From Chaetoceros tenuissimus (Eukaryota; Bacillariophyta; Thalassiosirophyceae; Chaetocerotales; Chaetocerotaceae), in contig BLLK01000047.1 of assembly GCA_021927905.1 (NCBI GenBank), forward strand, positions 1,860,001 to 1,924,000: a stretch of DNA of 64,000 nt, written 5' to 3'. A program made the position numbers and the translations under genes. Below, piece by piece: positions 1 through 64,000 of the stretch. Position 1 is the first letter of the stretch. Every line of letters starts with the position of its first letter. The notes under the pieces are model-generated. The model made no database searches. It was not told the origin of the DNA and worked only from the letters and a program-made list of their open reading frames with translations.

Positions 1-1892
1 TTATCTGTGCTTCATCAATGTGTTCTTTGATTTTTGCAAAAGATATTGAATACAGCAGACATGTGAATCGAAGAGGTAGAAACAATCTTAGACAAAGGCA
101 GCTTGATGAGGTATGTTCTTGTACATATTTAAAGGTACCTACTTGTGCGAATTTGAAGTCTAATCTAATTTTCAATAGAGTTCAATCAGCAAAGGAAGCA
201 GCAGCAAAGGAAGCAGCAAAGGAAGTAGCAGCTCTGGAAAGGGTAAGGGGAGTAAAAGTTCAAAGAGTCCAGGAAAAGGCAGCAAAAGCTCAAAGAGTCC
301 AGGAAAAGGAAGTAAAAGTTCTAAAAGCTCAAAGAGTCCAGGAAAAGGAAAGGGTAAAGGTGGATCAAGCAGTAGTGGGAAAGGCAAAGGTGGATCAAGC
401 AGCAGTAAAGGAAAGGGTAGCTCTAAAAATGTACCAACGGCTGCGCCTTTCAGTGTACCTGATATCACAGTAGCTCCAACAGCAGCTCCAGTTAGAGTTC
501 CTACCGTTGATGATATCTGTGGCAGCTCTCGTGATGCATATATTGACAGAGTAAAGGAGATTCTGACAGGTACTTTCGGCCCAACTGATTTCGAAGCAAA
601 CACTCCACAGGGAGATGCATTTGAATGGTTGACTCTAGAAGATCAGATTTGCCCAGATAATGGAACGAATGACCAAATCCGTCAACGTTACGCACTCGCT
701 ACATTTTACTTCTCCACAGATGGGGATAAATGGAACTTTTGTGATGCAAAGGGAACCAAAGACTGTCCACCAGAGGTAGAGCCATTCCTTAGCCCAGCGA
801 ATGAATGTGAATGGTATGGAGTTGATGAGTGTAATGCAAATAAGAAACTGACAAAACTCGATTTCAAGAAAGGTGAGTATATCCAGTATCAGGCAAATTC
901 CAACCACTTTCAAGAATAAAATCTAACAATTTATTTTTCCACACAGTAAACGGTCAAGATGTCGGTCTAAAAGGAGACATTCCTTCGGAGATATTTGTTC
1001 TACCAAATTTGAAAGATTTTATTGCTGATTTCGATGGTCCAGACAATAAGAAGGGCGAACTCACAGGAGATATTCCTTCGAATGTTGGTAATGCACCAAA
1101 ACTTGCTATCTTGGACGTCGAGAAGCATCAGCTTACTGGAGATATCCCAGCATCTATTTACTCTTCGACAACTATTCGAGAAATCGACCTTGATGACAAT
1201 AAACTTACCGGAACAATTTCAGAGGATGTTGCCAACATGAAGAGTCTTGTGTTCTGGAGCTCAAATAAGAATAATTTTGATGATCAATCCATTCCATCAG
1301 GATTTGCAACTCTTACTCAGAACCTCAAAAGTCTATCACTCAACAATGCAAAGTTAATTGGCGATGTTCCCCCATCATATGGAGATCTGACAAAGATTGA
1401 ACAAATCGACTTTAGTGACAATAAATTGACTGGAGAAATTTCATTCATTGAGAACTATACCAAAGCTATTTCTATTGCATTGGACAACAATAAGTTTGAA
1501 GGCCCTGTCCCAGACAGTGTGTGGTCTTTCCCAGACTTGAAATTTTTGATCCTAGAGAAGAATGAATTGAGTGGACAGTTGCCGTCTAATATTCCTGTAC
1601 AGACAAAACTCGAGGGTAAGTACTTTGACTTTCATTTTCAGAGATGAACGAAATGGAATTCTAACTAATTGCTTTCATGAAATTTCAATTTTCAGTTCTT
1701 AAGTTGGGCAAAAACGAATTCTCTGGTCCAATTCCTGCATCACTTGCCAACTTCAGAAATCTTAAATCTCTTGATCTTTCTGGAAATAACTTTACTGGTG
1801 CAGTTCCTGATGAACTATGCGAGTTGAAAAATCTCGAGGGAATTAAAGTTGACAAGAATATTGCATGTGATCCAACTTGTTGTATCATCTAA
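1..1892 (+). CDS. Leucine-rich-repeat protein, 5' end outside the window
   Basis: The best spliced model has exons <1-110, 179-872, 947-1615 and 1696-1892; all three introns have GT-AG ends and the frame stays open throughout, giving about 555 visible residues. The order is a short basic N-terminal part, a Ser/Gly/Lys low-complexity linker (repeats of the type KGSKSSKSPG, about bases 180-430), a Thr/Pro-Ala spacer, a Cys-containing cap (WNFCDAKGTKDC ... CEWYGVDEC) and then plant-type LRRs of the form L..L.L..N.L.G.IP up to a Cys-rich end (ACDPTCCII). This layout matches secreted or membrane-anchored LRR proteins that are common in diatoms. Their ligand is unknown. An ATG at base 18 is in frame, but the frame is open to the left edge, so the true start and any signal or membrane anchor probably lie upstream. 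Confidence 0.8.
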
Positions 1893-2053
1893 TCTTATCT
1901 TGGTTTGTCCTGTACACGAATTTAGGAAATAAAGGGGGAATCCTACTACACAAAAAAGGCGAGACATGAATTTGTATTTTATTCATGTATGTATTGCGCC
2001 TGATATGGTTTAAAAAGTAAAAGAATATTTTTTCAACACAACAATTTTTAATT

Positions 2054-3016
2054 TTAATGCGATCCAGTAGCTGGGAGACCCAAAAGCTGCTTTACAATAT
2101 CGTAGATAACAAGCTGTGATGTGATAATACTACTAACATGTACAATTCTTGCTCCTGTTCCTGTAAAGAACCCTGATACACCTCCCTTCTTGGAATAAAT
2201 TTCATCGATAACACCAAAGAAACTTAGTCCCTTGCTATTCTTATAAGTTTCAGTCAAAATCATATCTCCTGGCTGACTAGAGAGGCATGCAAAGATTGAT
2301 GCTATGAAAGCAGATACTACAGAAACAAGCCACTTCATATCTTCAGCTTTCAGGTCCTTTCCAGCCAAAATTCCATAAAGGAAAGTTGCAACAATATCAA
2401 ACGATACTTGCTTTCCCATAGTGTATGGTACTTGTTTGCTCAACATAGCCCAAATACCTCCGAAAAGATTCAATACACCGTTTTCCTTGATTAGCTTTGG
2501 CAAAGTTTGAACAAGTCCCATTCCCTTGTATTCAGGATCAGTGACAACACGGATTCTTGCAGATTCCATAGGACACAACAAGATAGATGCGATAGCTCCA
2601 GCAATAATACTTGCAAAAATATAAGCAATACCTTGTTTTCCGCTAAAGATATTTTTCATAATTGGCTTCATAACTTCGTATGCTCCAAACTTCATCGCAC
2701 CTTCAACTCCATATCCAACGACAGTTGGTCCAAGTCCTCCAAGAAGTGCTGATGGCCCATCAGTCTTGAGGATGGAAAGAGTCGCAGCAGTCATACCCTT
2801 ATCATATACCTCTGGCTCAGCTTGCATCTTAGTTTTTACTACATCAATAGGAGTAGTGATTCCATGTGAAGTTGCTGCACAAACTCCTCCAGCAACAAAA
2901 AATCGATAGTCAAACGCCTTAGCCGCGTTTGCAGCTGCAGCAGCTGGACCTCCAGCAGTTACTGTGGACGGAGCTGCGAGAAGTGCAAGTACAGAAACAA
3001 GTGAAAACTTCTTCAT
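2054..3016 (-). CDS. Mitochondrial-carrier-family protein, phosphate-carrier type, with N-terminal signal peptide
   Basis: 320 residues in a single exon. Three SLC25 repeats are visible. The signature of repeat 1 is TPIDVVKTKMQ and of repeat 2 CPMESARIRV; repeat 3 has QPGDMILTETYK, which lacks the usual basic residue. The phosphate carriers (SLC25A3/Mir1) show the same loss in repeat 3, and the G-G-L-GPT-VGYG-EGA-KFG-YE segment also fits them. The likely role is phosphate/proton transport across an organelle inner membrane. Unusually, the protein starts with MKKFSLVSVLALLAAPSTVTA, a clear secretory signal peptide ending in an AxA-like site. That suggests entry into the ER or plastid-envelope system instead of mitochondria. 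It is convergent with the preceding LRR gene. Confidence 0.85.
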   Translation of the reverse strand: MKKFSLVSVLALLAAPSTVTAGGPAAAAANAAKAFDYRFFVAGGVCAATSHGITTPIDVVKTKMQAEPEVYDKGMTAATLSILKTDGPSALLGGLGPTVVGYGVEGAMKFGAYEVMKPIMKNIFSGKQGIAYIFASIIAGAIASILLCPMESARIRVVTDPEYKGMGLVQTLPKLIKENGVLNLFGGIWAMLSKQVPYTMGKQVSFDIVATFLYGILAGKDLKAEDMKWLVSVVSAFIASIFACLSSQPGDMILTETYKNSKGLSFFGVIDEIYSKKGGVSGFFTGTGARIVHVSSIITSQLVIYDIVKQLLGLPATGSH

Positions 3017-4144
3017 TGTATATTTTGATGATATTTATGAGAAGCAATTACCAATAACCATCGGATCTAATGCATTTAAAAATGTGGGGCAAGAACTGCC
3101 GCTCTTTGTAAGGTATCTATCTACACGTATGACAGGTTGGGAGATGGATGAGAACTCAGTTTTCCCGCCAAAATCAACTTCTTATCCAATGATGATTACT
3201 AAGTTACCAATGCTTTTACAAATACAATAATATACTTTTATATATATCATTATTATTGTTATAAACAAATGCATTATGTGGTTATAATAATCACTAATAC
3301 TAGATCTGTGCATCGTCCTCTCATAGATGACAAGATCCAAGAAGAGTGATGTATTGAGGTCAAAGTCATACACCAGGTACCAGGTGCCTCAAATTGCATG
3401 TTAAAAGAATTAAAATGTTAGCAAATGCGCAGTTCCAGTTGTTATCATTGCTTCTTTTTCTTTTTTCATTCGCACATTCGAGCTCCACAATTATTCAAAA
3501 AAACATCTACCTCTAGTTCGTCTTCTAATTCGTTGGTAGAAGATAATGCCTCACTTCTCTGAACAAAATCAAGGATTTGTAACAATCAAAGGGTTAAAAA
3601 TCACTAATTACTAGTAGGAATGGCATAAATTCTTGCATAAGTCCAAAAGAAACAGCGTGACAACATGTCTACATACTTTGATTCAAACTATTTGTCTGAA
3701 CAACAATAAATACGAAAAATCCAGTGGTCTATCATATTCATAAATCCAAGCTTCAAAAGAACCACCTTCTTTAAAAATTTTATTCGCAAATAATGTACCT
3801 TCCATCTTGATAGATGTTCGCTGCTCCATCATCTTTTGCTCACTTTCCCTAGCTACCTGTGGAAGAACAGTGTTAATGAAGCCTCATTATTTGTAGAAAT
3901 TCAGAAAAGAAAGATGAAGTTGAATCAACAAATGTGCAAAATTAGCAACCATGCTTATCCATTTCATGATTTCTAAATGTAATTGTTGTTCATAAATCTA
4001 CGAGTTCACTTGACTATTTTTTACTTTAGCTGTAGTATTGAGAATTGCTCAGAGTACAACCTGGAATCTTCAAATATTTGTTACAACAAATTCCACAACC
4101 ACGGTAAACGGAACAATCCTTCAACCTCACAGCACTCAGCTAAT
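3017..4144. other. Intergenic stretch with one possible orphan exon
   Basis: This AT-rich stretch lies between the carrier promoter and the end of ubiquitin-L40. The only coding-like signal is the minus-strand segment described separately at 3683-3857. I see no RNA gene or clear repeat. Bases 3230-3260 are an A/T run. Confidence 0.5.
3683..3857 (-). other. Possible last exon or gene remnant
   Basis: Read on the minus strand, a pyrimidine-rich tract ending in CAG (just above 3857) is followed by an open stretch of about 57 codons to a TGA at 3683-3685. It starts VARESEQKMMEQRTSIKMEG and continues with a GGSFEAWIYEYDRP-like segment. Its composition is protein-like. I found no convincing upstream exon before ubiquitin-L40, so it may be the remnant of a lost gene. 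The product is not recognised. Confidence 0.25.
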
Positions 4145-4564
<420 letters not shown>

Positions 4565-4793
4565 CTAAGCTTAGGAAGACAAAGAGCCTACAAGCAAGCG
4601 AGATGGAGAGAGGAGTTGCTAGGCAAAAAGCTCAAGGTTAGTAACTGGTATCAATTTCCCAAGCCTACGAGTATATTTTTACTTACAAAATACTGTAAAT
4701 TTTAAAATTTCAGGTTATCCGCCTTTTCAAAAAAAGTGGGACTCGACTCGACTTTCAACTCATATTTTTAATTTTCTTTCTTCTTTTCCATTA

Positions 4794-6299
4794 ATGAAAA
4801 TGACTTCACCTTTGTTTGAGGCAGTTAGAACAAACAATACACAGCAAGTTGTGGACTTGATCGAGAAGAATGAATGCTATGATTATCAGGACGAAGGAGA
4901 AAATTGGAGTCTTTTGAGTTGGGCGGTTTACGTGAATAATGAAGAGGTAAATTGTCGATTGGTTTCTTTCCATTTTTGCTCTCGTAACTCGTAACTAATC
5001 TCCTCCTTTACTTCAAAGCTTGTAACCTTGTTTATACAACATAAAGAGTCTATACCAGTGATGCTAACGAATCAAAATCCATCTCCATTGCATTTAGCAT
5101 GCCAACAAGGACTACTCAATATTGCTCATTTGCTTATTCAAAGTTTTCAAAACCATGTTGAAGCGATTGACGATTACTCAAACACACCTCTGCATTACGC
5201 TTCTTCTAATGGCCACGACAAACTTGTCGAGTGCTTATTGTCTTATGGAGCTAGTAAATCTATGAGAAATATCTACAACTTGACCCCATTGGAAGTTTCA
5301 AAAAGTGAGACTTGTCGAATACTTCTCAAACACAATGAAGAATCTACCGAGAAGGAGAGAATTAAAAAGCGCAATGCACAGATGAAAATTTATTTGAACA
5401 AGGAAATGCATCTCAATGAGATCATGAATAAAAGAGAAAATCAAGACGAGCTTATTCAATTGATTCAAGAAGCTGAATCATTTGGACTACGCAATACTTT
5501 GATTGAAGAAGCAAAAAGTTGTGTTTTTTGGATGGATGTTGAGAAACAAATTTCCATCAAGAAGAAAGAAATTGTAACTCATGCTCCAATTACTGCAGCT
5601 CAAGACATTCGCTTGGTCGAGGAGTTTGAAAAGTATTTAGGAGCATTGAACGAAGTCCCAAAGGTACTTTCAAATTTATTGGATGAATCCTATGCTTTGT
5701 GTTCAAAATCGCATTTGGAATATAGTTTGTCGAAACTTGCAAAAACTCTTCAAATAGATTGTGCAAGCAAAGACAATATTCCTCAGATGATGGAACTTAA
5801 AAGTTTACTAAAAGATGGTTGCGACAAGAATACTGACAACGAACTACTCTCTGATTCTATCTCTCTCTTGGATAAACTTGAGAGTGAACTGGCCTTGACT
5901 GATGCAATCGAAAATGTACCCACAGTACGTGTACCAAACAAGTCATTATCGAAAAAAGAGGCTGCTACTTATTTTCAACAAGAAGATTGTGGACACATTG
6001 AGAAAACAGTGGAATACCCACTTCCTCCGACCGCGACAGGCGATTACATTTGGGTCAAGAGTAATTCTCTTCAACGTTTGGAGCAAGCCATCACGGTATT
6101 GAAAGGTGCAGTTAAACAGGCCGAGTCTACAAATTGCAATGTCACCTTACTCGATTCTGCAAGCTTGAAATTGAAACAAGAAATGAAGAATCTGACTGCA
6201 TTGAGAGCTAAGGATGAAGAAGACAGAGCAAACGCAATCTCAGCAGCGAGAAAGAGTGCAAAAAAGGCAAAGAAGAAAGGAGGAAAGTCCAAGAAGTAA
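4794..6299 (+). CDS. Ankyrin-repeat protein with basic C-terminal coiled coil
   Basis: Two exons, 4794-4946 and 5019-6299, joined by a 72-base GT-AG intron in phase 0, give about 478 residues. Ankyrin repeats occupy roughly residues 5-150 (PSPLHLACQQGLLNIAHLLI, NTPLHYASSNGHDKLVECLL and flanking repeats). A long charged, probably helical region follows, and the protein ends in a Lys-rich tail (KKAKKKGGKSKK). Ankyrin repeats mediate protein binding; the partner cannot be read from the sequence. A second in-frame ATG two codons downstream is an equally possible start. No catalytic domain is visible. Confidence 0.85.
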
Positions 6300-6459
6300 A
6301 GATTGTAATACATTCACATTTAGTAGACATTTAAACTATAGTTTAGCTGTTTGCCAAACCTTCCCTTCCCATATTAAGATTTCTCAGGAGATCCCTATTA
6401 GGATTTGGAAGATTGACTTTCCAAATCCTTCGCAATAGCATTATTTTGCTATCGGTGAC

Positions 6460-8009
6460 CTATTGCTTGTTTCTTCCAGTTAGTTTTCTGAAGAGGCCAC
6501 GCAAAAAGCCTTTCTTCTTTGTCTTCTCCTTTTGAGAAGCCTCATAAGATTCCGCAGGTCTCTTAAATCCTCTCGTGATGGCCTTACGTGTTTCTTCCAC
6601 ACTTGTATCAGCTCCGAGAGGACTTTTGGTTGCTAGTCTTCTATTCTTGTAAAAGTTTGGATCCCTCATGTCACCTGTACTTATTGTTGATGGTGGTGAC
6701 GCTACTTGTCCACCACCACCTCCTGCCATTACAGCTTCATCTGGTTGTCTAAAGTCACACGCCAAAACAGTAATGCTAACTTCGTCACCCATTTTTTCAT
6801 CAATCAAAGCACCAAAGATAATATTGGCATCTTCGTGTGCATTTTCGTAAATTACTTCACTTGCAGCGTTAATTTCGCTCAACCCAAGTCCAGGACCTCC
6901 TACAACATTAAAAACAATTCTCTTTGCTTCTGAAATAGGGAAATCAAGTAATGGACTGGAAATTGCTGCTACAGCAGCATCTGCAGCTCTAGTCTTTCCT
7001 TCACCAGTTCCAACTCCCATCAGTGCTGTTCCCGCGTCCTTCATCACAGCTCTAACATCTGCAAAATCAACATTCACCAAACCAGTCTTGATAATAATCT
7101 CTGAAATTCCAACAACACCTTGTCTCAAAATATCGTCAGCAACAAGGAACGCATCTGTAACAGGCGTGTTATCAGGTACAATTCTCAAGAGCTTGTCATT
7201 ACTAACAACAATCAACGTATCAACATGCTTTCGTAGATTTTCAATAGCCTCCTCAGCTTGTTTCATTCTTTTCCTTCCCTCAAATGCAAATGGTTTGGTC
7301 ACAACTCCTACAGTAAGACAACCGCATTCTCTAGCGATTTCAGCAAGTACAGGTGCAGCTCCACTTCCAGTACCTCCACCCATTCCAGCTGTGATGAATA
7401 CCATGTCCGTTCCTTCACAAATATGCTTCATATCATTAGTGTTTTCAAGTGCAGCTTTTTCTCCAACCGCAGGAATTCCTCCAGCTCCCAGACCACGAGT
7501 AATTTGTCTGCCAATATTGAGACGATTTGGTGCCAAAGATTTGTCAAGTGCTTGAGAATCAGTGTTGATTGCCCAGAAAGATACCCCTTCGATTCTAGTT
7601 TGAATCATACGATTGACAGCATTTCCTCCTCCACCACCAACACCAAGAACCTATGAGAAGTATATGATACATGAGAAGGATGATAACAACGAGAAGAAAA
7701 AAGAGAAGGACGACGCAGTAAATTGTTGTACTGCAACAGATACAATCTTACCTTGATGACACATGGACTTCCAAAACCATCTTCAGGAATGATAACCCCT
7801 TGATCCGTATTAAGATTTCTTTCAGACATGTGTATTGCAAAAGATTTCCTTGACGATATCTTTTCTCTAGCTAGAATAAAATTACCTACAGACTTTTCCC
7901 TGTCTGTCTGGATTGAGATGAGATGGTCGCTTTGATGCGGTCTAATCACAAAAGCTGTACATGACGCAAGCGCTATTAATAAGAACGAGAAAGAAACGAA
8001 ACTCTTCAT
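6460..8009 (-). CDS. ftsZ: Plastid division protein FtsZ (nuclear-encoded)
   Basis: Exon 1 is 8009-7752 (86 codons) and exon 2 is 7650-6460, with a 101-base GT-AG intron that splits the IKV-LGVGGGGGNAVNRM nucleotide-binding motif exactly; total 482 residues. FtsZ is a tubulin-like GTPase that polymerises into the division ring. The tubulin signature GGGTGSG lies near residues 177-183, followed by the T7-loop-like segment with NVDFADV. The N-terminus MKSFVSFSFLLIALASCTAF is a signal peptide ending in a TAF site, followed by a basic stretch. This is a diatom bipartite plastid address, so the ring should act inside the plastid. The C-terminus is strongly basic (KKKGFLRGLFRKLTGRNK), possibly membrane-contacting, and no typical bacterial C-terminal FtsA/ZipA peptide is obvious. 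Confidence 0.95.
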
Positions 8010-8455
8010 TTTCTCGGCTGACTGTAGTCGATGTGAAAGAATGGAAAGTTGCTGTAGTTGGTGTTACTATTTAGATCACATTAATGAGGAGAGTGAGGTG
8101 TTGTTGTTGCCTTGGATACGACGTAGCTTTTCCATCAAAAACCTAGGAGAAGGAAAAGATCACTGCCTGTAGGTACTTGCATGGTATGGTACAGCATATT
8201 TTTTCATTTTACAAGACTCACTCAGCTCAAAAAAGGCGGGCAATGTATGTAAACGGTGAATTAACGGCATTACCAGAGGCCCATTCATTCGAGAAAGGAA
8301 AAACACTACTATGTACTGTAACTGTTACATGTACAACATTGAAAAACTGAACTCTTGCATAATACTAGTTTATGTTTTACCTACGAATCTCATCCTTGCT
8401 TAGAATATTTTTATTGGAAGTCTAGATAGGGCATTTATTTTGACTGCAGAGAATT
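8010..8455. other. Divergent intergenic region, ftsZ / DUS1-like
   Basis: 446 bases between two genes transcribed away from each other, so both promoters should lie here. I see no ORF, RNA gene or repeat. Confidence 0.5.
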
Positions 8456-10198
8456 ATGACACGATCTATGAATTCAAGTTTATCGATTGCATCTCTACTT
8501 ATCATGTTCTTTACACTCACATCAAGACGGAAGTTTGCATCAGGTTTCAATTCTTACTCGTACATGATACCTACAAGTAACTTCTTTCGCAGACATCATA
8601 CATCATATGCATCAGTCTTAATGCGGAAGACTACAAGTACTCCTTTATTCGCAGTATCTGACAAAAACAAAGAAATTTCGATACCACCCTACTGGACTAG
8701 ATTGAATGAACCAAAGACTGTAATGGCACCAATGGTAGCACAATCAGATTTACCTTTTCGTAGACTTTGTAGAACACATGGAACAGATTTATGCTATACA
8801 CAAATGATTCACGCGACAAACTTTATTGCATCCGAAGTATTCCAAGATCAACATTTGGATGTATATCCTTCTATTACAAGCGATACATGTGAAGAAGGAA
8901 AAAGTATATATTTAGCACCGAGTTGTATCAATTCTCTCATTGGATTTGATTGGGATGAATGGAAAACTGTCAAACCTCAACACGAATACTTATCAACATT
9001 ATGGGAGTCTATAGATAATAAGGATGAAAAGCAAAACCCTGATGAGTCATCGAAAGAAAATAAATGGGCTGTGTACAAAGAGGGCGATGACAAAGTAAAC
9101 CCCTTAATTGTGCAACTTGCAGGTCATGATCCATCAACAATGCTGGAAGCTGCAAAAATCATTTTACAACGTACCAACAGTCCAAATGCATCAGAGGGTG
9201 AATACATTGGTCCAGTTTCGGGAATCGACATCAACTGCGGGTGCCCTCAAGGCATCGCTCGAAAAGGAAGATATGGAGCTTTCTTGATGGAAGAGTCTGT
9301 GGATATTGTTTGTGATATCATATCCACACTTCGGGAAAATCTACCTTTGGAAGTTGGTATAAGTTGCAAAATCAGACTTCCACAAGGCATTGGAACTCCT
9401 TCAGGTGATGCTGCTTTGAAAGAGAGAATAACAAAATTGATCGACGCAGGTGTTGAGTTAATTACTGTACACGGGAGAAATATAAAGGAAAACAAGACAA
9501 AAGTAAGAGAGGCAAATTGGAAGGCCATTGCAGAGGCAGTGAAAATCGCTCGAGAACACTCAGGCGACGAAAACTTTCCTGTGATATCAAATGGTGGCAT
9601 TGAGTTTCCATCTGACGTTACTCGTTGCTTGGCTGAAACTGGTGCTAGTGCAGTGATGTCTTCCGAAGCATTGTTAGAAAATCCTGGAATTTTTGATTCC
9701 GAAGATGACTTGAAAATGAGCCCTGAAGCACTGTTTAAGCGACAACTTTCTTACTGTAACGAATATATTTCATGGTGTGTCGAGTTTCCTCCACTTCCTG
9801 GATCATTAGGCAAAGTTGGAGGCTCTTTCAACTGTATACGTGCCCATATATTCAAATTTCTTTATAGACATCTAGAAGAGCAACCCGATTTGCGTGCACG
9901 CCTTGGAGACAACCAATTTCAAACTATTCAGGAGACTAGAGATTTGTTGAAAGAGCTTGAAAGCAGGTATAGTAATGTCGAAAATTGGGACGAGCTCAAG
10001 TCATCGAACGCAATAAAGTCATCATGGTACAGGAGGCATAGAGATGCAATCAATAGTTCCAAGATGCGAGTCCGCGGACAAAAAGTTGAATCCGAATTAG
10101 CAAATCTTAGCATCGAAGATAAAAAGAAAGCTATGAAACTTAGGTTGAAGAAGTTGAAGGAACAAAAATCTTCCAAAAGCAAAATTACATTGAATTGA
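8456..10198 (+). CDS. DUS1L: tRNA-dihydrouridine synthase, DUS1 type
   Basis: 580 residues in a single exon. The FMN-binding TIM barrel is clear: TVMAPMVAQSDLPFRRLCRTHG, LCYTQMIHATNF, NPLIVQLAGHDP, then GIDINCGCPQGIARKGRYGAF with the catalytic Cys near residue 263, ITVHGR, and ISNGGIEFPSDV ... GASAVMSSEALLENPGIF. This is the DUS1L/Dus1 subfamily, which reduces uridine in the tRNA D-loop. An acidic insert of about 65 residues sits between strand 1 and the NPLIVQ strand. The N-terminal 50 residues are hydrophobic then basic (ASGF near residue 30), so organelle import is possible. The C-terminus is a Lys-rich helix. Confidence 0.93.
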   Translation: MTRSMNSSLSIASLLIMFFTLTSRRKFASGFNSYSYMIPTSNFFRRHHTSYASVLMRKTTSTPLFAVSDKNKEISIPPYWTRLNEPKTVMAPMVAQSDLPFRRLCRTHGTDLCYTQMIHATNFIASEVFQDQHLDVYPSITSDTCEEGKSIYLAPSCINSLIGFDWDEWKTVKPQHEYLSTLWESIDNKDEKQNPDESSKENKWAVYKEGDDKVNPLIVQLAGHDPSTMLEAAKIILQRTNSPNASEGEYIGPVSGIDINCGCPQGIARKGRYGAFLMEESVDIVCDIISTLRENLPLEVGISCKIRLPQGIGTPSGDAALKERITKLIDAGVELITVHGRNIKENKTKVREANWKAIAEAVKIAREHSGDENFPVISNGGIEFPSDVTRCLAETGASAVMSSEALLENPGIFDSEDDLKMSPEALFKRQLSYCNEYISWCVEFPPLPGSLGKVGGSFNCIRAHIFKFLYRHLEEQPDLRARLGDNQFQTIQETRDLLKELESRYSNVENWDELKSSNAIKSSWYRRHRDAINSSKMRVRGQKVESELANLSIEDKKKAMKLRLKKLKEQKSSKSKITLN

Positions 10199-10555
10199 TT
10201 GAATGAAAATCGAACTAAAATATACTTTTTTGCACTTCATTTAATGATGCATTCTATGTACGTATTACAAATTAGACTAGGTCTTGCATTTATACGAGTA
10301 GATAAAATAACCTATGATGACAATGACGTAGCCGTACGTAAGTATTTATATTTGTTCTCAAAACCTATCCATTTTAACGAACTAATGAGGCACACTATTC
10401 TAACGGCATCTTCAGCGAAGCCGAGCAGGAAGAAATCCTTCCTCACAGTATTACCGTATTGTATATTTTGTACACTCGTGTAGATATTTCCTAAATTTGA
10501 AGAGACCCTATTCTCTATACCTTCACCAATAACACTTTATTAACTTCTAAGTAAG
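10199..10555. other. Intergenic spacer before epsilon-COP
   Basis: 357 bases holding the 3' end of the DUS gene and the promoter of the next gene, which is in the same direction. A short frame of about 90 codons exists here, but its composition is not protein-like. No other signal is seen. Confidence 0.4.
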
Positions 10556-11564
10556 ATGGATAGTCCAGATGAGCTTTACACCCTGCGTGCACAATTCTAC
10601 TTGGGTCATTATGCAATGAGTCTTGATGAAGCTCGAGCAATCTCTCGTAGACCTTTGTCGAACGACTTGAAGATCGAAAGAGAGGAATTTCAACTAAGAG
10701 CTTTGTTGGGATTGAAGCAATATGATAAAGTTTTGGAAGCTGATACTGATATTTCTCCAGGTACGTTGCTCAAAGCAAGATTGCTGGTTTCATGTCGAGA
10801 AATGAAAAATATTGTCCATGTTTTTCCATGGTCATTTCTTTGATATCTATCTGTATCTAACATATTTTGCATCACAAACAGGAGTAAAAGCAATTGCAAT
10901 CAGAGCAAATTACGAAATGGCTGCTGAAGTATCAAAAGCTGGGTTTATTTCAGAGCTTCAAGCATTGGTATCTGATCCTTCCGCTAGTCCAACAGCACAA
11001 CTCATTGCGGCACAAACTTTCCTTGGACAAGGTGAGATGACAAAAGAAGCATTGCATTGCGTATACCAAGGGGCTACAATGGAGCATCTTGCAATGTGTT
11101 GCCAAATCTACTTGAAGATGGATAGACTTGATCTTGCACAACAAACTCTTCGTAAGATGAAGCAGAAAGACGAAGAAGCGGTTTTGTCCCAACTTTGTGC
11201 CTGTTATATTGCAATTTACACTGGATCAAGTGAGGCTCTTGATGCAGTTCACATTATCGCAAGTTTGACTGAACAATATGGTGCATGTACAATGTTATTG
11301 AACTTGGCGGCTGCAGCATATATGGCTGCTGGACAGTATGCGGAGGCAGAGACTAACTTGATTGAAGCAACTGCTGAAGGAGAAGATGTAGATACTATGA
11401 TTAACTTGATTGTATGCTATCAGCATCAAGGTAAATCTCAGGAAATTGGATCATTGTTGGATAGAATTAAGGGGTCCTATCCTTCTCATCCGTTTGTACA
11501 GGGATTGCTACGAGTTGAAGGTGCTTTCGAGAGAGAAGCTGTCAAATACAAGGTTGCTGCATAA
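10556..11564 (+). CDS. COPE: Coatomer subunit epsilon
   Basis: Exons 10556-10760 and 10882-11564 join in frame (ISP-G-VKAIAIR) and give 295 residues, the usual family length. The protein is a helical TPR-like solenoid: LYTLRAQFYLGHYAMSLDEA at the start, FLGQGEMTKEAL in the middle, and LNLAAAAYMAAGQYAEAETN and PFVQGLLRVEGAFEREAVKY at the end, all hallmarks of epsilon-COP. It belongs to the COPI coat that carries Golgi-to-ER retrograde vesicles and binds alpha-COP. Nothing appears truncated. Confidence 0.95.
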
Positions 11565-12013
11565 ATAATATCATTGACACTCTGATTCTGAACAGAGTTT
11601 TGCTCTATCAATGATTATGCTTTATTAATGGCACTTTGAGGTACTGCTTGTAGAATGTATCACTCAAGAAATAATAGTAACATACCCAATTTTTTAACAA
11701 ACTTTTTTCCATTTGATGGAATACGAAGATATTTCGAATACAAGACAGAACTGAGGTATCATTTTTTATCTGATAATTTTTGCTTTTATAAAAATTATAA
11801 AGAAATAAACGATTATCTTGCTAGCTGATACTGCACGCTTATTATAATAATACAACCTGTTTCAATTTCAATTCTCCATTTGTTCACGACTTCGCCCTGC
11901 ACAATCACCGCTCCAATCAGAGCTTTCAAGGATCTTCGTTTTCATTATATTGAAATATTCAACTCACACCCTTCACAACATATTGTTTGCGTGATTCCAT
12001 TCCATTCATAATT
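11565..12013. other. Convergent intergenic region
   Basis: 449 bases between the 3' ends of epsilon-COP and bS16. AT-rich, with no ORF, RNA gene or repeat recognised. Confidence 0.5.
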
Positions 12014-12325
12014 TTAATCCTCTCTATCCTTCTTTGGAATCATATTTTGAAGGGAAACCTTTGGAGGTGGAGGTGGTAGCACTCCGAATTTTCCCAAAAT
12101 CCATGCTACACGATCAGAAGGCTGTGCCCCGCATGAAAGCCAGTATTTCAATCGGTCAGTCTTGAGTCTAATTTCTTTGATTCCATCTTTGTTTGCAATA
12201 GGATTGTATGTTCCAACAATTTCAAGAAATTTTCCATCTCTCGGAGCTCTTGAGTCTGCTGCTACCATACGGTAAAAGGGACGATGAGTCCTTCCAAATC
12301 TTTGCAGGCGTAATCTTACTGGCAT
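12014..12325 (-). CDS. MRPS16: Organellar ribosomal protein bS16
   Basis: 103 residues in a single exon. The bacterial-type S16 core is clear: MPVRLRLQRFGRTHRPFYRM, then FLEIVGTYNP, RLKYWLSCGAQPSD and a short Pro-rich tail. It assembles early into the small ribosomal subunit. Diatom plastid genomes generally carry their own rps16, so a nuclear copy is most likely mitochondrial. The protein starts directly at the conserved MPVRLR with no extra presequence; mitochondrial S16 proteins often import with an internal signal. Transcription diverges from ATAD3 across about 310 bases. Confidence 0.93.
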   Translation of the reverse strand: MPVRLRLQRFGRTHRPFYRMVAADSRAPRDGKFLEIVGTYNPIANKDGIKEIRLKTDRLKYWLSCGAQPSDRVAWILGKFGVLPPPPPKVSLQNMIPKKDRED

Positions 12326-12639
12326 ATTAAAATTGATATATTTCTGCTATTCAAGTGATACACTGGTTTTGCAATACAATCTTACTAGGTACAACGAGTA
12401 TAATATGGTAATGGATAAGGTACAGAGGTAAGTTGATACTTTCCATTTCCAAAGCACAGCGCCCTTTCGCCCGCTCGCATGGTCCACATTATTCCTCCCA
12501 ATCCGATGTGGATTTTCATTTTAGACCATCTGCCAGCCAAAGATCTTTTCTGCGGTTCGTTGGAGTTCTTTGCTCTGCTCACTTTTTTCTTTCACAACTT
12601 TGAGAACTCACTCATTGGACATTACTTGCTTACTGAAAA
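12326..12639. other. Divergent promoter region bS16 / ATAD3
   Basis: 314 bases between two genes with mitochondrial roles transcribed in opposite directions. The arrangement would allow co-regulation, but no specific motif can be named. Confidence 0.4.
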
Positions 12640-14420
12640 ATGTTTGGCGGAAATAAGAAAAAAAACGAGTCGTTGAGCTCTATGATGACTCCAGAAAATG
12701 CAGGATCTAATCGTGGGGGAGGGTCAGTTACTGGATTCGATCCAGAGGGACTTGAACGTGCAGCAAAGGCTGCTAGAGAATTGGATGCTTCCAGAAATGC
12801 AAAATCTGCTATTGAATTGATTAAAACTCAAGAAGCTACTAAACAGCATGAAGCAGCTGCAAAGAGAGCAGAATATGACGCATATACTCAACAAATGCGC
12901 CAGACCAATATTGAAAAGGAAGCTGAGGAGGCAAGAAAGACACTTGATGCACAGACTCAACATGAAAGATATAGAGCTGAATATGCAGATGAATTGGAAA
13001 GAAAGAGACAAGTTGATATGTTGAATGCACAGAAATACATGCAAGAGGAGCAACTTAAGAAACAGGAAGAAATGGTGGCAAGACAGGAAGCTATGCGTCG
13101 TAAAACTGCAGAATATGAAGCAGAACTTCGAACAAAGACTGAACTTGCAAAGACTAGAGCTGAAGCAGAAGGTAGAATTCGTCAAGAAAGAGAGAATCAT
13201 GACTTGATTCTTGAAAAGGTAAAGCTTGAGGCAATAGAAAAGAGAGATACTGTTTTGAAAGCAATCGAAGATGGAGGTAAAATGATTGGAGAAGGTCTAT
13301 CTTCTTATTTGGATGACACTGAGAAGCTAAGAAACACCGCACTTTTATTGACTGCAGCTGCAGCAGGTATTTACACCACTAAAACTGGAGCTGGAATTGC
13401 AGGTCGTTTCATTGAAGCTCGTCTTGGTAAACCAAGTCTTGTTCGTGAGACTTCTCGTTTGAGTTCTTCTGCATTTGTGAAGAGTCCAATCACTTCTTTC
13501 AAAAGATTTTTCGGAGTTGGAACATCTCCTCAAGAAGCTATGAAAGGAATCGTTTTGGAGGAAGGCCTTGAAAGCCAACTTCGTAAAGTAGCTGTTTCTA
13601 CAGCTCATACCAAGAAAAATAGGGCACCATTCCGCCACCTTCTACTTCATGGACCACCAGGTTAGTTTCACCTACTTGTAAAACATGTATTTCAAACTTT
13701 TTTGACTCATCACTTGATACCATAGGAACTGGAAAGACAATGTTTGCACGCAGTCTTGCACAAAACTCTGGTTTAGACTTTGCAGTGTTTACAGGAGGAG
13801 ATATTGCACCTCTTGGACGTGATGCTGTAACTGAATTACACAAGCTTTTTGATTGGGCAAAGACTAGTCGTAAAGGACTTTTGTTATTTGTGGATGAGGC
13901 TGATGCATTTTTACAGAGTCGTGAAACTAACCGTATTTCAGAAGATCAACGTAATGCCTTGAATGCCTTCCTTTTCCGAACTGGAACAGAAAGTAATGAA
14001 TTTATGATGGTATATGCCAGTAACCAACCTTCGCAATTTGACGAGGCTGTTATGGATCGTATTGATGAAATGGTTGAATTTGGTCTTCCAGAAGCACATG
14101 AAAGAAGAAAGATGATTGCAATGTATATTGAGAAGTATCTCATCAATCCTCCTGGAAAATGGGCAAAGAAGGTTACCACAGTAGATATCGGAGATGAAGA
14201 GATCGAACGTGTTGTTGCAGAAACAGAGGGATTCTCTGGTCGTGCAATTTCCAAGTTGGCAATTGCTTGGCAAGCTGCGGCATATGGAACTGATGGCGCA
14301 ATATTGGATCAAGAGACTTTTTTCAAGACAGTAGAACATCACAAAAACAGCATGTCTCAAAAGGATGAATGGATTAAACATGCACACGAGCGTGCTGAAA
14401 TGCTTACGACTGATCGTTAA
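12640..14420 (+). CDS. ATAD3: ATAD3-type mitochondrial AAA ATPase
   Basis: Exons 12640-13660 and 13726-14420 give 571 residues; the 65-base intron falls inside the Walker A motif (HGPPG-TGKT). The order is a Gly-rich N-terminus, a long coiled coil (DUF3523; about residues 25-200, rich in AKRAEYDAYTQQMRQ-like heptads), a hydrophobic segment LLLTAAAAGIYTTKTGAG that should cross the inner membrane, then the AAA domain with Walker B LLLFVDEADAF, sensor region ASNQPSQFD and arginine region MDRIDEMVEFGLPE. ATAD3 organises nucleoids and membrane contacts in mitochondria. Domain order and length match the family. Confidence 0.95.
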
Positions 14421-14482
14421 AGTAGCACTTAAAATTTGCTCATCAAAAACTACTGCTAATTGATCTCTTTTTATTGTTCTTT

Positions 14483-15169
14483 TTATTTCCTCTTTTTGCC
14501 CTTCTTTTTCGTCGACCCACCAACACTAGCAACAGACTTTTTGGAGTTCAAAATAGCTCTCATTTTTGCATCTTCTCTAGCTTTCTTTTCTTCCGCAGCT
14601 TTTTTACGTTTCGCATCTTCTAATCTTTGTTTTCTACCAGGCATATCGGGTATTTTACTTGCAATGAATCTCCAAATCTGCTTCTGTGTGATTTCAACAG
14701 CTTCATCTGAAAGCAGTTCGTTACTAACATCTACTAAAGAATGACCATCTCTTATTTGTTCAAAGTCAAACCTCAAACAACCAGGATTATCCCATCGGCT
14801 CTCTACATCTCTAGGGTACCCTTTGTTTGGTTGTATTGCATGTCTCACAGCCAAGCTTTCTAATACTTCACTTATATCCAATACAGAAGGTGTATCTACA
14901 GACTGTTCTTTCTTGATACGTCTTCCTTCCCTGGGCGACTTGTTGGAATCAATATATGATGGCCATATACAGGGATAAAACATGAATTTTGATTTCATGG
15001 TGAAAGAATCTGACACTGGAACAAAATTCGTAATCTCTGCATCCAATTTCGGTGGTAGTACTATTGTTGGTTCAATATTTGCTTGCTCCATGAGATCCTT
15101 CATTGGATTCATTGGTTGCCCTTTTGGCCCCATTTGCTTCATCCGCACTGCTCCTCCCTTCTTTCCCAT
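14483..15169 (-). CDS. SRP19: Signal recognition particle 19 kDa protein
   Basis: 228 residues in a single exon. The SRP19 fold is shown by FYPCIWPSYIDSNKSPREGRRI, the conserved RNA-binding start, followed by SVDTPSVLDISEVLESL and KGYPRDVESRWDNPGCLRFDF. SRP19 binds helices 6 and 8 of SRP RNA and prepares it for SRP54. The N-terminal 60 residues (MGKKGG..) and the Lys-rich C-terminus (STKKKGKKRK) extend beyond the core, as in many eukaryotes. It is convergent with ATAD3, with only about 60 bases between the stop codons. Confidence 0.93.
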   Translation of the reverse strand: MGKKGGAVRMKQMGPKGQPMNPMKDLMEQANIEPTIVLPPKLDAEITNFVPVSDSFTMKSKFMFYPCIWPSYIDSNKSPREGRRIKKEQSVDTPSVLDISEVLESLAVRHAIQPNKGYPRDVESRWDNPGCLRFDFEQIRDGHSLVDVSNELLSDEAVEITQKQIWRFIASKIPDMPGRKQRLEDAKRKKAAEEKKAREDAKMRAILNSKKSVASVGGSTKKKGKKRK

Positions 15170-16042
15170 ATTTCATAAACTAAGTAGAATAAATGACTTG
15201 GAGCTTTTTATGATCATAAAACAGGCAATGAATTTCAATCCTAATGCATGCAGCATGCAAGGCCGCTATCGCTTGTCGCTTGCACAGGCACAGCAAACAG
15301 AGGGAAATAAATAAAAGCGTCGTACATCATTCATAGCAACGGCCTAGCCATATAAAATCACGTCATTGATACACCTCAATAAAAGCTACGCGTGTGGAAA
15401 ACTCGTCGGACGAGTTTTTTTCCGGGTCTTTGCAAGCGTTGTGGAAGCAAGTACACTACTAACGGATACAGCAAATCTCTATGCACAATTCATAAAAAAA
15501 ATGTTGTAGAAATACAAAACTATGGGACATATGTCTTCTTCTTGCATAAATATAAATATTTTGTATGGGATGAATATTGTTTTCATGGATTCTTCGACCA
15601 CTAATGAAATCGTCCGAGTTTGAGATTTCTGGTATGTGCAAGTACGAGGAAAACACGTAGAAAATAGGCCAAAAATCAAGAAATATTGAATGGCTTAGTA
15701 GTGCAATAAACGTGCTACAGAGTCCGTTGAGCAGCCTAATATGATTTTCTAGAGTGTATACAAGACTTGGGCAACGGTAGTTTCAATGAAAATTATGTAT
15801 GTTGAAGTCTAATTGGGGTTCATTTAGACTTGTATGAATTGAGTCTTTTCTGGATTTTGCGCGACGAAGCTACGAAAAACTTGTCGGACGAGTTTTCCAC
15901 GCGGACGAGTTTTCCACGCGCGTAGAAAAGATACAGACGACTCACAGCAACACAGCAAAACAATGATAGCCATTCAAGATTTGAACTCTACAAAGTTGGA
16001 AAGTTGGTCCATTTGAGATTACACAGCATACTGACTGCGTTC
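15170..16042. other. Intergenic region hosting a short inverted-repeat element
   Basis: Apart from the element at 15386-15925 described separately, this stretch has no protein-like ORF. It includes the SRP19 promoter side and the upstream region of the 16043 gene. Confidence 0.5.
15386..15925. mobile_element. MITE-like element with 22-bp terminal inverted repeats and 5-bp target duplication
   Basis: The left end reads CTACGCGTGTGGAAAACTCG followed by TC. The reverse complement of the right end reads CTACGCGCGTGGAAAACTCG followed by TC, so 21 of 22 positions match. Both ends are flanked directly by AAAAG (15381-15385 and 15926-15930), a candidate 5-bp target-site duplication. Length is 540 bp and there is no coding capacity. 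At each end the sub-motif GTCGGACGAG recurs as a small palindrome, and the right end carries a short tandem duplication of the GGACGAGTTTTCCACGCG unit. This is the expected structure of a non-autonomous DNA transposon. The transposase family that mobilised it cannot be named from the ends alone. Confidence 0.75.
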
Positions 16043-17339
16043 ATGATGAAAATCTTAGGACTCTGTTTCATCCTGATACAAAGCGGCAATGGATTTGCTT
16101 CAATCACACCTAGTAAAACGGTAAAAAAGGATCTTGTCAACTGTCCAACCCAGTTTAAAAAGATATCCAATCAACTTATCATAAGCAGAGGAGGGGCAAT
16201 CCATGCAAAAATAGACAGCGAAGACGAAGAGTCTCCTGAACCAGTAGAGGTGGATTTGGTGACATCCAGTTTTGCAGATGAAACAGCTCAAAATGCAAAG
16301 CAAATGTCTAATTCAGCAATGAATGATGAGAATAAGCTACAGCAAAGCAAGTCATACTTTTTATCAGCAGCTCTCTGGTCTTCACTTGCTCTCGATTCAA
16401 TATTGAATAAGAAAAAGAGATGTTTGTTGATTCCTGGTGTTCAAGAAATAGGTGGGAGGATCGCTGTCAGTAATATTGCTGAAACTGCGTTTTTGGCATC
16501 GGGATTTTTAGTTTCTGCAGGAGCAGCGCTCTTTTTATCAAGAGAGTTTGGCAGAGAAGAACAGGAAACATGGGAATATGAGATGCAGAATGAAAAGACC
16601 CGTAAAAATTTGCATTTATTATTGTTTGGATTTGGTGTTATAAATCTTTTTGGTAATGCAAATCCTGCCGTTGCGCCGTATTTTGGGCTAGGTGGCTTCG
16701 TTATCAATTGTCACAATGCACTGATATCTTTGAATGGATGGATCAAGGAATCATCTTCAGCAGCAATATCAGGGATGGAAGATGACGCAAAGATTAAAGA
16801 TCTTACATCAACAATGAAATCCATGATCAAGTCTCTATTTAGAACAGCTGATTTGTCATTGGGATTCAAAAATCGGATGATGTCCTCCCTATTTATGTCG
16901 AGTGCTCTTATTGCTGGTCTGAGAGTTTTTGGTATCATTACCAAGTCCTTGATACCCCATTACTCGGCATGTTACGCAGCGAAAACAGTACGTATCATAT
17001 GATTAATCAAAGCTGTCTTTATTTTGAATGCCATAACTAACATTGTTCACAATCCTATAGTTTTCCATCGGATCAGCAGGACAACTTCAATCAATTGGGC
17101 TGGAATGGGCTGGACTATCGAGAGCTTTTCTTGCTGGGGGAATATGTATTACCATCAAGGAAGAAATTGATAATGGGAGATTCAAAGGCAGGATTGCGAA
17201 GTCTCTTTCATTGATTCTTGCTGCAGCAGCTTTTATGTCGGGTATACCAACACTCTTTTCTTCCAACATTGAACAATTCTCATCTGGGTTCAAGCTTGTG
17301 CTATTTGGTATAATTGCAGCTATAGGGAACCTCGTATAG
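16043..17339 (+). CDS. Predicted plastid membrane protein, unknown function
   Basis: Exons 16043-16987 and 17061-17339 (phase 0) give 407 residues. I chose the ATG at 16043 because it gives the signal peptide MMKILGLCFILIQSGNGF, ending in a G-F site like diatom plastid preproteins, followed by a basic, Ser/Thr-containing transit-like stretch. After an acidic linker there are about 7 hydrophobic segments (SYFLSAALWSSLALDSIL, FLASGFLVSAGAALFL, LHLLLFGFGVINLFG, SSLFMSSALIAGLRVFGI, SLILAAAAFMSGIPTLF, FKLVLFGIIAAIGNLV among them). I do not recognise the family. Targeting is inferred; transport or envelope function is possible but not shown. Confidence 0.75.
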
Positions 17340-17630
17340 ATAGATATAAGATAGCTACAAAATAGTAAATAATCAATTTCTACAATATGAATATGTAGAA
17401 GTAATCCTGCCCCAAGTCATCACGGATACTGCAACACTATGTAGTACAACGCGAAACGCGAGACGCCTACGTAGAATAGTACAACGCGAACTCTAAAAAG
17501 AGGATAAAGAGAAGGCATCACTGCATATCAAACAAAAAAAAACTTACTTATGAGGAAATCATCATAGTTGAATCATTCATAAATAAGGAATAAGATAATC
17601 TCATACTATTACCTAATTAATAATATAGAA
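17340..17630. other. Short spacer with a local direct repeat
   Basis: 291 bases. The motif AGTACAACGCGAA occurs twice at about 17443-17495, with CG-rich sequence (AAACGCGAGACGCCTACG) between. The copies are not long enough to classify. Confidence 0.3.
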
Positions 17631-18627
17631 ATGAGTGTAAATGATGTAGCGGAAAGAGTAGTGATTGAGCAGACTTTGTTGAAGGTTAACGAGACTTTTG
17701 TTTACAAGGTAAGATCAAAGATTTTACGTTTTAAAAAATACTAGTAGCCCAAACCCCCAATTGTATAAAGTACCCATGTTCTTTCCAAGTTTCTGACTTT
17801 CTACTGTCTAAAAAAGGTTCCACCAATGGCAACTAGTGGAGGATTTAGGTAAGTTCATCCAATTTAAGCTAGGGTAAAAGGCTAGAATCGAATCGTTCAG
17901 ATGAGTCAAATTGAAAATCACACTAATTACATTTTTGCTTCTAAAAAGAGCCGAAGATTGGAATTTAGCAAAGCCTTTAGCCACATGTTCACTTATCGTA
18001 AAAAGAGTGGATGAAAGCTTGGTCATACAGCTGTTTACAGAAAAACCGAAAAAGGATGGACCAGACGGCGCAACAGAAGAGAAACTATTCGCTCAATGTA
18101 AAGCAAAGTTAGATTTAAAAACTGAAGGGGTTGCTCCAAAATTAGATTACTGGGTAGAAGCTGTCGTAGATTCTTCTAGATATTTTGTCATTCGAATTGT
18201 AGATGAACAAAGTTCAAGATCAGCTCATATTGGAATGGGTTTCCGTGAGAGAAATGACGCTTTAAATTTCAAAATGAGTTTGGATGACTACACTCGATCA
18301 ATGAAGAAGGAGGCAATTATTGAGAAAAACGCGTCACATGCTGTGGAAAGTACAGAAGAATCCAATCAAGATCATAAAGAAAGTGAAATCCAAATCAGCA
18401 AATTAAGCTTAAAAGAAGGGGAAAAGATTCATATAAATATCAAGGGGCATGAAAAGAAAGTTGCACATGCAAAACCAAAAAGTGGAGGAGGATTGAGAAA
18501 GCCTCCTCCTCCTGCTATTGCTAATGGGTATAGAGACGATGTTATAGGAAAAAGCTCGGAGGAAGACCCAGTTGAAAACGACGATGATGAAGAAGATGAT
18601 GATTGGGGTGACTTTGAAGAGGCTTAG
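17631..18627 (+). CDS. NECAP: NECAP-type adaptin-ear-binding coat protein
   Basis: Three exons, 17631-17708, 17817-17848 (32 bases) and 17949-18627, join in frame and give 262 residues. The PH-like NECAP domain is clear: ETFVYKVPPMATSGGFRAED, then LIVKRVDESLVIQLFTE, LFAQC, VEAVVDSSRYFVIRIVDEQ and GMGFRERNDALNFKMSL. A Lys/Glu-rich tail follows with a PPPP stretch and the C-terminal WGDF motif, the known WxxF ligand of AP-2 and GGA ear domains. NECAP proteins regulate clathrin/AP-2 coats in endocytosis. The micro-exon carries the diagnostic PPMATSGGFR turn. Confidence 0.95.
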
Positions 18628-20190
18628 CACAATATCTGGAGAATTATCATTTAACTATTGCGAGCCTCCGAACACAGCAAAAGCAAAATACCTCTTTCCA
18701 AATTTATCATAATAAGAATAAGAGGAAATCCAAACAGTTTAATTAGAATGATATTCCAAGATGAGTGCATTCTGATAACATATTTTTACACCTTGAATCA
18801 AACGCACTGTACTTCATCTTCCAAAGCCGTGAACACACCGTACCAAGAATCGAATCGATATTGCGAAGAAATGAGTACTTGCAAATGCTATTCGTTCATG
18901 ATAAAGCTGCAATTTTCTATTATGACAAAGGGCAAAGTACACACAATTGACGAAGAAAGACTACTTACTGTCAACAAATTCAACGAGAAGGCCAAGAACA
19001 TGACATGTTGAAAACAATACACGAGAAGTCTATAGAAGAGTGAAATAGATTAGGATTTCATTCATGAAATAATTTGTGAACATACAAAATGCAAAACCTT
19101 AGTAAGGTATTGGTGTGAACCAAAGATGAATTTGTTTTTTCTTGACAGCTGCATTCTTCTACTGATAGTGCGTAGAAACCAGTAGAAAAACCCAATATCC
19201 GGGTCCCGCTACACACAACCGAGCGAACGAGACCGACGGACGAGAAATGAAACAATTTGCAACCACCTCTGAAATAGAATGAATATTGTTAAATATGACT
19301 GAATGAAAAGTACTCAGTAAAAATAAAATGTTCTCATCACTTGATAAAAAATATATAAACTACTCAATATATATAATATAAACAATTATAAATGGATTCA
19401 TAATGGATTTTAAATTTTCTATACTAACTTTTACGTCTTGCTATGCAATTCTTCGATTCTTCATCTACTGCGACAATATCTATTGCTGCAGCTGTTCATT
19501 CTTTATTTTTTACTTCTATTGTCTAGCTTATTTGTAGATTGTTGCTTTGCTATCTTTGGTTTCTTGCTCCATGTGTCAGACCTCCGTATTCAAATAACGA
19601 GGATTGAAACTCGGTTCTCGTCAGTATTTTTCTACTCCCCCCCTTCGAAGTGTCTACTGGATCAGTAGACACTTCTGCTCGGTCGCCGAACCCCGTGTAA
19701 TTAGTTAGGAGGAACGAGTTAGGAACGAGCTATTCTTCTACTACCCTAGTAGAAGAATACATCTAGGGGGGTAGAAAAGCAGTAGAAGAGCTTCAGTCCC
19801 ACTTGGCCATTAGCCAATTATGGGAAGGGATTCCGGAATCTAATTTGAATAGGTACTGTGATCCAACCTACCAGCTACGGGGACACGCGGACCTTCCTCT
19901 TCCATTTCCTTTATTTGCCTAAAAAGTCCTCAAACTGTCAAAGTTCGATCGTACGAAAGATAATGAAGTACGTCATCCTCGTAAACTTCATGAAACAGGA
20001 ATGTGTGGACATCATCTTCAACCGCTCTTGCTGTAATCCACCTTTTGTTAGATGTTATCAATGAAAAGAAGTGAGTCTGGCGAGAAAATTGCATACAACT
20101 TCTCTGCAATAGTCCAGTACAAGCATATCTTCCACCACCCACCACGCTATCACCTTATTCCTATTCTACTTCATTAACCTATTTTCCAAG
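18628..20190. other. Long intergenic region with foldback repeats and a possible gene remnant
   Basis: 1.56 kb without a convincing gene. At 18765-18950 one frame reads LHLESNALYFIFQSREHTVP and continues in a protein-like way, but it is interrupted and neighbouring frames carry the continuation, so it could be a decayed gene. Bases 19627-19778 form a foldback (listed separately). The promoter of the 20191 gene lies at the right end. Confidence 0.4.
19627..19778. repeat. Foldback structure with two perfect internal hairpins
   Basis: Two perfect hairpins lie close together. At 19647-19675, GAAGTGTCTACTG pairs with its complement across a 3-base loop. At 19732-19758, ATTCTTCTACTA pairs with its complement across CCC. 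An outer imperfect inverted repeat (TTTTCTACTCCCCC near 19627; GGGGGGTAGAAAA near 19766) encloses both. This is seen directly. It may be a MITE or foldback element, or it may form RNA structure if transcribed. Confidence 0.65.
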
Positions 20191-20919
20191 ATGGTTCGTA
20201 GAGCTTTATCACTGCCTGCTACGTTAGGTCCCCAAACAGAGTATGGAGGCAAAGGAATCATGAAAGTGAAGACACTTCGTGATAGTCTAAGTTCTTCGGA
20301 AGGAAAGGTACAACACTCAAGAAGATCAAATTCGGTTCAATTTCATGATGTGAGCATACGGGAATACAACCTCGTTATAGGTGACAATCCTAGTGTATCT
20401 GGAGGCGCACCTCTAAGGTAAGTTAATCAATTGCCTCCCATCCCTGCCTTTGTTTGACTATGGGCTCACTTTTATTTTCTATCTTGTATCTGTCTCAGTT
20501 TGGATTGGACATATGGCAACCCTGTGAACTTAAATCTTGATGAGTTCGAAGAATGCAGAGGCACAAGACGAGTTAATGCCGAAATGAGAATGCCTGCCTA
20601 TGTTCGCCAGTGCCTACTTGTAGAGGAGTGGAATACTCCATTATCATCAATATTTCAAGTCACTAAGGAGGTTGACTCTATACGTGAGTCCAGATTAAAA
20701 ACTGCACACAAAGCTCAACAGAAGCTAATGCGAGAGGAAACTTTGAAGACCATGGCATCAACATTGAAGAAAACATTTTCAGTAAGGAGGCGTAATAGGG
20801 GCCGCAAAAAAGATATTTATTCAGTTGAGCACGAAGAGAAAGCAAATCCAGAAGATATGTCTTCCATTTCGTCTAATGAAGAAGATGAAATATTTCAGAT
20901 TTGCCAAAACGCAAGCTAG
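20191..20919 (+). CDS. Uncharacterised protein of the 'IR-Y / GDNP / W-Y' family, copy 1
   Basis: Exons 20191-20417 and 20499-20919 give 215 residues. The conserved core is SVQFHDVSIREYNLVIGDNP, then SGGAPLSLDWTYGN, then a short acidic/basic stretch with ECRGTRR; the intron lies within APL-S-LDW. I know this motif order from many uncharacterised proteins predicted in diatoms and some other eukaryotes; no function is established to my knowledge. The second half is a charged helix and a Lys/Arg-rich patch (VRRRNRGRKK), which may bind nucleic acid or the nuclear import machinery. The protein at 32542-33048 shares the core. Confidence 0.75.
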
Positions 20920-22343
20920 CTACAATAAGCAGATACTCTGGAGAATTCAATTTTGAAATTGCCTGGGGTGCTTTTCTGTTTTCTCCGCACAAACAAACAT
21001 ATACCCATCCAAACATTGGTCTTATTAATACATGTATTCTATATATGAGCTACTTAGCTAAAACAAACAAATAAAGGTTTTTTAACTTTCAAAGCACTTT
21101 CAAAAATCGAGCACATTCTACGCAACGTCTATGGTTCACACACTAGTGGTAAATTACAAGAAAAAAAACAGAAATCACTCTTGAACCTTCTATCTAGCAG
21201 TACGTAGCTACGTACATACGAGTAGATACTGGGTAAGTAAATTGTTTTGAAGCTAAAATTATGAAAAACTGCATTGCAAATAATACAATTTCAACTCATC
21301 AATAAAAAATAGCATGCGTCAATGAAATGGCTGTTTGTCGTCTTTCCTCCAATCTGTTCTGTTAGGTGTTGAAGTTGCGTTGTCAGTCCTTTCTTGACAG
21401 GTGTCACACACGACGTTTTTGATTGCATTCTTGCAAGTAGACAAAAACTACCAGAAACTATCTTTTATATCATACACTTAATGAATTCTTGATGTATTTG
21501 ATTAGAAATTCAATCTTTTATGATTAATATATAAAGCAAATCTATTCCTTATGTAATTTTTATATTATTAGCGCTTTGAAATAAGAAAATAGGCGTCGAA
21601 ATGAATGTGAAATGAATGATCATATCAATGGAGGGTGAAAGATAGCTCAAGAAATTGCCAAGTCCCCTCTTTTTAGCTCGTTATTGAAAATGTGGATTTT
21701 TTCTTTGAGTCAACTTCCTGATGTAAATAAAGTGCAAATCTATTCTTCTACGATACTAAGTGAAATGACATGTGTGTTGGATGTTTGATTTTAGTAGGTT
21801 TTGGTTATGATTTTTAAACTCACATTTTGTACGTAGTTTTACGTGTGTAGGAACTCTTGGAAGCGGTTGTACCGTTGATCCATCGTGGAAGTGAGTAATC
21901 TTCTCTGATAATGGTCCGAAAGCTATGAGACTTGGTAGATCTTTCATCTGAATATTGACGGAGACATTGCGTGAAAGGTTTTGTCTATGGACTTGTGTAG
22001 ATGAAGTACTTTACTAAATGCTAGCACTAGATGAATTTTTCACTATTTTTTTTTTCAGCACCTTGACAGCACCAACAGTAAAGTTGAAACCTGTTTCGTT
22101 CTCATCACAAATGCTTTCCTTCCATTCAATCTTTTAACAATAAATATATAAGTCTGGAGTAAAATAAATAAAAGTAGATAAAGTGTTTGTAGAATTTGTT
22201 TCTTATGTTACACAATGAATTAGAGACTAGGTACCACTCAAATAGTTAGAGCACATCCAACAAGGGACCTCGAATCTCTTTTGAAAAACACACACATTTG
22301 GCTCCCCGATGCCAAACCAATAGAAATATCCAATATGAAGGAT
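20920..22343. other. Long intergenic region, nothing recognised
   Basis: 1.4 kb, AT-rich, between the 3' end of the 20191 gene and the 3' end of histone H1. No ORF with protein-like composition, no tRNA-like cloverleaf and no long repeat could be seen. Confidence 0.45.
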
Positions 22344-23327
22344 CTACTTCTTGGTCTTCTTGGTGGTAGTCTTCTTCTTCTTTGGGGCGGTCTTCTGTTT
22401 ATACAAAAAGCGAGATGACACAACATCAAGATGTCAGTGAGATTATCTATAGGTATGTTTCAAATAAAATCAAAGCTGTTGAATACTAACCTTCTTAGGA
22501 GCAGCCTTCTTGGTGGTAGTCTTCTTTTTTGGTGCTGCCTTCTTCTTTGGAGCGGTCTGAAGGAATAGAATAAATAGAAAATAGTTAGATGATATGACGG
22601 TTGGTGCGTTGATGCAGTTGACATTTGAATGGATCACAGCATCCCAGCAGTTGGGGTACAGAACTGGTTCCATAACGAACTCACCTTCTTCTTTGGAGCT
22701 GCCTTCTTCTTAGGAGCGGTCTTCTTCTTAGTGACAGTGGTCTTTTTCTTTGGAGCTACCTTCTTCTTTGCTGGACCCTTCTTCAATTCCTTCTTCGCAT
22801 CAGCAGAGAGCTTGTAAGACATTTTCACTTGAATGAGTTCACCCTTCTCAACTCCAGACTTGAGAGCTGCCTTCATGATGTGCTTCTTGACAACAGTCTA
22901 TAGAGATCCATGAATAGAGAGATTAGTGAGTTTGCATTTCATTGATGGTATTAGAAGATTCATTGATGCAATGGTTCAGAGCGTTTGTTCATCGTCCGTT
23001 AGGAATCTTGTTTTCCATCACGCTCGACCTCTTGCATCGAGTTCGGAGCCACAAGGAAAACCACACACCCCCAATCTTCTTTATGTATGTAGAGAGGATC
23101 CATGTGGAGGTGGAGAGGCGTCGAGTGTTTGCTCGGTGGCCTCAAATGACACGAATTCTCAACGGGTGGTCCAGACTTCCTGCCAAATTTGATTCTTCTT
23201 CAAGCGAGACAGTAGGTTTACTTACACTCTTTTCAGATTCAATCCACTTGTTCATTGCTGGAATAGAGGATCCAGTACGGTCGCCTAGAGCGAGGATGCA
23301 TTCCTTGATGAGTCCGATAGTAGCCAT
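22344..23327 (-). CDS. H1: Linker histone H1
   Basis: Four exons on the minus strand, 23327-23226, 22897-22685, 22556-22491 and 22394-22344, all phase 0, give 143 residues. The winged-helix H15 domain spans exons 1-2: IKECILALGDRTGSSIPAMN, then VKKHIMKAALKSGVEKGELI and VKMSYKLSADAKKELKK. The tail is Lys/Ala/Pro repeats (TAPKKKAAPKKK). It binds linker DNA and compacts chromatin. Exons 3 and 4 both begin with TAPKKK and encode near-copies of the same tail unit, which suggests tail growth by exon duplication. Exon borders were set from GT-AG sites and frame; tail exons could be alternatively spliced without a frame change. Confidence 0.92.
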
Positions 23328-23635
23328 TTTGATGATAGGTAGGTTTCGTTTGTGCAGTTGCTTTGATTATGGCAAGAAGAGAGTGCGAAGATGGCTCTCT
23401 TCAAGTGTGTTGGAAACCAGATCAAAAGAGACTAAAAATCTCATCGGTTTTAAAGGCCTAATTCATTCTGGCGCAGGGGGGTCAAAAATAATTCCCACCC
23501 CCATAATTGATTCTATGATTATTGAATTTTGCTTCTTTGCACCTACTTTATGGTATCGATGCTCAAACGTTCTAATAATAAGTTCAAGTAGATATATAAT
23601 TAAGATTACAACAACGTTATTTTTTAATCAGTCAT

Positions 23636-25225
23636 CTACTTTGAAAATGATGCTTCATAGTCGCTCAATAAACTAGGTCGAGCTTTGATGCAATCAAAAA
23701 TCGCATTAGGTAACACCTTCACTTTTTTGGATTGTGTAAATTTCCGATGTGGACTTCCATGTTGTTTGATTACCTTTGGAACTTTTACTTCCTTAGATTG
23801 CGCCAACAAACTGAGAATGTTTGGGTATAGTTTCATGTCAAAGTCTTTTGCTTCTAGCGCAGCTGGGAATGCATCAATCAAAATTTGAAGTCCATCTTCC
23901 ATAGTTCGCTGTTTAGCATCAATAGCCATAATCAATGGTAGTTTACCTTTTGTACCATGTGGTATACGAATGGCTTCAGGATACTTATCAAGGAGTAGAC
24001 GTATGACCTTTGCAAAAGGTGATTTTGTCAGTGTAGACGCAGACAAGTTGGATAGGTTTGATACAAGACTATCTTCATCTGAAAAAGTGTGACTTGAAAC
24101 AAATCCAGAGGATACAGCCGCGATATGCAAAGGAAGGTTTCCATCCGCATCCATCTCGCGAACTTGGTTTGGGTAAACTGATATCGCTAAACGAATCATT
24201 TCCAATGGACATCCATAGCCAGTTAAAGCAACACTTGAATGAACGAGACGAAAATCACTCTCCACTATATCATCATCTTCGTCATCTTTTTCATAATCAT
24301 TGCTCTGATGACGCTGTGCGGCCCATCTTGCAGCTTCTTGAGCAATTACGTCTACGCCATGATTGAATTCTCCTTCCTTAAGAAATTCAAAGGAGTCAGT
24401 ACTCTCTTTCTTGCTTTCTGCCATTAGACAAACTAATAGTCTAGCTTTCAACCATAAACCTCCTAGCTCATCTTGGATTGTTCTAGCAGCTGACAATGGT
24501 GAAGGTGCCGTTCGTTCTAAGGATCGAATGACGTATTTTACCCTTTCCCTGTATCGCTTGAACAACAAAGACAATGGAGAATTGCCTTTTCGATCTTGAA
24601 GAGTAAAAGCATTCTTTTCCTCCACGGCTTCCTCTACCCAACTGATATCATCATTTATCATCTCATCATCCAAAACATCTGCGCTTCCACCATCATACTG
24701 AAGAACTGTATCTTTTACTTTTCTTGAGGAACAAGCTTTGATGGTTGCTTGTAACAATACTCGAAAAGCATCAAAGCCTAATCCGCGAAAGCTTGAACAA
24801 GCATAATGAAGAGGAGTTCTCTCCATATTTGTAAGCGATAGTGTCAAGACTACCTGACCATCTAAAGAATATTTCTCATCTACCATAGTGGAAATAACAT
24901 CAATGGAGCATCTTTGTGATGCAGCAACATGTAAGGGAGTAGCACCCTCTTTATTCTTTTCGTAGCAAATTGGCATTAGTGACTCCACTACTTGAACTGG
25001 AGGATCAAGTCTACACGCAAAATGTAAAGGTGTGTCACCACTAGAGTCCTCTACAGAATACATCTCGTGTGGATGTGTCTGTATTCTCCTCAGTGCTGCT
25101 TGCCAGTTTCTACCTATGATGTTATAGAAAAGAACAGGCAAATTTGGTCTTCTATACCTTCGTAGCCTATGAGGCACACTATGTGAAGTGTAGTTTCTTT
25201 GTAAGTCTGTGGAAAGTTGTCGCAT
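23636..25225 (-). CDS. Ankyrin-repeat protein
   Basis: 529 residues in a single exon. After a basic N-terminus, ankyrin repeats are visible: GDTPLHFACRLDPPVQVVES, GATPLHVAASQRCSIDVIST, RTPLHYACSS, then a long acidic central part and further repeats such as GNLPLHIAAVSSG and KLPLIMAIDAKQR. The repeat type (CPLEMIRLAISVYPNQVRE, LLDKYPEAIRIPHG) is the 'YP-AL' variant widespread in diatom proteomes. There is no catalytic domain or signal peptide. It is probably a cytosolic or nuclear scaffold; the partner is unknown. Confidence 0.85.
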   Translation of the reverse strand: MRQLSTDLQRNYTSHSVPHRLRRYRRPNLPVLFYNIIGRNWQAALRRIQTHPHEMYSVEDSSGDTPLHFACRLDPPVQVVESLMPICYEKNKEGATPLHVAASQRCSIDVISTMVDEKYSLDGQVVLTLSLTNMERTPLHYACSSFRGLGFDAFRVLLQATIKACSSRKVKDTVLQYDGGSADVLDDEMINDDISWVEEAVEEKNAFTLQDRKGNSPLSLLFKRYRERVKYVIRSLERTAPSPLSAARTIQDELGGLWLKARLLVCLMAESKKESTDSFEFLKEGEFNHGVDVIAQEAARWAAQRHQSNDYEKDDEDDDIVESDFRLVHSSVALTGYGCPLEMIRLAISVYPNQVREMDADGNLPLHIAAVSSGFVSSHTFSDEDSLVSNLSNLSASTLTKSPFAKVIRLLLDKYPEAIRIPHGTKGKLPLIMAIDAKQRTMEDGLQILIDAFPAALEAKDFDMKLYPNILSLLAQSKEVKVPKVIKQHGSPHRKFTQSKKVKVLPNAIFDCIKARPSLLSDYEASFSK

Positions 25226-25727
25226 TATTTATAAATGTGTAGATATGAATAGAATGAAGGATCTAATGAAATCGGCGATTTTTCCGTCCGAAGAACTATT
25301 CACTGTTGTTCTTTGAGAAGAGTTGCTTTGTAGTAACAGAGAGCAGAATTTAGACTACAGCCAAGTTACTATTTTACAACCTCTTCCAGAAACGAACTGG
25401 CTTGCAAACTAATTTGGTTTCTAGATATATCTTTTATTTTGTAAATGGTTTGGATTCGATTCAAATACAAAGAGTAATAGCTTAAAGTAATATGCGTTGA
25501 AATACCGTGATGAAAGGAGTGTCAGGGTTTGATGAGAATTCTGTAAAAAATGGCGCGCTACCAATGTCTTTGGACGATCGCTAAACAGAAGACAGGCAAA
25601 TCTTTTTCCTTTTTCTAATGAAGGCTAGATACTGGCTTGGCTTCTTACTTCACGAACTATTTAAAAAGAACAATCTGTTTCTTGATTCAAATCGGACAAT
25701 TCATTCTACCACGTCTTGAATGCTCTT
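25226..25727. other. Divergent promoter region ankyrin / Nudix
   Basis: 502 bases between genes transcribed away from each other. No repeat or RNA gene seen. Confidence 0.4.
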
Positions 25728-26480
25728 ATGCATATACATTTTGCTGTAACTGCATATTCTTTAGTTTTTACTCCTACAAAGCCACTACATTTATACATGG
25801 GTAATAACAAAAGTACCAATCACAATTTGAAACAAACAAAAGAAACAATGTCTGACAAAGATTCATCATCTCCAAGAAAAGAACCAACTATTGACTCCAT
25901 TGTGAATGTTGGGAAGACTAGATTCCTAGCTCTCAATACTTTGGAATATACAGATGCTAAGGGTGTCAAGAGAAAGTGGGATTGTGCGAGCCGAACTACA
26001 AAGCAATCTATGGATAAGGCCGATGCAGTTGTAATCATTCCAATTCTTCGCTCGTCAAAGAGTGATACCCTAGAAACTATCCTTGTTCAGCAGTTTCGTC
26101 CACCTATGAGAAGGGTGACATTGGAATTCCCAGCAGGATTGATTGATGAGGGCGAGACCCCAGTTGATGCTGCTCTTAGAGAATTGAAAGAGGAAACAGG
26201 ATACGTTGGTATTCCAGACGAAGAATTTCAGTCAATGCTTTTGTGCATGTCTCCCGGACTATGTGATGAGAGTATCAATATGATTGTCGTAAATATTGAT
26301 TTAGATCAAAAAGAGAACCAAAATCCAACTCAAATGCTAGATGAAGGTGAAGATATTCTCTTGAAAAGGGTTGATCTATTTGATGGACTAAAAGAAGCCA
26401 TGAAAGACGAAAAGCAAATGCCTGTTTCTATGTTGTACAGTTTTGTACTTGGTTTAGAACTAGGTCGTAAATTGAAGTAA
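25728..26480 (+). CDS. Nudix hydrolase, ADP-ribose pyrophosphatase type
   Basis: About 250 residues from the ATG at 25728; in-frame ATGs at 25797 and 25848 would give shorter forms. The Nudix box lies at about residues 137-159: GLIDEGETPVDAALRELKEE followed by TGYVG, matching GX5EX7REUXEEXGU in full. Upstream, VVIIPILRS and VQQFRPPMRRVTLEFPAG are typical of the NUDT5/ADPRase subgroup, which hydrolyses ADP-ribose to AMP and ribose 5-phosphate. The N-terminal 45 residues are weakly hydrophobic then polar and may be a targeting extension absent from the form starting at MSDKD. Substrate is inferred from subgroup likeness. Confidence 0.88.
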   Translation: MHIHFAVTAYSLVFTPTKPLHLYMGNNKSTNHNLKQTKETMSDKDSSSPRKEPTIDSIVNVGKTRFLALNTLEYTDAKGVKRKWDCASRTTKQSMDKADAVVIIPILRSSKSDTLETILVQQFRPPMRRVTLEFPAGLIDEGETPVDAALRELKEETGYVGIPDEEFQSMLLCMSPGLCDESINMIVVNIDLDQKENQNPTQMLDEGEDILLKRVDLFDGLKEAMKDEKQMPVSMLYSFVLGLELGRKLK

Positions 26481-26606
26481 TAGTTGTTCGTGAACGTTGT
26501 AAGGATGAGGATGATTAAGCACTGGAGGATTGTTTTCATCTGACAAAAATAATTGTTGACTTTTTATAGTTTTTATAACAACAAAATGAAATTATTGCCA
26601 TTGTAA

Positions 26607-27733
26607 TTATAATTGTGAAAGCTTATCCCATGCTACCTGACCTATCGCTGCATCTTGGGCCCCTTCGAATATACAAAATGAGAAATTAGTTTTGATTGAT
26701 AATGTGAGAAAATGACATAGCAACATGAACACTTACCGGTGCCGGTCAAATCTACGACAATAATTTCATGTCCTTCTCTTCCTGGAACATCTCCATTAAC
26801 AACTTGTCCAAGCTCTGCATATACATCACTTTCAGACATTACTCCAGCTTGCAATGCTCCACGTAATTCTCCAACCTTTGATGTTTGCTTGGTGAGATCA
26901 GAAATGTATTTAGATGCAACAAGTACATCATTAGGGATTTCTTGCTTGGTAGGCTGGTCAGAACCTGATGCAATAATTGTAACTCCAGTGTCCTTTAACC
27001 ACTCCTTTTCTAAAACAGTTGATGATCCAGGTGTCTGTGTGAAAATCACATCGGAAATATTACAAAGTTTTTCTGCAGAGGATGCAACTTCAAAAGGCAT
27101 ACCAAGTTCCTCCCCCATTTCTTTTGCAAAATCTTCAGCCATAGCATGGTCCAAAGCATATGCTACTCCTTTAAATGGTCGGACTGCAGCTGCTGCTCTT
27201 GCCATATTTCTTGCAATTGCACCAGTTCCAATAAACCCTACAGTATCTTGCTCTGGAGTTGAGCAATGTTTCATTGCCACAGCTCCAGCTGCTCCAGTTC
27301 GAAGGTCAGTCATAAAACGATTCTCTTGGAAAACACCAAGAGGGGCACCTGTGGCAGCATTCACAACAATGAAGATACCAGACCCTGGTGGTAGACCCTT
27401 CTCAGAGTTCTTGTAGAATGAAACGCAGGCAAGCTTGACTGTGAAAGTAGGTGTGCTATCAACATATCCACCCTTGATATGACAATCTCCAGGTCCTGCA
27501 ACGGAAGACTCGTGAATACCAATATGCATAGGCATAGGAACTTCTACATTTCCCTTTGCAAGTGCTGCAAATGCCTCCTCTACACTACTGATCGCATCAT
27601 TCACAGTGAGATTTTTAGTAACAGTATCATAATCAAACAACCGTGGAGGTGGGAAACCAGTGGTGGCAAGACTTCGGCTTCCAATTTTCGAAGTAGTGCG
27701 GCGTAGAGCGGTTCTAGCGAGAGACGAAAGCAT
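26607..27733 (-). CDS. Ornithine cyclodeaminase / mu-crystallin family protein
   Basis: Exon 1 is 27733-26737 and exon 2 is 26662-26607; they join as TGTG-AQDAAIGQVAWDKL, giving 350 residues. Family signs are the basic substrate-handling segment, GSGIFIVVNAATGAPLGVFQ, the conserved MTDLRTGAAGAVAMKH, and the Rossmann NAD(P) motif GFIGTGAIARNMARA. Members catalyse NAD(P)-linked cyclodeamination of ornithine or reduction of cyclic ketimines; the substrate is not decidable here. The N-terminus MLSSLARTALRRTTSKIGSR is Arg/Ser-rich and amphipathic, so mitochondrial import is likely. It converges with the Nudix gene with about 125 bases between stops. Confidence 0.9.
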
Positions 27734-28055
27734 GTTGTTTATTTATTAGTTAAATACAAAATATGAACATGTGGTCGTGGTGTAGTTACTACTAACTTCA
27801 ACTACTAGGTACCTTACCTTAACTTCTGTCAACAAAAATGAAGCAGTGAATGGGATGGAAAAGATACTTTTGATGACGTCATCATTAGTTGGCTATATCT
27901 CTATAGTATGAGTTGGACGGACGACGGCGACGGACGACGTCGACTGTGGATGGGAGATGAAGAGATCAGTGGATTCTTGGATCTTTGATCTTTTTTCCAT
28001 GATCATATCTATCTTTGACATAAATCATCAATAACTGCGGTTCTTGTACATTACA

Positions 28056-30158
28056 ATGCGTATTGCTCGGGTCCACATACTCTCATTATTCTCTCTGCTC
28101 AAAAGATCCAACGCATTTGTTCAAGTCATGGCTCATTCCACCAATACCAAAGCTTCGACTCATCTTTCAGCCAAAGAGCGTCCATATGGATCATGGGAAT
28201 CACCAATCACTTCAAAAAGTATCACTGCTGGCTCTGTTGCCATTGGAAATCTTAATGTTGTTGATGGTCAAGTTTTCTGGACAGAAGGAAGACCGAAAGA
28301 GGGTGGAAGAACTGTTCTATGCAAATATGCTCCTGACGCTGAAGAAAAGAGTGATCGCAATGCAATAGATGTTACACCTGAAGGATCAAATATCAGGACT
28401 CTTGTCCATGAATATGGAGGTGGAGCTCTGTGCTTTGGAAAAACATCAAATGAACTGATCTGGAGTGAATTTGAAGGACAAAATCTTTGTACCCTTGGGG
28501 GTGATGGAAAGGTCCAATCAATAACAATGGGAGATAAACGATTTCGCTATGCTGATGGAAAATTCTCTGATGATGCCCAGACTTTTTATTGTGTTCGTGA
28601 AGATCATGAAAAGCCTGCACCTAAAGATGTCGTGAACGAGATTGCCGCGGTGAATGTAGAGAATGGTGAAATGAAAGTAATTGCCTCAGGAAGAGATTTT
28701 TATGCTGCACCTAGACTCTCTCCAGATCAAACAAAATTGGCTTATGTCACATGGAATCACCCTAATATGCCATGGGATGCTACTGAGTTGCGCATTGTTA
28801 CATTAGATGAGAACAGTTCTGTAGACACAGATGAACATGAACTCATTGCTGGACAAGATGGTGATACGTCTATCCTTCAGTCTTTATGGCATCCAATCAA
28901 CGGTCATTTGTATTATATTTCAGATGAAAGTGGTTTCTACAATATCTATCGTGCAGGCTTGAAAGAAAGTATTCTTCCACTTGATACAGATTTTGGTGGA
29001 GCGGCACCAGGTTGGCAATTTGGATCACAAGGATTTAATTTCTTAGATGATGGCCGTCTTGTGGCGACATATCAAAAGGATGGAAAATCAGTTGTCGTAG
29101 TTGCAACTTTGAATGATGACGGATCAATAGAAGAAAAGGATGAGTTTGATATGGATTCTGGTTTACCTATGAAAGTTGGTGGAGTGCTTGGAGGTGGTTC
29201 TAGCGCACCAAATGATTTGTACTTTATTGGAGGAAGTCCATCTACACCAACAAGTGTATACAAATGGGATATGGCTTCTAAGAAACAGGCAGAAGTACTG
29301 GCGTGTTCTTCTTCTTTATCTTTCCCTGATGAAGTTATTTCAATTCCGCAGCAGATTGAGTTTCCAACAACGCTTGGAACTGCATTTGGATACTTTTATC
29401 CCCCAAAGAATGATGAGTACATTTGTTCAACGTCAACACCTCCACTTTTGGTAAAAGCCCATGGAGGCCCTACGGCCTGCACTTCAACGGCATTCAATGC
29501 CGGAATTCAATTCTGGACATCTCGCGGCTTTGCCGTGCTTGATGTGGACTATGGTGGATCGACCGGATATGGACGTGAATACCGCCGAAGGCTAAGGAAG
29601 TCTTGGGGCATTGTGGATATTGATGATGTTTGCAACGGTGCTAAATATCTTGTTGAAGAAGGAAAGGCGGATAAGGACAGACTCTGTATTGATGGTGGAA
29701 GCGCAGGTGGTTATACAACTCTTGGAGCTCTCGCTTTCCGTAACACTTTCAAGGCGGGAACATCGCTTTATGGTATTGGAGACTTAACTGCCTTGGCTGG
29801 GGATACGCATAAATTTGAGTCTAGATATCTTGATGGATTGGTTGGACGTTATCCCGAGGACGAGGAAATATACAAACAGAGGTCTCCAATCGAAAGTGTT
29901 GATACATTAGCATGTCCCATTCTACTTCTTCAAGGCGCTGAAGACAAAGTTGTGCCTCCTAACCAAGCAAAAATGATGCACGATGTATTGCTGAAGAAGA
30001 AAATACCTACTTGCTTGAAGATCTATGAGAAAGAGCAACATGGCTTTCGAAAGGCAGAAAACATAGAAGATGCACTTGACTCGGAACTAGCTTTCTATGG
30101 TAGAGTTTTCAACATTGATGTTCCAAATGCTATTGAATTAGATATTGATAACATGTAA
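28056..30158 (+). CDS. Prolyl-oligopeptidase-family (S9) serine peptidase
   Basis: About 700 residues from the ATG at 28056, single exon. The N-terminal beta-propeller (about residues 50-400; blades with LSPDQTKLAYVTWN, YYISDESGFYNIYRAG) is followed by an alpha/beta-hydrolase domain. The nucleophile Ser549 lies in DGGSAGGYT, the acid in LLLQGAEDKVVPPNQAKMMH and the base in EKEQHGF. The GGPTACTSTAF and DVDYGGSTGYGREYRRRL segments match the acylaminoacyl-peptidase/dipeptidyl-peptidase side of S9. The start MRIARVHILSLFSLLKRSNAF resembles a signal peptide with an AF site, so plastid targeting is possible but less sure than for FtsZ. The catalytic triad is intact. Confidence 0.9.
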   Translation: MRIARVHILSLFSLLKRSNAFVQVMAHSTNTKASTHLSAKERPYGSWESPITSKSITAGSVAIGNLNVVDGQVFWTEGRPKEGGRTVLCKYAPDAEEKSDRNAIDVTPEGSNIRTLVHEYGGGALCFGKTSNELIWSEFEGQNLCTLGGDGKVQSITMGDKRFRYADGKFSDDAQTFYCVREDHEKPAPKDVVNEIAAVNVENGEMKVIASGRDFYAAPRLSPDQTKLAYVTWNHPNMPWDATELRIVTLDENSSVDTDEHELIAGQDGDTSILQSLWHPINGHLYYISDESGFYNIYRAGLKESILPLDTDFGGAAPGWQFGSQGFNFLDDGRLVATYQKDGKSVVVVATLNDDGSIEEKDEFDMDSGLPMKVGGVLGGGSSAPNDLYFIGGSPSTPTSVYKWDMASKKQAEVLACSSSLSFPDEVISIPQQIEFPTTLGTAFGYFYPPKNDEYICSTSTPPLLVKAHGGPTACTSTAFNAGIQFWTSRGFAVLDVDYGGSTGYGREYRRRLRKSWGIVDIDDVCNGAKYLVEEGKADKDRLCIDGGSAGGYTTLGALAFRNTFKAGTSLYGIGDLTALAGDTHKFESRYLDGLVGRYPEDEEIYKQRSPIESVDTLACPILLLQGAEDKVVPPNQAKMMHDVLLKKKIPTCLKIYEKEQHGFRKAENIEDALDSELAFYGRVFNIDVPNAIELDIDNM

Positions 30159-30356
30159 ATTGTGACGAAATTTATAACCGTTAAAAGATCCTGTATTTGA
30201 CACGTCGCAATTGAAAGACACCCTAATGCGCAGTGTGGTGAACAACGCGCAAAATAGAAGTCTTCTAAAAATTCTTTTTCAGAACACATATGAACATACC
30301 GTACCTTCATTGGCAGCTGGCAGAATCCTAAACCATTGGTTACTATAGAAGTTAGC

Positions 30357-31177
30357 ATGGCAGATCCTTACGCGATTGATAGTGATGAAGAAGTGGAAGA
30401 TCTTCTCGGACCAAAGGAGGACGTAAATCATATTCTGAATGCATTTCAACATGTAGGCAAAACGATTAGAGAAGGAGGATTCTGTTCTCCCAAAAAAGAT
30501 TCGTCTAAAGATGTTCAACCTACCATGAATGATACTGTTGTTGACTCTAGCGATGACTCTTCTCATGAGAGGGCCAACAAATCTGTTACTTTTGATGATA
30601 ACAGTAAGTTACGAATCTTCACTCAACATATGCATTTTCATCATATTGATATACTTACTTGGCTGAAATTCTTCCTGCCTTTTTACCTTACCATGAACAA
30701 ATATCTGAATGATGTTGATGTTTCATCCAAATATCAACACAATGCTGCCAATTGAATCATGCAGTCAAGGAGCAATTGATTGAGAATGATCTCACTATGG
30801 AAGAGGATGAAGACGGAGATGCAAAAGAGATACCAGAGCCGATAGATTTAAGTGAAAAAGAGGAGATCAAGCCCGACAAGAAAAAAGCAATGCCCATTAC
30901 CATTTTCATCATTGTGGCTTGTTTTATTTCCTTACTTTTCTCATTTGCATTCCCAAAACATTTTCAGTCATTTACAAGTGTTTTGAAGGAGCTTGAGGAT
31001 TCTGCCTTGATCAAGACGATTTTGCTGCTAATCGCTGTGCTATCAGCTAATGAAATGTTCTTGCCAACCAGTGAAATCGGCGGGATTGTGGAGATTCTTT
31101 GGGGTGGTTTTGTTCTTTCAGTTGTCATCACAGGCATGTATTTTACCTATGACTTGGAATGGTTGAAGGACGAATAA
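30357..31177 (+). CDS. Small membrane protein with acidic N-terminus, unknown
   Basis: Exons 30357-30603 and 30765-31177 give 219 residues. The first 130 residues are acidic and Ser-rich (DSDEEVEDLLGPKEDVNHIL, DSSDDSS), then hydrophobic segments follow: PITIFIIVACFISLLFSFAF, IKTILLLIAVLSANEMFL and EILWGGFVLSVVITGMYF. The C-terminus is EWLKDE. The topology suggests a tail-region membrane protein with a long cytosolic head. I do not recognise the family. Confidence 0.7.
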
Positions 31178-31264
31178 ATGTGTCGTGAATTGACCAATGC
31201 CGATGATGCATGTATAAGTAGAGTAGAAAAAGTATTAGAAGATAAGGAACGTGAATAGGCAGTA

Positions 31265-32248
31265 TTAGCTTGTACAGTAATTGGTTAAATCTAGTTTCTT
31301 AAATTCCGGTAATCTACAAACTGGACAGAGTGGAGTGTCAACGTGGTATTTTGAAAACTGTATAAAAGCATCAATGCATTGGGTACAAAACAAGTGAGAG
31401 CAGCTGAGTAGGCTGACTTTCCTCCCATGGAGCCCTGACAGACATATTGGACACGAAGGCAATGGATGCTGACTTTCAGTTTTTCTGTTTTCTTGGAACC
31501 TATTCAAAGCAGATTTCCTAACAATTTCCCAGCTGATTTCGGAGTCTGGGCAACAACTTTGTAAAATGCCCTTGTTGTATTGAATTGAATGTATCATTGA
31601 GCTCTTGATTTCTGCAATTTTTTTCTCCCTTACAGAGACTTCTTTTGTCATTTTGTTACTTATATCTGTAAGCAAATTTTTACAAGCTTTGTTTTGCCTG
31701 CACTCTAGCATACATTTAGCCCTTTCGTTAGAAGGATTCGACAAGCAATGGGTAAGAAGCAAATCTAGAAACAAACGTCGTGATTGGTATCCTCTAGTAA
31801 TTCTTTGAATATCAATGGCAGCACATATTTTTCGAGATGAAGAACCAGCATTTGTATTTTGCTTTTCATATTTCTCTTTTCGACAAAGAGGACAGAATCG
31901 AAATTTGAAGCTGATGAATGCCTCAAATGCTGAGATGCAAGAATCATGGAAAACGTGACCGCAACTAAGCAAGCACTGTTTCTTTTTGTCTCTGTTGTAA
32001 AATCCATGGCAGATCGCGCATTGTTGAGACAGACTTGGTCTATTTAGTGCAATATTCTCAACATCGAACCACTGTTGGCTCGTCATGATGTCATTTTTAT
32101 CATTGTGGATGTATTCATGAGCAGTGTGTTCAGATTTTTTTCTTATCCTGGACTTCTTTTTCGAAATATAATTGATGTTGTATTTTGCTGCGAGAATTCC
32201 CTGAAGATTTGATGATATTGCCCTTGATGATCCCTTACTCTTTTTCAT
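31265..32248 (-). CDS. RING-IQ-RING protein (RNF32-like architecture)
   Basis: 327 residues in a single exon. The first RING finger runs from Cys77 to about Cys122 (CAICHGFYNRDKKKQC, LSCGHVFHDSC, CPLCRK). An IQ motif near residues 146-160 (IDIQRITRGYQSRRL) may bind calmodulin-like proteins. The second RING is Cys266-Cys311 (CPICLSGLHG, LSCSHLFCTQC, CPVCRL). The order RING, IQ, RING is that of RNF32. It is probably an E3 ubiquitin ligase; substrate unknown. The first 50 residues are strongly basic. Confidence 0.88.
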   Translation of the reverse strand: MKKSKGSSRAISSNLQGILAAKYNINYISKKKSRIRKKSEHTAHEYIHNDKNDIMTSQQWFDVENIALNRPSLSQQCAICHGFYNRDKKKQCLLSCGHVFHDSCISAFEAFISFKFRFCPLCRKEKYEKQNTNAGSSSRKICAAIDIQRITRGYQSRRLFLDLLLTHCLSNPSNERAKCMLECRQNKACKNLLTDISNKMTKEVSVREKKIAEIKSSMIHSIQYNKGILQSCCPDSEISWEIVRKSALNRFQENRKTESQHPLPSCPICLSGLHGRKVSLLSCSHLFCTQCIDAFIQFSKYHVDTPLCPVCRLPEFKKLDLTNYCTS

Positions 32249-32541
32249 GTGAGGACCAACGACCGGATAAGCAAGACGAAATGGAATAAAACTTCGTCTC
32301 CCTCCTCACAAGAGCATTTTCTTTGTCACAATCTATTTCCGTAAGTGCACTTGGTAATTGCCCATACTTTTTCCCCGAATTCTAAGCCAAAGACTGGGGT
32401 TTCTAATCTAATAAGTACATATTATAAAAAATTATCTAAAATTGAGCCAAAAATGTAAGACAAATACTGTCCTTGTCATACGTAGATCATGTTCATATAC
32501 AATATGAATATTATCGTAAAAAGAGAGACGCATAACAAACT

Positions 32542-33048
32542 TCATGACATCGCTCTGTTTACTTTTCTCTTTGCGCTTTCAGCTGCATCTTCAAGCTTCA
32601 TGAATGGAAGCATCATTTTAGTTCTTTCGCGACCTTTTCTGATTTTCTTCATTTCTTTCACCATGTAGTCCATTTCATCTTCTGTCACTCCATTTCGTTT
32701 TAGTAAATCTTTACGATAAGAGCTATGCATATGCATTTGGTACATCTTGCGTCTTTGCCCTCTACTTTCTTCGTAAATTTCAAGTGGAACCTCGCCTGCT
32801 TCGTCGTAATCCCAACCTAAACCTACTGGTGGTCCACGTCCGCCAGGATTGTCAGCTAGAGTAATGACATAGTCTCTAATTTCAACTTTTTGAAACTTCA
32901 CATGTACTGATTCTAGGTCAACATCATCGTCTACAAATTGATTCGTGGTCTCACTATCTGTGGATGCGTCGGTGGTAGATTCTGTTGAAGTTTCGAGAGC
33001 CTTCTTCAGGATTGACTTACGTCTGGGTGAGGAGTCTCCATTTGTCAT
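32542..33048 (-). CDS. Uncharacterised protein of the 'IR-Y / DNP / W-Y' family, copy 2
   Basis: 168 residues in a single exon. The core VHVKFQKVEIRDYVITLADN followed by PGGRGPPVGLGWDYDE matches the core of the protein at 20191-20919 residue by residue at the key positions (V-F-V-IR-Y, DNP, G-P, L-W-Y). It is followed by a charged helix with ESRGQRRKMYQMHM. The N-terminal 45 residues are Ser/Thr/Asp-rich. The two copies differ outside the core and in exon structure (here no intron), so this is not a recent duplication. Function unknown. Confidence 0.75.
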   Translation of the reverse strand: MTNGDSSPRRKSILKKALETSTESTTDASTDSETTNQFVDDDVDLESVHVKFQKVEIRDYVITLADNPGGRGPPVGLGWDYDEAGEVPLEIYEESRGQRRKMYQMHMHSSYRKDLLKRNGVTEDEMDYMVKEMKKIRKGRERTKMMLPFMKLEDAAESAKRKVNRAMS

Positions 33049-33426
33049 GACTGTGGTATGAATGTTCTTGCTTGTATAATTGTATCAAGTACTTGGGCTT
33101 ATGATGAGAACTGTTTTGATGGAGAAAACAAAGAAGAGCCTACGAGTAAGTCTTCCCTTCTAGTAGTATTTGTAGGGATCTGCAGGTGTTTTTGTTCAAA
33201 ATAGGAAGAAAGGAATGCATTCAACAGAGGAAAAAATTAATTCCGGAACTTTTTGGGAGGAAGAGTGAAGAACGAAGTGGACTGCATATGTTTGAACACG
33301 TCAGTATCACGGACAATTGTTTCTATGTACGATTGATAGATGACGTCATCCAAAAACGTCATGTCATCATGTCAATCCTGTTTTTCCTCATTTTTTGAAT
33401 TCTAGTTCTAGAGAAAACAAAAAACA

Positions 33427-34530
33427 ATGGAAAGATGGATGAAGGAAAGAGCGGCAAAATCTTTCGGAGGTCCATGCATGTCTAGATTTGTTGAAGAGAG
33501 TGAAAGAAAAAGAATTCAAAGATTGCACTCTATAAAATCATCAATTCCTGGTGTCATTGGTAAACCTAGAAAAATACGAAAGAAAAACGAGTGCAGACCT
33601 AGTAATTCTTTTGCCAGGAAAAGAAATAACGAACAAATAGATTTCCAGCTAAGAAATCTTTCGGGGAAGTCGGAAAGAACTCGATCGGGTCTAAAGGTCA
33701 GCGTAGATACTTGCGATGATGATCAAGAAGCAAAAATGCAAGAGTATGAGTCAAGAAAGTTAAATGCAAAAGAAGCAAACAAATATATTCGTATGAACAC
33801 CAAAAAGAGCAGTGGTAAAGAAAATTGTTCTCCTTCGAGTTACAAAAAGAAATCAAATGTGACAAAGATTAAGAAAACGGCAAGATTGGAGAAAGAATTG
33901 GAAGAACAAGAGCAGGAGGGAAAATATGGTTACAAAAAATGTAGTTACCATAACTCCAAACAGACTGGAGGTTGCCGTACAAAAGTTCTTTCAATGTCTA
34001 CTAAAGCAAAATCAAAACAAAATAGAAATAGACATTCTACTCGAGCTGTTACTATAGACTCATTGGAAAAGGAAAAGCTCCAGGCAGAAAGATTTTTGAA
34101 GGAACTTGATGAAAAAAATTTGATTGCAAGAATGCAGGGTTTGCAAATGAGTATGGATTTTGCCAATACACAGCGACACAAAAGCACCTATGAACAAACT
34201 GCATTGGATGTATTTAGCACAACAAGTGATTTTGAATCAGATAGTGATTGTGAAAAGTGTGTTTCTCGGTATGAAGGTTATGACTATGACGATGACTATA
34301 ACGATGATGGCAAAGGGAGCTTTGTGGATACAACAACTATTTCATCCAAGGATATTTCAATCTCTGATCATGATTCGAACAGTGAATCCTACAATAGTGA
34401 AAGCTATAGTTCCAATGGGGAATGCCAAGAGTCTTGGGATGCATCCCATTGCGGCTCGTCTTTCTCTAGTTCATATAGCGAAGATTCATATGACTGTCAT
34501 GAGGAGGACTACAGCTTTCAAGGCCATTGA
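33427..34530 (+). CDS. Charged, low-complexity protein, unknown
   Basis: 367 residues in a single exon. The N-terminal two thirds are Lys/Arg-rich (KPRKIRKKNECRPSNSFARK; SYKKKSNVTKIKKTARLEKE), with a coiled-coil stretch around SLEKEKLQAERFLKELDEKN. The C-terminal third is Ser/Asp/Tyr-rich (YDYDDDYNDDG, SSFSSSYSEDSYD). Opposite charge at the two ends suggests a disordered binding protein, perhaps nuclear. No domain is recognised. Codon composition looks ordinary for the window. Confidence 0.65.
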   Translation: MERWMKERAAKSFGGPCMSRFVEESERKRIQRLHSIKSSIPGVIGKPRKIRKKNECRPSNSFARKRNNEQIDFQLRNLSGKSERTRSGLKVSVDTCDDDQEAKMQEYESRKLNAKEANKYIRMNTKKSSGKENCSPSSYKKKSNVTKIKKTARLEKELEEQEQEGKYGYKKCSYHNSKQTGGCRTKVLSMSTKAKSKQNRNRHSTRAVTIDSLEKEKLQAERFLKELDEKNLIARMQGLQMSMDFANTQRHKSTYEQTALDVFSTTSDFESDSDCEKCVSRYEGYDYDDDYNDDGKGSFVDTTTISSKDISISDHDSNSESYNSESYSSNGECQESWDASHCGSSFSSSYSEDSYDCHEEDYSFQGH

Positions 34531-34639
34531 CTCCGTGTTAAAATGTACAATACTGCAATAATAACAATACATAAACAAATTACAAGAATGTTGTCCTTAT
34601 ACTTTAGCTTGAGATTGGATAGAGGATTTTCAATGAAGA

Positions 34640-34712
34640 CGCAAAAGGATGTGTCAAAAACGGGTCAGATTTGTATTCTAGAGTCCGTTTCGTCATTAAT
34701 TCTTTTCATTTC
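34640..34712 (-). promoter_or_regulatory. Candidate SECIS element in the 3' UTR of the glutathione peroxidase
   Basis: On the minus strand, ATGA (34696-34693) opens a stem (GAAACGG paired with CCGTTTT, one G-U). After a small bulge, a second short stem encloses an A-rich apical loop, AUACAAA. The 3' side of the core is TTGAC (34657-34653), giving the tandem G-A/A-G pairs of the SECIS quartet. An outer helix AAAAG/CTTTT lies beyond an internal loop. It starts about 40 bases after the stop codon. The fold was drawn by eye; helix II has one C-U mismatch next to the core and one internal mismatch. Confidence 0.6.
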
Positions 34713-34749
34713 AAAATAACCCCTCTCCCAGATTCAAGCCTGAAGAATA

Positions 34750-35277
34750 TTAGAGCTCGTCATCTTCAGCCATGAGTGCTTCAATGTCTGATTCCACATT
34801 TCTTGGAACAGAAACCTTTCCACTCTTGCTGACTAGAAATTTCCCATTGAAGTTCCAGGTTGGGTCTGGAGCACCTGACTCAGCCTTCATATGCTTCCAA
34901 ATCTCGGATGCATCTGGTCCCTTCACATTCCCTAACTTCATCAGGATACCAGGAAAATGTTTAGATCTTGCAAACTCAGCAATCTTATCATCGGAGTCAA
35001 ATTCTTGCGCTCCAAACTCACGAGATGGAAACGCCAAAATCACTAGATCGTCAGCCCACCGACTACCGAGTTTCTCAAACTGAGCATACTCGCGGCGGGT
35101 TGCTCCTCATCTAGAGGCAACATTGGTGGCGTAAATCACCTTCCCCTTGAAGTCGTCCATAGAAATGGAGTCACCGTTAGATGCTGTTCCTGTTAGTGAA
35201 TAAAGGCTCATTGTTGATAGTGATGCTGTTGCTAGAATCTTTGCTGATGGCGATTTCAGTGCAAATCTAGATAACAT
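34750..35277 (-). CDS. Glutathione peroxidase, probable selenoprotein (TGA = Sec57)
   Basis: Read from the ATG at 35277 through the TGA at 35107-35109, the frame is open to a TAA at 34750, giving 175 residues. The TGA falls exactly at the catalytic position, ATNVASR-U-GATRREYAQF, where the family has Sec or Cys (NVAS-U/C-G-T). The Trp-Asn pair is present in DPTWNFNGKF (W141, N142). A SECIS-like fold follows the stop at about 34640-34710. The enzyme reduces peroxides with glutathione or thioredoxin. The N-terminus (MLSRFALKSPSAKILATASL) looks like a mitochondrial or plastid presequence. The usual catalytic Gln in the FPCNQFG motif is replaced: FPSREFG has Glu87. Automatic annotation would cut this gene in two at the TGA. 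Confidence 0.88.
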
Positions 35278-35632
35278 AATCTTCTTGCGAGTATGATTAA
35301 ACCGGTTCAATAAAAAACAGAACTCAAAACAGATACTACATACCGTCGTAGACTACGATGATGCTGATCGATATCCTTCTTCATTCTTCATTCATATTTT
35401 GTAAGTACGGAGAAAAATGAAGAAGGCCTTTAGAGGCTTTTTGACACGTGACTGATATACTAAAACACTAAAACTGTGCTCACTCAAACTGCTTTGATGC
35501 TTTGATAGATCTTTGGTGCAACAACGGCAAACACAAAAATGCATCAACTCCTCTCATTTCTTCAATTCTAGGAAACATAGACTGCTCATACACACTTTGC
35601 AACTATTAATCTATCCATATATATATGCGTAA
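35278..35632. other. Divergent promoter region GPx / 35633 gene
   Basis: 355 bases. No ORF, repeat or RNA gene recognised. Confidence 0.35.
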
Positions 35633-36082
35633 ATGAAGACTATATCAAAAATAGGTGATTGTGGATCGGCCCTATCGATCGATAATCTAGAGGGAGGCAC
35701 AACAACATACTCTTCAATTCCTGAACGACAGAAAAATGATCAACGTTTATCAATGAAGATGGTAAAAGTTTCCTCCTACAAGAGAAATCACAATGGAGAA
35801 ATGAAAAGTCCTTTTCAAAACCAAACATATTTTGTTCCAAAACTGTTGGAAAGAAGTTGCAGTAGAGGAAACTTCAAATCAATTAATTTTCATTCAGCGA
35901 TATCTAAAAATATTGAGAAGAATGGATATGAATTCTACAAAAATAAAGATATGCAAAACAAGCGTTCAAGAAGTCTAGTTCAAAGAACTCCTTCACCAGA
36001 TGTAAGTCCATTTGTGTACGAAAAATCATTGAATTCGTCTGCTGTCCATCATTGGAGGTTATATTGTTGTTTTGGGAAATGA
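35633..36082 (+). CDS. Hypothetical small protein
   Basis: 149 residues if unspliced, starting MKTISKIGDCGSALSIDNLE. Ser/Lys-rich, with SLVQRTPSPDVSPF near the end and a Cys-containing C-terminus (RLYCCFGK). A possible intron (donor at HHWR/GTTATA, acceptor ...CTACAG near 36131) would replace the last residues by a hydrophobic tail, so the C-terminus is uncertain. No family is recognised and it may not be a real gene. Confidence 0.45.
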   Translation: MKTISKIGDCGSALSIDNLEGGTTTYSSIPERQKNDQRLSMKMVKVSSYKRNHNGEMKSPFQNQTYFVPKLLERSCSRGNFKSINFHSAISKNIEKNGYEFYKNKDMQNKRSRSLVQRTPSPDVSPFVYEKSLNSSAVHHWRLYCCFGK

Positions 36083-36571
36083 ACCATGCGGGACTTGAGA
36101 AAAGAATGGGAAGGTCTTCTAAGCTACAGTCGTATGTATACTGGTATCCTAAAAACGTCACTAGCTTTTATTTATCTAGTGGACATACACAAATGGCCTA
36201 TTTTCTGAAAAATGCTGATGAGCTCTTCTTCATTCTTTTGGTATGTTAGCACATCTGTTGCATGCAAGTGCACGATGTGTTCTTTACAATGAAACCATAG
36301 AATAAATGCGAGTGGTGAGATTGGTATTGATACATCTGTATTCTAAGCATTTGATCATTGACTGTTGTTTGAAGTTGTTTGCCTTTTGTTCATAATCGAG
36401 TCTCGGAGGGTTCGTCCTGAGAGAAGTGCAATCCCTTTTTTTAACCAATAGAATTGCTCACAGAGTTTTGCCGCATTTTTTTTTATTGCACCCTTCTCAT
36501 ACTTGACATCTTAGCCAACAAAGATATTTGAAATTGCATCTAACACAGGTACACAATCCAATAAACCTCCG
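36083..36571. other. Intergenic stretch
   Basis: 489 bases upstream of the YrdC-like gene. A poly-T run occurs near 36478. No RNA gene or repeat recognised. Confidence 0.35.
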
Positions 36572-38057
36572 ATGCAATCCATATATCATAAAAAACGAGA
36601 TATGTGCACTCTAGGAGATAAGATGTCAGCTATCCCTGCTTCCATTGTTTCGGCCAAGGATAAGAAACGAAAAAGTACAGATGAGGTCGATAATGCATTC
36701 ATTGAAATGAGTCCATCCACGAAACGATTAACTGTAGAAACTGGAAATCTAGAACAACTCTCTCTTAGTCCAAATCATATCTCCGAGACATCCAGCTTGA
36801 CTCCCTCGGTAGTTCGAGTCATTCCACCTTCCAGAAAGGGTATTCATGAAGCATCACGAATCATTAGGAGTCGGGTTGGTATTGTTTCCATTCCTACTGA
36901 GAAAGATTATACCATGCTCTGTTTCACTCCTTTTAGGAAGCTTTCTCAGAACCAAGATAGAGATGATCCCTTGGACGCAAGTAAGTAAAAAATCCTAGCT
37001 TTTTCAAATTTGTGCCAAAACATGACTTCTTTCAAAGTAATGGTATGTTTTTCTTTGTACTGACACTTTTCTTTCATCGCCAATAATTGCAGTGCTTGCT
37101 ATGAAACCTTTCAAGGATCGGAATGAATCGCTATATCTGTACCACCCTGTCCAAGCCTATAAATTTGTATCTTTTAGTAATCGCAAGACATTCATATTCA
37201 ATCCAAATGGGTCGCAATCATCCCCATTAAAAATCACAGTCAGTGAAAGTCATGAAGTTCTTAATAGACTTTCATCAGCCTTTTGGCCTGGCACCATCAC
37301 TATTTTTGCACCTATCAGATCTAGAAGTCACACCATTTCCAGAGATGAGTCCCTCAATCCAAGTGAAGAGGAAAGACAATCTCGAGTAGATGCACACGGT
37401 TCCATGTCTAGCTTTGCTTCTTTGAATTCACTCACTTCTGAGGATAATGATACTTCTGGAGATGTAAGTGAAATGGCAACCAAAGAAGTTCCAGTATTAC
37501 CAGACTCTATCCTCCGTTCTGGGCACGAATTGTCCATTCTTGAGGATGGACCTCAGCAGGAATTTATTGCAATGAGATGTCCTTCGCACCCTCTTGCGAG
37601 AAAAATTCTATCTGAAACCTATGCCGAATCAGAAAAGCACATTGGTCGTCCTCTCAAAGGGGCGATTATTGGAACTGACTTTTGTAGTACGCAAAAGACC
37701 TGCAAAGATGTTTGCAAAACAATGTCATCTTTGAAGCAGGAGTTTAAAAATGATCACACCGTCCATGTAGTGAATGGTGAAGATCGCCTTGAGCTTTTCT
37801 CTGTACCACCATGCCAATTTAGTGGCCTACCTTCTGTATCCCTAATAATCGATGCACCTCATCGCGAAGTAATTTTAATGCGCTGTGTAGACAAGATGAA
37901 CACCAACTCTAATCAAAGATCTGAGGGGAATGATGACTTTGATGTTGGTGTTCGCAATGTTTCTCGTGCTCTCCTACATGTGAACAGCGATAGCATTAAA
38001 GCAAGAGCAATTGCTGCCGTCATGGCAAAATGGAACGTACGTGAAGTCGTCGTTTGA
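36572..38057 (+). CDS. Divergent YrdC/Sua5-like protein
   Basis: Exons 36572-36980 and 37093-38057 give 457 residues. A YrdC-like path is recognisable: GIHEASRIIRSRVGIVSIPT, then MKPFKDRNESLYLYHPVQAY (family: KGRP..NPL..HV), LNRLSSAFWPGTITIFAPI (RL..AFWPGPLT), EFIAMRCPSHPLARKIL (VRMP.HP.A..L), PLKGAIIGTDFCSTQKTC (SAN.SG..SPT) and VSLIIDAPHREVILMRCV. YrdC/Sua5 makes threonylcarbamoyl-AMP for tRNA t6A. Here the KGRP and SAN-SG motifs are changed and a Ser-rich insert of about 65 residues interrupts the fold. It may be a non-catalytic or altered-function relative. The first 80 residues are low-complexity. Confidence 0.6.
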
Positions 38058-38264
38058 ATCAATCCATATCCATGTTTCTATATTTGCTCCTGTAGATCTA
38101 TACAACGATCGCGAGAGGGTTGTCAACTTGCTTCCAAATACCACCAATAGTAGAGATCCCAATACTGTATAATTTTCATATAATTCAAATTGTTTTCAAG
38201 TTTATTTTATACGATTTAAGGCTGTGGCAACAATCCCCAATTTTGTTACAATGTAATGAAGTTT

Positions 38265-38913
38265 TTATACTCCTTCGTCCATGGTGTTTTTGAAACATTT
38301 CTTCACAGCCCTTCGTGCAAATGGAATATAGGAAAGACTGTACCAGATAGATGCAAGGAATTGAACAATAAGAAGAATGACTAATATTCCTAACTTTGAT
38401 TGTTGGTTAAATGGTATGAAGCAGATGATAATTGAAGTTGCAAGAGTTGATAGGTAGACAATTGTCGCAATCTTTCTCTTCTTGTCAAACATATTCTTGA
38501 ACTGTTTTTTCGGCCCACATAGAAACATCGATGAAAATAAGGATATGATGTTACCAATTGCTGTAAAACGATTAGGAGAAGTTGTTAGAGGAACAGCCCA
38601 AGTATATCTGCGGTGCCAAATGTTGAAAACTACAAATCATCAACTTACAATATAACATTACAAAAGGTACTGGATTTCCCTCAATGAGGTCAATAAAAAA
38701 GTTGAAACTCATGAATGTAATCACATATCCAAGAAAGAAGCAAGATCCAAATCCAATCATTCTCTGTTGGTAACTTAATTTAGGGCAAAACTCGGCAATC
38801 TCATCTACAACATTTGAATCTTCAGATGGAGCTGTTTGAATCCCTAGGGCGCCCTTTGCTTTATTTAGCCCCTTCTTGGACTTTGACTTGATCGCATCTA
38901 GCGTACCCGACAT
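38265..38913 (-). CDS. SFT2: SFT2-type Golgi vesicle transport membrane protein
   Basis: Exon 1 is 38913-38649 and exon 2 is 38560-38265, together 186 residues. Family signs are LSYQQRMIGFGSCFFLGYVI before helix 1, FLCGPKKQFKNMFDKKRKIA between helices 2 and 3, and WYSLSYIPFARRAVKKCF at the end. Four transmembrane helices are expected. SFT2/GOT1 proteins act in fusion of retrograde vesicles with the Golgi. The N-terminal 50 residues are polar and cytosolic, rich in Lys. The intron lies inside the second membrane segment. Confidence 0.9.
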
Positions 38914-39271
38914 TCTCGTGCTTTCTTAGGGTTCTATATGATATTTCTTACTTGAGTAAACACAAGCTGAGTTGTGGTTTCAGTACTGTGCAAAGATGAA
39001 GAAGTACAGTAGTGTTCTCACAGTACTTGATCACTATTATTGTGTTCAATCACGTTCAGCTTTCATTTTTCCATTTTTCCCTTTCCCGTTTATCCCTTTT
39101 TTGTGAGTGTCGCAGATTCAGAGCGCGCACTCAAAAATTTGAATCTACTTGACACCTTTCATTATTGCGAAAGCAAAGGAACATCAAAAGAATTAATTAA
39201 AACCATATTTACAGCAAGCTGTATTTTATAGCAGCGCAGTAATGCTATTTTTGAAGATTCTGGTGTAGACT

Positions 39272-40297
39272 TTATTTGTTTATTTGATATTCGTTATCGA
39301 ACTCTTCCGTTTCATCCCAATCCCAATGACCATCAACATCATCGTCGTCGTCTGAAACATCTAGTGCGGTAGATGGGCCTGGTAAATTATCTGCAAATGG
39401 ATTCCTTACATCAGATCCCTCTTCCTCTTCCTGCTGCTTTAGAGTTTGTCTTGATAGTATGTTCAATTCTTCATCTTCTTCCATTTCAGATGTGTCCAGT
39501 GATTCAGAAGCAGCAGCATTGAGAAGAGTGTCAACATTCTTCATATCATACATGTGAACATTCAGTCCCAAAATTGTTTCATTCCACGATGGTTCCCATC
39601 CATTCATAGCGTACCCAATGGTAACAATCTTGCAGTCTTTATTCAAAAGTGTTTTCTCTAATAATGGCTTTATCTTCATCAAAGCATCTTCAACAAAGTA
39701 CATTGTCAATATTGTACATTCCTTCTCAATATCATCCCAAATTTTTGCAGTTTGAAGAGAGGATTCAAGAAGATCTGCACAAATAAAATGCAAGTGTTCA
39801 GGAGCAGGATGAATCCTAGCCTTTCTCAAATTCGACTTTTCTATTAAACTTGCGTCAATGTCAATGCCTACGCTTTTCTTCACATTGTAAGAAGAGTCAA
39901 TCGCATGAAAATTCATTCTGCCATCACCACTTCCTAATTCATAATGAATGTCATCTGAAGATGCATTTGCAATATCCAATGCCCTAATTGCGACTGGGTC
40001 GGGACATGGAACCCATGGTGAAAGTGATGCGAGCTCCAAGTACTCATTCATTGAAATTTCATTACCATCTTGATCAGTTGGCACAAAAAGTTGTGAGCTT
40101 GAAGCTGTTGAAAAGATGCTTGTTGGAGTGTTATTATCCAACATTTGACTCATTTGACCGTTCATACGTTTGCTCGCTTCTTCATCTTTTTCTACTTTGC
40201 TTAAACGAGAGGTTGCTTGTCGCCTCCGACGGATTCTTGTTGAGAAATTTACCCTCTTTGATCGAGTAGCTACTGCAGAAAAGGTTCTAGAAAACAT
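39272..40297 (-). CDS. Class I SAM methyltransferase, FAM173/ATPSCKMT-like
   Basis: 341 residues in a single exon. After a basic, Ser-rich presequence (MFSRTFSAVATRSKRVNFST), likely mitochondrial, comes SPWVPCPDPVAIRALDIANA and then motif I YELGSGDGRMNFHA with the acidic motif II GIDID. ICADLLESSLQ and MYFVEDALMKIKPLLEKTL follow. The P-x-P-x-V...LA-----D-ELGSGDGR order is that of the FAM173 lysine methyltransferases, which act on mitochondrial carriers and ATP synthase c-subunit. The C-terminal 100 residues are acidic and low-complexity (SDDDDDVDGHWDWDETEEF), not part of the fold. Substrate is inference. Confidence 0.8.
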   Translation of the reverse strand: MFSRTFSAVATRSKRVNFSTRIRRRRQATSRLSKVEKDEEASKRMNGQMSQMLDNNTPTSIFSTASSSQLFVPTDQDGNEISMNEYLELASLSPWVPCPDPVAIRALDIANASSDDIHYELGSGDGRMNFHAIDSSYNVKKSVGIDIDASLIEKSNLRKARIHPAPEHLHFICADLLESSLQTAKIWDDIEKECTILTMYFVEDALMKIKPLLEKTLLNKDCKIVTIGYAMNGWEPSWNETILGLNVHMYDMKNVDTLLNAAASESLDTSEMEEDEELNILSRQTLKQQEEEEGSDVRNPFADNLPGPSTALDVSDDDDDVDGHWDWDETEEFDNEYQINK

Positions 40298-40852
40298 CTT
40301 GTCTAAGGTTTATGTATGTATCTTGTCTTCAATCAATTTAACCTCCTATGTTTTTCGACAGTAGTACAGTAGTCATTAGTGATGAGGACTATTGGGTAAT
40401 GGGAACGAGATGCAACGCATAGGATGAGTGGGGGAAGGGGGACTGAAAGGACACAAACCTATTTTTAAAATTTTATTTATTTTTTTCTTTCATTCTTCCT
40501 TACTTTTTTCTGTATTCTACAAAATTTGTTTGGCAATTTCACCTATTATAAAGATTAATTTTTGTTCAATCTCAGTATGGATGTGCTGGAAGTCCAACTC
40601 CTTTGAACCCTTACTGAAAATTCAATTATTTTCTAGGTTACGAGAGTACGTAGTTGGTCTCTCTAAATTCAATATCAAGAAAACAATTCAAAGAGTTTTT
40701 CTATTATAGAATACCTATATCTTTACATAAACATAAACATGTGCAATACTATACTTCATTCAGTGCCAAGCGTGGAAGTCAGTCCGTGCCCGTCTCCTTC
40801 ACCTTCACGAAAACAATTCCTATGCTGTCCAAGGTCCAAGACATGAATGCAT
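40298..40852. other. Intergenic region
   Basis: 555 bases between the methyltransferase promoter and the 3' end of the RING gene. Two short Phe-rich frames exist but look like chance. No repeat seen. Confidence 0.4.
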
Positions 40853-41734
40853 CTAAAGCTTTCGCCCTAAAAGCGACAGTCTTCTTTTTTTCATATGGTT
40901 GAAAATGGTACTACAATTTTCCTTGTCAGTTTTCATAACTTGACCTTCAACTGTGTACCTTCTTTTCATTTTCTTGACTCTCTTTTTCAATCTGTTCAAA
41001 TCGTCTTCTGTCTCTTCCAAAGCTTTCTTCAAAGTTTTGTTTTCACTCTTTACACGATCTTTCTCTTCTCTGCACTCTTCCAACTCCCTCTCGATCTCAG
41101 ATTTCTCTGATTCGGCTCTCTTTCTTTTCTTCTTGTGCTTCTTCAGTTTACTCTCGGTCAAGAGCCTTCTCTTGTTTTCTACTCTACTTTGATCAAGTTC
41201 ATACTTCAAATCCAAGTTTTCATTTTTCAAGGATTCCAATCTGAGTTCAACTTCGTTCCAATCTGAAATAAGATCTGCATTTTCAGCTTCTACACGATGC
41301 AATTGCTTTTTGAATCGGTCACGTTCTCTGGTGGCTTTATGAAGTTGTTCCTCGAGAAGATCAAACTTTGGCAATAAATTCACAATGAGATCTGATTGAT
41401 CCTTGGATAGTTCATTCAGATGTTGCACTTTGGAAAGCAAATTGTTATTTTGCGAGGAGAGAGATTTCATTGTTGTTCCTGACTCTGATTCTTCTCGAGA
41501 TTCAGTGACTGGCATACATGAATCGAAGCTGATGTAAAGGGGTATGAATTTCTTGGCCTTCTTTTTGCATACTGGGCACTTTGGCAATTTACCAGTTCGA
41601 ACTTCGCCTGCACTTGCTTCTACGTATCTTGAGAAGCACTCACTATGAAAACAGTGACCACATGAAACAAGTGACCCAATTTTAGTTGTGCCAGATCCTA
41701 GCTTTTCTAAACAAATTACACATGATTCTGACAT
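40853..41734 (-). CDS. RING-finger protein with long coiled coil
   Basis: 293 residues in a single exon. The N-terminal RING spans Cys5 to about Cys57 (CVICLEKLGSG, VSCGHCFHSECF, CPVCKK). A coiled coil fills residues 90-260, including ATRERDRFKKQLHRVEAENA and a strongly basic patch KLKKHKKKRKRAESEK. Short N-terminal RING plus coiled coil is the layout of TRAIP-like E3 ligases, but the coiled coil has no family-specific signature visible to me. The C-terminus is basic (HMKKRRLSLLGRKL), possibly a nuclear signal. Confidence 0.82.
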   Translation of the reverse strand: MSESCVICLEKLGSGTTKIGSLVSCGHCFHSECFSRYVEASAGEVRTGKLPKCPVCKKKAKKFIPLYISFDSCMPVTESREESESGTTMKSLSSQNNNLLSKVQHLNELSKDQSDLIVNLLPKFDLLEEQLHKATRERDRFKKQLHRVEAENADLISDWNEVELRLESLKNENLDLKYELDQSRVENKRRLLTESKLKKHKKKRKRAESEKSEIERELEECREEKDRVKSENKTLKKALEETEDDLNRLKKRVKKMKRRYTVEGQVMKTDKENCSTIFNHMKKRRLSLLGRKL

Positions 41735-42551
41735 GGTGGAGCTTCAATTCCTGGGGAGGGAGAGAGCTACAAGTTGAGTCTATTCAGTATTGTCTGAGGT
41801 CTTTTACCTCTTTTTGTTTGATTGTAATAGAATTAATGATGGTAGGTTTACAGCATCATCGACAATCAGAATTGCTGCATCAAGTTGAAGAATGCAATGA
41901 CACGCGAAACTAAAAATCTGGAAGCTATGCGTTTTTCACGAATTGGCGCGCTTAAGGCTCATAAGCTATTTATTTTGCCGACTTTGTGTATTAGGTTATG
42001 AATGTTGTTGAGGTTGCAAATCCCTACCAAGCAGACACGGATTACCACTTACTCGATACTGAAAGGAAACGACAGCATCTCTTCTAAAAAGAGTTGCATC
42101 TCTTTCCCTTCTAGCGTACAAGCAACCTGTGTATTAGCCTGTGGTACGTCTAAGCTTGATGAATTCGAGAGGCACAAAGTCAACACAACAAAGAACATCT
42201 CTATTTCAACGAGAATATCGGCAGTGTGGTGTGTGTAATTGCGGTGGCTGCTTTTGATGGAGAGAACGAGCGTGGTGATCTAGTGAATGGAAAGAGTATG
42301 GAGATAGTAGGAGGTGGGGTGGGGAGTTTTGAGAGAAAAGATAGAGCCTATAGAGAGATATAGATACTGCAACAATATAAAACCACATTGAGATATGAAC
42401 TGCATTGCACAAAGTGCTGACACAAAATATGAAATGGGACTATGTTGAGTTGTTCATGGAGCCAAAAGAATATCTATCGTCAATCATTAAATTGTCATCA
42501 TGTAATAGAACCCATGGACTAACTCTTTTTTCTCCCTACTTTATAGACAAA
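41735..42551. other. Intergenic region upstream of eL14
   Basis: 817 bases. A small frame starting at 41998 (MNVVEVANPYQADTDYHLLD...) stops after 29 codons and seems to continue in another frame, perhaps a gene remnant. A pyrimidine-rich tract ending in TTTATAG lies 5 bases before the eL14 start codon, so a 5'-UTR intron is likely. No RNA gene recognised. Confidence 0.4.
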
Positions 42552-42956
42552 ATGGTATTCAAGAGATACGTAGAAGTTGGACGTGTTGTCCTCGTAAATT
42601 ACGGACCAGACGCTGGAAAGCTTGCAACCATCGTTGACATTGTTGACCAGAACAAGTGTCTTATCGAGGGACCAGCAAATCTTACCGGAGTTGAGCGTCA
42701 GGTAATCTCCTACGGACGTATTGCTCTTACAGACTTGAAGGTAAAGATTGGCCGTAACGCAAGACAAAAGACTCTTAATGCAGCATGGGCTGCAGCTGAT
42801 ATCCAAGCGAAGTGGGATGGAAGCTCATGGGCAAAGAAGTTGGCAGCAAAGAGCAAGAGAGCTTCTTTGAGTGACTTCGACAGATTTAAGGTAATGGTAG
42901 CTAGAAAGCAGAAGAGCAGCATCATTGCTAAGAAGATGGCTGAGCTTTCCGCATAA
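42552..42956 (+). CDS. RPL14: 60S ribosomal protein eL14
   Basis: 134 residues. I chose the ATG at 42552 (ACAAAATGGTATTC): it begins MVFKRYVEVGRVVLVNYGPD, the conserved start of eL14, although the frame is open further upstream. The KOW-like beta domain (KLATIVDIVDQNKCLIEGPA) is followed by the basic helix region SWAKKLAAKSKRASLSDFDR. It is a structural 60S subunit protein. The TTTATAG sequence just upstream looks like a 3' splice site, so the first exon is probably non-coding, as in many ribosomal protein genes. Confidence 0.95.
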   Translation: MVFKRYVEVGRVVLVNYGPDAGKLATIVDIVDQNKCLIEGPANLTGVERQVISYGRIALTDLKVKIGRNARQKTLNAAWAAADIQAKWDGSSWAKKLAAKSKRASLSDFDRFKVMVARKQKSSIIAKKMAELSA

Positions 42957-43023
42957 GTCTTCTAGTAATCAAAATAAATAAATTTACCCTGTACGATTCA
43001 AATGTTACAAAATGATTTACTTG

Positions 43024-43644
43024 TTACCAAGGGAGGCCTACTGAATACGCATAGGCAATATGATGGTTTTCACTATTCTTTTCTACATATTCGATTACAT
43101 CATCGTGTGAGTTTTCAGCCGCCTCGCGGTGTACCTCTGTTGGGTCCCAAGGACAATATTCAAGTAATTTGAATTGTTCGACGATTATGTCGCCTCGAAG
43201 CCAGCGCAATAGTTTTAATTGACCAGCTGCCCCTGCCATTGTACATATATTATCATCATCCAGAGCGCAGAATCCATTCTTAACCATGAAATGGATGCCC
43301 TCAATGTCCCCTCTAGATGCTGCATTCTCGAGCACTTTCTTCATGTTTCCATATCCATTTTCTACGTAAAACTTCAAAAGTGATGTGTGCAAACCCACAT
43401 TCTCGTCAGGACTAAAACTCCATGGTTTAGGGAAAAGATTGCCTATTAAGAGTGGATTCGTTTTGAATTGGTTCTCTATAAGATCTTCGTTGCCGCTCTG
43501 GCTTTGATGTATTATCTTCATTGCAATCCATGCATCTCGGAAACGCTTCGATACTAATGCAATTTGTATGAAGCTGAATTTTGGAAGATATCCAAATATC
43601 TTCATAAGCACTACATCTGGAAGTTCATCATTCATACTTGACAT
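43024..43644 (-). CDS. F-box-like protein with ankyrin-type repeats
   Basis: 206 residues in a single exon. The N-terminus ELPDVVLMKIFGYLPKFSFI with VSKRFRDAW is F-box-like. The following helices (MKKVLENAASRGDIEGIHFM; AGAAGQLKLLRWLRG; LEYCPWDPTEVHREAAENSH) are the degenerate ankyrin repeats with CPWD turns that are abundant in diatoms and in some large DNA viruses. It may be a substrate adaptor of an SCF ubiquitin ligase. It is short for this class, but start and stop look natural. It lies tail to tail with eL14, about 70 bases apart. Confidence 0.75.
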   Translation of the reverse strand: MSSMNDELPDVVLMKIFGYLPKFSFIQIALVSKRFRDAWIAMKIIHQSQSGNEDLIENQFKTNPLLIGNLFPKPWSFSPDENVGLHTSLLKFYVENGYGNMKKVLENAASRGDIEGIHFMVKNGFCALDDDNICTMAGAAGQLKLLRWLRGDIIVEQFKLLEYCPWDPTEVHREAAENSHDDVIEYVEKNSENHHIAYAYSVGLPW

Positions 43645-45246
43645 TGAGTTATGACTATAATTTCTTTCGTTACTTCCTCAGGTTCTTTTGAACAATGTTC
43701 AATGCTATTGCGTGTACAACTCGTATTGCTCAATGAGGACTCATGTGTGATGTGTGACATCAGAAAACTGTTGAAGAACTTTCCAATGACGCCGTGACTC
43801 AGCAAAAAAACAAAAGGCAAAGAAAGAATTCAATAATTTCTACAATTATCAAATAATAAGAAAGACCTAGTCTACCAACAAGAACCAAAAGCGCAAAAGA
43901 ATTTGGTGTTTAAATAAGCATAGATGTTAATAAAAAAGTCTATTGAATAATATGTATCTACAAAATAAAAGGATACTTGCTTAGACAGGAACTCGCTTGA
44001 ACAAAGGCATTTTTCATAGAATTTATGATGAAAACCTACTTCACTTTTGATTTACTGATCCACTTGGACGAAGTGGGCACTTGTAGCCTGTATCAATTGA
44101 AATACATGGTAGAATTTTGTTTCTGACAAATCGAGCAACAGCATTGTTTCTCAATTGATGGCCTTCTTCTTTTACGATATTTTTCATTTCTGCAAATTTC
44201 CGTATCTTGAAAGTATATCTTTGTTTCGTTCATGTAGTCGAAGCTTTTGAAAAGAGTCCTCCATCACTGTTAATGGTTGCTCTCAAATAGTAAGGTACGC
44301 CTGATAGTTTCTTACTCTTTTTTGTTTTCAGAACTTATTTAATGATTGCTGTCATCTTCTTTTGTCCAACGCTTCCTGCCTAATTCATGCGCACTAGTAA
44401 TTGTAAAATAATACATATAGATGAGAATGAATTAGAAAAATTGCTACTAGCTACTAGATTTTCAATGGAAATTATAGACTCTAGGTAGCGATAGAGTTTG
44501 AAGGGATTTCACACGTAATGGGATGCATTGACTTTTCATCTTTTCATGCAAAAATACGTTGTATGATTGACGAAGACCATGAATAATTTTCTGCTTATCT
44601 CATTGGCCAAAGGAAAATAATGTTTTAATGTTATTTCTTCATTTTTTAGGTGTTGACAGATGTGCAAATAACGAGTTATAGATATTTCTTTTCTAGAAGA
44701 TTCGTACAGTATCATAATCATCCATGCGTATTTCTGAAAATGCAGCTGAAATTGAAAAATTATTATTCAAACTCCACAAATGAATTAGTCTAGTGAAACC
44801 AAAAAGACAAATGATTCATCGAAACAGAACAAAAATGAGGACAAAAAGTATTTTTGATTTCTATGACGTAAGGCAATGATTCACGCTGATGTCATTATGA
44901 AAACCCGAAAAACGTCATGTTAGTGTGCAACACCTACTTATGCACTTATGTACGTAGATTTTGACTTTATGACAGATGAAAAAACACGTAAGCAAAATCA
45001 CTTGAAGTAGCTGTGATTTTCTCTTTCGTACTTCGTGCGTCTTTGTGGATACGTCGTTACGACAGAGAGAAATTATTCTTCAATGAAGAAGAATTCAATC
45101 ATACCGGTACCACCATATTAAAAACAAATATACTCTTCGCCAGGTAACGCAACAAAAGAAATACAAGCACTTAGCTAGCTGGGGATCCAATATACATGTT
45201 CATGTCTATAAAGCATATTTTCATAATTAGATAAAACAAAATCAAA
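43645..45246. other. Long intergenic region with a decayed gene
   Basis: 1.6 kb. Contains the pseudogene candidate at 44041-44395 (separate entry). The remainder is AT-rich with no ORF, RNA gene or clear repeat. Confidence 0.4.
44041..44395 (-). pseudogene. Decayed coding sequence, family not recognised
   Basis: On the minus strand, protein-like pieces follow one another: HELGRKRWTKEDDSNH, then in another frame KKLSGVPYYLRATINSDGGL, an in-frame TGA, and TKQRYTFKIRKFAEMKNIVK continuing to a TGA at 44041. The last two pieces share one frame interrupted by a single stop. Composition is much more protein-like than the surroundings. The in-frame TGA is not in a recognisable Cys/Sec context, so a broken gene is the simplest reading. 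Confidence 0.4.
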
Positions 45247-46305
45247 ATGCTCGCACAGTCCCGATCTCCTTCTTCTCAATCTATGTCTTCCGATGGAAGT
45301 ATCAAGTCAAGTTATCATTCCATATCTTCGACATCTTCATGCTCTTTGCAACAAAAGTTTGGTTCTTGTCCAAATGATCTTGAGCACATGACAGGAGTTT
45401 CTTCGTATCATTCTATTCATGATAGTTTGAAACTTTCTTCTGAGATGTCGAATCTTGGTCACAAAAAGCATAGGTCATCATCGTCATTAGTATCGAAGGG
45501 GGTATACGTCATCTCTAAATGTATTGAAAATACATACAGATCGGCTTCAAGTCTAGACTCAAGTTATGAAGAAAGAGATGAAGATGACAAAGACAGGGAC
45601 ATTACATGGCTGAAAGTCGCCTTCATGTTTTTTCTTTCATTGAAGCTGCAGCTTCTCGTAGAGCATGCAGTTTGTATTTTGAGTTTGATTCTAACCAGAC
45701 ATATTGCTGGAAAGAAAGTTGAAAGTTTAAAAAAGGAATTTGCAACACCTTTGGTACGCACTGCATCGGCAATAGAGAACTCTGAGCATCGGTCAGAATC
45801 TGTGGAAAAACTTGGTTCCTCTCAGTCAAAGAGTATGTCATCGTCAACGTTGCCTCCGTCAGCTACCGACATATCTATGAAAGAATCTGAGCATTCATAT
45901 GACTCTGCTACAAGCTATCGCTCTATTTCTTCCTCGCAATCATTTAATTCCTTACGACAGTATGATGATCAAAGTCAGGATAATCACAAAAGTTTACATA
46001 GTGGTAATTCTTTCGAAAAACATTCAACCTTACCAAATTCACCCTCCAAACACACTTCATTTCTACCTCTGGATAACCAAGCAAATAATGATGATTGGGG
46101 ACAATACTGTGGACTTGATGATGACTTTGATGATTCTTTTTGTATGGGTGGTGGGATTGTTCGAAATGAATTACAATCTGCTCACATTCCAACGGATCCA
46201 TTTCAATCATTAAATAAATCAATAATGAAAAAGAGAGGCAAGAAGATTTCAGTCTGTAAACTTGGTCAATTACAGGAAGAAGAAAATGAAGATGAGTACG
46301 AATAA
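45247..46305 (+). CDS. Ser-rich protein with one hydrophobic segment
   Basis: 352 residues in a single exon. Two Ser-rich low-complexity regions (SQSMSSDGSIKSSYHSISST; SEHSYDSATSYRSISSSQSF) flank a hydrophobic stretch near residues 120-147 (WLKVAFMFFLSLKLQLLVEH..). Toward the end, DDWGQYCGLDDDFDDSFCMG is acidic and the C-terminus alternates basic (MKKRGKKISVCK) and acidic (EEENEDEYE) patches. Possibly a single-pass membrane protein with phosphorylated tails. No family recognised. Confidence 0.65.
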   Translation: MLAQSRSPSSQSMSSDGSIKSSYHSISSTSSCSLQQKFGSCPNDLEHMTGVSSYHSIHDSLKLSSEMSNLGHKKHRSSSSLVSKGVYVISKCIENTYRSASSLDSSYEERDEDDKDRDITWLKVAFMFFLSLKLQLLVEHAVCILSLILTRHIAGKKVESLKKEFATPLVRTASAIENSEHRSESVEKLGSSQSKSMSSSTLPPSATDISMKESEHSYDSATSYRSISSSQSFNSLRQYDDQSQDNHKSLHSGNSFEKHSTLPNSPSKHTSFLPLDNQANNDDWGQYCGLDDDFDDSFCMGGGIVRNELQSAHIPTDPFQSLNKSIMKKRGKKISVCKLGQLQEEENEDEYE

Positions 46306-46484
46306 TGACCTGGTACATTCATACAGCATGTATTAACACACAGGGGGTTTCGTGTTTTTGTACATATTTACCTTGTCCATATTTAGATAGAAGCTACATT
46401 ACACAATACATAAAATAAAGAAAATCAATTTTTACTAAGTAATATGCAATAAGTATACTTCGTAAACACTTTTAGCTAGAATAT

Positions 46485-47576
46485 TCATCCCAATATTTTT
46501 GCATAGATTGTCGCCAAAATACGGAATAGAATGCAACCAATGAATGCGCATGTGCCTGCTTTTCCTCCCCAACCACCGGCCCACCAGCCTAAATCCATCG
46601 TTGCCCCGTGCACCACTCCCCCAAGAGCTGCAGCTACTGCAAATGCAGACCATACCTTGAATTTTCCATCTTTCTCTTTCAAGGAATTCCCAAGACCATA
46701 CATCAATCGAGCTGGAGCAGCCATTCCTACGAAGGAACCACCATAGACAGCAAGTGCTGCAGTTTTGTCTTTCAGAAACAATGCCCCTGCAAGACCAACT
46801 ATTGCGCTAGCTCTAACTGGATCCTTGGATCTTTCATCATCGCTTGTTTCTCTCAAGAAAATGGTTGCCACAGATCCAACCGCGTGCCAGAATGCCATTT
46901 GCACAATAGGTCCATTCAAACTCCAATTCAGTGCGCTTAACTTCACGTCGCCAACATTAAAATTTGTTGAAACTCCACTTAATGCAGTGACAATTGAAGT
47001 TGCCAAAAATGCTGTGAATCCAAGTCTTCCGCCTAATCCAGCAAAGGCATTTTTGTAATGAATCATAGCTTCAAAGAAAAATGAAGTTAGTCCACCAAGT
47101 GCCAGTGCCAATGCTGGTGAGGAAACGACTGCTTTGGAACACATTCCAGCGAATGAACCACAAAAGGCACCCATACATATACGTTTGTCAACAGTTAGTG
47201 CGCAGACGATTGAAAATGCTGCAGATGCCATCACGCTTGAATATTGATTTTGGACCAACCATGTAAAATAAGTAGCAGCAACTGTTATCCCAACTCGTTT
47301 GAAAGCAAGGTTATAATCTGGTGATGCATCTACAGAGTCTGTAGCTGTGAGCGGCCAGGCATTTAGTTGACTGGAGCTCCCTCCTCTTGATAATGACTGT
47401 ATGTTTGACACAATAAAATGCTTACGCCCTTCAATTGTAGTAGTTGTCTTGCCTGATGTCAATGATGATTTCACTGGTGAAATACTATTTGAGGACGGAC
47501 TAAAAGCCGACGCATTTTGCGAAGAAAGAAGCAAGCAAATGCCAAGAAGTAGCTTTGATTTCAAATGCATTTTCAA
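46485..47576 (-). CDS. Predicted plastid-targeted multi-span membrane protein, unknown
   Basis: 363 residues in a single exon. The start MKMHLKSKLLLGICLLLSSQ plus NASAFSPSS is a textbook diatom plastid address: signal peptide, cleavage at A-F, then a Ser/Thr/Lys-rich transit region. The mature part has about 8-9 hydrophobic, Gly/Ala-rich segments (ITVAATYFTWLVQN, SSVMASAAFSIVCALTV, ALALALGGLTSFFFEAM, FTAFLATSIVTALSGV, KVWSAFAVAAALGGVVHGAT, TCAFIGCILFRILATIYAKI). It should sit in the thylakoid or inner envelope. The repeated small-residue pattern suggests internal duplication. I do not recognise the family. Confidence 0.78.
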   Translation of the reverse strand: MKMHLKSKLLLGICLLLSSQNASAFSPSSNSISPVKSSLTSGKTTTTIEGRKHFIVSNIQSLSRGGSSSQLNAWPLTATDSVDASPDYNLAFKRVGITVAATYFTWLVQNQYSSVMASAAFSIVCALTVDKRICMGAFCGSFAGMCSKAVVSSPALALALGGLTSFFFEAMIHYKNAFAGLGGRLGFTAFLATSIVTALSGVSTNFNVGDVKLSALNWSLNGPIVQMAFWHAVGSVATIFLRETSDDERSKDPVRASAIVGLAGALFLKDKTAALAVYGGSFVGMAAPARLMYGLGNSLKEKDGKFKVWSAFAVAAALGGVVHGATMDLGWWAGGWGGKAGTCAFIGCILFRILATIYAKILG

Positions 47577-47826
47577 AAGCTAACACTTCTCTGAAAAGTA
47601 AAATGAAAGTAAGTAGACTAACTCAGTGCATCTAATGAAGAGGAGAGAATATTCATGAATGTGAAATGTAATGAATAATCTGGAGGGGGGTGACGTAGCT
47701 GTGAATAGGAGGAGGTAGTAGAAAAAGAAGAAAGAGAAGGGAAGAGAAGGTAGAGAATGGGAATGAGGCAGTCATGTAAGAAAGAGCCAATTTAGTACAA
47801 GTCCAAAAATCTCGAAATTTTTTCTA

Positions 47827-48029
47827 GAAAAGTGGAGTTGTTTTACTCAAGGGTTACAATAAAAGCTACATTCGTAGGTTATGGAAAGTTTATTTAAATG
47901 TCTAATATCTTTTAGAATATGACTGTAGAGAAAAGTGGAGTTTTTACTCAAGGGTTACAATAAAAGCTACATTCGTAGGTTATGGAAAGTTTATTTAAAT
48001 TTCTTATATCTTTTAGAATGTGACTGTAC
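47827..48029. repeat. Tandem duplication (about 100 bp x 2) at the end of the helicase element
   Basis: Bases 47827-47929 and 47930-48029 are two copies of the same sequence, both beginning GAAAAGTGGAGTT and containing ACTCAAGGGTTACAATAAAA. They differ by a 3-base indel and a few substitutions near the end. The second copy contains the last codons and stop of the helicase frame; the first is a duplicated remnant beyond it. Confidence 0.85.
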
Positions 48030-49736
48030 AATACTGTACAGCTGTTGTCCATTCGTAAGTGTTTTTTGTTGTGATTGTAACCAATGTTTTATGTTTTGTC
48101 TTTCCGATTCGGTCATTGTAATGTCTGTAGACTTTTCTTGTTGATCAAGGAAATCGGTCCAATATTTTCTTTTTTTGACTTTATCGTACTTTTCTTTAGT
48201 CAAACTTGGTTCAACGAAGATAGTATTAGATTCATTCAATGATTCACTTTTTTCTTTCTTAGACAAGGGTTTTCTTTTATGGTGGATGTCCCTTATTCGC
48301 GTGTAGAGTTCGAATTTTGTCTTACAATTGAAGTATATGGCAGATTTATTGATATCATTTGCTCCCATAGATGTAGCTCTACTAATCCCGGTATATAACA
48401 ACCCAGGGTTATTTCCTTCAAAGGAACTCTTACCCAGATGAAAAACCATAATCTTAACTGGATTGTCTCCTCCAATTGATTGTCCTTGTACTTTATGTAG
48501 TGTTCTTGCAAAAGCAATTTCCAATGGTACAAATTCGATTTGGCAACACTTGCAATTACCCTTTGTTCTGTCTTCTTTTTTAACATGCATAGGGATAGGA
48601 ACATAAGTTGGGTTGTCTTTATCCCATGGTGGACCAATGTAATTATCAAAATCAACTATTACAAACAAAGGTAAATCACCAAGCAATGGACTACAGCCTT
48701 TTTCAAATCGTACATCAACAACTGTTCCCAAGGATCCATTGAATAAACCTTTGATTGCCCATTTGTTTTGTGTTAATGAAACTCTTGCTCCTCTAGCAAG
48801 AACGGTTTTCGCTTCTTGCAAAGATGTCACTTTAAAATGACTTTTGACAGCCCTATCCAATTTAGACCTTTCTGTTTTTTGAAGTTGAAATGAGAATTCC
48901 ATTAGCGGATTCGTTTTATTGACCGTTTTTCTGAGCTCACTTTCATTATGGTTGAAGACCTCATCTTTAGTTGTATATACAAACAATCCTTTTTGTTGAA
49001 TTTCTACTTGTCGTTCCTCGGTAATGTTTTCATTGTCAAGGTTCAGTTGACAAAGAAGCATGCTTTGTTGACGAGTTAAGCCAGATTATGAACGAAGAGT
49101 TTGGTTGATTTCTTGGAGGACATTTTGGTTGATTTCTTGGAGGACATTTTCGCCGTGATTGATTCTTTTGATTTGTTTCAATGACTTTACTCTCTGAACT
49201 GTTTGTTGTAGAACCATAGATCCTTTCAAATCTGTGCCAGTCAGCGTTGTACTTTTGAATCCTGTTTTTTGATACAAATCAAATGCTCCTAGTTTTTTGA
49301 CCGGTGGCAACTGACTATCATCTCCTAATATCAAAACTACAGGAATCCCTCCAAATATCTCTTCAGTGTTTCCTGTACCATGTGCAAAATCACTGCAATT
49401 AAGAGATATTGTATGCAAAAGGTCCAAACTCAACATACTTCGTTCGTCAATAACAAGTACTAATACATTCCGTAGCAGTTCAAACAATCTTTTCTTTTGA
49501 GTTTCATATAATTCTTTTGTTGTGTCATCAACATTTATGCAAAACAAACTATGTATAGTTTTGCCAAAAATGTTGTATGCAGCACATCCAGTAGGTGCGC
49601 ATGTTTCAGATACACGAACATCAAACATAGATTCAATTGCATTCAACAAAACCTTAGTTCCAACATTTGTGTAATGAGATAGTTGTTGGCATGAATTGCA
49701 TTGTTGCAAGGATTGCAAAGAAGATAATCCACACAT
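47991..49736 (-). pseudogene. PIF1-like SF1 helicase, inactivated
   Basis: Helicase motifs read in order on the minus strand: Ia APTGCAAYNIFGKTIHSLF, II VLVIDERSMLS, III ILGDDSQLPPV, then GARVSLTQNKWAIKGLFNGS, motif V AFARTLHKVQGQSI and motif VI LLYTGISRATSMGAN. The Walker A motif (G-x-GKS/T) expected just before motif Ia is missing: the sequence jumps from the preceding ORF's frame into GTKVLLNAIESMF. A single in-frame TAA at 49086-49088 splits the remainder, and a 24-base tandem duplication (NVLQEINQ twice) precedes it. So the gene has a frame change, a lost P-loop and a nonsense codon. It cannot hydrolyse ATP as it stands. Confidence 0.8.
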
Positions 49737-50701
49737 GAAAGATTTAGTTCGTCTTTCTCAAATGCAGCAAGGCTTCCGCGTTCATCAACTAAATCCTGAA
49801 ATGACCGAAATTTATCATTCTCTCCATTTATACAAGAAAAGTGCATCTCGTTTTCTCTATTTCCATGAAAATATAATGCTATGCCACTACCATTCTTTAT
49901 TAGAAATGACATTGATGCACTTAGCTCATCTTCCTCTCCACGGAAATAAAGATCTTCATTAATTTCATCTTCTGAAGGGTAAAGAATATCATAGTCAAAA
50001 TTTTTAGCTACTTCATCGAGCATATCATTCCTCTCGAGGGAAGAACGAACTTGTTCAAACAAACCTTTATTCACAACTTTTCCTCCATCGTTATTCCACT
50101 TCAGTTTCATTAAATTCATTGGATCTAATGTCCTTGGAAGTGACATCTGAAAAGATTTCTTCATGAGCCTGAACAACGAGGTAGCGGGAGTGTTAAAGGT
50201 GACAACTTTCAACATTTCTGTGACTTGGAATTCTAAGTAGTGCTTGGTGCAAACTCTTGATGAAAGTTTCCCTGACTTGATATCTATTTCATATCCGACC
50301 TGACAGCTATTGATATCAAAAAAGTTGAGAAGATGCATTAAACCACAACACTGATCTACACAAACAATATTGACCTTTAGGGGTAAATATCGGTCACAAA
50401 CAGTGCCATTCGCCTCTCTCAGTCGAACTTTGTAGCTATTTGCAATGTCGTAACATTCAGATATAACTGAATTAGCAACTGATTCCAAAGACGAATCCAT
50501 AACAAACACATCAATATCATTATAGATATATGTTCCATTTCGTTCACAGCCCACATTGTCTAAGTGTGTTGCAAATGATCCAGCAATGAAATATTTCAAG
50601 ATTTCACCATGATTCTCCACAATGCCACATTCTTCGTGTTTCAAAGTGTACCAAACATATTTTAGTAACTGTTTTAATTCATCTGAAACCATAGTTGGCA
50701 T
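49643..50701 (-). CDS. Nucleotidyltransferase-fold-like protein upstream of the helicase
   Basis: 352 residues from the ATG at 50701 (MPTMVSDELKQLLKYVWYTL). The segment EILKYFIAGSFATHLDNV ... YIYNDIDVFVMD fits the nucleotidyltransferase signature hG[GS]x(9-)[DE]h[DE]h: Gly41-Ser42, then Asp62 and Asp64. Further on are PLKVNIVCVD and two charged C-terminal helices. The 3' end DYLLCNPCNNAIHANNYLIT runs into the helicase region, where another frame takes over, so the two were probably once one long protein or adjacent genes. Activity is unproven; a third acidic residue is not assignable by eye. Confidence 0.5.
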   Translation of the reverse strand: MPTMVSDELKQLLKYVWYTLKHEECGIVENHGEILKYFIAGSFATHLDNVGCERNGTYIYNDIDVFVMDSSLESVANSVISECYDIANSYKVRLREANGTVCDRYLPLKVNIVCVDQCCGLMHLLNFFDINSCQVGYEIDIKSGKLSSRVCTKHYLEFQVTEMLKVVTFNTPATSLFRLMKKSFQMSLPRTLDPMNLMKLKWNNDGGKVVNKGLFEQVRSSLERNDMLDEVAKNFDYDILYPSEDEINEDLYFRGEEDELSASMSFLIKNGSGIALYFHGNRENEMHFSCINGENDKFRSFQDLVDERGSLAAFEKDELNLSCVDYLLCNPCNNAIHANNYLITQMLELRFC

Positions 50702-50945
50702 TATGATGAATTTCAGTAAACGGTAATATGAGTTTTTTACCTTTCTTTGTATTTCTAACAGTACAAATAAAATAGTTAAGATCACTGTGCCAAAAAATAA
50801 AAAGGTAGAATTGTATGTACCAACAATCGAAATACAGTGACATTACAAATAAATTTGTATTGTTCACAGTGGCAACAAATAATTTGGTACAATCGATGTG
50901 GCAACTATAAAAATTACGAAAAAATTTCTAGATTTTTTGAGTTCA

Positions 50946-51349
50946 TTTAGCCTAGTCACGTGTGGACTGGCTCAGTCTTGTCTAAACGACTCTAAACTAA
51001 AACAGAAACATGACCTGTTCTCAACCGTTGGATTTCTATTTTGAATCGTGCTTTCTTATCAACGGACATGCTTAAGTCCGTTTAAAGCTAAACAGATAAA
51101 AAACACGATTCTTCTGAACCGTTGAAATTTCGTTAATTATTGACCTCTGTCAACTCAGAGTCTATAAAAGTCAATGACAGGTCAAACAGCTATATTTCAT
51201 GTAAAAACTGTCAACTCAAAAAACCGGGGATAAGAAGCTTACGAACATAAAATATCTTAAGTCATGAAGATATTTTATGTTCAAAGTTTTTTGTCCATGA
51301 GCATATATTACTAGAATAAGCCTACGGGGGCGTAAGTGAGCAAGTCACC
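50946..51349. other. Spacer between the two elements, with hairpins
   Basis: 404 bases. Contains a perfect 16-bp hairpin at 51243-51282 (GAACATAAAATATCTT, 8-base loop, complement), a smaller one around 51061-51083 (AACGGAC ... GTCCGTT) and a short direct repeat (CAACCGTTGGATTTC / GAACCGTTGAAATTTC). It could be part of an older element; no ORF. Confidence 0.5.
51243..51282. repeat. Perfect 16-bp hairpin
   Basis: GAACATAAAATATCTT is followed by AAGTCATG and then the exact reverse complement of the first 16 bases. It lies 70 bases before the left end of the 51350 repeat element. Role unknown; it may mark an element end. Confidence 0.8.
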
Positions 51350-51870
51350 CCCACCTCGCACCTCCAGTTCAATAGGGATAAGAAAGAAAATGGAAAATTG
51401 AGGATCAATAGATGCCGATCAGGAGAATCTTCGGAACGTCTAATTAACGCTTGAAGACACCGTGTCAGTAAGCATCTGCCAGACAGCGCCACCGGTTTAC
51501 AGTATGAATTCTACGGTAGCAATGTATGATGCACTTTGACAGGCAAGGTAATACTGATAAGCATGACGTACGAAGGTGGAAATTGTTTGAATCAGAGATA
51601 GGTGTACATAGGAGAAATGACGAATGTAAAATACAGGCCATTGAATTTAGACACGTCAGAAAAGGTGTCAGGAAGAAAGCCAACAATAACTTTATTGCAG
51701 TGTGCTCATAGAAAGTTGAAATTTTGGTTGTATGGAAGGCTAGCTACCTTGTATGGAACTTGAAAGAAAATTTTTAACTTTCAACAGTCATTACAAAACA
51801 TTTTACTTTATCTCTTTTTGGTTCGTCTCTGACTTCGTCTCCAAACCTCGCTGCTGCTATCTAGCGTTGT

Positions 51871-52080
51871 TTGCTAAAGTAAATGGGGGGACAAAGGACG
51901 AACATGTTTTTCTCTGATTTGGTTTTTCAAACTCCGCTTATACTACAAGCGTTCATTTGCTGAAGTTGATGGGGGATGAAAGAGAATTAACATGTTTCCT
52001 CCGCCTTTGTGTCAAACTCTGCTTATACTACAAGCATTCGTGTGCTGAAGTAGGGGGGGGGATGAAAGAGGAGGATGGAA
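51871..52080 (+). repeat. 86-bp tandem repeat, about 2.4 copies
   Basis: Units begin at 51871, 51957 and 52043 with TTGCT(A/G)AAGT..ATGGGGGG and share CAAACTC.GCTTATACTACAAGC. The third unit is cut off after about 38 bases. Confidence 0.85.
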
Positions 52081-52603
52081 TCCAGCAAAAGCCAACTGGA
52101 GCATTCCTTGATTGGTTTATTGCAACCTTTTGCTGGACAACATCGGAAAGAGGTAATACACAAATGGAGACGGTCATGCTTTAGGCTTGCAACGCCAGCG
52201 CATGTCTCCATTTGTATTGGCATAGTGGAAATAGAGATATGTTCAGTCCATGTCGCTCAGTTACGATACTTCCTCGTTTATTTCTTATGTCCATATCACG
52301 TAAGGACACAACAAAGGAAATATACCCGCTGAATGATCACTCATAGACTGAGGAGCATATAGGATTTTCGATGGAATATATGAAGGAGAGAATCAAAGCT
52401 TGGAAGGATAGGGATAGAGGGTAGATGGAAAATATTCAGAGAATGTGCAGCCTTCTCAGGATAGATTAGATATTTGCTAGCATGCACAGCTTTTAGTTGC
52501 ACATGGGGAATAGCTGTTGATGAGATCAGAAAAGAGTGCATGAGAAAGTGGAGGGATAGACAAGAAAGTGGAATAGACTTGGGATCGTTTAGGCTTGGGC
52601 AAC

Positions 52604-53255
52604 GTCAGCGAATGGGTCGATAACTTGCTGAAGGAGTTACATCATAGGTATTCGAGTGTGAAGATTTGTGAAGATCGTCACGCATTGGTTGGTGACTTTC
52701 AGTACTCAATCTTTATTATATATTATCTTTCGATATGGGAAAAGGTCAGCGAATGGGTCGATGACTTACCGAAGGATTTGCATCATAGGTATTTGTTTGT
52801 GAAGATCGTCACGCATGGGTTGGTGACTTTCAGTACTCAGTTTTTTATACTATACATATCATCTTTCGATATTGGGAAAGGTCAACGAATGGGTCGATGG
52901 CTTACCGAAGGATTTGCATCATAGGTATTTGTTTGTGAAGATCGTCACGCATGGGTGTGACTTTCAGTACTCAGTTTTTATACTATACATATCATCTTTC
53001 GATATTGGGAAAGGTCAACGAATGGGTCGATGGCTTACCGAAGGATTTGTTTCATAGTTTGTTCAAGTTTACACAGATCATCTTTTGATATTGGAAAAAG
53101 TCAGCGAGTGGGTCAATGACTTGCCGAAGAAGTTGTATCATAGGTACTTCGTGTCAGGAGACATTGTCAGTTTAGGAAAGGTCAACGAAAAGGTTGATGG
53201 CTTATCAAAGAACTTGTAGCATAGGCACCTTGTTGGCTGACTCTAGGTATTCAGG
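52604..53255 (+). repeat. Tandem array of six degenerating units
   Basis: Units start at 52604, 52745, 52881, 53014, 53100 and 53181, each with GTCARCGAATGGGTCGATGG or a variant followed by CTTACCGAAGGATTTGCATC and ATAGGTA. The first three are 133-141 bases and include GTGAAGATCGTCACGCATGG; the last three lose their middle and are 75-86 bases. Units 2 and 3 are the most alike, so they are the youngest. The repeat could be translated for about 45 residues per unit, but stops and frameshifts break it. Confidence 0.85.
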
Positions 53256-54150
53256 CTTCATTATTTTATTTATGAACATTTCACTCACGACAGACTTCTT
53301 CAGTTCATATATAAAGAAACCAGGAAGCTTGCAAGTAGATCTACAGCAACCTGCAAGTAAAGCTACACCCTATGACTCCGATACTTTGGCTGATTATGAT
53401 AGGAGAGAGGATACGCATAGGTTGCTCAAGGGAACATAGAAAAAAGGACTTCAAACGAACGTCATCTCTATCAAGATCTTTTTATTCAAGAGCTGGAAAC
53501 AGATGAAGAGCGAGGCCGGTATACCAGCCTAGCATTTCCAAACTGAACAAGCCTTCTCGGTACAATGTAGTAGGTTTCAGCCAGAGCACGTGGCATGAAA
53601 TTCTACTTTGTGAGATCGACATTGTACAGAGAGACATGGTGAGGTAGTAAATGATGAGGGGGAGATCAAGAGCTTCCGGAAGACATTATGAGTCATAGCG
53701 TTGCTCTTAGTGTTTTTCAAGTAGTAAAGTCTCTATCTGATGTTCAAAGTGCCGAATAAATAGCACGTTAGAGGATGTTGACCTTGTGGAGAAGTGACAT
53801 AGCGCCATCTCCTGTTGCAGCAAGGTCACATCTTGGCGTTGAGGTTCTAAGTGTACTGTGAAGCTTTAGATATATAAAAGAGTCAAATCGATTGTATGTC
53901 TAGAGTGGAGAAACCTAGAATGTTCTCTTCCCTCACTCTTATAAGAATTGAAAGATAAGTCTCTACGAAAAGTGAAGTATTCATATTTGATTTTATTCCC
54001 GCTTATCAGGAACTTGAGGTGTGGTGGGACTGCGTCCCCCTTACCCCCCTTTCCAAGTACTAACTTGAGAGGTCTCACTTTGTTAATGGCTAATTATTCT
54101 AACTGACTCGCATGTTATTTATGATCAATTTATCCTAACTCGTTGCGCAA

Positions 54151-55083
54151 CCCACCTCGCACCTCCAGTTCAATAGGGATAAGAAAGAAAATGGAAAATT
54201 GAGGATCAATAGATGCCGATCAGGAGAATCTTCGGAACGTCTAATTAACGCTTGAAGACACCGTGTCAGTAAGCATCTGCCAGACAGCGCCACCGGTTTA
54301 CAGTATGAATTCTACGGTAGCAATGTATGATGCACTTTGACAGGCAAGGTAATACTGATAAGCATGACGTACGAAGGTGGAAATTGTTTGAATCAGAGAT
54401 AGGTGTACATAGGAGAAATGACGAATGTAAAATACAGGCCATTGAATTTAGACACGTCAGAAAAGGTGTCAGGAAGAAAGCCAACAATAACTTTATTGCA
54501 GTGTGCTCATAGAAAGTTGAAATTTTGGTTGTATGGAAGGCTAGCTACCTTGTATGGAACTTGAAAGAAAATTTTTTACCCACCCACCATCCCGATCAAG
54601 AGCTTCCGGAAGACATTATGAGTCATAGCGTTGCTCTTAGTGTTTTTCAAGTAGTAAAGTCTCTATCTGATGTTCAAAGTGCCGAATAAATAGCACGTTA
54701 GAGGATGTTGACCTTGTGGAGAAGTGACATAGCGCCATCTCCTGTTGCAGCAAGGTCACATCTTGGCGTTGAGGTTCTAAGTGTACTGTGAAGCTTTAGA
54801 TATATAAAAGAGTCAAATCGATTGTATGTCTAGAGTGGAGAAACCTAGAATGTTCTCTTCCCTCACTCTTATAAGAATTGAAAGATAAGTCTCTACGAAA
54901 AGTGAAGTATTCATATTTGATTTTATTCCCGCTTATCAGGAACTTGAGGTGTGGTGGGACTGCGTCCCCCTTACCCCCCTTTCCAAGTACTAACTTGAGA
55001 GGTCTCACTTTGTTAATGGCTAATTATTCTAACTGACTCGCATGTTATTTATGATCAATTTATCCTAACTCGTTGCGCAACCC
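54151..55083. mobile_element. Internally deleted copy of the 51350 element (0.93 kb)
   Basis: It abuts the full copy head to tail, sharing only CCC at the junction. It contains the same left 427 bases (54151-54577) and right 490 bases (54594-55083), joined by 16 bases (CCACCCACCATCCC region) instead of the 1.9-kb interior. Where I compared them the arms look identical, so the event is recent. An alternative reading is that the 490-base block flanks the 427-base block as direct repeats. Confidence 0.75.
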
Positions 55084-55423
55084 CTCCAGGATAATAGAAA
55101 GCAAGTAATAGCAGCAAGCAGCAAGTAGTGTCCGAAGTGACGTGGACGTTATTTTTTATAACCGCAATTCCGGAGGAAGTAGACGTGTATTTGTTTTCTT
55201 GAACAACAAACAACACCTTCAACAACTACAGCACCATTTCATACTCTCTTACCACCAGTAAGATCTTGTTGTGGCCCAAAGCGATAAAAAGGTTGTGCCT
55301 AATAGTTCACTGGTATGTGTAGTTTGATACTTAGTCAAGAAGAGAGTTGAATAGGCCTACGATAGAAGCATCAAACCAGTAGTTTTCATTCAATTGATTT
55401 CACCAACTTGAACTTGTTGTACA
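55084..55423. other. Spacer before the PLP enzyme gene
   Basis: 340 bases between the repeat island and the next gene. Short direct repeats of AGCAAGTA occur near 55100. No ORF or RNA gene. Confidence 0.35.
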
Positions 55424-56991
55424 ATGAAATCTACTCTAATTACATTTAGGATATTTCTCAAAATATTAATGTTGCATTATATCACGAATAAGAATCTATG
55501 CAATGTGTTGGCATTTACCTCCTGTGGGAATAAATCACTTTCGATGATCAAGGCATTGCAAAAAGTAAATACTATGAAAAGAAACTTGAGTGGATCAAGT
55601 CTTGATGATATAGATTTCGATAAAGAGGGTTTTTCGTTTCAATTGGATAGTTTTGACAAGAAAGGGCAATGGATGACAATAAATTGGGATGAGAAAAAAC
55701 TACCAAAATCACCAACGTCGAATACAGATATTGCCTTAACAGATCCAGATTTGTGTATCTCACATTCTCGCCTGATTCTCCATCTCCGATACAATTGGGT
55801 CTTGTCAGAGATAGAATGGTGTACATCAAACGTGACGATTTATTACATTTACATGATTCTAATGTTTCTGGTAACAAAGCAAGAAAGTTTTTTGCACTAA
55901 ATGAACTTCCTGTAGAGGACTTTCCTGATGCCCTCGTTTCTTATGGAGGGCCTCAAAGTAATGCTATGCTGGCCCTTGCAGCTATTGTAAATGCAAAAAA
56001 TGTACAATTAACTGGGGTGAAAGTGGAAGAAGAAATATCGGACGAAATTGAGACAGATAACTGGCTTCATAGTGATGACGAAGAAGAAAGTGGTGAAGAG
56101 GGAGATTTCGAAAATGATGATGATGTAGAAAACCTACAGGGATACGTATCTGAAGAAATAAAATCGCTCAAAAATAGGAAACGGTTTGTTTATATTACAA
56201 AGAAAATCCCTAGATATTTACGAAAACAACCAAGCGGTAACCTTTTGAGAGCACTTAGTCTAGGTATGGAAATTAAAGAAGTATCGAATGATGAATATAA
56301 GGAGCTTTTCGGTGGTGAAGATGGTGGTAGTTCTACTCCCCCGAGTGCAATTGATGCCCCAGTGCCAATGAAATCGTTGTGGGTTCCGCAAGGTGGGGCT
56401 TGTGGAGTTGCAAAACATGGTGCTTTCCTAATGGCAGAAGAAATAATTTCATTTTGGGAGTCTAGGGGCAATAATATGCCATTGACAGTATGTTTACCAG
56501 GTGGTACATGCACCACAGCGATGCTTTTAACACAGCAGATAAACGTCATCTTGGAAGAGAGAAAAAGGAAAGATGAGAATTGGATGCAACTGGACATTAA
56601 AGTTGGAGTGATCCCATGCGTAGGAGACGAACAATACGCATTACGGCAAATGAAAGCACTTGATATAGCAACAGGTGGAAGTGGGACTGACATTCCATTA
56701 GTCTTTCCCCCTTGGAAGAATAAATACTTGCGATTCGGTGAACCAAACATTCATATTTTGAATACGTTTCTCGAGATGAAAAATGAGTATGGCATTTACT
56801 TAGACCTTTTATACGGAGCACCTGCATGGAATCTTTTGTTGCAATATCTGACCAGCCAAAGAGATAGTCCTATCAAAGGCCGTCAAGTAATGTATGTTCA
56901 CAGTGGAGGGATAGAAGGTGTAGCGAGTCAACTGACACGTTATAAACACAAAGGTCTCATCGATGAATCTCAACTTCAAACTATATGCTAA
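55424..56991 (+). CDS. PLP-dependent enzyme of the ACC deaminase / D-cysteine desulfhydrase family, frameshifted
   Basis: The catalytic part is clear from about 55780 on: SPSPIQLGLV, YIKRDDLLHLHDSNVSGNKARKF with the PLP lysine, YGGPQSNAML, LWVPQGGACGVAKHGAF, VCLPGGTCTTAML (phosphate loop) and YVHSGGIEGVASQ. Members split small amino acids such as D-cysteine or ACC. The N-terminal part (from 55424: MKSTLITFRIFLKILMLHYI, a possible signal) is in a different frame. The two frames overlap and could switch at the run of six A at 55694-55699; no good intron explains the change. An acidic insert (SDDEEESGEEGDFENDDDVE) interrupts the fold. Either an assembly error or a recent mutation is possible. 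Confidence 0.75.
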
Positions 56992-57161
56992 ACTATAGAT
57001 GATTGTTATTCAATTTATGCAATTGTTTCTTGACTACGAGATTGAAGTATAAGAAGTTTTCTAGCATACATATACCCCAACAATTTTCCTCTTGGGACAA
57101 ATAGCAGCTCCTATTCCTATGCAATGTATCTTGGGAAGCCCCTTCATCATTCAAACTTAAC

Positions 57162-57524
57162 TTAAAAGAAGCAAAAGTGCTTGTGAATTGCCTCGGTTAC
57201 ATCCCATGTACAACTCATGCCAGCTGGAAACGTTGCAAAGTCTCCTTCTCCAATCGTCACAGCATCTCTGCCGTCACTTGGAGTCACGGTCACTTTCCCC
57301 TTGAGGATGTAGCAGCTTTCAGTACTGTCATAAGTCCACGGAAATTTGGATGCTTCACAGCCCCAAGTTCCCCAGGAAAATACACCCTTCTTCTCAAGGA
57401 AATCCTTGGATGGTTGGGAAACAACTTCAATCTGCGGCCCTTTCGCACTCATCGAAAATGCATTCACTGTACAAACTAGCAAAGATATAGATAGGATAGC
57501 TAAGACAAGTCTGGTAGATGCCAT
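57162..57524 (-). CDS. Plastid-targeted cupin-3 domain protein
   Basis: 120 residues from the ATG at 57524. MASTRLVLAILSISLLVCTV plus NAFSMSAKG is a signal peptide with an A-F plastid site. The rest is a single small cupin: GVFSWGTWGCEASKFPWTYD, then SCYILKGKVTVTP, GEGDFATFPAGMSCTWDVTE and HKHF. The W-x-F-P-W-x-Y and E-x-CYIL..G-V motifs are those of Cupin_3, near ureidoglycine aminohydrolase, but most single-domain members have no known reaction. The usual metal-binding His residues in the first motif are not obvious here. Confidence 0.85.
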   Translation of the reverse strand: MASTRLVLAILSISLLVCTVNAFSMSAKGPQIEVVSQPSKDFLEKKGVFSWGTWGCEASKFPWTYDSTESCYILKGKVTVTPSDGRDAVTIGEGDFATFPAGMSCTWDVTEAIHKHFCFF

Positions 57525-57958
57525 AGTCTTCAAACTTGCGTGAAAAGGGGGAAAGAATATTAGTTCCAATTGCGAATTGATGCCTAATAGATTCCAATTT
57601 TGAATAAGGTAGGACAGAACACACAAAGAAAAAAGATCCAAAATCTATTTATCTATCTAGGTGACTAGCTAAAATGGTCGAAAAATCTGATGACTCTCAT
57701 GTCATTGGATAAAGAAAAGTAATACATATATTTCTCTTTTTCGAATTTTAGACACAAGTCATGAAATGGCATCTACTCGTAGTCAACCATAAAATGTGTA
57801 CATGACATCATCTATGTGATTCCTTGTTTTACTTTATGCATACGAAAATAAGTAACTCTCTAGAAATTCGAAATCATCTGTTTCAACTTTAAGCTAAGGC
57901 TGAGTTATTCTACTCAGAAACGAACTGGTACGTGGATGCATTTGTTTAGAGAAAACCC
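57525..57958. other. Intergenic region
   Basis: 434 bases between the cupin promoter and the 3' end of the four-domain gene, which lie in the same direction. No ORF or repeat. Confidence 0.35.
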
Positions 57959-60051
57959 TTAAGCTTCCACAGCCTCCTTCTTTCCAACGTTAGGCTTTGG
58001 TGCTTCTCCCAAGAATGCTTCAGGCATTACGGAAGAATGGTGATGAGAGATCTTCCACTGGTTATCTTCGTAGACATAAACGAAAGAGTAACGTCCCTTG
58101 ACCTTATCTCCTGTTGCTCCCATTGTGAACTCGTAGATTCCTGCATCTTGGGCCCAATTGTGTCCAATAGTAACATTGCTCTCAAGGATCTCTCCTTGTG
58201 GTTTCTTTTTCAAAAATCCAACGAAATAATCCTTGATCAAATCATAGTCTATTGCAAGTTACAGTCAGCAAATAAGAAACAAATTGTCACTTCAAATTTA
58301 TAACCATCACAAGTATGACTTACCTGTGCGAGGAACATCCGAGACAGTAGGAAGGAGCACAGCATCCTTGGAATAACGCTTTGCTACAGCATCTGGATCT
58401 TCAGTAGCAAGCGCATTATTCCAGAGCTGGAACAAATCTCTTACTTCATCCTCAGTGATAGGCTGAGCCTTTTGCTCTTCAGGCATTACTGTAAAATAGA
58501 AGCAACAGATTTAATTAGAATTTGAAAATGCTCAAGAAAGGGATGGTTAGAAATGACCTTACCAGAAGAATGGTGTTGGGAGATCTTCCACTCTCCATCC
58601 TCATATACGTATACAAAGGTGTATCTACCCTTCACCTTTGCGTTGTTGTTCGCGCCCATTGTAAATTCATAGATACCTGCATCTTGCGCCCAGTTGGTTC
58701 CGACAATAATGTTTCCTGATTGGATCTCTCCCTGTGGTTTAAGCTTGAGGAAGTTTGTGAAGTAGTCCACAATTCCCTCATTATCGGTACGAGGTACATC
58801 TGAAACAGTTGGTAGTAAAACACCCTGTTTAGAGTATCTTGCAGCTACTTTCTCTGGATCCTCGGTTGCAAGCGCATCATTCCATAGACCAAACAAGTCT
58901 CTAACTTCATCTTCGGTGATTGGCTCTGCGGTTACAATACCCTCTGGCATGATACTGGAATGGTGATGGGAAATCTTCCACTCTCCATCTTCGTAGACGT
59001 AGATAAAAGAGTATCGTCCTTTGACCTTCTTTCCTGTAGCCCCCATGGTGAACTCATAGATTCCACAGTCCTGCGCCCAGTTGACTCCCTTCACAACGTT
59101 GCTCTCGAGAATCTCACCCTGTGGTTCGAGCTTCAAGAAGTTGGTGAAGTAGTCTTCGATGCCATCGTAATCTATACAAAGGTAAAAGGTATGGTTAGTT
59201 GCTATATATTTCATTTTCAAAAATTGACAAAAAGACTCACCTGTTCTTGGGACATCGCTTACAGTTGGCAAAAGGACGCCCTTCTTTGCATATCTATCAG
59301 CAACCTTCTTAGGCTCTAGAGTTGCCAATGCATCATTCCAAAGATGGAAAAGGTCTCTGACTTCATCGTCGGTAATAGCGGTTCCCATTACCTCCTCAGG
59401 CATTGCACTAGAGTGATGGTGCTGGATTTTCCATACTTCATTCTCTTTGGTGTAAAGGAAAGTGTATCTTGCTTTTACCTTATCACCTGTCGCTCCCATG
59501 GTAAACTCATAGATACCAGTGTCAGATGCAAAATCTTCTCCAATGTTTACGTGGCTCTCAATGATCTTTCCTTGTGGCTTCTTCTGGAGAAATGCATCAA
59601 AGTAATCCTTCACAAGATCAAAGTCTGTTCTTGGCAAATCACTCACAGTAGGAAGCAAAACAGGCTCCTTTGCGTAAAGAGAAGCGACGATTCTAGAGTC
59701 CTCGGTTGCTTTGTGAAGTGATGGGAATGAGTGTTAGCATTTTTTTGTTTTTGAAATAGTCATTCATTAGTACGTAAACTTACCTAAAGCTGCATTCCAT
59801 AGATTAAATAGGGAACGAACTCTCTCCTCGGTTACATCGCTATCACCACCCTTAGTAGCAGCTCTAAGAGCGCGTCTAAATTTTCCATTCTTTCGGAATA
59901 GGTTCAATGAAGATGAATCTACCCTAACTACAGGAGAACGGACAGCATTGGATATTGGACGCCCAATGATAGCTGGAGCAACGCGAGGTGCAAAAGCGGA
60001 TGCAGAGTGAGAGCAGAGAGCTAGAGCAAAGGTAACTGGTGCAAACTTCAT
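57959..60051 (-). CDS. Plastid protein with four tandem SnoaL/CaMKII-association-type domains
   Basis: Five exons (60051-59784, 59708-59241, 59171-58563, 58488-58324, 58248-57959) give 599 residues; the sum is an exact codon multiple. MKFAPVTFALALCSHSASAF|AP is an ideal diatom plastid address. Four repeats of about 130 residues follow, each with (E/D)EVRDLF.LWN.AL, VLLPTVSDVPRT, a DYF..FL..(K/E)PQGEI segment, GIYEFTMGA, (V/K)ARY.F(L/V)Y and W.I.HHHSS.MPE. This is the SnoaL-like / CaMKII association-domain / SgcJ fold (NTF2-like), which forms oligomers and binds small ligands. Introns tend to fall at equivalent places (after VPRT; in HHSS), which supports growth by internal duplication. Reaction or ligand unknown. 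Confidence 0.85.
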
Positions 60052-60351
60052 GTTTTAGTAATTGTAAGCATTGGCAGTGAGAAAGATAGTGATTGATGAT
60101 ATTCAAGATTTTGAAACTTTTACAAACTGACGTCATATGTTGTTTTCCTTGAGACTTTTGGGGGAACCTAACACATCTAAAACTGCGTAGAAAAGGGTCA
60201 AAGGAAAAATATAAAGATATAAAAAGGATTCTTTTTTAGGCCAAACTCATAGGCTCAAGTTAGAGCCTACCAAATGGCTCTTCGTACGTCATGGTGATGT
60301 GATATCTCCTCTTGTTTCATAAATCAATGACGCATTTGTTCCACAATAGTA
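60052..60351. other. Divergent promoter region
   Basis: 300 bases between two genes transcribed away from each other. A possible heat-shock-like or CRE-like TGACGTCA-type core occurs as CTGACGTCAT near 60127. No ORF. Confidence 0.3.
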
Positions 60352-60969
60352 ATGTTTTTTAGAGTTCATGCTTTGGCATTGGTTCTACTATCTGGAACTA
60401 TCATTCTTCGCGTAGATAGTTTTCCCCAATTCCAACCTTTCATTCAACGCGGTAATCTTTCAAATGCTTTGGTCTTCATGACAAATCCAAGAAACAATGA
60501 CGGTCTGGAAGATGAAGATAACTGTGCAAATCAAAATAATGAGGAGAAAAGAGAGGATAGTGAAAAACGTATGAATAAATTAGGCATACGGCAGACCCAT
60601 AGAATACGTCCAAAGGCTGTAAGCCCACCACTAGATGAGACTGAACGCCATTCAAGGAACGAAAATCACTTTCATTATGATCATGATGAAACTTATAGCT
60701 CTTCGGACACAAGGAATTCCCCTGGAATACTTAGAAAGGCTGTGCAACCACCGTCTGAGGAATTGTCTGAGAAGCCTTGCAGGACTTTCTTTGATGGTGA
60801 AGTAGACAAGGAATTAACTTTTGCAGCATTTCAATATATTGCAAATATAGGTAGTATGGAAGAATTTTCTCGAGTGACTAGAGCTGCCCGTGTGCAGAAG
60901 CTTGAACTCTTGATGAGATCGCAAAAATTACTGGATGAAACATTCACAGATGAAGATGGTTGGCAATAG
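60352..60969 (+). CDS. Secreted or plastid-directed hypothetical protein
   Basis: 205 residues in a single exon. MFFRVHALALVLLSGTIILR followed by VDSFPQF is a signal peptide with an S-F site that could be either secretory or plastid-directed. Most of the rest is polar and disordered: acidic, then two similar segments (RIRPKAVSPPLDETE; ILRKAVQPPSEELSE), then a helical C-terminus (FAAFQYIANIGSMEEFSRVT). The repeated KAV-PP-(L/S)-(D/E)E motif may be a binding site. No family recognised. Confidence 0.65.
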   Translation: MFFRVHALALVLLSGTIILRVDSFPQFQPFIQRGNLSNALVFMTNPRNNDGLEDEDNCANQNNEEKREDSEKRMNKLGIRQTHRIRPKAVSPPLDETERHSRNENHFHYDHDETYSSSDTRNSPGILRKAVQPPSEELSEKPCRTFFDGEVDKELTFAAFQYIANIGSMEEFSRVTRAARVQKLELLMRSQKLLDETFTDEDGWQ

Positions 60970-61029
60970 TTGTAAAAGTGTAGGATTCAGAAATAAATAC
61001 TTGTAGATAATTTCAAATAAAACTCTAGT

Positions 61030-61797
61030 TTAGGGAGAACGAACTCCTCCTTTCCGACTCTTCTCCAATACATTCTTTCCAAATTCAGACTCCTCAAAGA
61101 GTTTCATTTGCTCTATTTTCGATACTTGTAGATATCGATTGAAATCAATTTCTCCTCCTTGATTTCCAACTTCAACTATTGGAGATCCATCATCACCTCC
61201 AAATAGTTTCGTAATGGCAAGCTCCATTTTTGCTCTGCCTAACCTTCCATAAAGCATATTCATTGTTTCGTCAATGCTAACTTTCCCATTATTATCTCGA
61301 TCGTAAATCATGAACTGCACCATATGATAAAAGCTTGATGGTTCCAAACCACTCGTGTCCTTTACATTTCTTTCAAACATTAGATGAAATTCGTCCCAAT
61401 CAATCACACCATCTACTTTTTCATCGACTTCCCACATTAGATCGTGAACTTCCCTCTTTGACAACCGTTTTCCGAGAACTTTCATTGCTATTCCAGTATC
61501 CTGAGGTCTAATAACTTGCTCTGAACGACTTTCTATCGATGCTAATTCAGATTCGAGTCGATTCTCGTCCTGTTCTAGCTTCTCCACTGAATCACTGTCA
61601 TCGGGTAATTCATTCGAACTGTAACCATTACCAGGTCTCCGAAGCTCATTCAATTTGAATTTTATCTCCTTCAATTTTTCCTTTTTAGGTGCCTTTTCTG
61701 CGAAATAACATAATTGTCCAAACACTCGCTTCAATTCTTTCAATTCATTGGAAGTGATGGTCACTGTTGGAGTAAGAGATGCATCCTTCGTTTCCAT
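61030..61797 (-). CDS. EF-hand calcium-binding protein
   Basis: 255 residues in a single exon. After a coiled-coil N-terminus, two EF-hand loops are visible: DEKVDGVIDWDE (125-136), which is degenerate at position 3, and DRDNNGKVSIDE (166-177), which is canonical. The segment GLEPSSFYHMVQFMIYDRDN between them and the Met/Leu-rich helix after them resemble the EF-hand pairs of ciliary/calmodulin-like proteins, but centric diatoms keep only few ciliary genes, so that link is weak. It should bind Ca2+ at the second loop. Tail to tail with the 60352 gene, about 60 bases apart. Confidence 0.85.
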   Translation of the reverse strand: METKDASLTPTVTITSNELKELKRVFGQLCYFAEKAPKKEKLKEIKFKLNELRRPGNGYSSNELPDDSDSVEKLEQDENRLESELASIESRSEQVIRPQDTGIAMKVLGKRLSKREVHDLMWEVDEKVDGVIDWDEFHLMFERNVKDTSGLEPSSFYHMVQFMIYDRDNNGKVSIDETMNMLYGRLGRAKMELAITKLFGGDDGSPIVEVGNQGGEIDFNRYLQVSKIEQMKLFEESEFGKNVLEKSRKGGVRSP

Positions 61798-62291
61798 TTC
61801 GAAAGCATTAGAAAAGGGGAAACGCTGTCTTGCTTATTGCGACAGTTGTTGGTGACACTGCACAAGAAAGTGATTTTTGTCTTTACCACATCGCTTACCA
61901 TAATGGTCACATTTTCACAGCAACAAACTTGGAGGTTTTTGTTAAAGCAACGGGTAGAATTCTTCGACGGTAATCTATTGTTTCAATGTTCCTTACTCCA
62001 ATACCTCATTTTTGCAACGTTGAATAAGCCTAATGAAAATAAGTCAGTCGAGACCAATATGTGAATCAAGTACCTAAAAAACTCTTCATATCATGTAAAG
62101 TGGCGAGCTTGGACTGGCAACAAAAGAACCCAACACTCAAAATTCTTACCTGTATTGTATTTTCAAGCACAATCTTTTGTAATAAAAGCAAAACCTAAAT
62201 ATCTGTGAAGCTTTCAAATGTTAAAGCAGCCTATTTGAAGTAAAGCAACTGAATTTTATCTATTTGTCTATTTTATTCTACAAGGATTTTA
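61798..62291. other. Intergenic region
   Basis: 494 bases upstream of the EF-hand gene and downstream of the protease gene. No ORF with protein-like composition, RNA gene or repeat seen. Confidence 0.35.
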
Positions 62292-64000
62292 TTAAAGAGC
62301 TGGTCCTCCTGGAAATGGTGCAAGCGTAAGCACAGTAAAAATCATGGCACAGGTAAAAATAGTCACTCTTTTTTCATCAACCTCCGTCAGTTCATCTTTC
62401 ATTGGAATATCTGCATTTCTCTGAAATAGAGTCACAATCAATCCAAAGAAAATCGAGATTGCAGATGTTTGTGTAAGTGCAGCGATGGCGAGGAATAATA
62501 GAGTCAGAAATGATACAAGGTATGCAGAGCGTCTGCCAAAAACAGCTGTTGTAGCTCTTCCTCCGTCTAATCGACCAATTGGCAGTAAATTCAATGCATT
62601 AGAAACAACACCAGCAAAGCCAACAAGAAACATTGGGTGAATAGGAATGAGTTGAGATGCTGGTAGTGTCATTACCTTTGGAGCTAGAATTGAGCACATT
62701 GACCCAACAAGAAAGCTTGTCTTCATCAAAGCAGCAGGAATAACAGCGAATGTCGACAATGTTTCGGTTGAAGCACTCAGACTCAAGTTAATTCCTACAG
62801 TCATGAGAAGAATTGAGAAAAATGCTGCAGTTAATGGCCCACTTATGGCAACATCGAAAAGCGCATTTTTGTCCTTTGGGAAAGATCGGAGTGGTGTAAT
62901 GCTTCCAAAAGTACCAATCTGAAGTGAAGGAATTGGCACAGGCAAACCAATTTGAACATCATTCCTTTTCGCAATCAAGTGATGAGCAATTTCATGAACA
63001 CCACTCAAAGCAAAGACGCCCAAAAACACAGGCAAAAGAGCAGGAAGATTTGAGAGATCATTTTTATTGATGATTGAGTCAAAAAAGGTTGGGTTAAGAG
63101 CATAGCTCGAGACACTGTAGGCAAATGTTGCAATTATTGTCCCGACGATTGACAAAGCCTATTTCAAAAAATTGAAAAACAGTCAGTATCATATCCAGAT
63201 ATGAGAAACACATCCCAAATTATGACGAGGACTTTGACTTACTGTTATGGCTTTCTTTCCCTTTCCTCTCTCTGCACCTTGCTCTGGTATGACATTACTA
63301 GATACAGCGATTATAGTTGGCAAAGGTTCTGGGTCTCGAGACTCACCAGGTCTCCATTCGGGATCTTCCATTAGAAAGAGTTGAATTTTATCTGCTAAAC
63401 CGGCTTGTTCGAGTCGCAATTGTATCTGTGAAAATACTTTAGCACTATCAATTTCGTCATTTTCTAAACTTGCACCACTTTGCACTGCTCCATTTGTATC
63501 TAATATAGGTTTGGTGCGAAAAATACTTGTTTGTCTGTTTTTCACAAATGATCCACGATATACCGCAGCCCATTTTGTATAATCCCAATTCTCCACTCTG
63601 AAATTTGAGTCCCCTAGCACCTCTGATCTAATCTTTTTCAAATCGTCTGGGTCCAATGCTTTCCTGCATACAATTAGAAATGGCAATATGGAGGAAGGTA
63701 CCCACATAGGGACTTGAATTATGTCTTCCATCAAACTAGTTATGTTGACCTTTGGCCCCACTATTTCTTTCCCATTAACCCTGATGGTGACATTTTCTTG
63801 CATCATATCACCTAATGTATCACTCACATATCCATTCATTCCAATGAGTTGGTCACTGTTGCTGTTAACCTTTTTTGCAAGTTGTCTCTGAAACTCTTCC
63901 TCATCTGCACGAATTAGTTCTCGCAATCTTGCCTCTAATTGTGGTGCAAGGCCTCTCTTAACATCTTGCTTTGCGTCTAATAGAGTTTGAGCGTTTATGA
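62292..64000 (-). CDS. EGY-type site-2 protease (M50 family), 5' end outside the window
   Basis: Exon 63243 to beyond 64000 and exon 63158-62292 join in phase 0 (KKAIT-ALSIVG); about 540 residues are visible. The intramembrane zinc protease core is present: GVHEIAHHLIA (HExxH) in a hydrophobic helix, GPLTAAFFSILL, and NLLPIGRLDGGRAT supplying the third ligand Asp. Several further membrane helices follow. EGY proteins sit in plastid membranes and are needed for plastid development and regulated proteolysis. The upstream soluble part includes RKALDPDDLKKIRSEVLGDS and KWAAVYRGSF, as in plant EGYs. The C-terminus ends PFPGGPAL. The N-terminal targeting region is not in the window. Confidence 0.9.

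What the first reader, a model, noticed from the sequence alone, without database searches (positions are those of the whole stretch)
34640..35277. Glutathione peroxidase with in-frame TGA read as selenocysteine, plus SECIS-like element
The frame is continuous on both sides of the TGA at 35107-35109, and the TGA is exactly at the catalytic Sec/Cys position (NVASR-U-GAT). About 40 bases after the true stop, an ATGA / A-rich loop / TTGAC stem resembles a SECIS. Together these make a diatom selenoprotein that standard gene finders would split or call a pseudogene.
Basis: partly seen in the sequence, partly recalled or inferred. Interest (0 to 1): 0.85.

Follow-up and report, generated by a model that had tools for sequence, protein, structure and literature searches.

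The report
Diatom glutathione peroxidase containing selenocysteine
A diatom gene for a protective peroxidase enzyme most likely reads a stop codon as the rare amino acid selenocysteine, as diatoms are known to do, and the same codon seems to be kept in dozens of relatives whose database records misread or cut the protein.

Summary
On the minus strand, 35277-34750 is one frame of 175 codons broken only by TGA at 35109-35107. Read through, it is a glutathione peroxidase with TGA at the catalytic position and the other tetrad residues (Q91, W141, N142) intact. Of 45 aligned relatives spanning the site, 42 show Trp and 3 Cys. Trp is best read as TGA translated by a TGA=Trp code (inferred; their DNA was not seen). 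Twenty-two further records begin downstream of the site. The genome holds tRNA-Sec(UCA), SepSecS, eEFSec and SelD, and nine other genes found here with in-frame TGA at known Sec positions. All ten have AATGAC 42-90 nt after the stop and can form an ATGA/GA stem as in a SECIS; nine comparison genes without in-frame TGA lack AATGAC in 300-400 nt. The window's stem has seven pairs. Rfam lists no SECIS match for any of the ten, so its silence is uninformative. The usual apical AA is off its standard place in seven of ten, a departure. This is a sound new member of a known kind; the modest novelty is the lineage's SECIS style and a mis-annotated, mostly cysteine-free GPx clade.

The parts
34750..35277 (-). 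Coding sequence of a 175-residue Sec-containing glutathione peroxidase: ATG at 35277, TAA stop at 34752-34750, single open frame
   Evidence: AlphaFold2 model pLDDT 88 with best Foldseek match human GPX4
35107..35109 (-). In-frame TGA, residue 57, at the catalytic Sec/Cys position (NVASR-U-GAT)
   Evidence: relatives read W in 42 and C in 3 of 45 there
34648..34702 (-). SECIS-like element in the 3' UTR (ATGA 34696-34693, C 34692, stem GAAACGG 34691-34685 with CCGTTTT 34663-34657, T 34656, GA 34655-34654)
34852..34857 (-). Codons of catalytic Trp141 and Asn142
   Evidence: W and N in 45 of 45 relatives; catalytic role recalled from GPx4
35005..35007 (-). Codon of catalytic Gln91
   Evidence: Q in 43 of 45 relatives; catalytic role recalled from GPx4

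Best explanation
The gene encodes a small, GPx4-like glutathione peroxidase of a diatom whose catalytic residue 57 is selenocysteine encoded by UGA. Shown here: the interrupted frame, the family match and tetrad, the pattern at the site in relatives, the Sec machinery in the genome, and a 3' element shared with nine other Sec-type genes of the same genome. Inferred: the mRNA element (AAUGAC, a seven-pair stem, GA) acts as the SECIS that recruits a SECIS-binding protein and eEFSec with Sec-tRNA, so that the ribosome inserts Sec at the UGA. The enzyme then reduces hydroperoxides at Sec57. Because the protein has no cysteine at all, the oxidised Sec must be reset by an outside thiol, probably glutathione, rather than by an internal resolving cysteine.
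For: Pfam GSHPx 78 bits with the TGA read through. PDB sequence matches are GPx enzymes, GPx4 forms foremost; the predicted fold matches GPX4. At residue 57, 42 of 45 relatives read W and 3 read C; Q91, W141 and N142 hold in 43, 45 and 45 of 45. Of the 27 other hits, 22 begin downstream of the site, 2 lack the segment (P0048, P0050), 1 is unclear there (P0029) and 2 are Cys forms of bacterial type (P0071, P0072). Machinery: tRNA-Sec with anticodon TCA in 3 loci, SepSecS 508 bits, eEFSec with best PDB hit human eEFSec 296 bits against 102 for EF-Tu, SelD 257 bits. AATGAC lies 42-90 nt after the stop in 10 of 10 Sec-type genes and 0 of 9 comparison genes (Fisher 1.1e-5). The three SelU genes were looked at only after the motif was fixed.
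Against: No transcript, protein or 75Se evidence. No Rfam SECIS match, though the nine other Sec-type genes give none either. The AA expected about 10-13 nt past the quartet (distance recalled) is absent; AA starts at position 16. By energy the stem is only at the 5.7% tail of 157 ATGAC sites in the window, itself among them. The DNA behind the relatives' W was not seen. SBP2 was not searched and the PSTK search did not complete. The Fisher value uses a motif first seen in seven of the ten genes.
Confidence: 0.95

Rival explanations
1. The gene is a pseudogene, or the TGA is a sequencing error in a Cys-type GPx.
For: One in-frame stop is the usual sign of either.
Against: The stop falls exactly on the catalytic codon of 175, with no other lesion in the frame. 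Relatives recorded in two styles (W at the site, or begun downstream of it) point to the same codon. Ten Sec-type genes of the genome share the 3' motif.
Confidence: 0.02
2. TGA is read as tryptophan here (reassigned code), as the relatives' W suggests at face value.
For: 42 of 45 relatives are recorded with W at the site.
Against: tRNA-Sec with anticodon TCA, SepSecS, eEFSec and SelD are present. TGA falls at known Sec positions in nine other genes, and three comparison genes end at TGA in my reading (L005, L020, L021). Three relatives have Cys at the site. W at a GPx catalytic position is not known to me (recalled).
Confidence: 0.01
3. The gene stops at TGA in most transcripts and makes a short 56-residue product, with Sec insertion only when selenium is plentiful.
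For: Sec insertion competes with termination in well-studied systems (recalled).
Against: The part before the TGA gives no Pfam match of its own. The part after it is at least as well kept: mean share of relatives equal to the window is 0.65 after the site and 0.55 for residues 30-56. This is regulation added to the main reading rather than a full alternative.
Confidence: 0.02

Closest known systems
GPx4 (phospholipid hydroperoxide glutathione peroxidase), human and mouse
   Same: Catalytic Sec (inferred here) with Gln, Trp and Asn partners; fold (Foldseek best match human GPX4, E 7.6e-14, TM 0.74/0.77, 34% identity); aligns over residues 24-155 with only short gaps
   Different: FPSREFG where the GPx4-type sequences shown have FPCNQFG; no cysteine in the whole protein; falls in a clade apart (100/99) from two other GPx of its own genome (GPx4 itself was not in that tree)
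Sec-type GPx of diatoms and other algae (PMC2375036, passages; PMC7539508, abstract, section 5 and passages)
   Same: T. pseudonana is reported with two GPx selenoproteins; diatoms with 20-44 selenoprotein genes; GPX in algae is mainly the Sec form
   Different: Those papers' sequences were not compared here, so whether this clade is among their GPx genes is not known
Eukaryotic SECIS element
   Same: 3' UTR place, ATGA...GA core, closing stem
   Different: AA or CC not at the usual distance in the window and in 6 of the other 9 elements; AATGAC fixed in all ten

Membership tests
Glutathione peroxidase (PF00255) | Profile match above the curated cut-off | tested here: met
   78.2 bits against 27
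Glutathione peroxidase (PF00255) | Catalytic tetrad Sec/Cys, Gln, Trp, Asn (recalled from GPx4) | tested here: met
   residues 57 (TGA), 91, 141, 142; kept in relatives
Glutathione peroxidase (PF00255) | Peroxidase activity with glutathione | not testable with these tools
   needs an assay
Eukaryotic selenoprotein gene | In-frame TGA at a position that is Sec or Cys in relatives | tested here: met
   3 Cys and 42 W (inferred TGA) of 45; Cys or TGA in the other GPx of the genome with a recognisable site, L001, L002, L004
Eukaryotic selenoprotein gene | SECIS core in the 3' UTR: ATGA / GA and stem | tested here: met
   7 of 7 pairs; core motif shared with nine other Sec-type genes
Eukaryotic selenoprotein gene | Two unpaired A (or C) in the apical loop (PMC3316567, passages, vertebrates) | tested here: inconclusive
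   AA at position 16 after the quartet, not at 10-13; the structure is a prediction
Eukaryotic selenoprotein gene | Match to an Rfam SECIS model | tested here: not met
   none listed at E<=5; none for the other nine Sec-type genes either, so this test is blind here
Eukaryotic selenoprotein gene | Sec machinery in the genome | tested here: met
   tRNA-Sec, SepSecS, eEFSec, SelD; SBP2 not searched, PSTK unanswered
Eukaryotic selenoprotein gene | Sec in the protein | not testable with these tools
   needs 75Se labelling or mass spectrometry

The most novel reading that the evidence does not exclude
In this diatom lineage the SECIS has changed its rules: a rigid AAUGAC 5' core is fixed across unrelated selenoprotein genes while the apical AA, near-invariant in vertebrates, has been relaxed or moved in most of them, implying a SECIS-binding protein that reads the core more and the loop less.
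Probability: 0.3. Interest if true: 0.6.

Novelty: new member of a known kind. Interest (0 to 1): 0.4.

Why it matters
Sec-type GPx genes are well known in diatoms, so the kind is not new. What is useful is that a GPx clade, mostly without any cysteine besides the Sec site (35 of 45 relatives), sits in sequence collections with what looks like a false Trp, a false start or a false intron at its active site. Its three Cys rows lie in two places of the tree, which would give natural Sec/Cys comparisons. The ten-gene set also gives a lineage-specific SECIS signature that could find selenoproteins that a generic model misses.

Tried and rejected
Rfam as a SECIS test: nothing for the window or the nine other Sec-type genes, so dropped as evidence either way. 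A covariance model of the genome's own SECIS elements was not built, because MAFFT did not line up the 3' arms. Loci of '-' matches were first read on the wrong strand; L001, L002, L004 and L015 were redone. L022's TGA (MsrA) is not at its active site, which reads GCFW. L027, near a tRNA-Sec gene, reads as an organellar-type EF-Tu (my reading), not eEFSec. An early stem scan found no partner for L024; later ones did. The nine comparison genes: L001, L019, L020, L021, L022, L025 and L026 have Cys at the active site; L005 and L039 have no TGA in the match and their catalytic residue was not assigned. L025 has ATGAC, not AATGAC, at 293 nt. Several of these gene ends are my own reading of open frames. 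Left out of the 10-against-9 count: L015 and L017 (Rdx, no TGA), L040-L042 (SelO pieces, 3' ends not fixed), three PMSR places without a locus, and SelD. L004 was left out of the tree because its frame is split, apparently by an intron; the tree kept the site's own column in, and Sec-to-Cys changes were not tested on it.

Full report
What is there. On the minus strand, 35277-34750 is a frame of 175 codons with one TGA at 35109-35107 and a TAA stop. Read through, it matches Pfam GSHPx over its full length at 78.2 bits; the piece after the TGA alone gives 42 bits and the piece before it gives none. The closest solved structures by sequence are GPx enzymes, GPx4 and designed GPx4 variants foremost. 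An AlphaFold2 model built on 46 sequences has mean pLDDT 88; its best Foldseek match is human GPX4 (34% identity, TM 0.74/0.77). The TGA sits where GPx enzymes have Sec or Cys. Q91, W141 and N142, the other catalytic residues by GPx4 numbering (recalled), are in place. The protein has no cysteine (sequence).

Where it is. The assembly has 41.03 Mb in 68 contigs, the window lies in a contig of 4,456,483 bases, and its G+C is 35-43% per 2 kb. Chaetoceros tenuissimus NIES-3715 is reported at 41.0 Mb, 38.9% G+C, 85 scaffolds of up to 4.46 Mb (PMC8613185, passages). That fits, but the contig count differs and the identity is inferred. The two relatives whose organism is visible are diatoms: a Bacillariaceae record (P0050) and taxid 1003142, now Pseudictyota dubia (P0048).

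Conservation. The protein search gave 72 relatives. I aligned the 45 that span the site with the window sequence. At residue 57, 42 have W and 3 have C (P0015, P0037, P0041); Q91 is kept in 43 of 45, W141 and N142 in 45 of 45; 35 of 45 have no cysteine outside the site. Of the other 27 hits, 22 begin downstream of the site, P0048 and P0050 lack the segment, P0029 is unclear there, and P0071 and P0072 are Cys forms of bacterial type. P0021 is 97% identical to the window over its 97 residues and begins where the window has a GTG codon downstream of the TGA. P0050, a gene model, equals P0018 before and after the stretch that holds P0018's W, but lacks that stretch; their C-terminal ends differ. 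The simple reading is one conserved TGA, read as Trp by some callers, as a stop by others and skipped by a model in one case. I did not see the DNA. In a tree of 50 rows the 46-row clade stands apart (100/99) from two other GPx of the same genome and two bacterial-type GPx; the three Cys rows fall in two separate places inside it, both within one weakly supported group of seven (94/70). The tool warned that long branches make the outer joins unsure, and changes of the site were not tested on the tree.

Machinery. The genome gives five tRNA-Sec matches over the Rfam cut-off. ARAGORN calls three of them tRNA-Sec with anticodon TCA. SepSecS scores 508 bits over a cut-off of 225 and SelD 257 over 125. 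The eEFSec piece has human eEFSec as best PDB match at 296 bits, EF-Tu at 102. NCBIfam's selB model stays under its cut-off; the piece covers 248 of its 581 positions. PSTK was asked for six times and never answered. SBP2 was not searched.

Other Sec-type genes. In-frame TGA at known Sec positions (motifs recalled) appears in two further GPx (L002 NVASKUGLT, L004 NVASEUGKT), SelT (L016), a SelM/Sep15-family gene (L018), two MsrA (L023, L024) and three SelU (L036-L038). This came from six family searches, of which SelO gave no TGA; other families were not searched, so the true number may be higher. Diatoms are reported with 20-44 selenoprotein genes (PMC7539508, section 5 read) and T. pseudonana with 16, two of them GPx (PMC2375036, passages).

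The SECIS. In the first seven genes AATGAC lies 42-73 nt after the stop; in eight comparison genes it is absent from 300 nt. I then looked at three SelU genes not used to find the motif: AATGAC lies at 69, 90 and 66 nt, and a relative without TGA (L039) has none in 400 nt. Seven of the nine comparison genes show Cys at the active site. Together that is 10 of 10 against 0 of 9 (Fisher 1.1e-5; part of the set defined the motif). AATGAC falls in the first 120 nt of 5.9% of shuffles of the window's 3' region. A rigid rule, AATGAC followed 30-65 nt later by GA with at least 6 of 7 stem pairs, was set on these genes and is met by all of the first seven, at a background of 0.002 per 80 nt in the window and 32 loci. 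For L002 the place the rule found differs from the better-folding one. Of the three SelU genes one meets it (7 of 7); two have 5 of 7. The window has 7 of 7. Folding between ATGA-C and X-GA puts all ten in the lowest 6.4% of 157 ATGAC sites of the window; the window element is at 5.7%. On the other side, the window element alone is not exceptional by free energy, no Rfam SECIS match is listed for any of the ten, and the AA expected some 10-13 nt past the quartet (distance recalled) is seen only in L002 and L004, with CC in L018. In vertebrates almost all SECIS examined have AA, with CC in SelM and SelO of some (PMC3316567, passages).

Verdict. It is a new member of a known kind. The part worth a specialist's time is the ten-gene SECIS set and the mis-annotated clade. 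Seven paper searches listed no title on selenoproteins of Chaetoceros or on diatom SECIS without the apical AA. Three of the listings were cut (4 of 5, 8 of 20 and 12 of 14 papers shown), I saw only titles and the starts of abstracts there, and papers outside the library were not seen.

Noticed in passing
G000 loci L006, L007, L008, L009, L010: Five tRNA-Sec-like genes over the Rfam cut-off. L010 equals L007 in the tRNA body but for one base, and has a 12-nt insert in the anticodon loop, at about the usual eukaryotic intron place; it keeps G73. Eleven tRNA-Sec predictions in the diatom F. cylindrus, and intron-bearing tRNA-Sec in Daphnia, are reported (PMC5330540, passages).
   Followed up: partly
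L009:1501-1586: tRNA-Sec-like gene whose anticodon loop reads TTA (my reading) and whose discriminator base is A, not G; ARAGORN calls no tRNA there. Probably a decayed copy, 2.8 kb from L007.
   Followed up: partly
window 35368-35431: Near-perfect inverted repeat (CCTTCTTCAT ... ATGAAGAAGG) about 90 nt upstream of the GPx start codon; only matches far below the Rfam gathering scores.
   Followed up: no
L036, L037, L038: Three SelU-type genes with in-frame TGA outside the scored Pfam match, so a stop count inside the match misses them.
   Followed up: yes
P0010, P0013, P0014, P0023, P0027, P0034: These relatives start with MG and then a Ser/Thr/Lys stretch that resembles an N-myristoylation signal (recalled), while the window protein starts with a basic, Ser/Ala-rich stretch like an organelle presequence: the clade may be sent to different places in the cell.
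   Followed up: no
L035: SelD of Cys form (CGGCGAK) in an open frame of 519 codons that extends upstream of the SelD match.
   Followed up: no
window 48835 (+): The only other AATGAC with a 7-of-7 stem in the window; it lies antisense inside a 356-codon open frame and looks like chance.
   Followed up: partly
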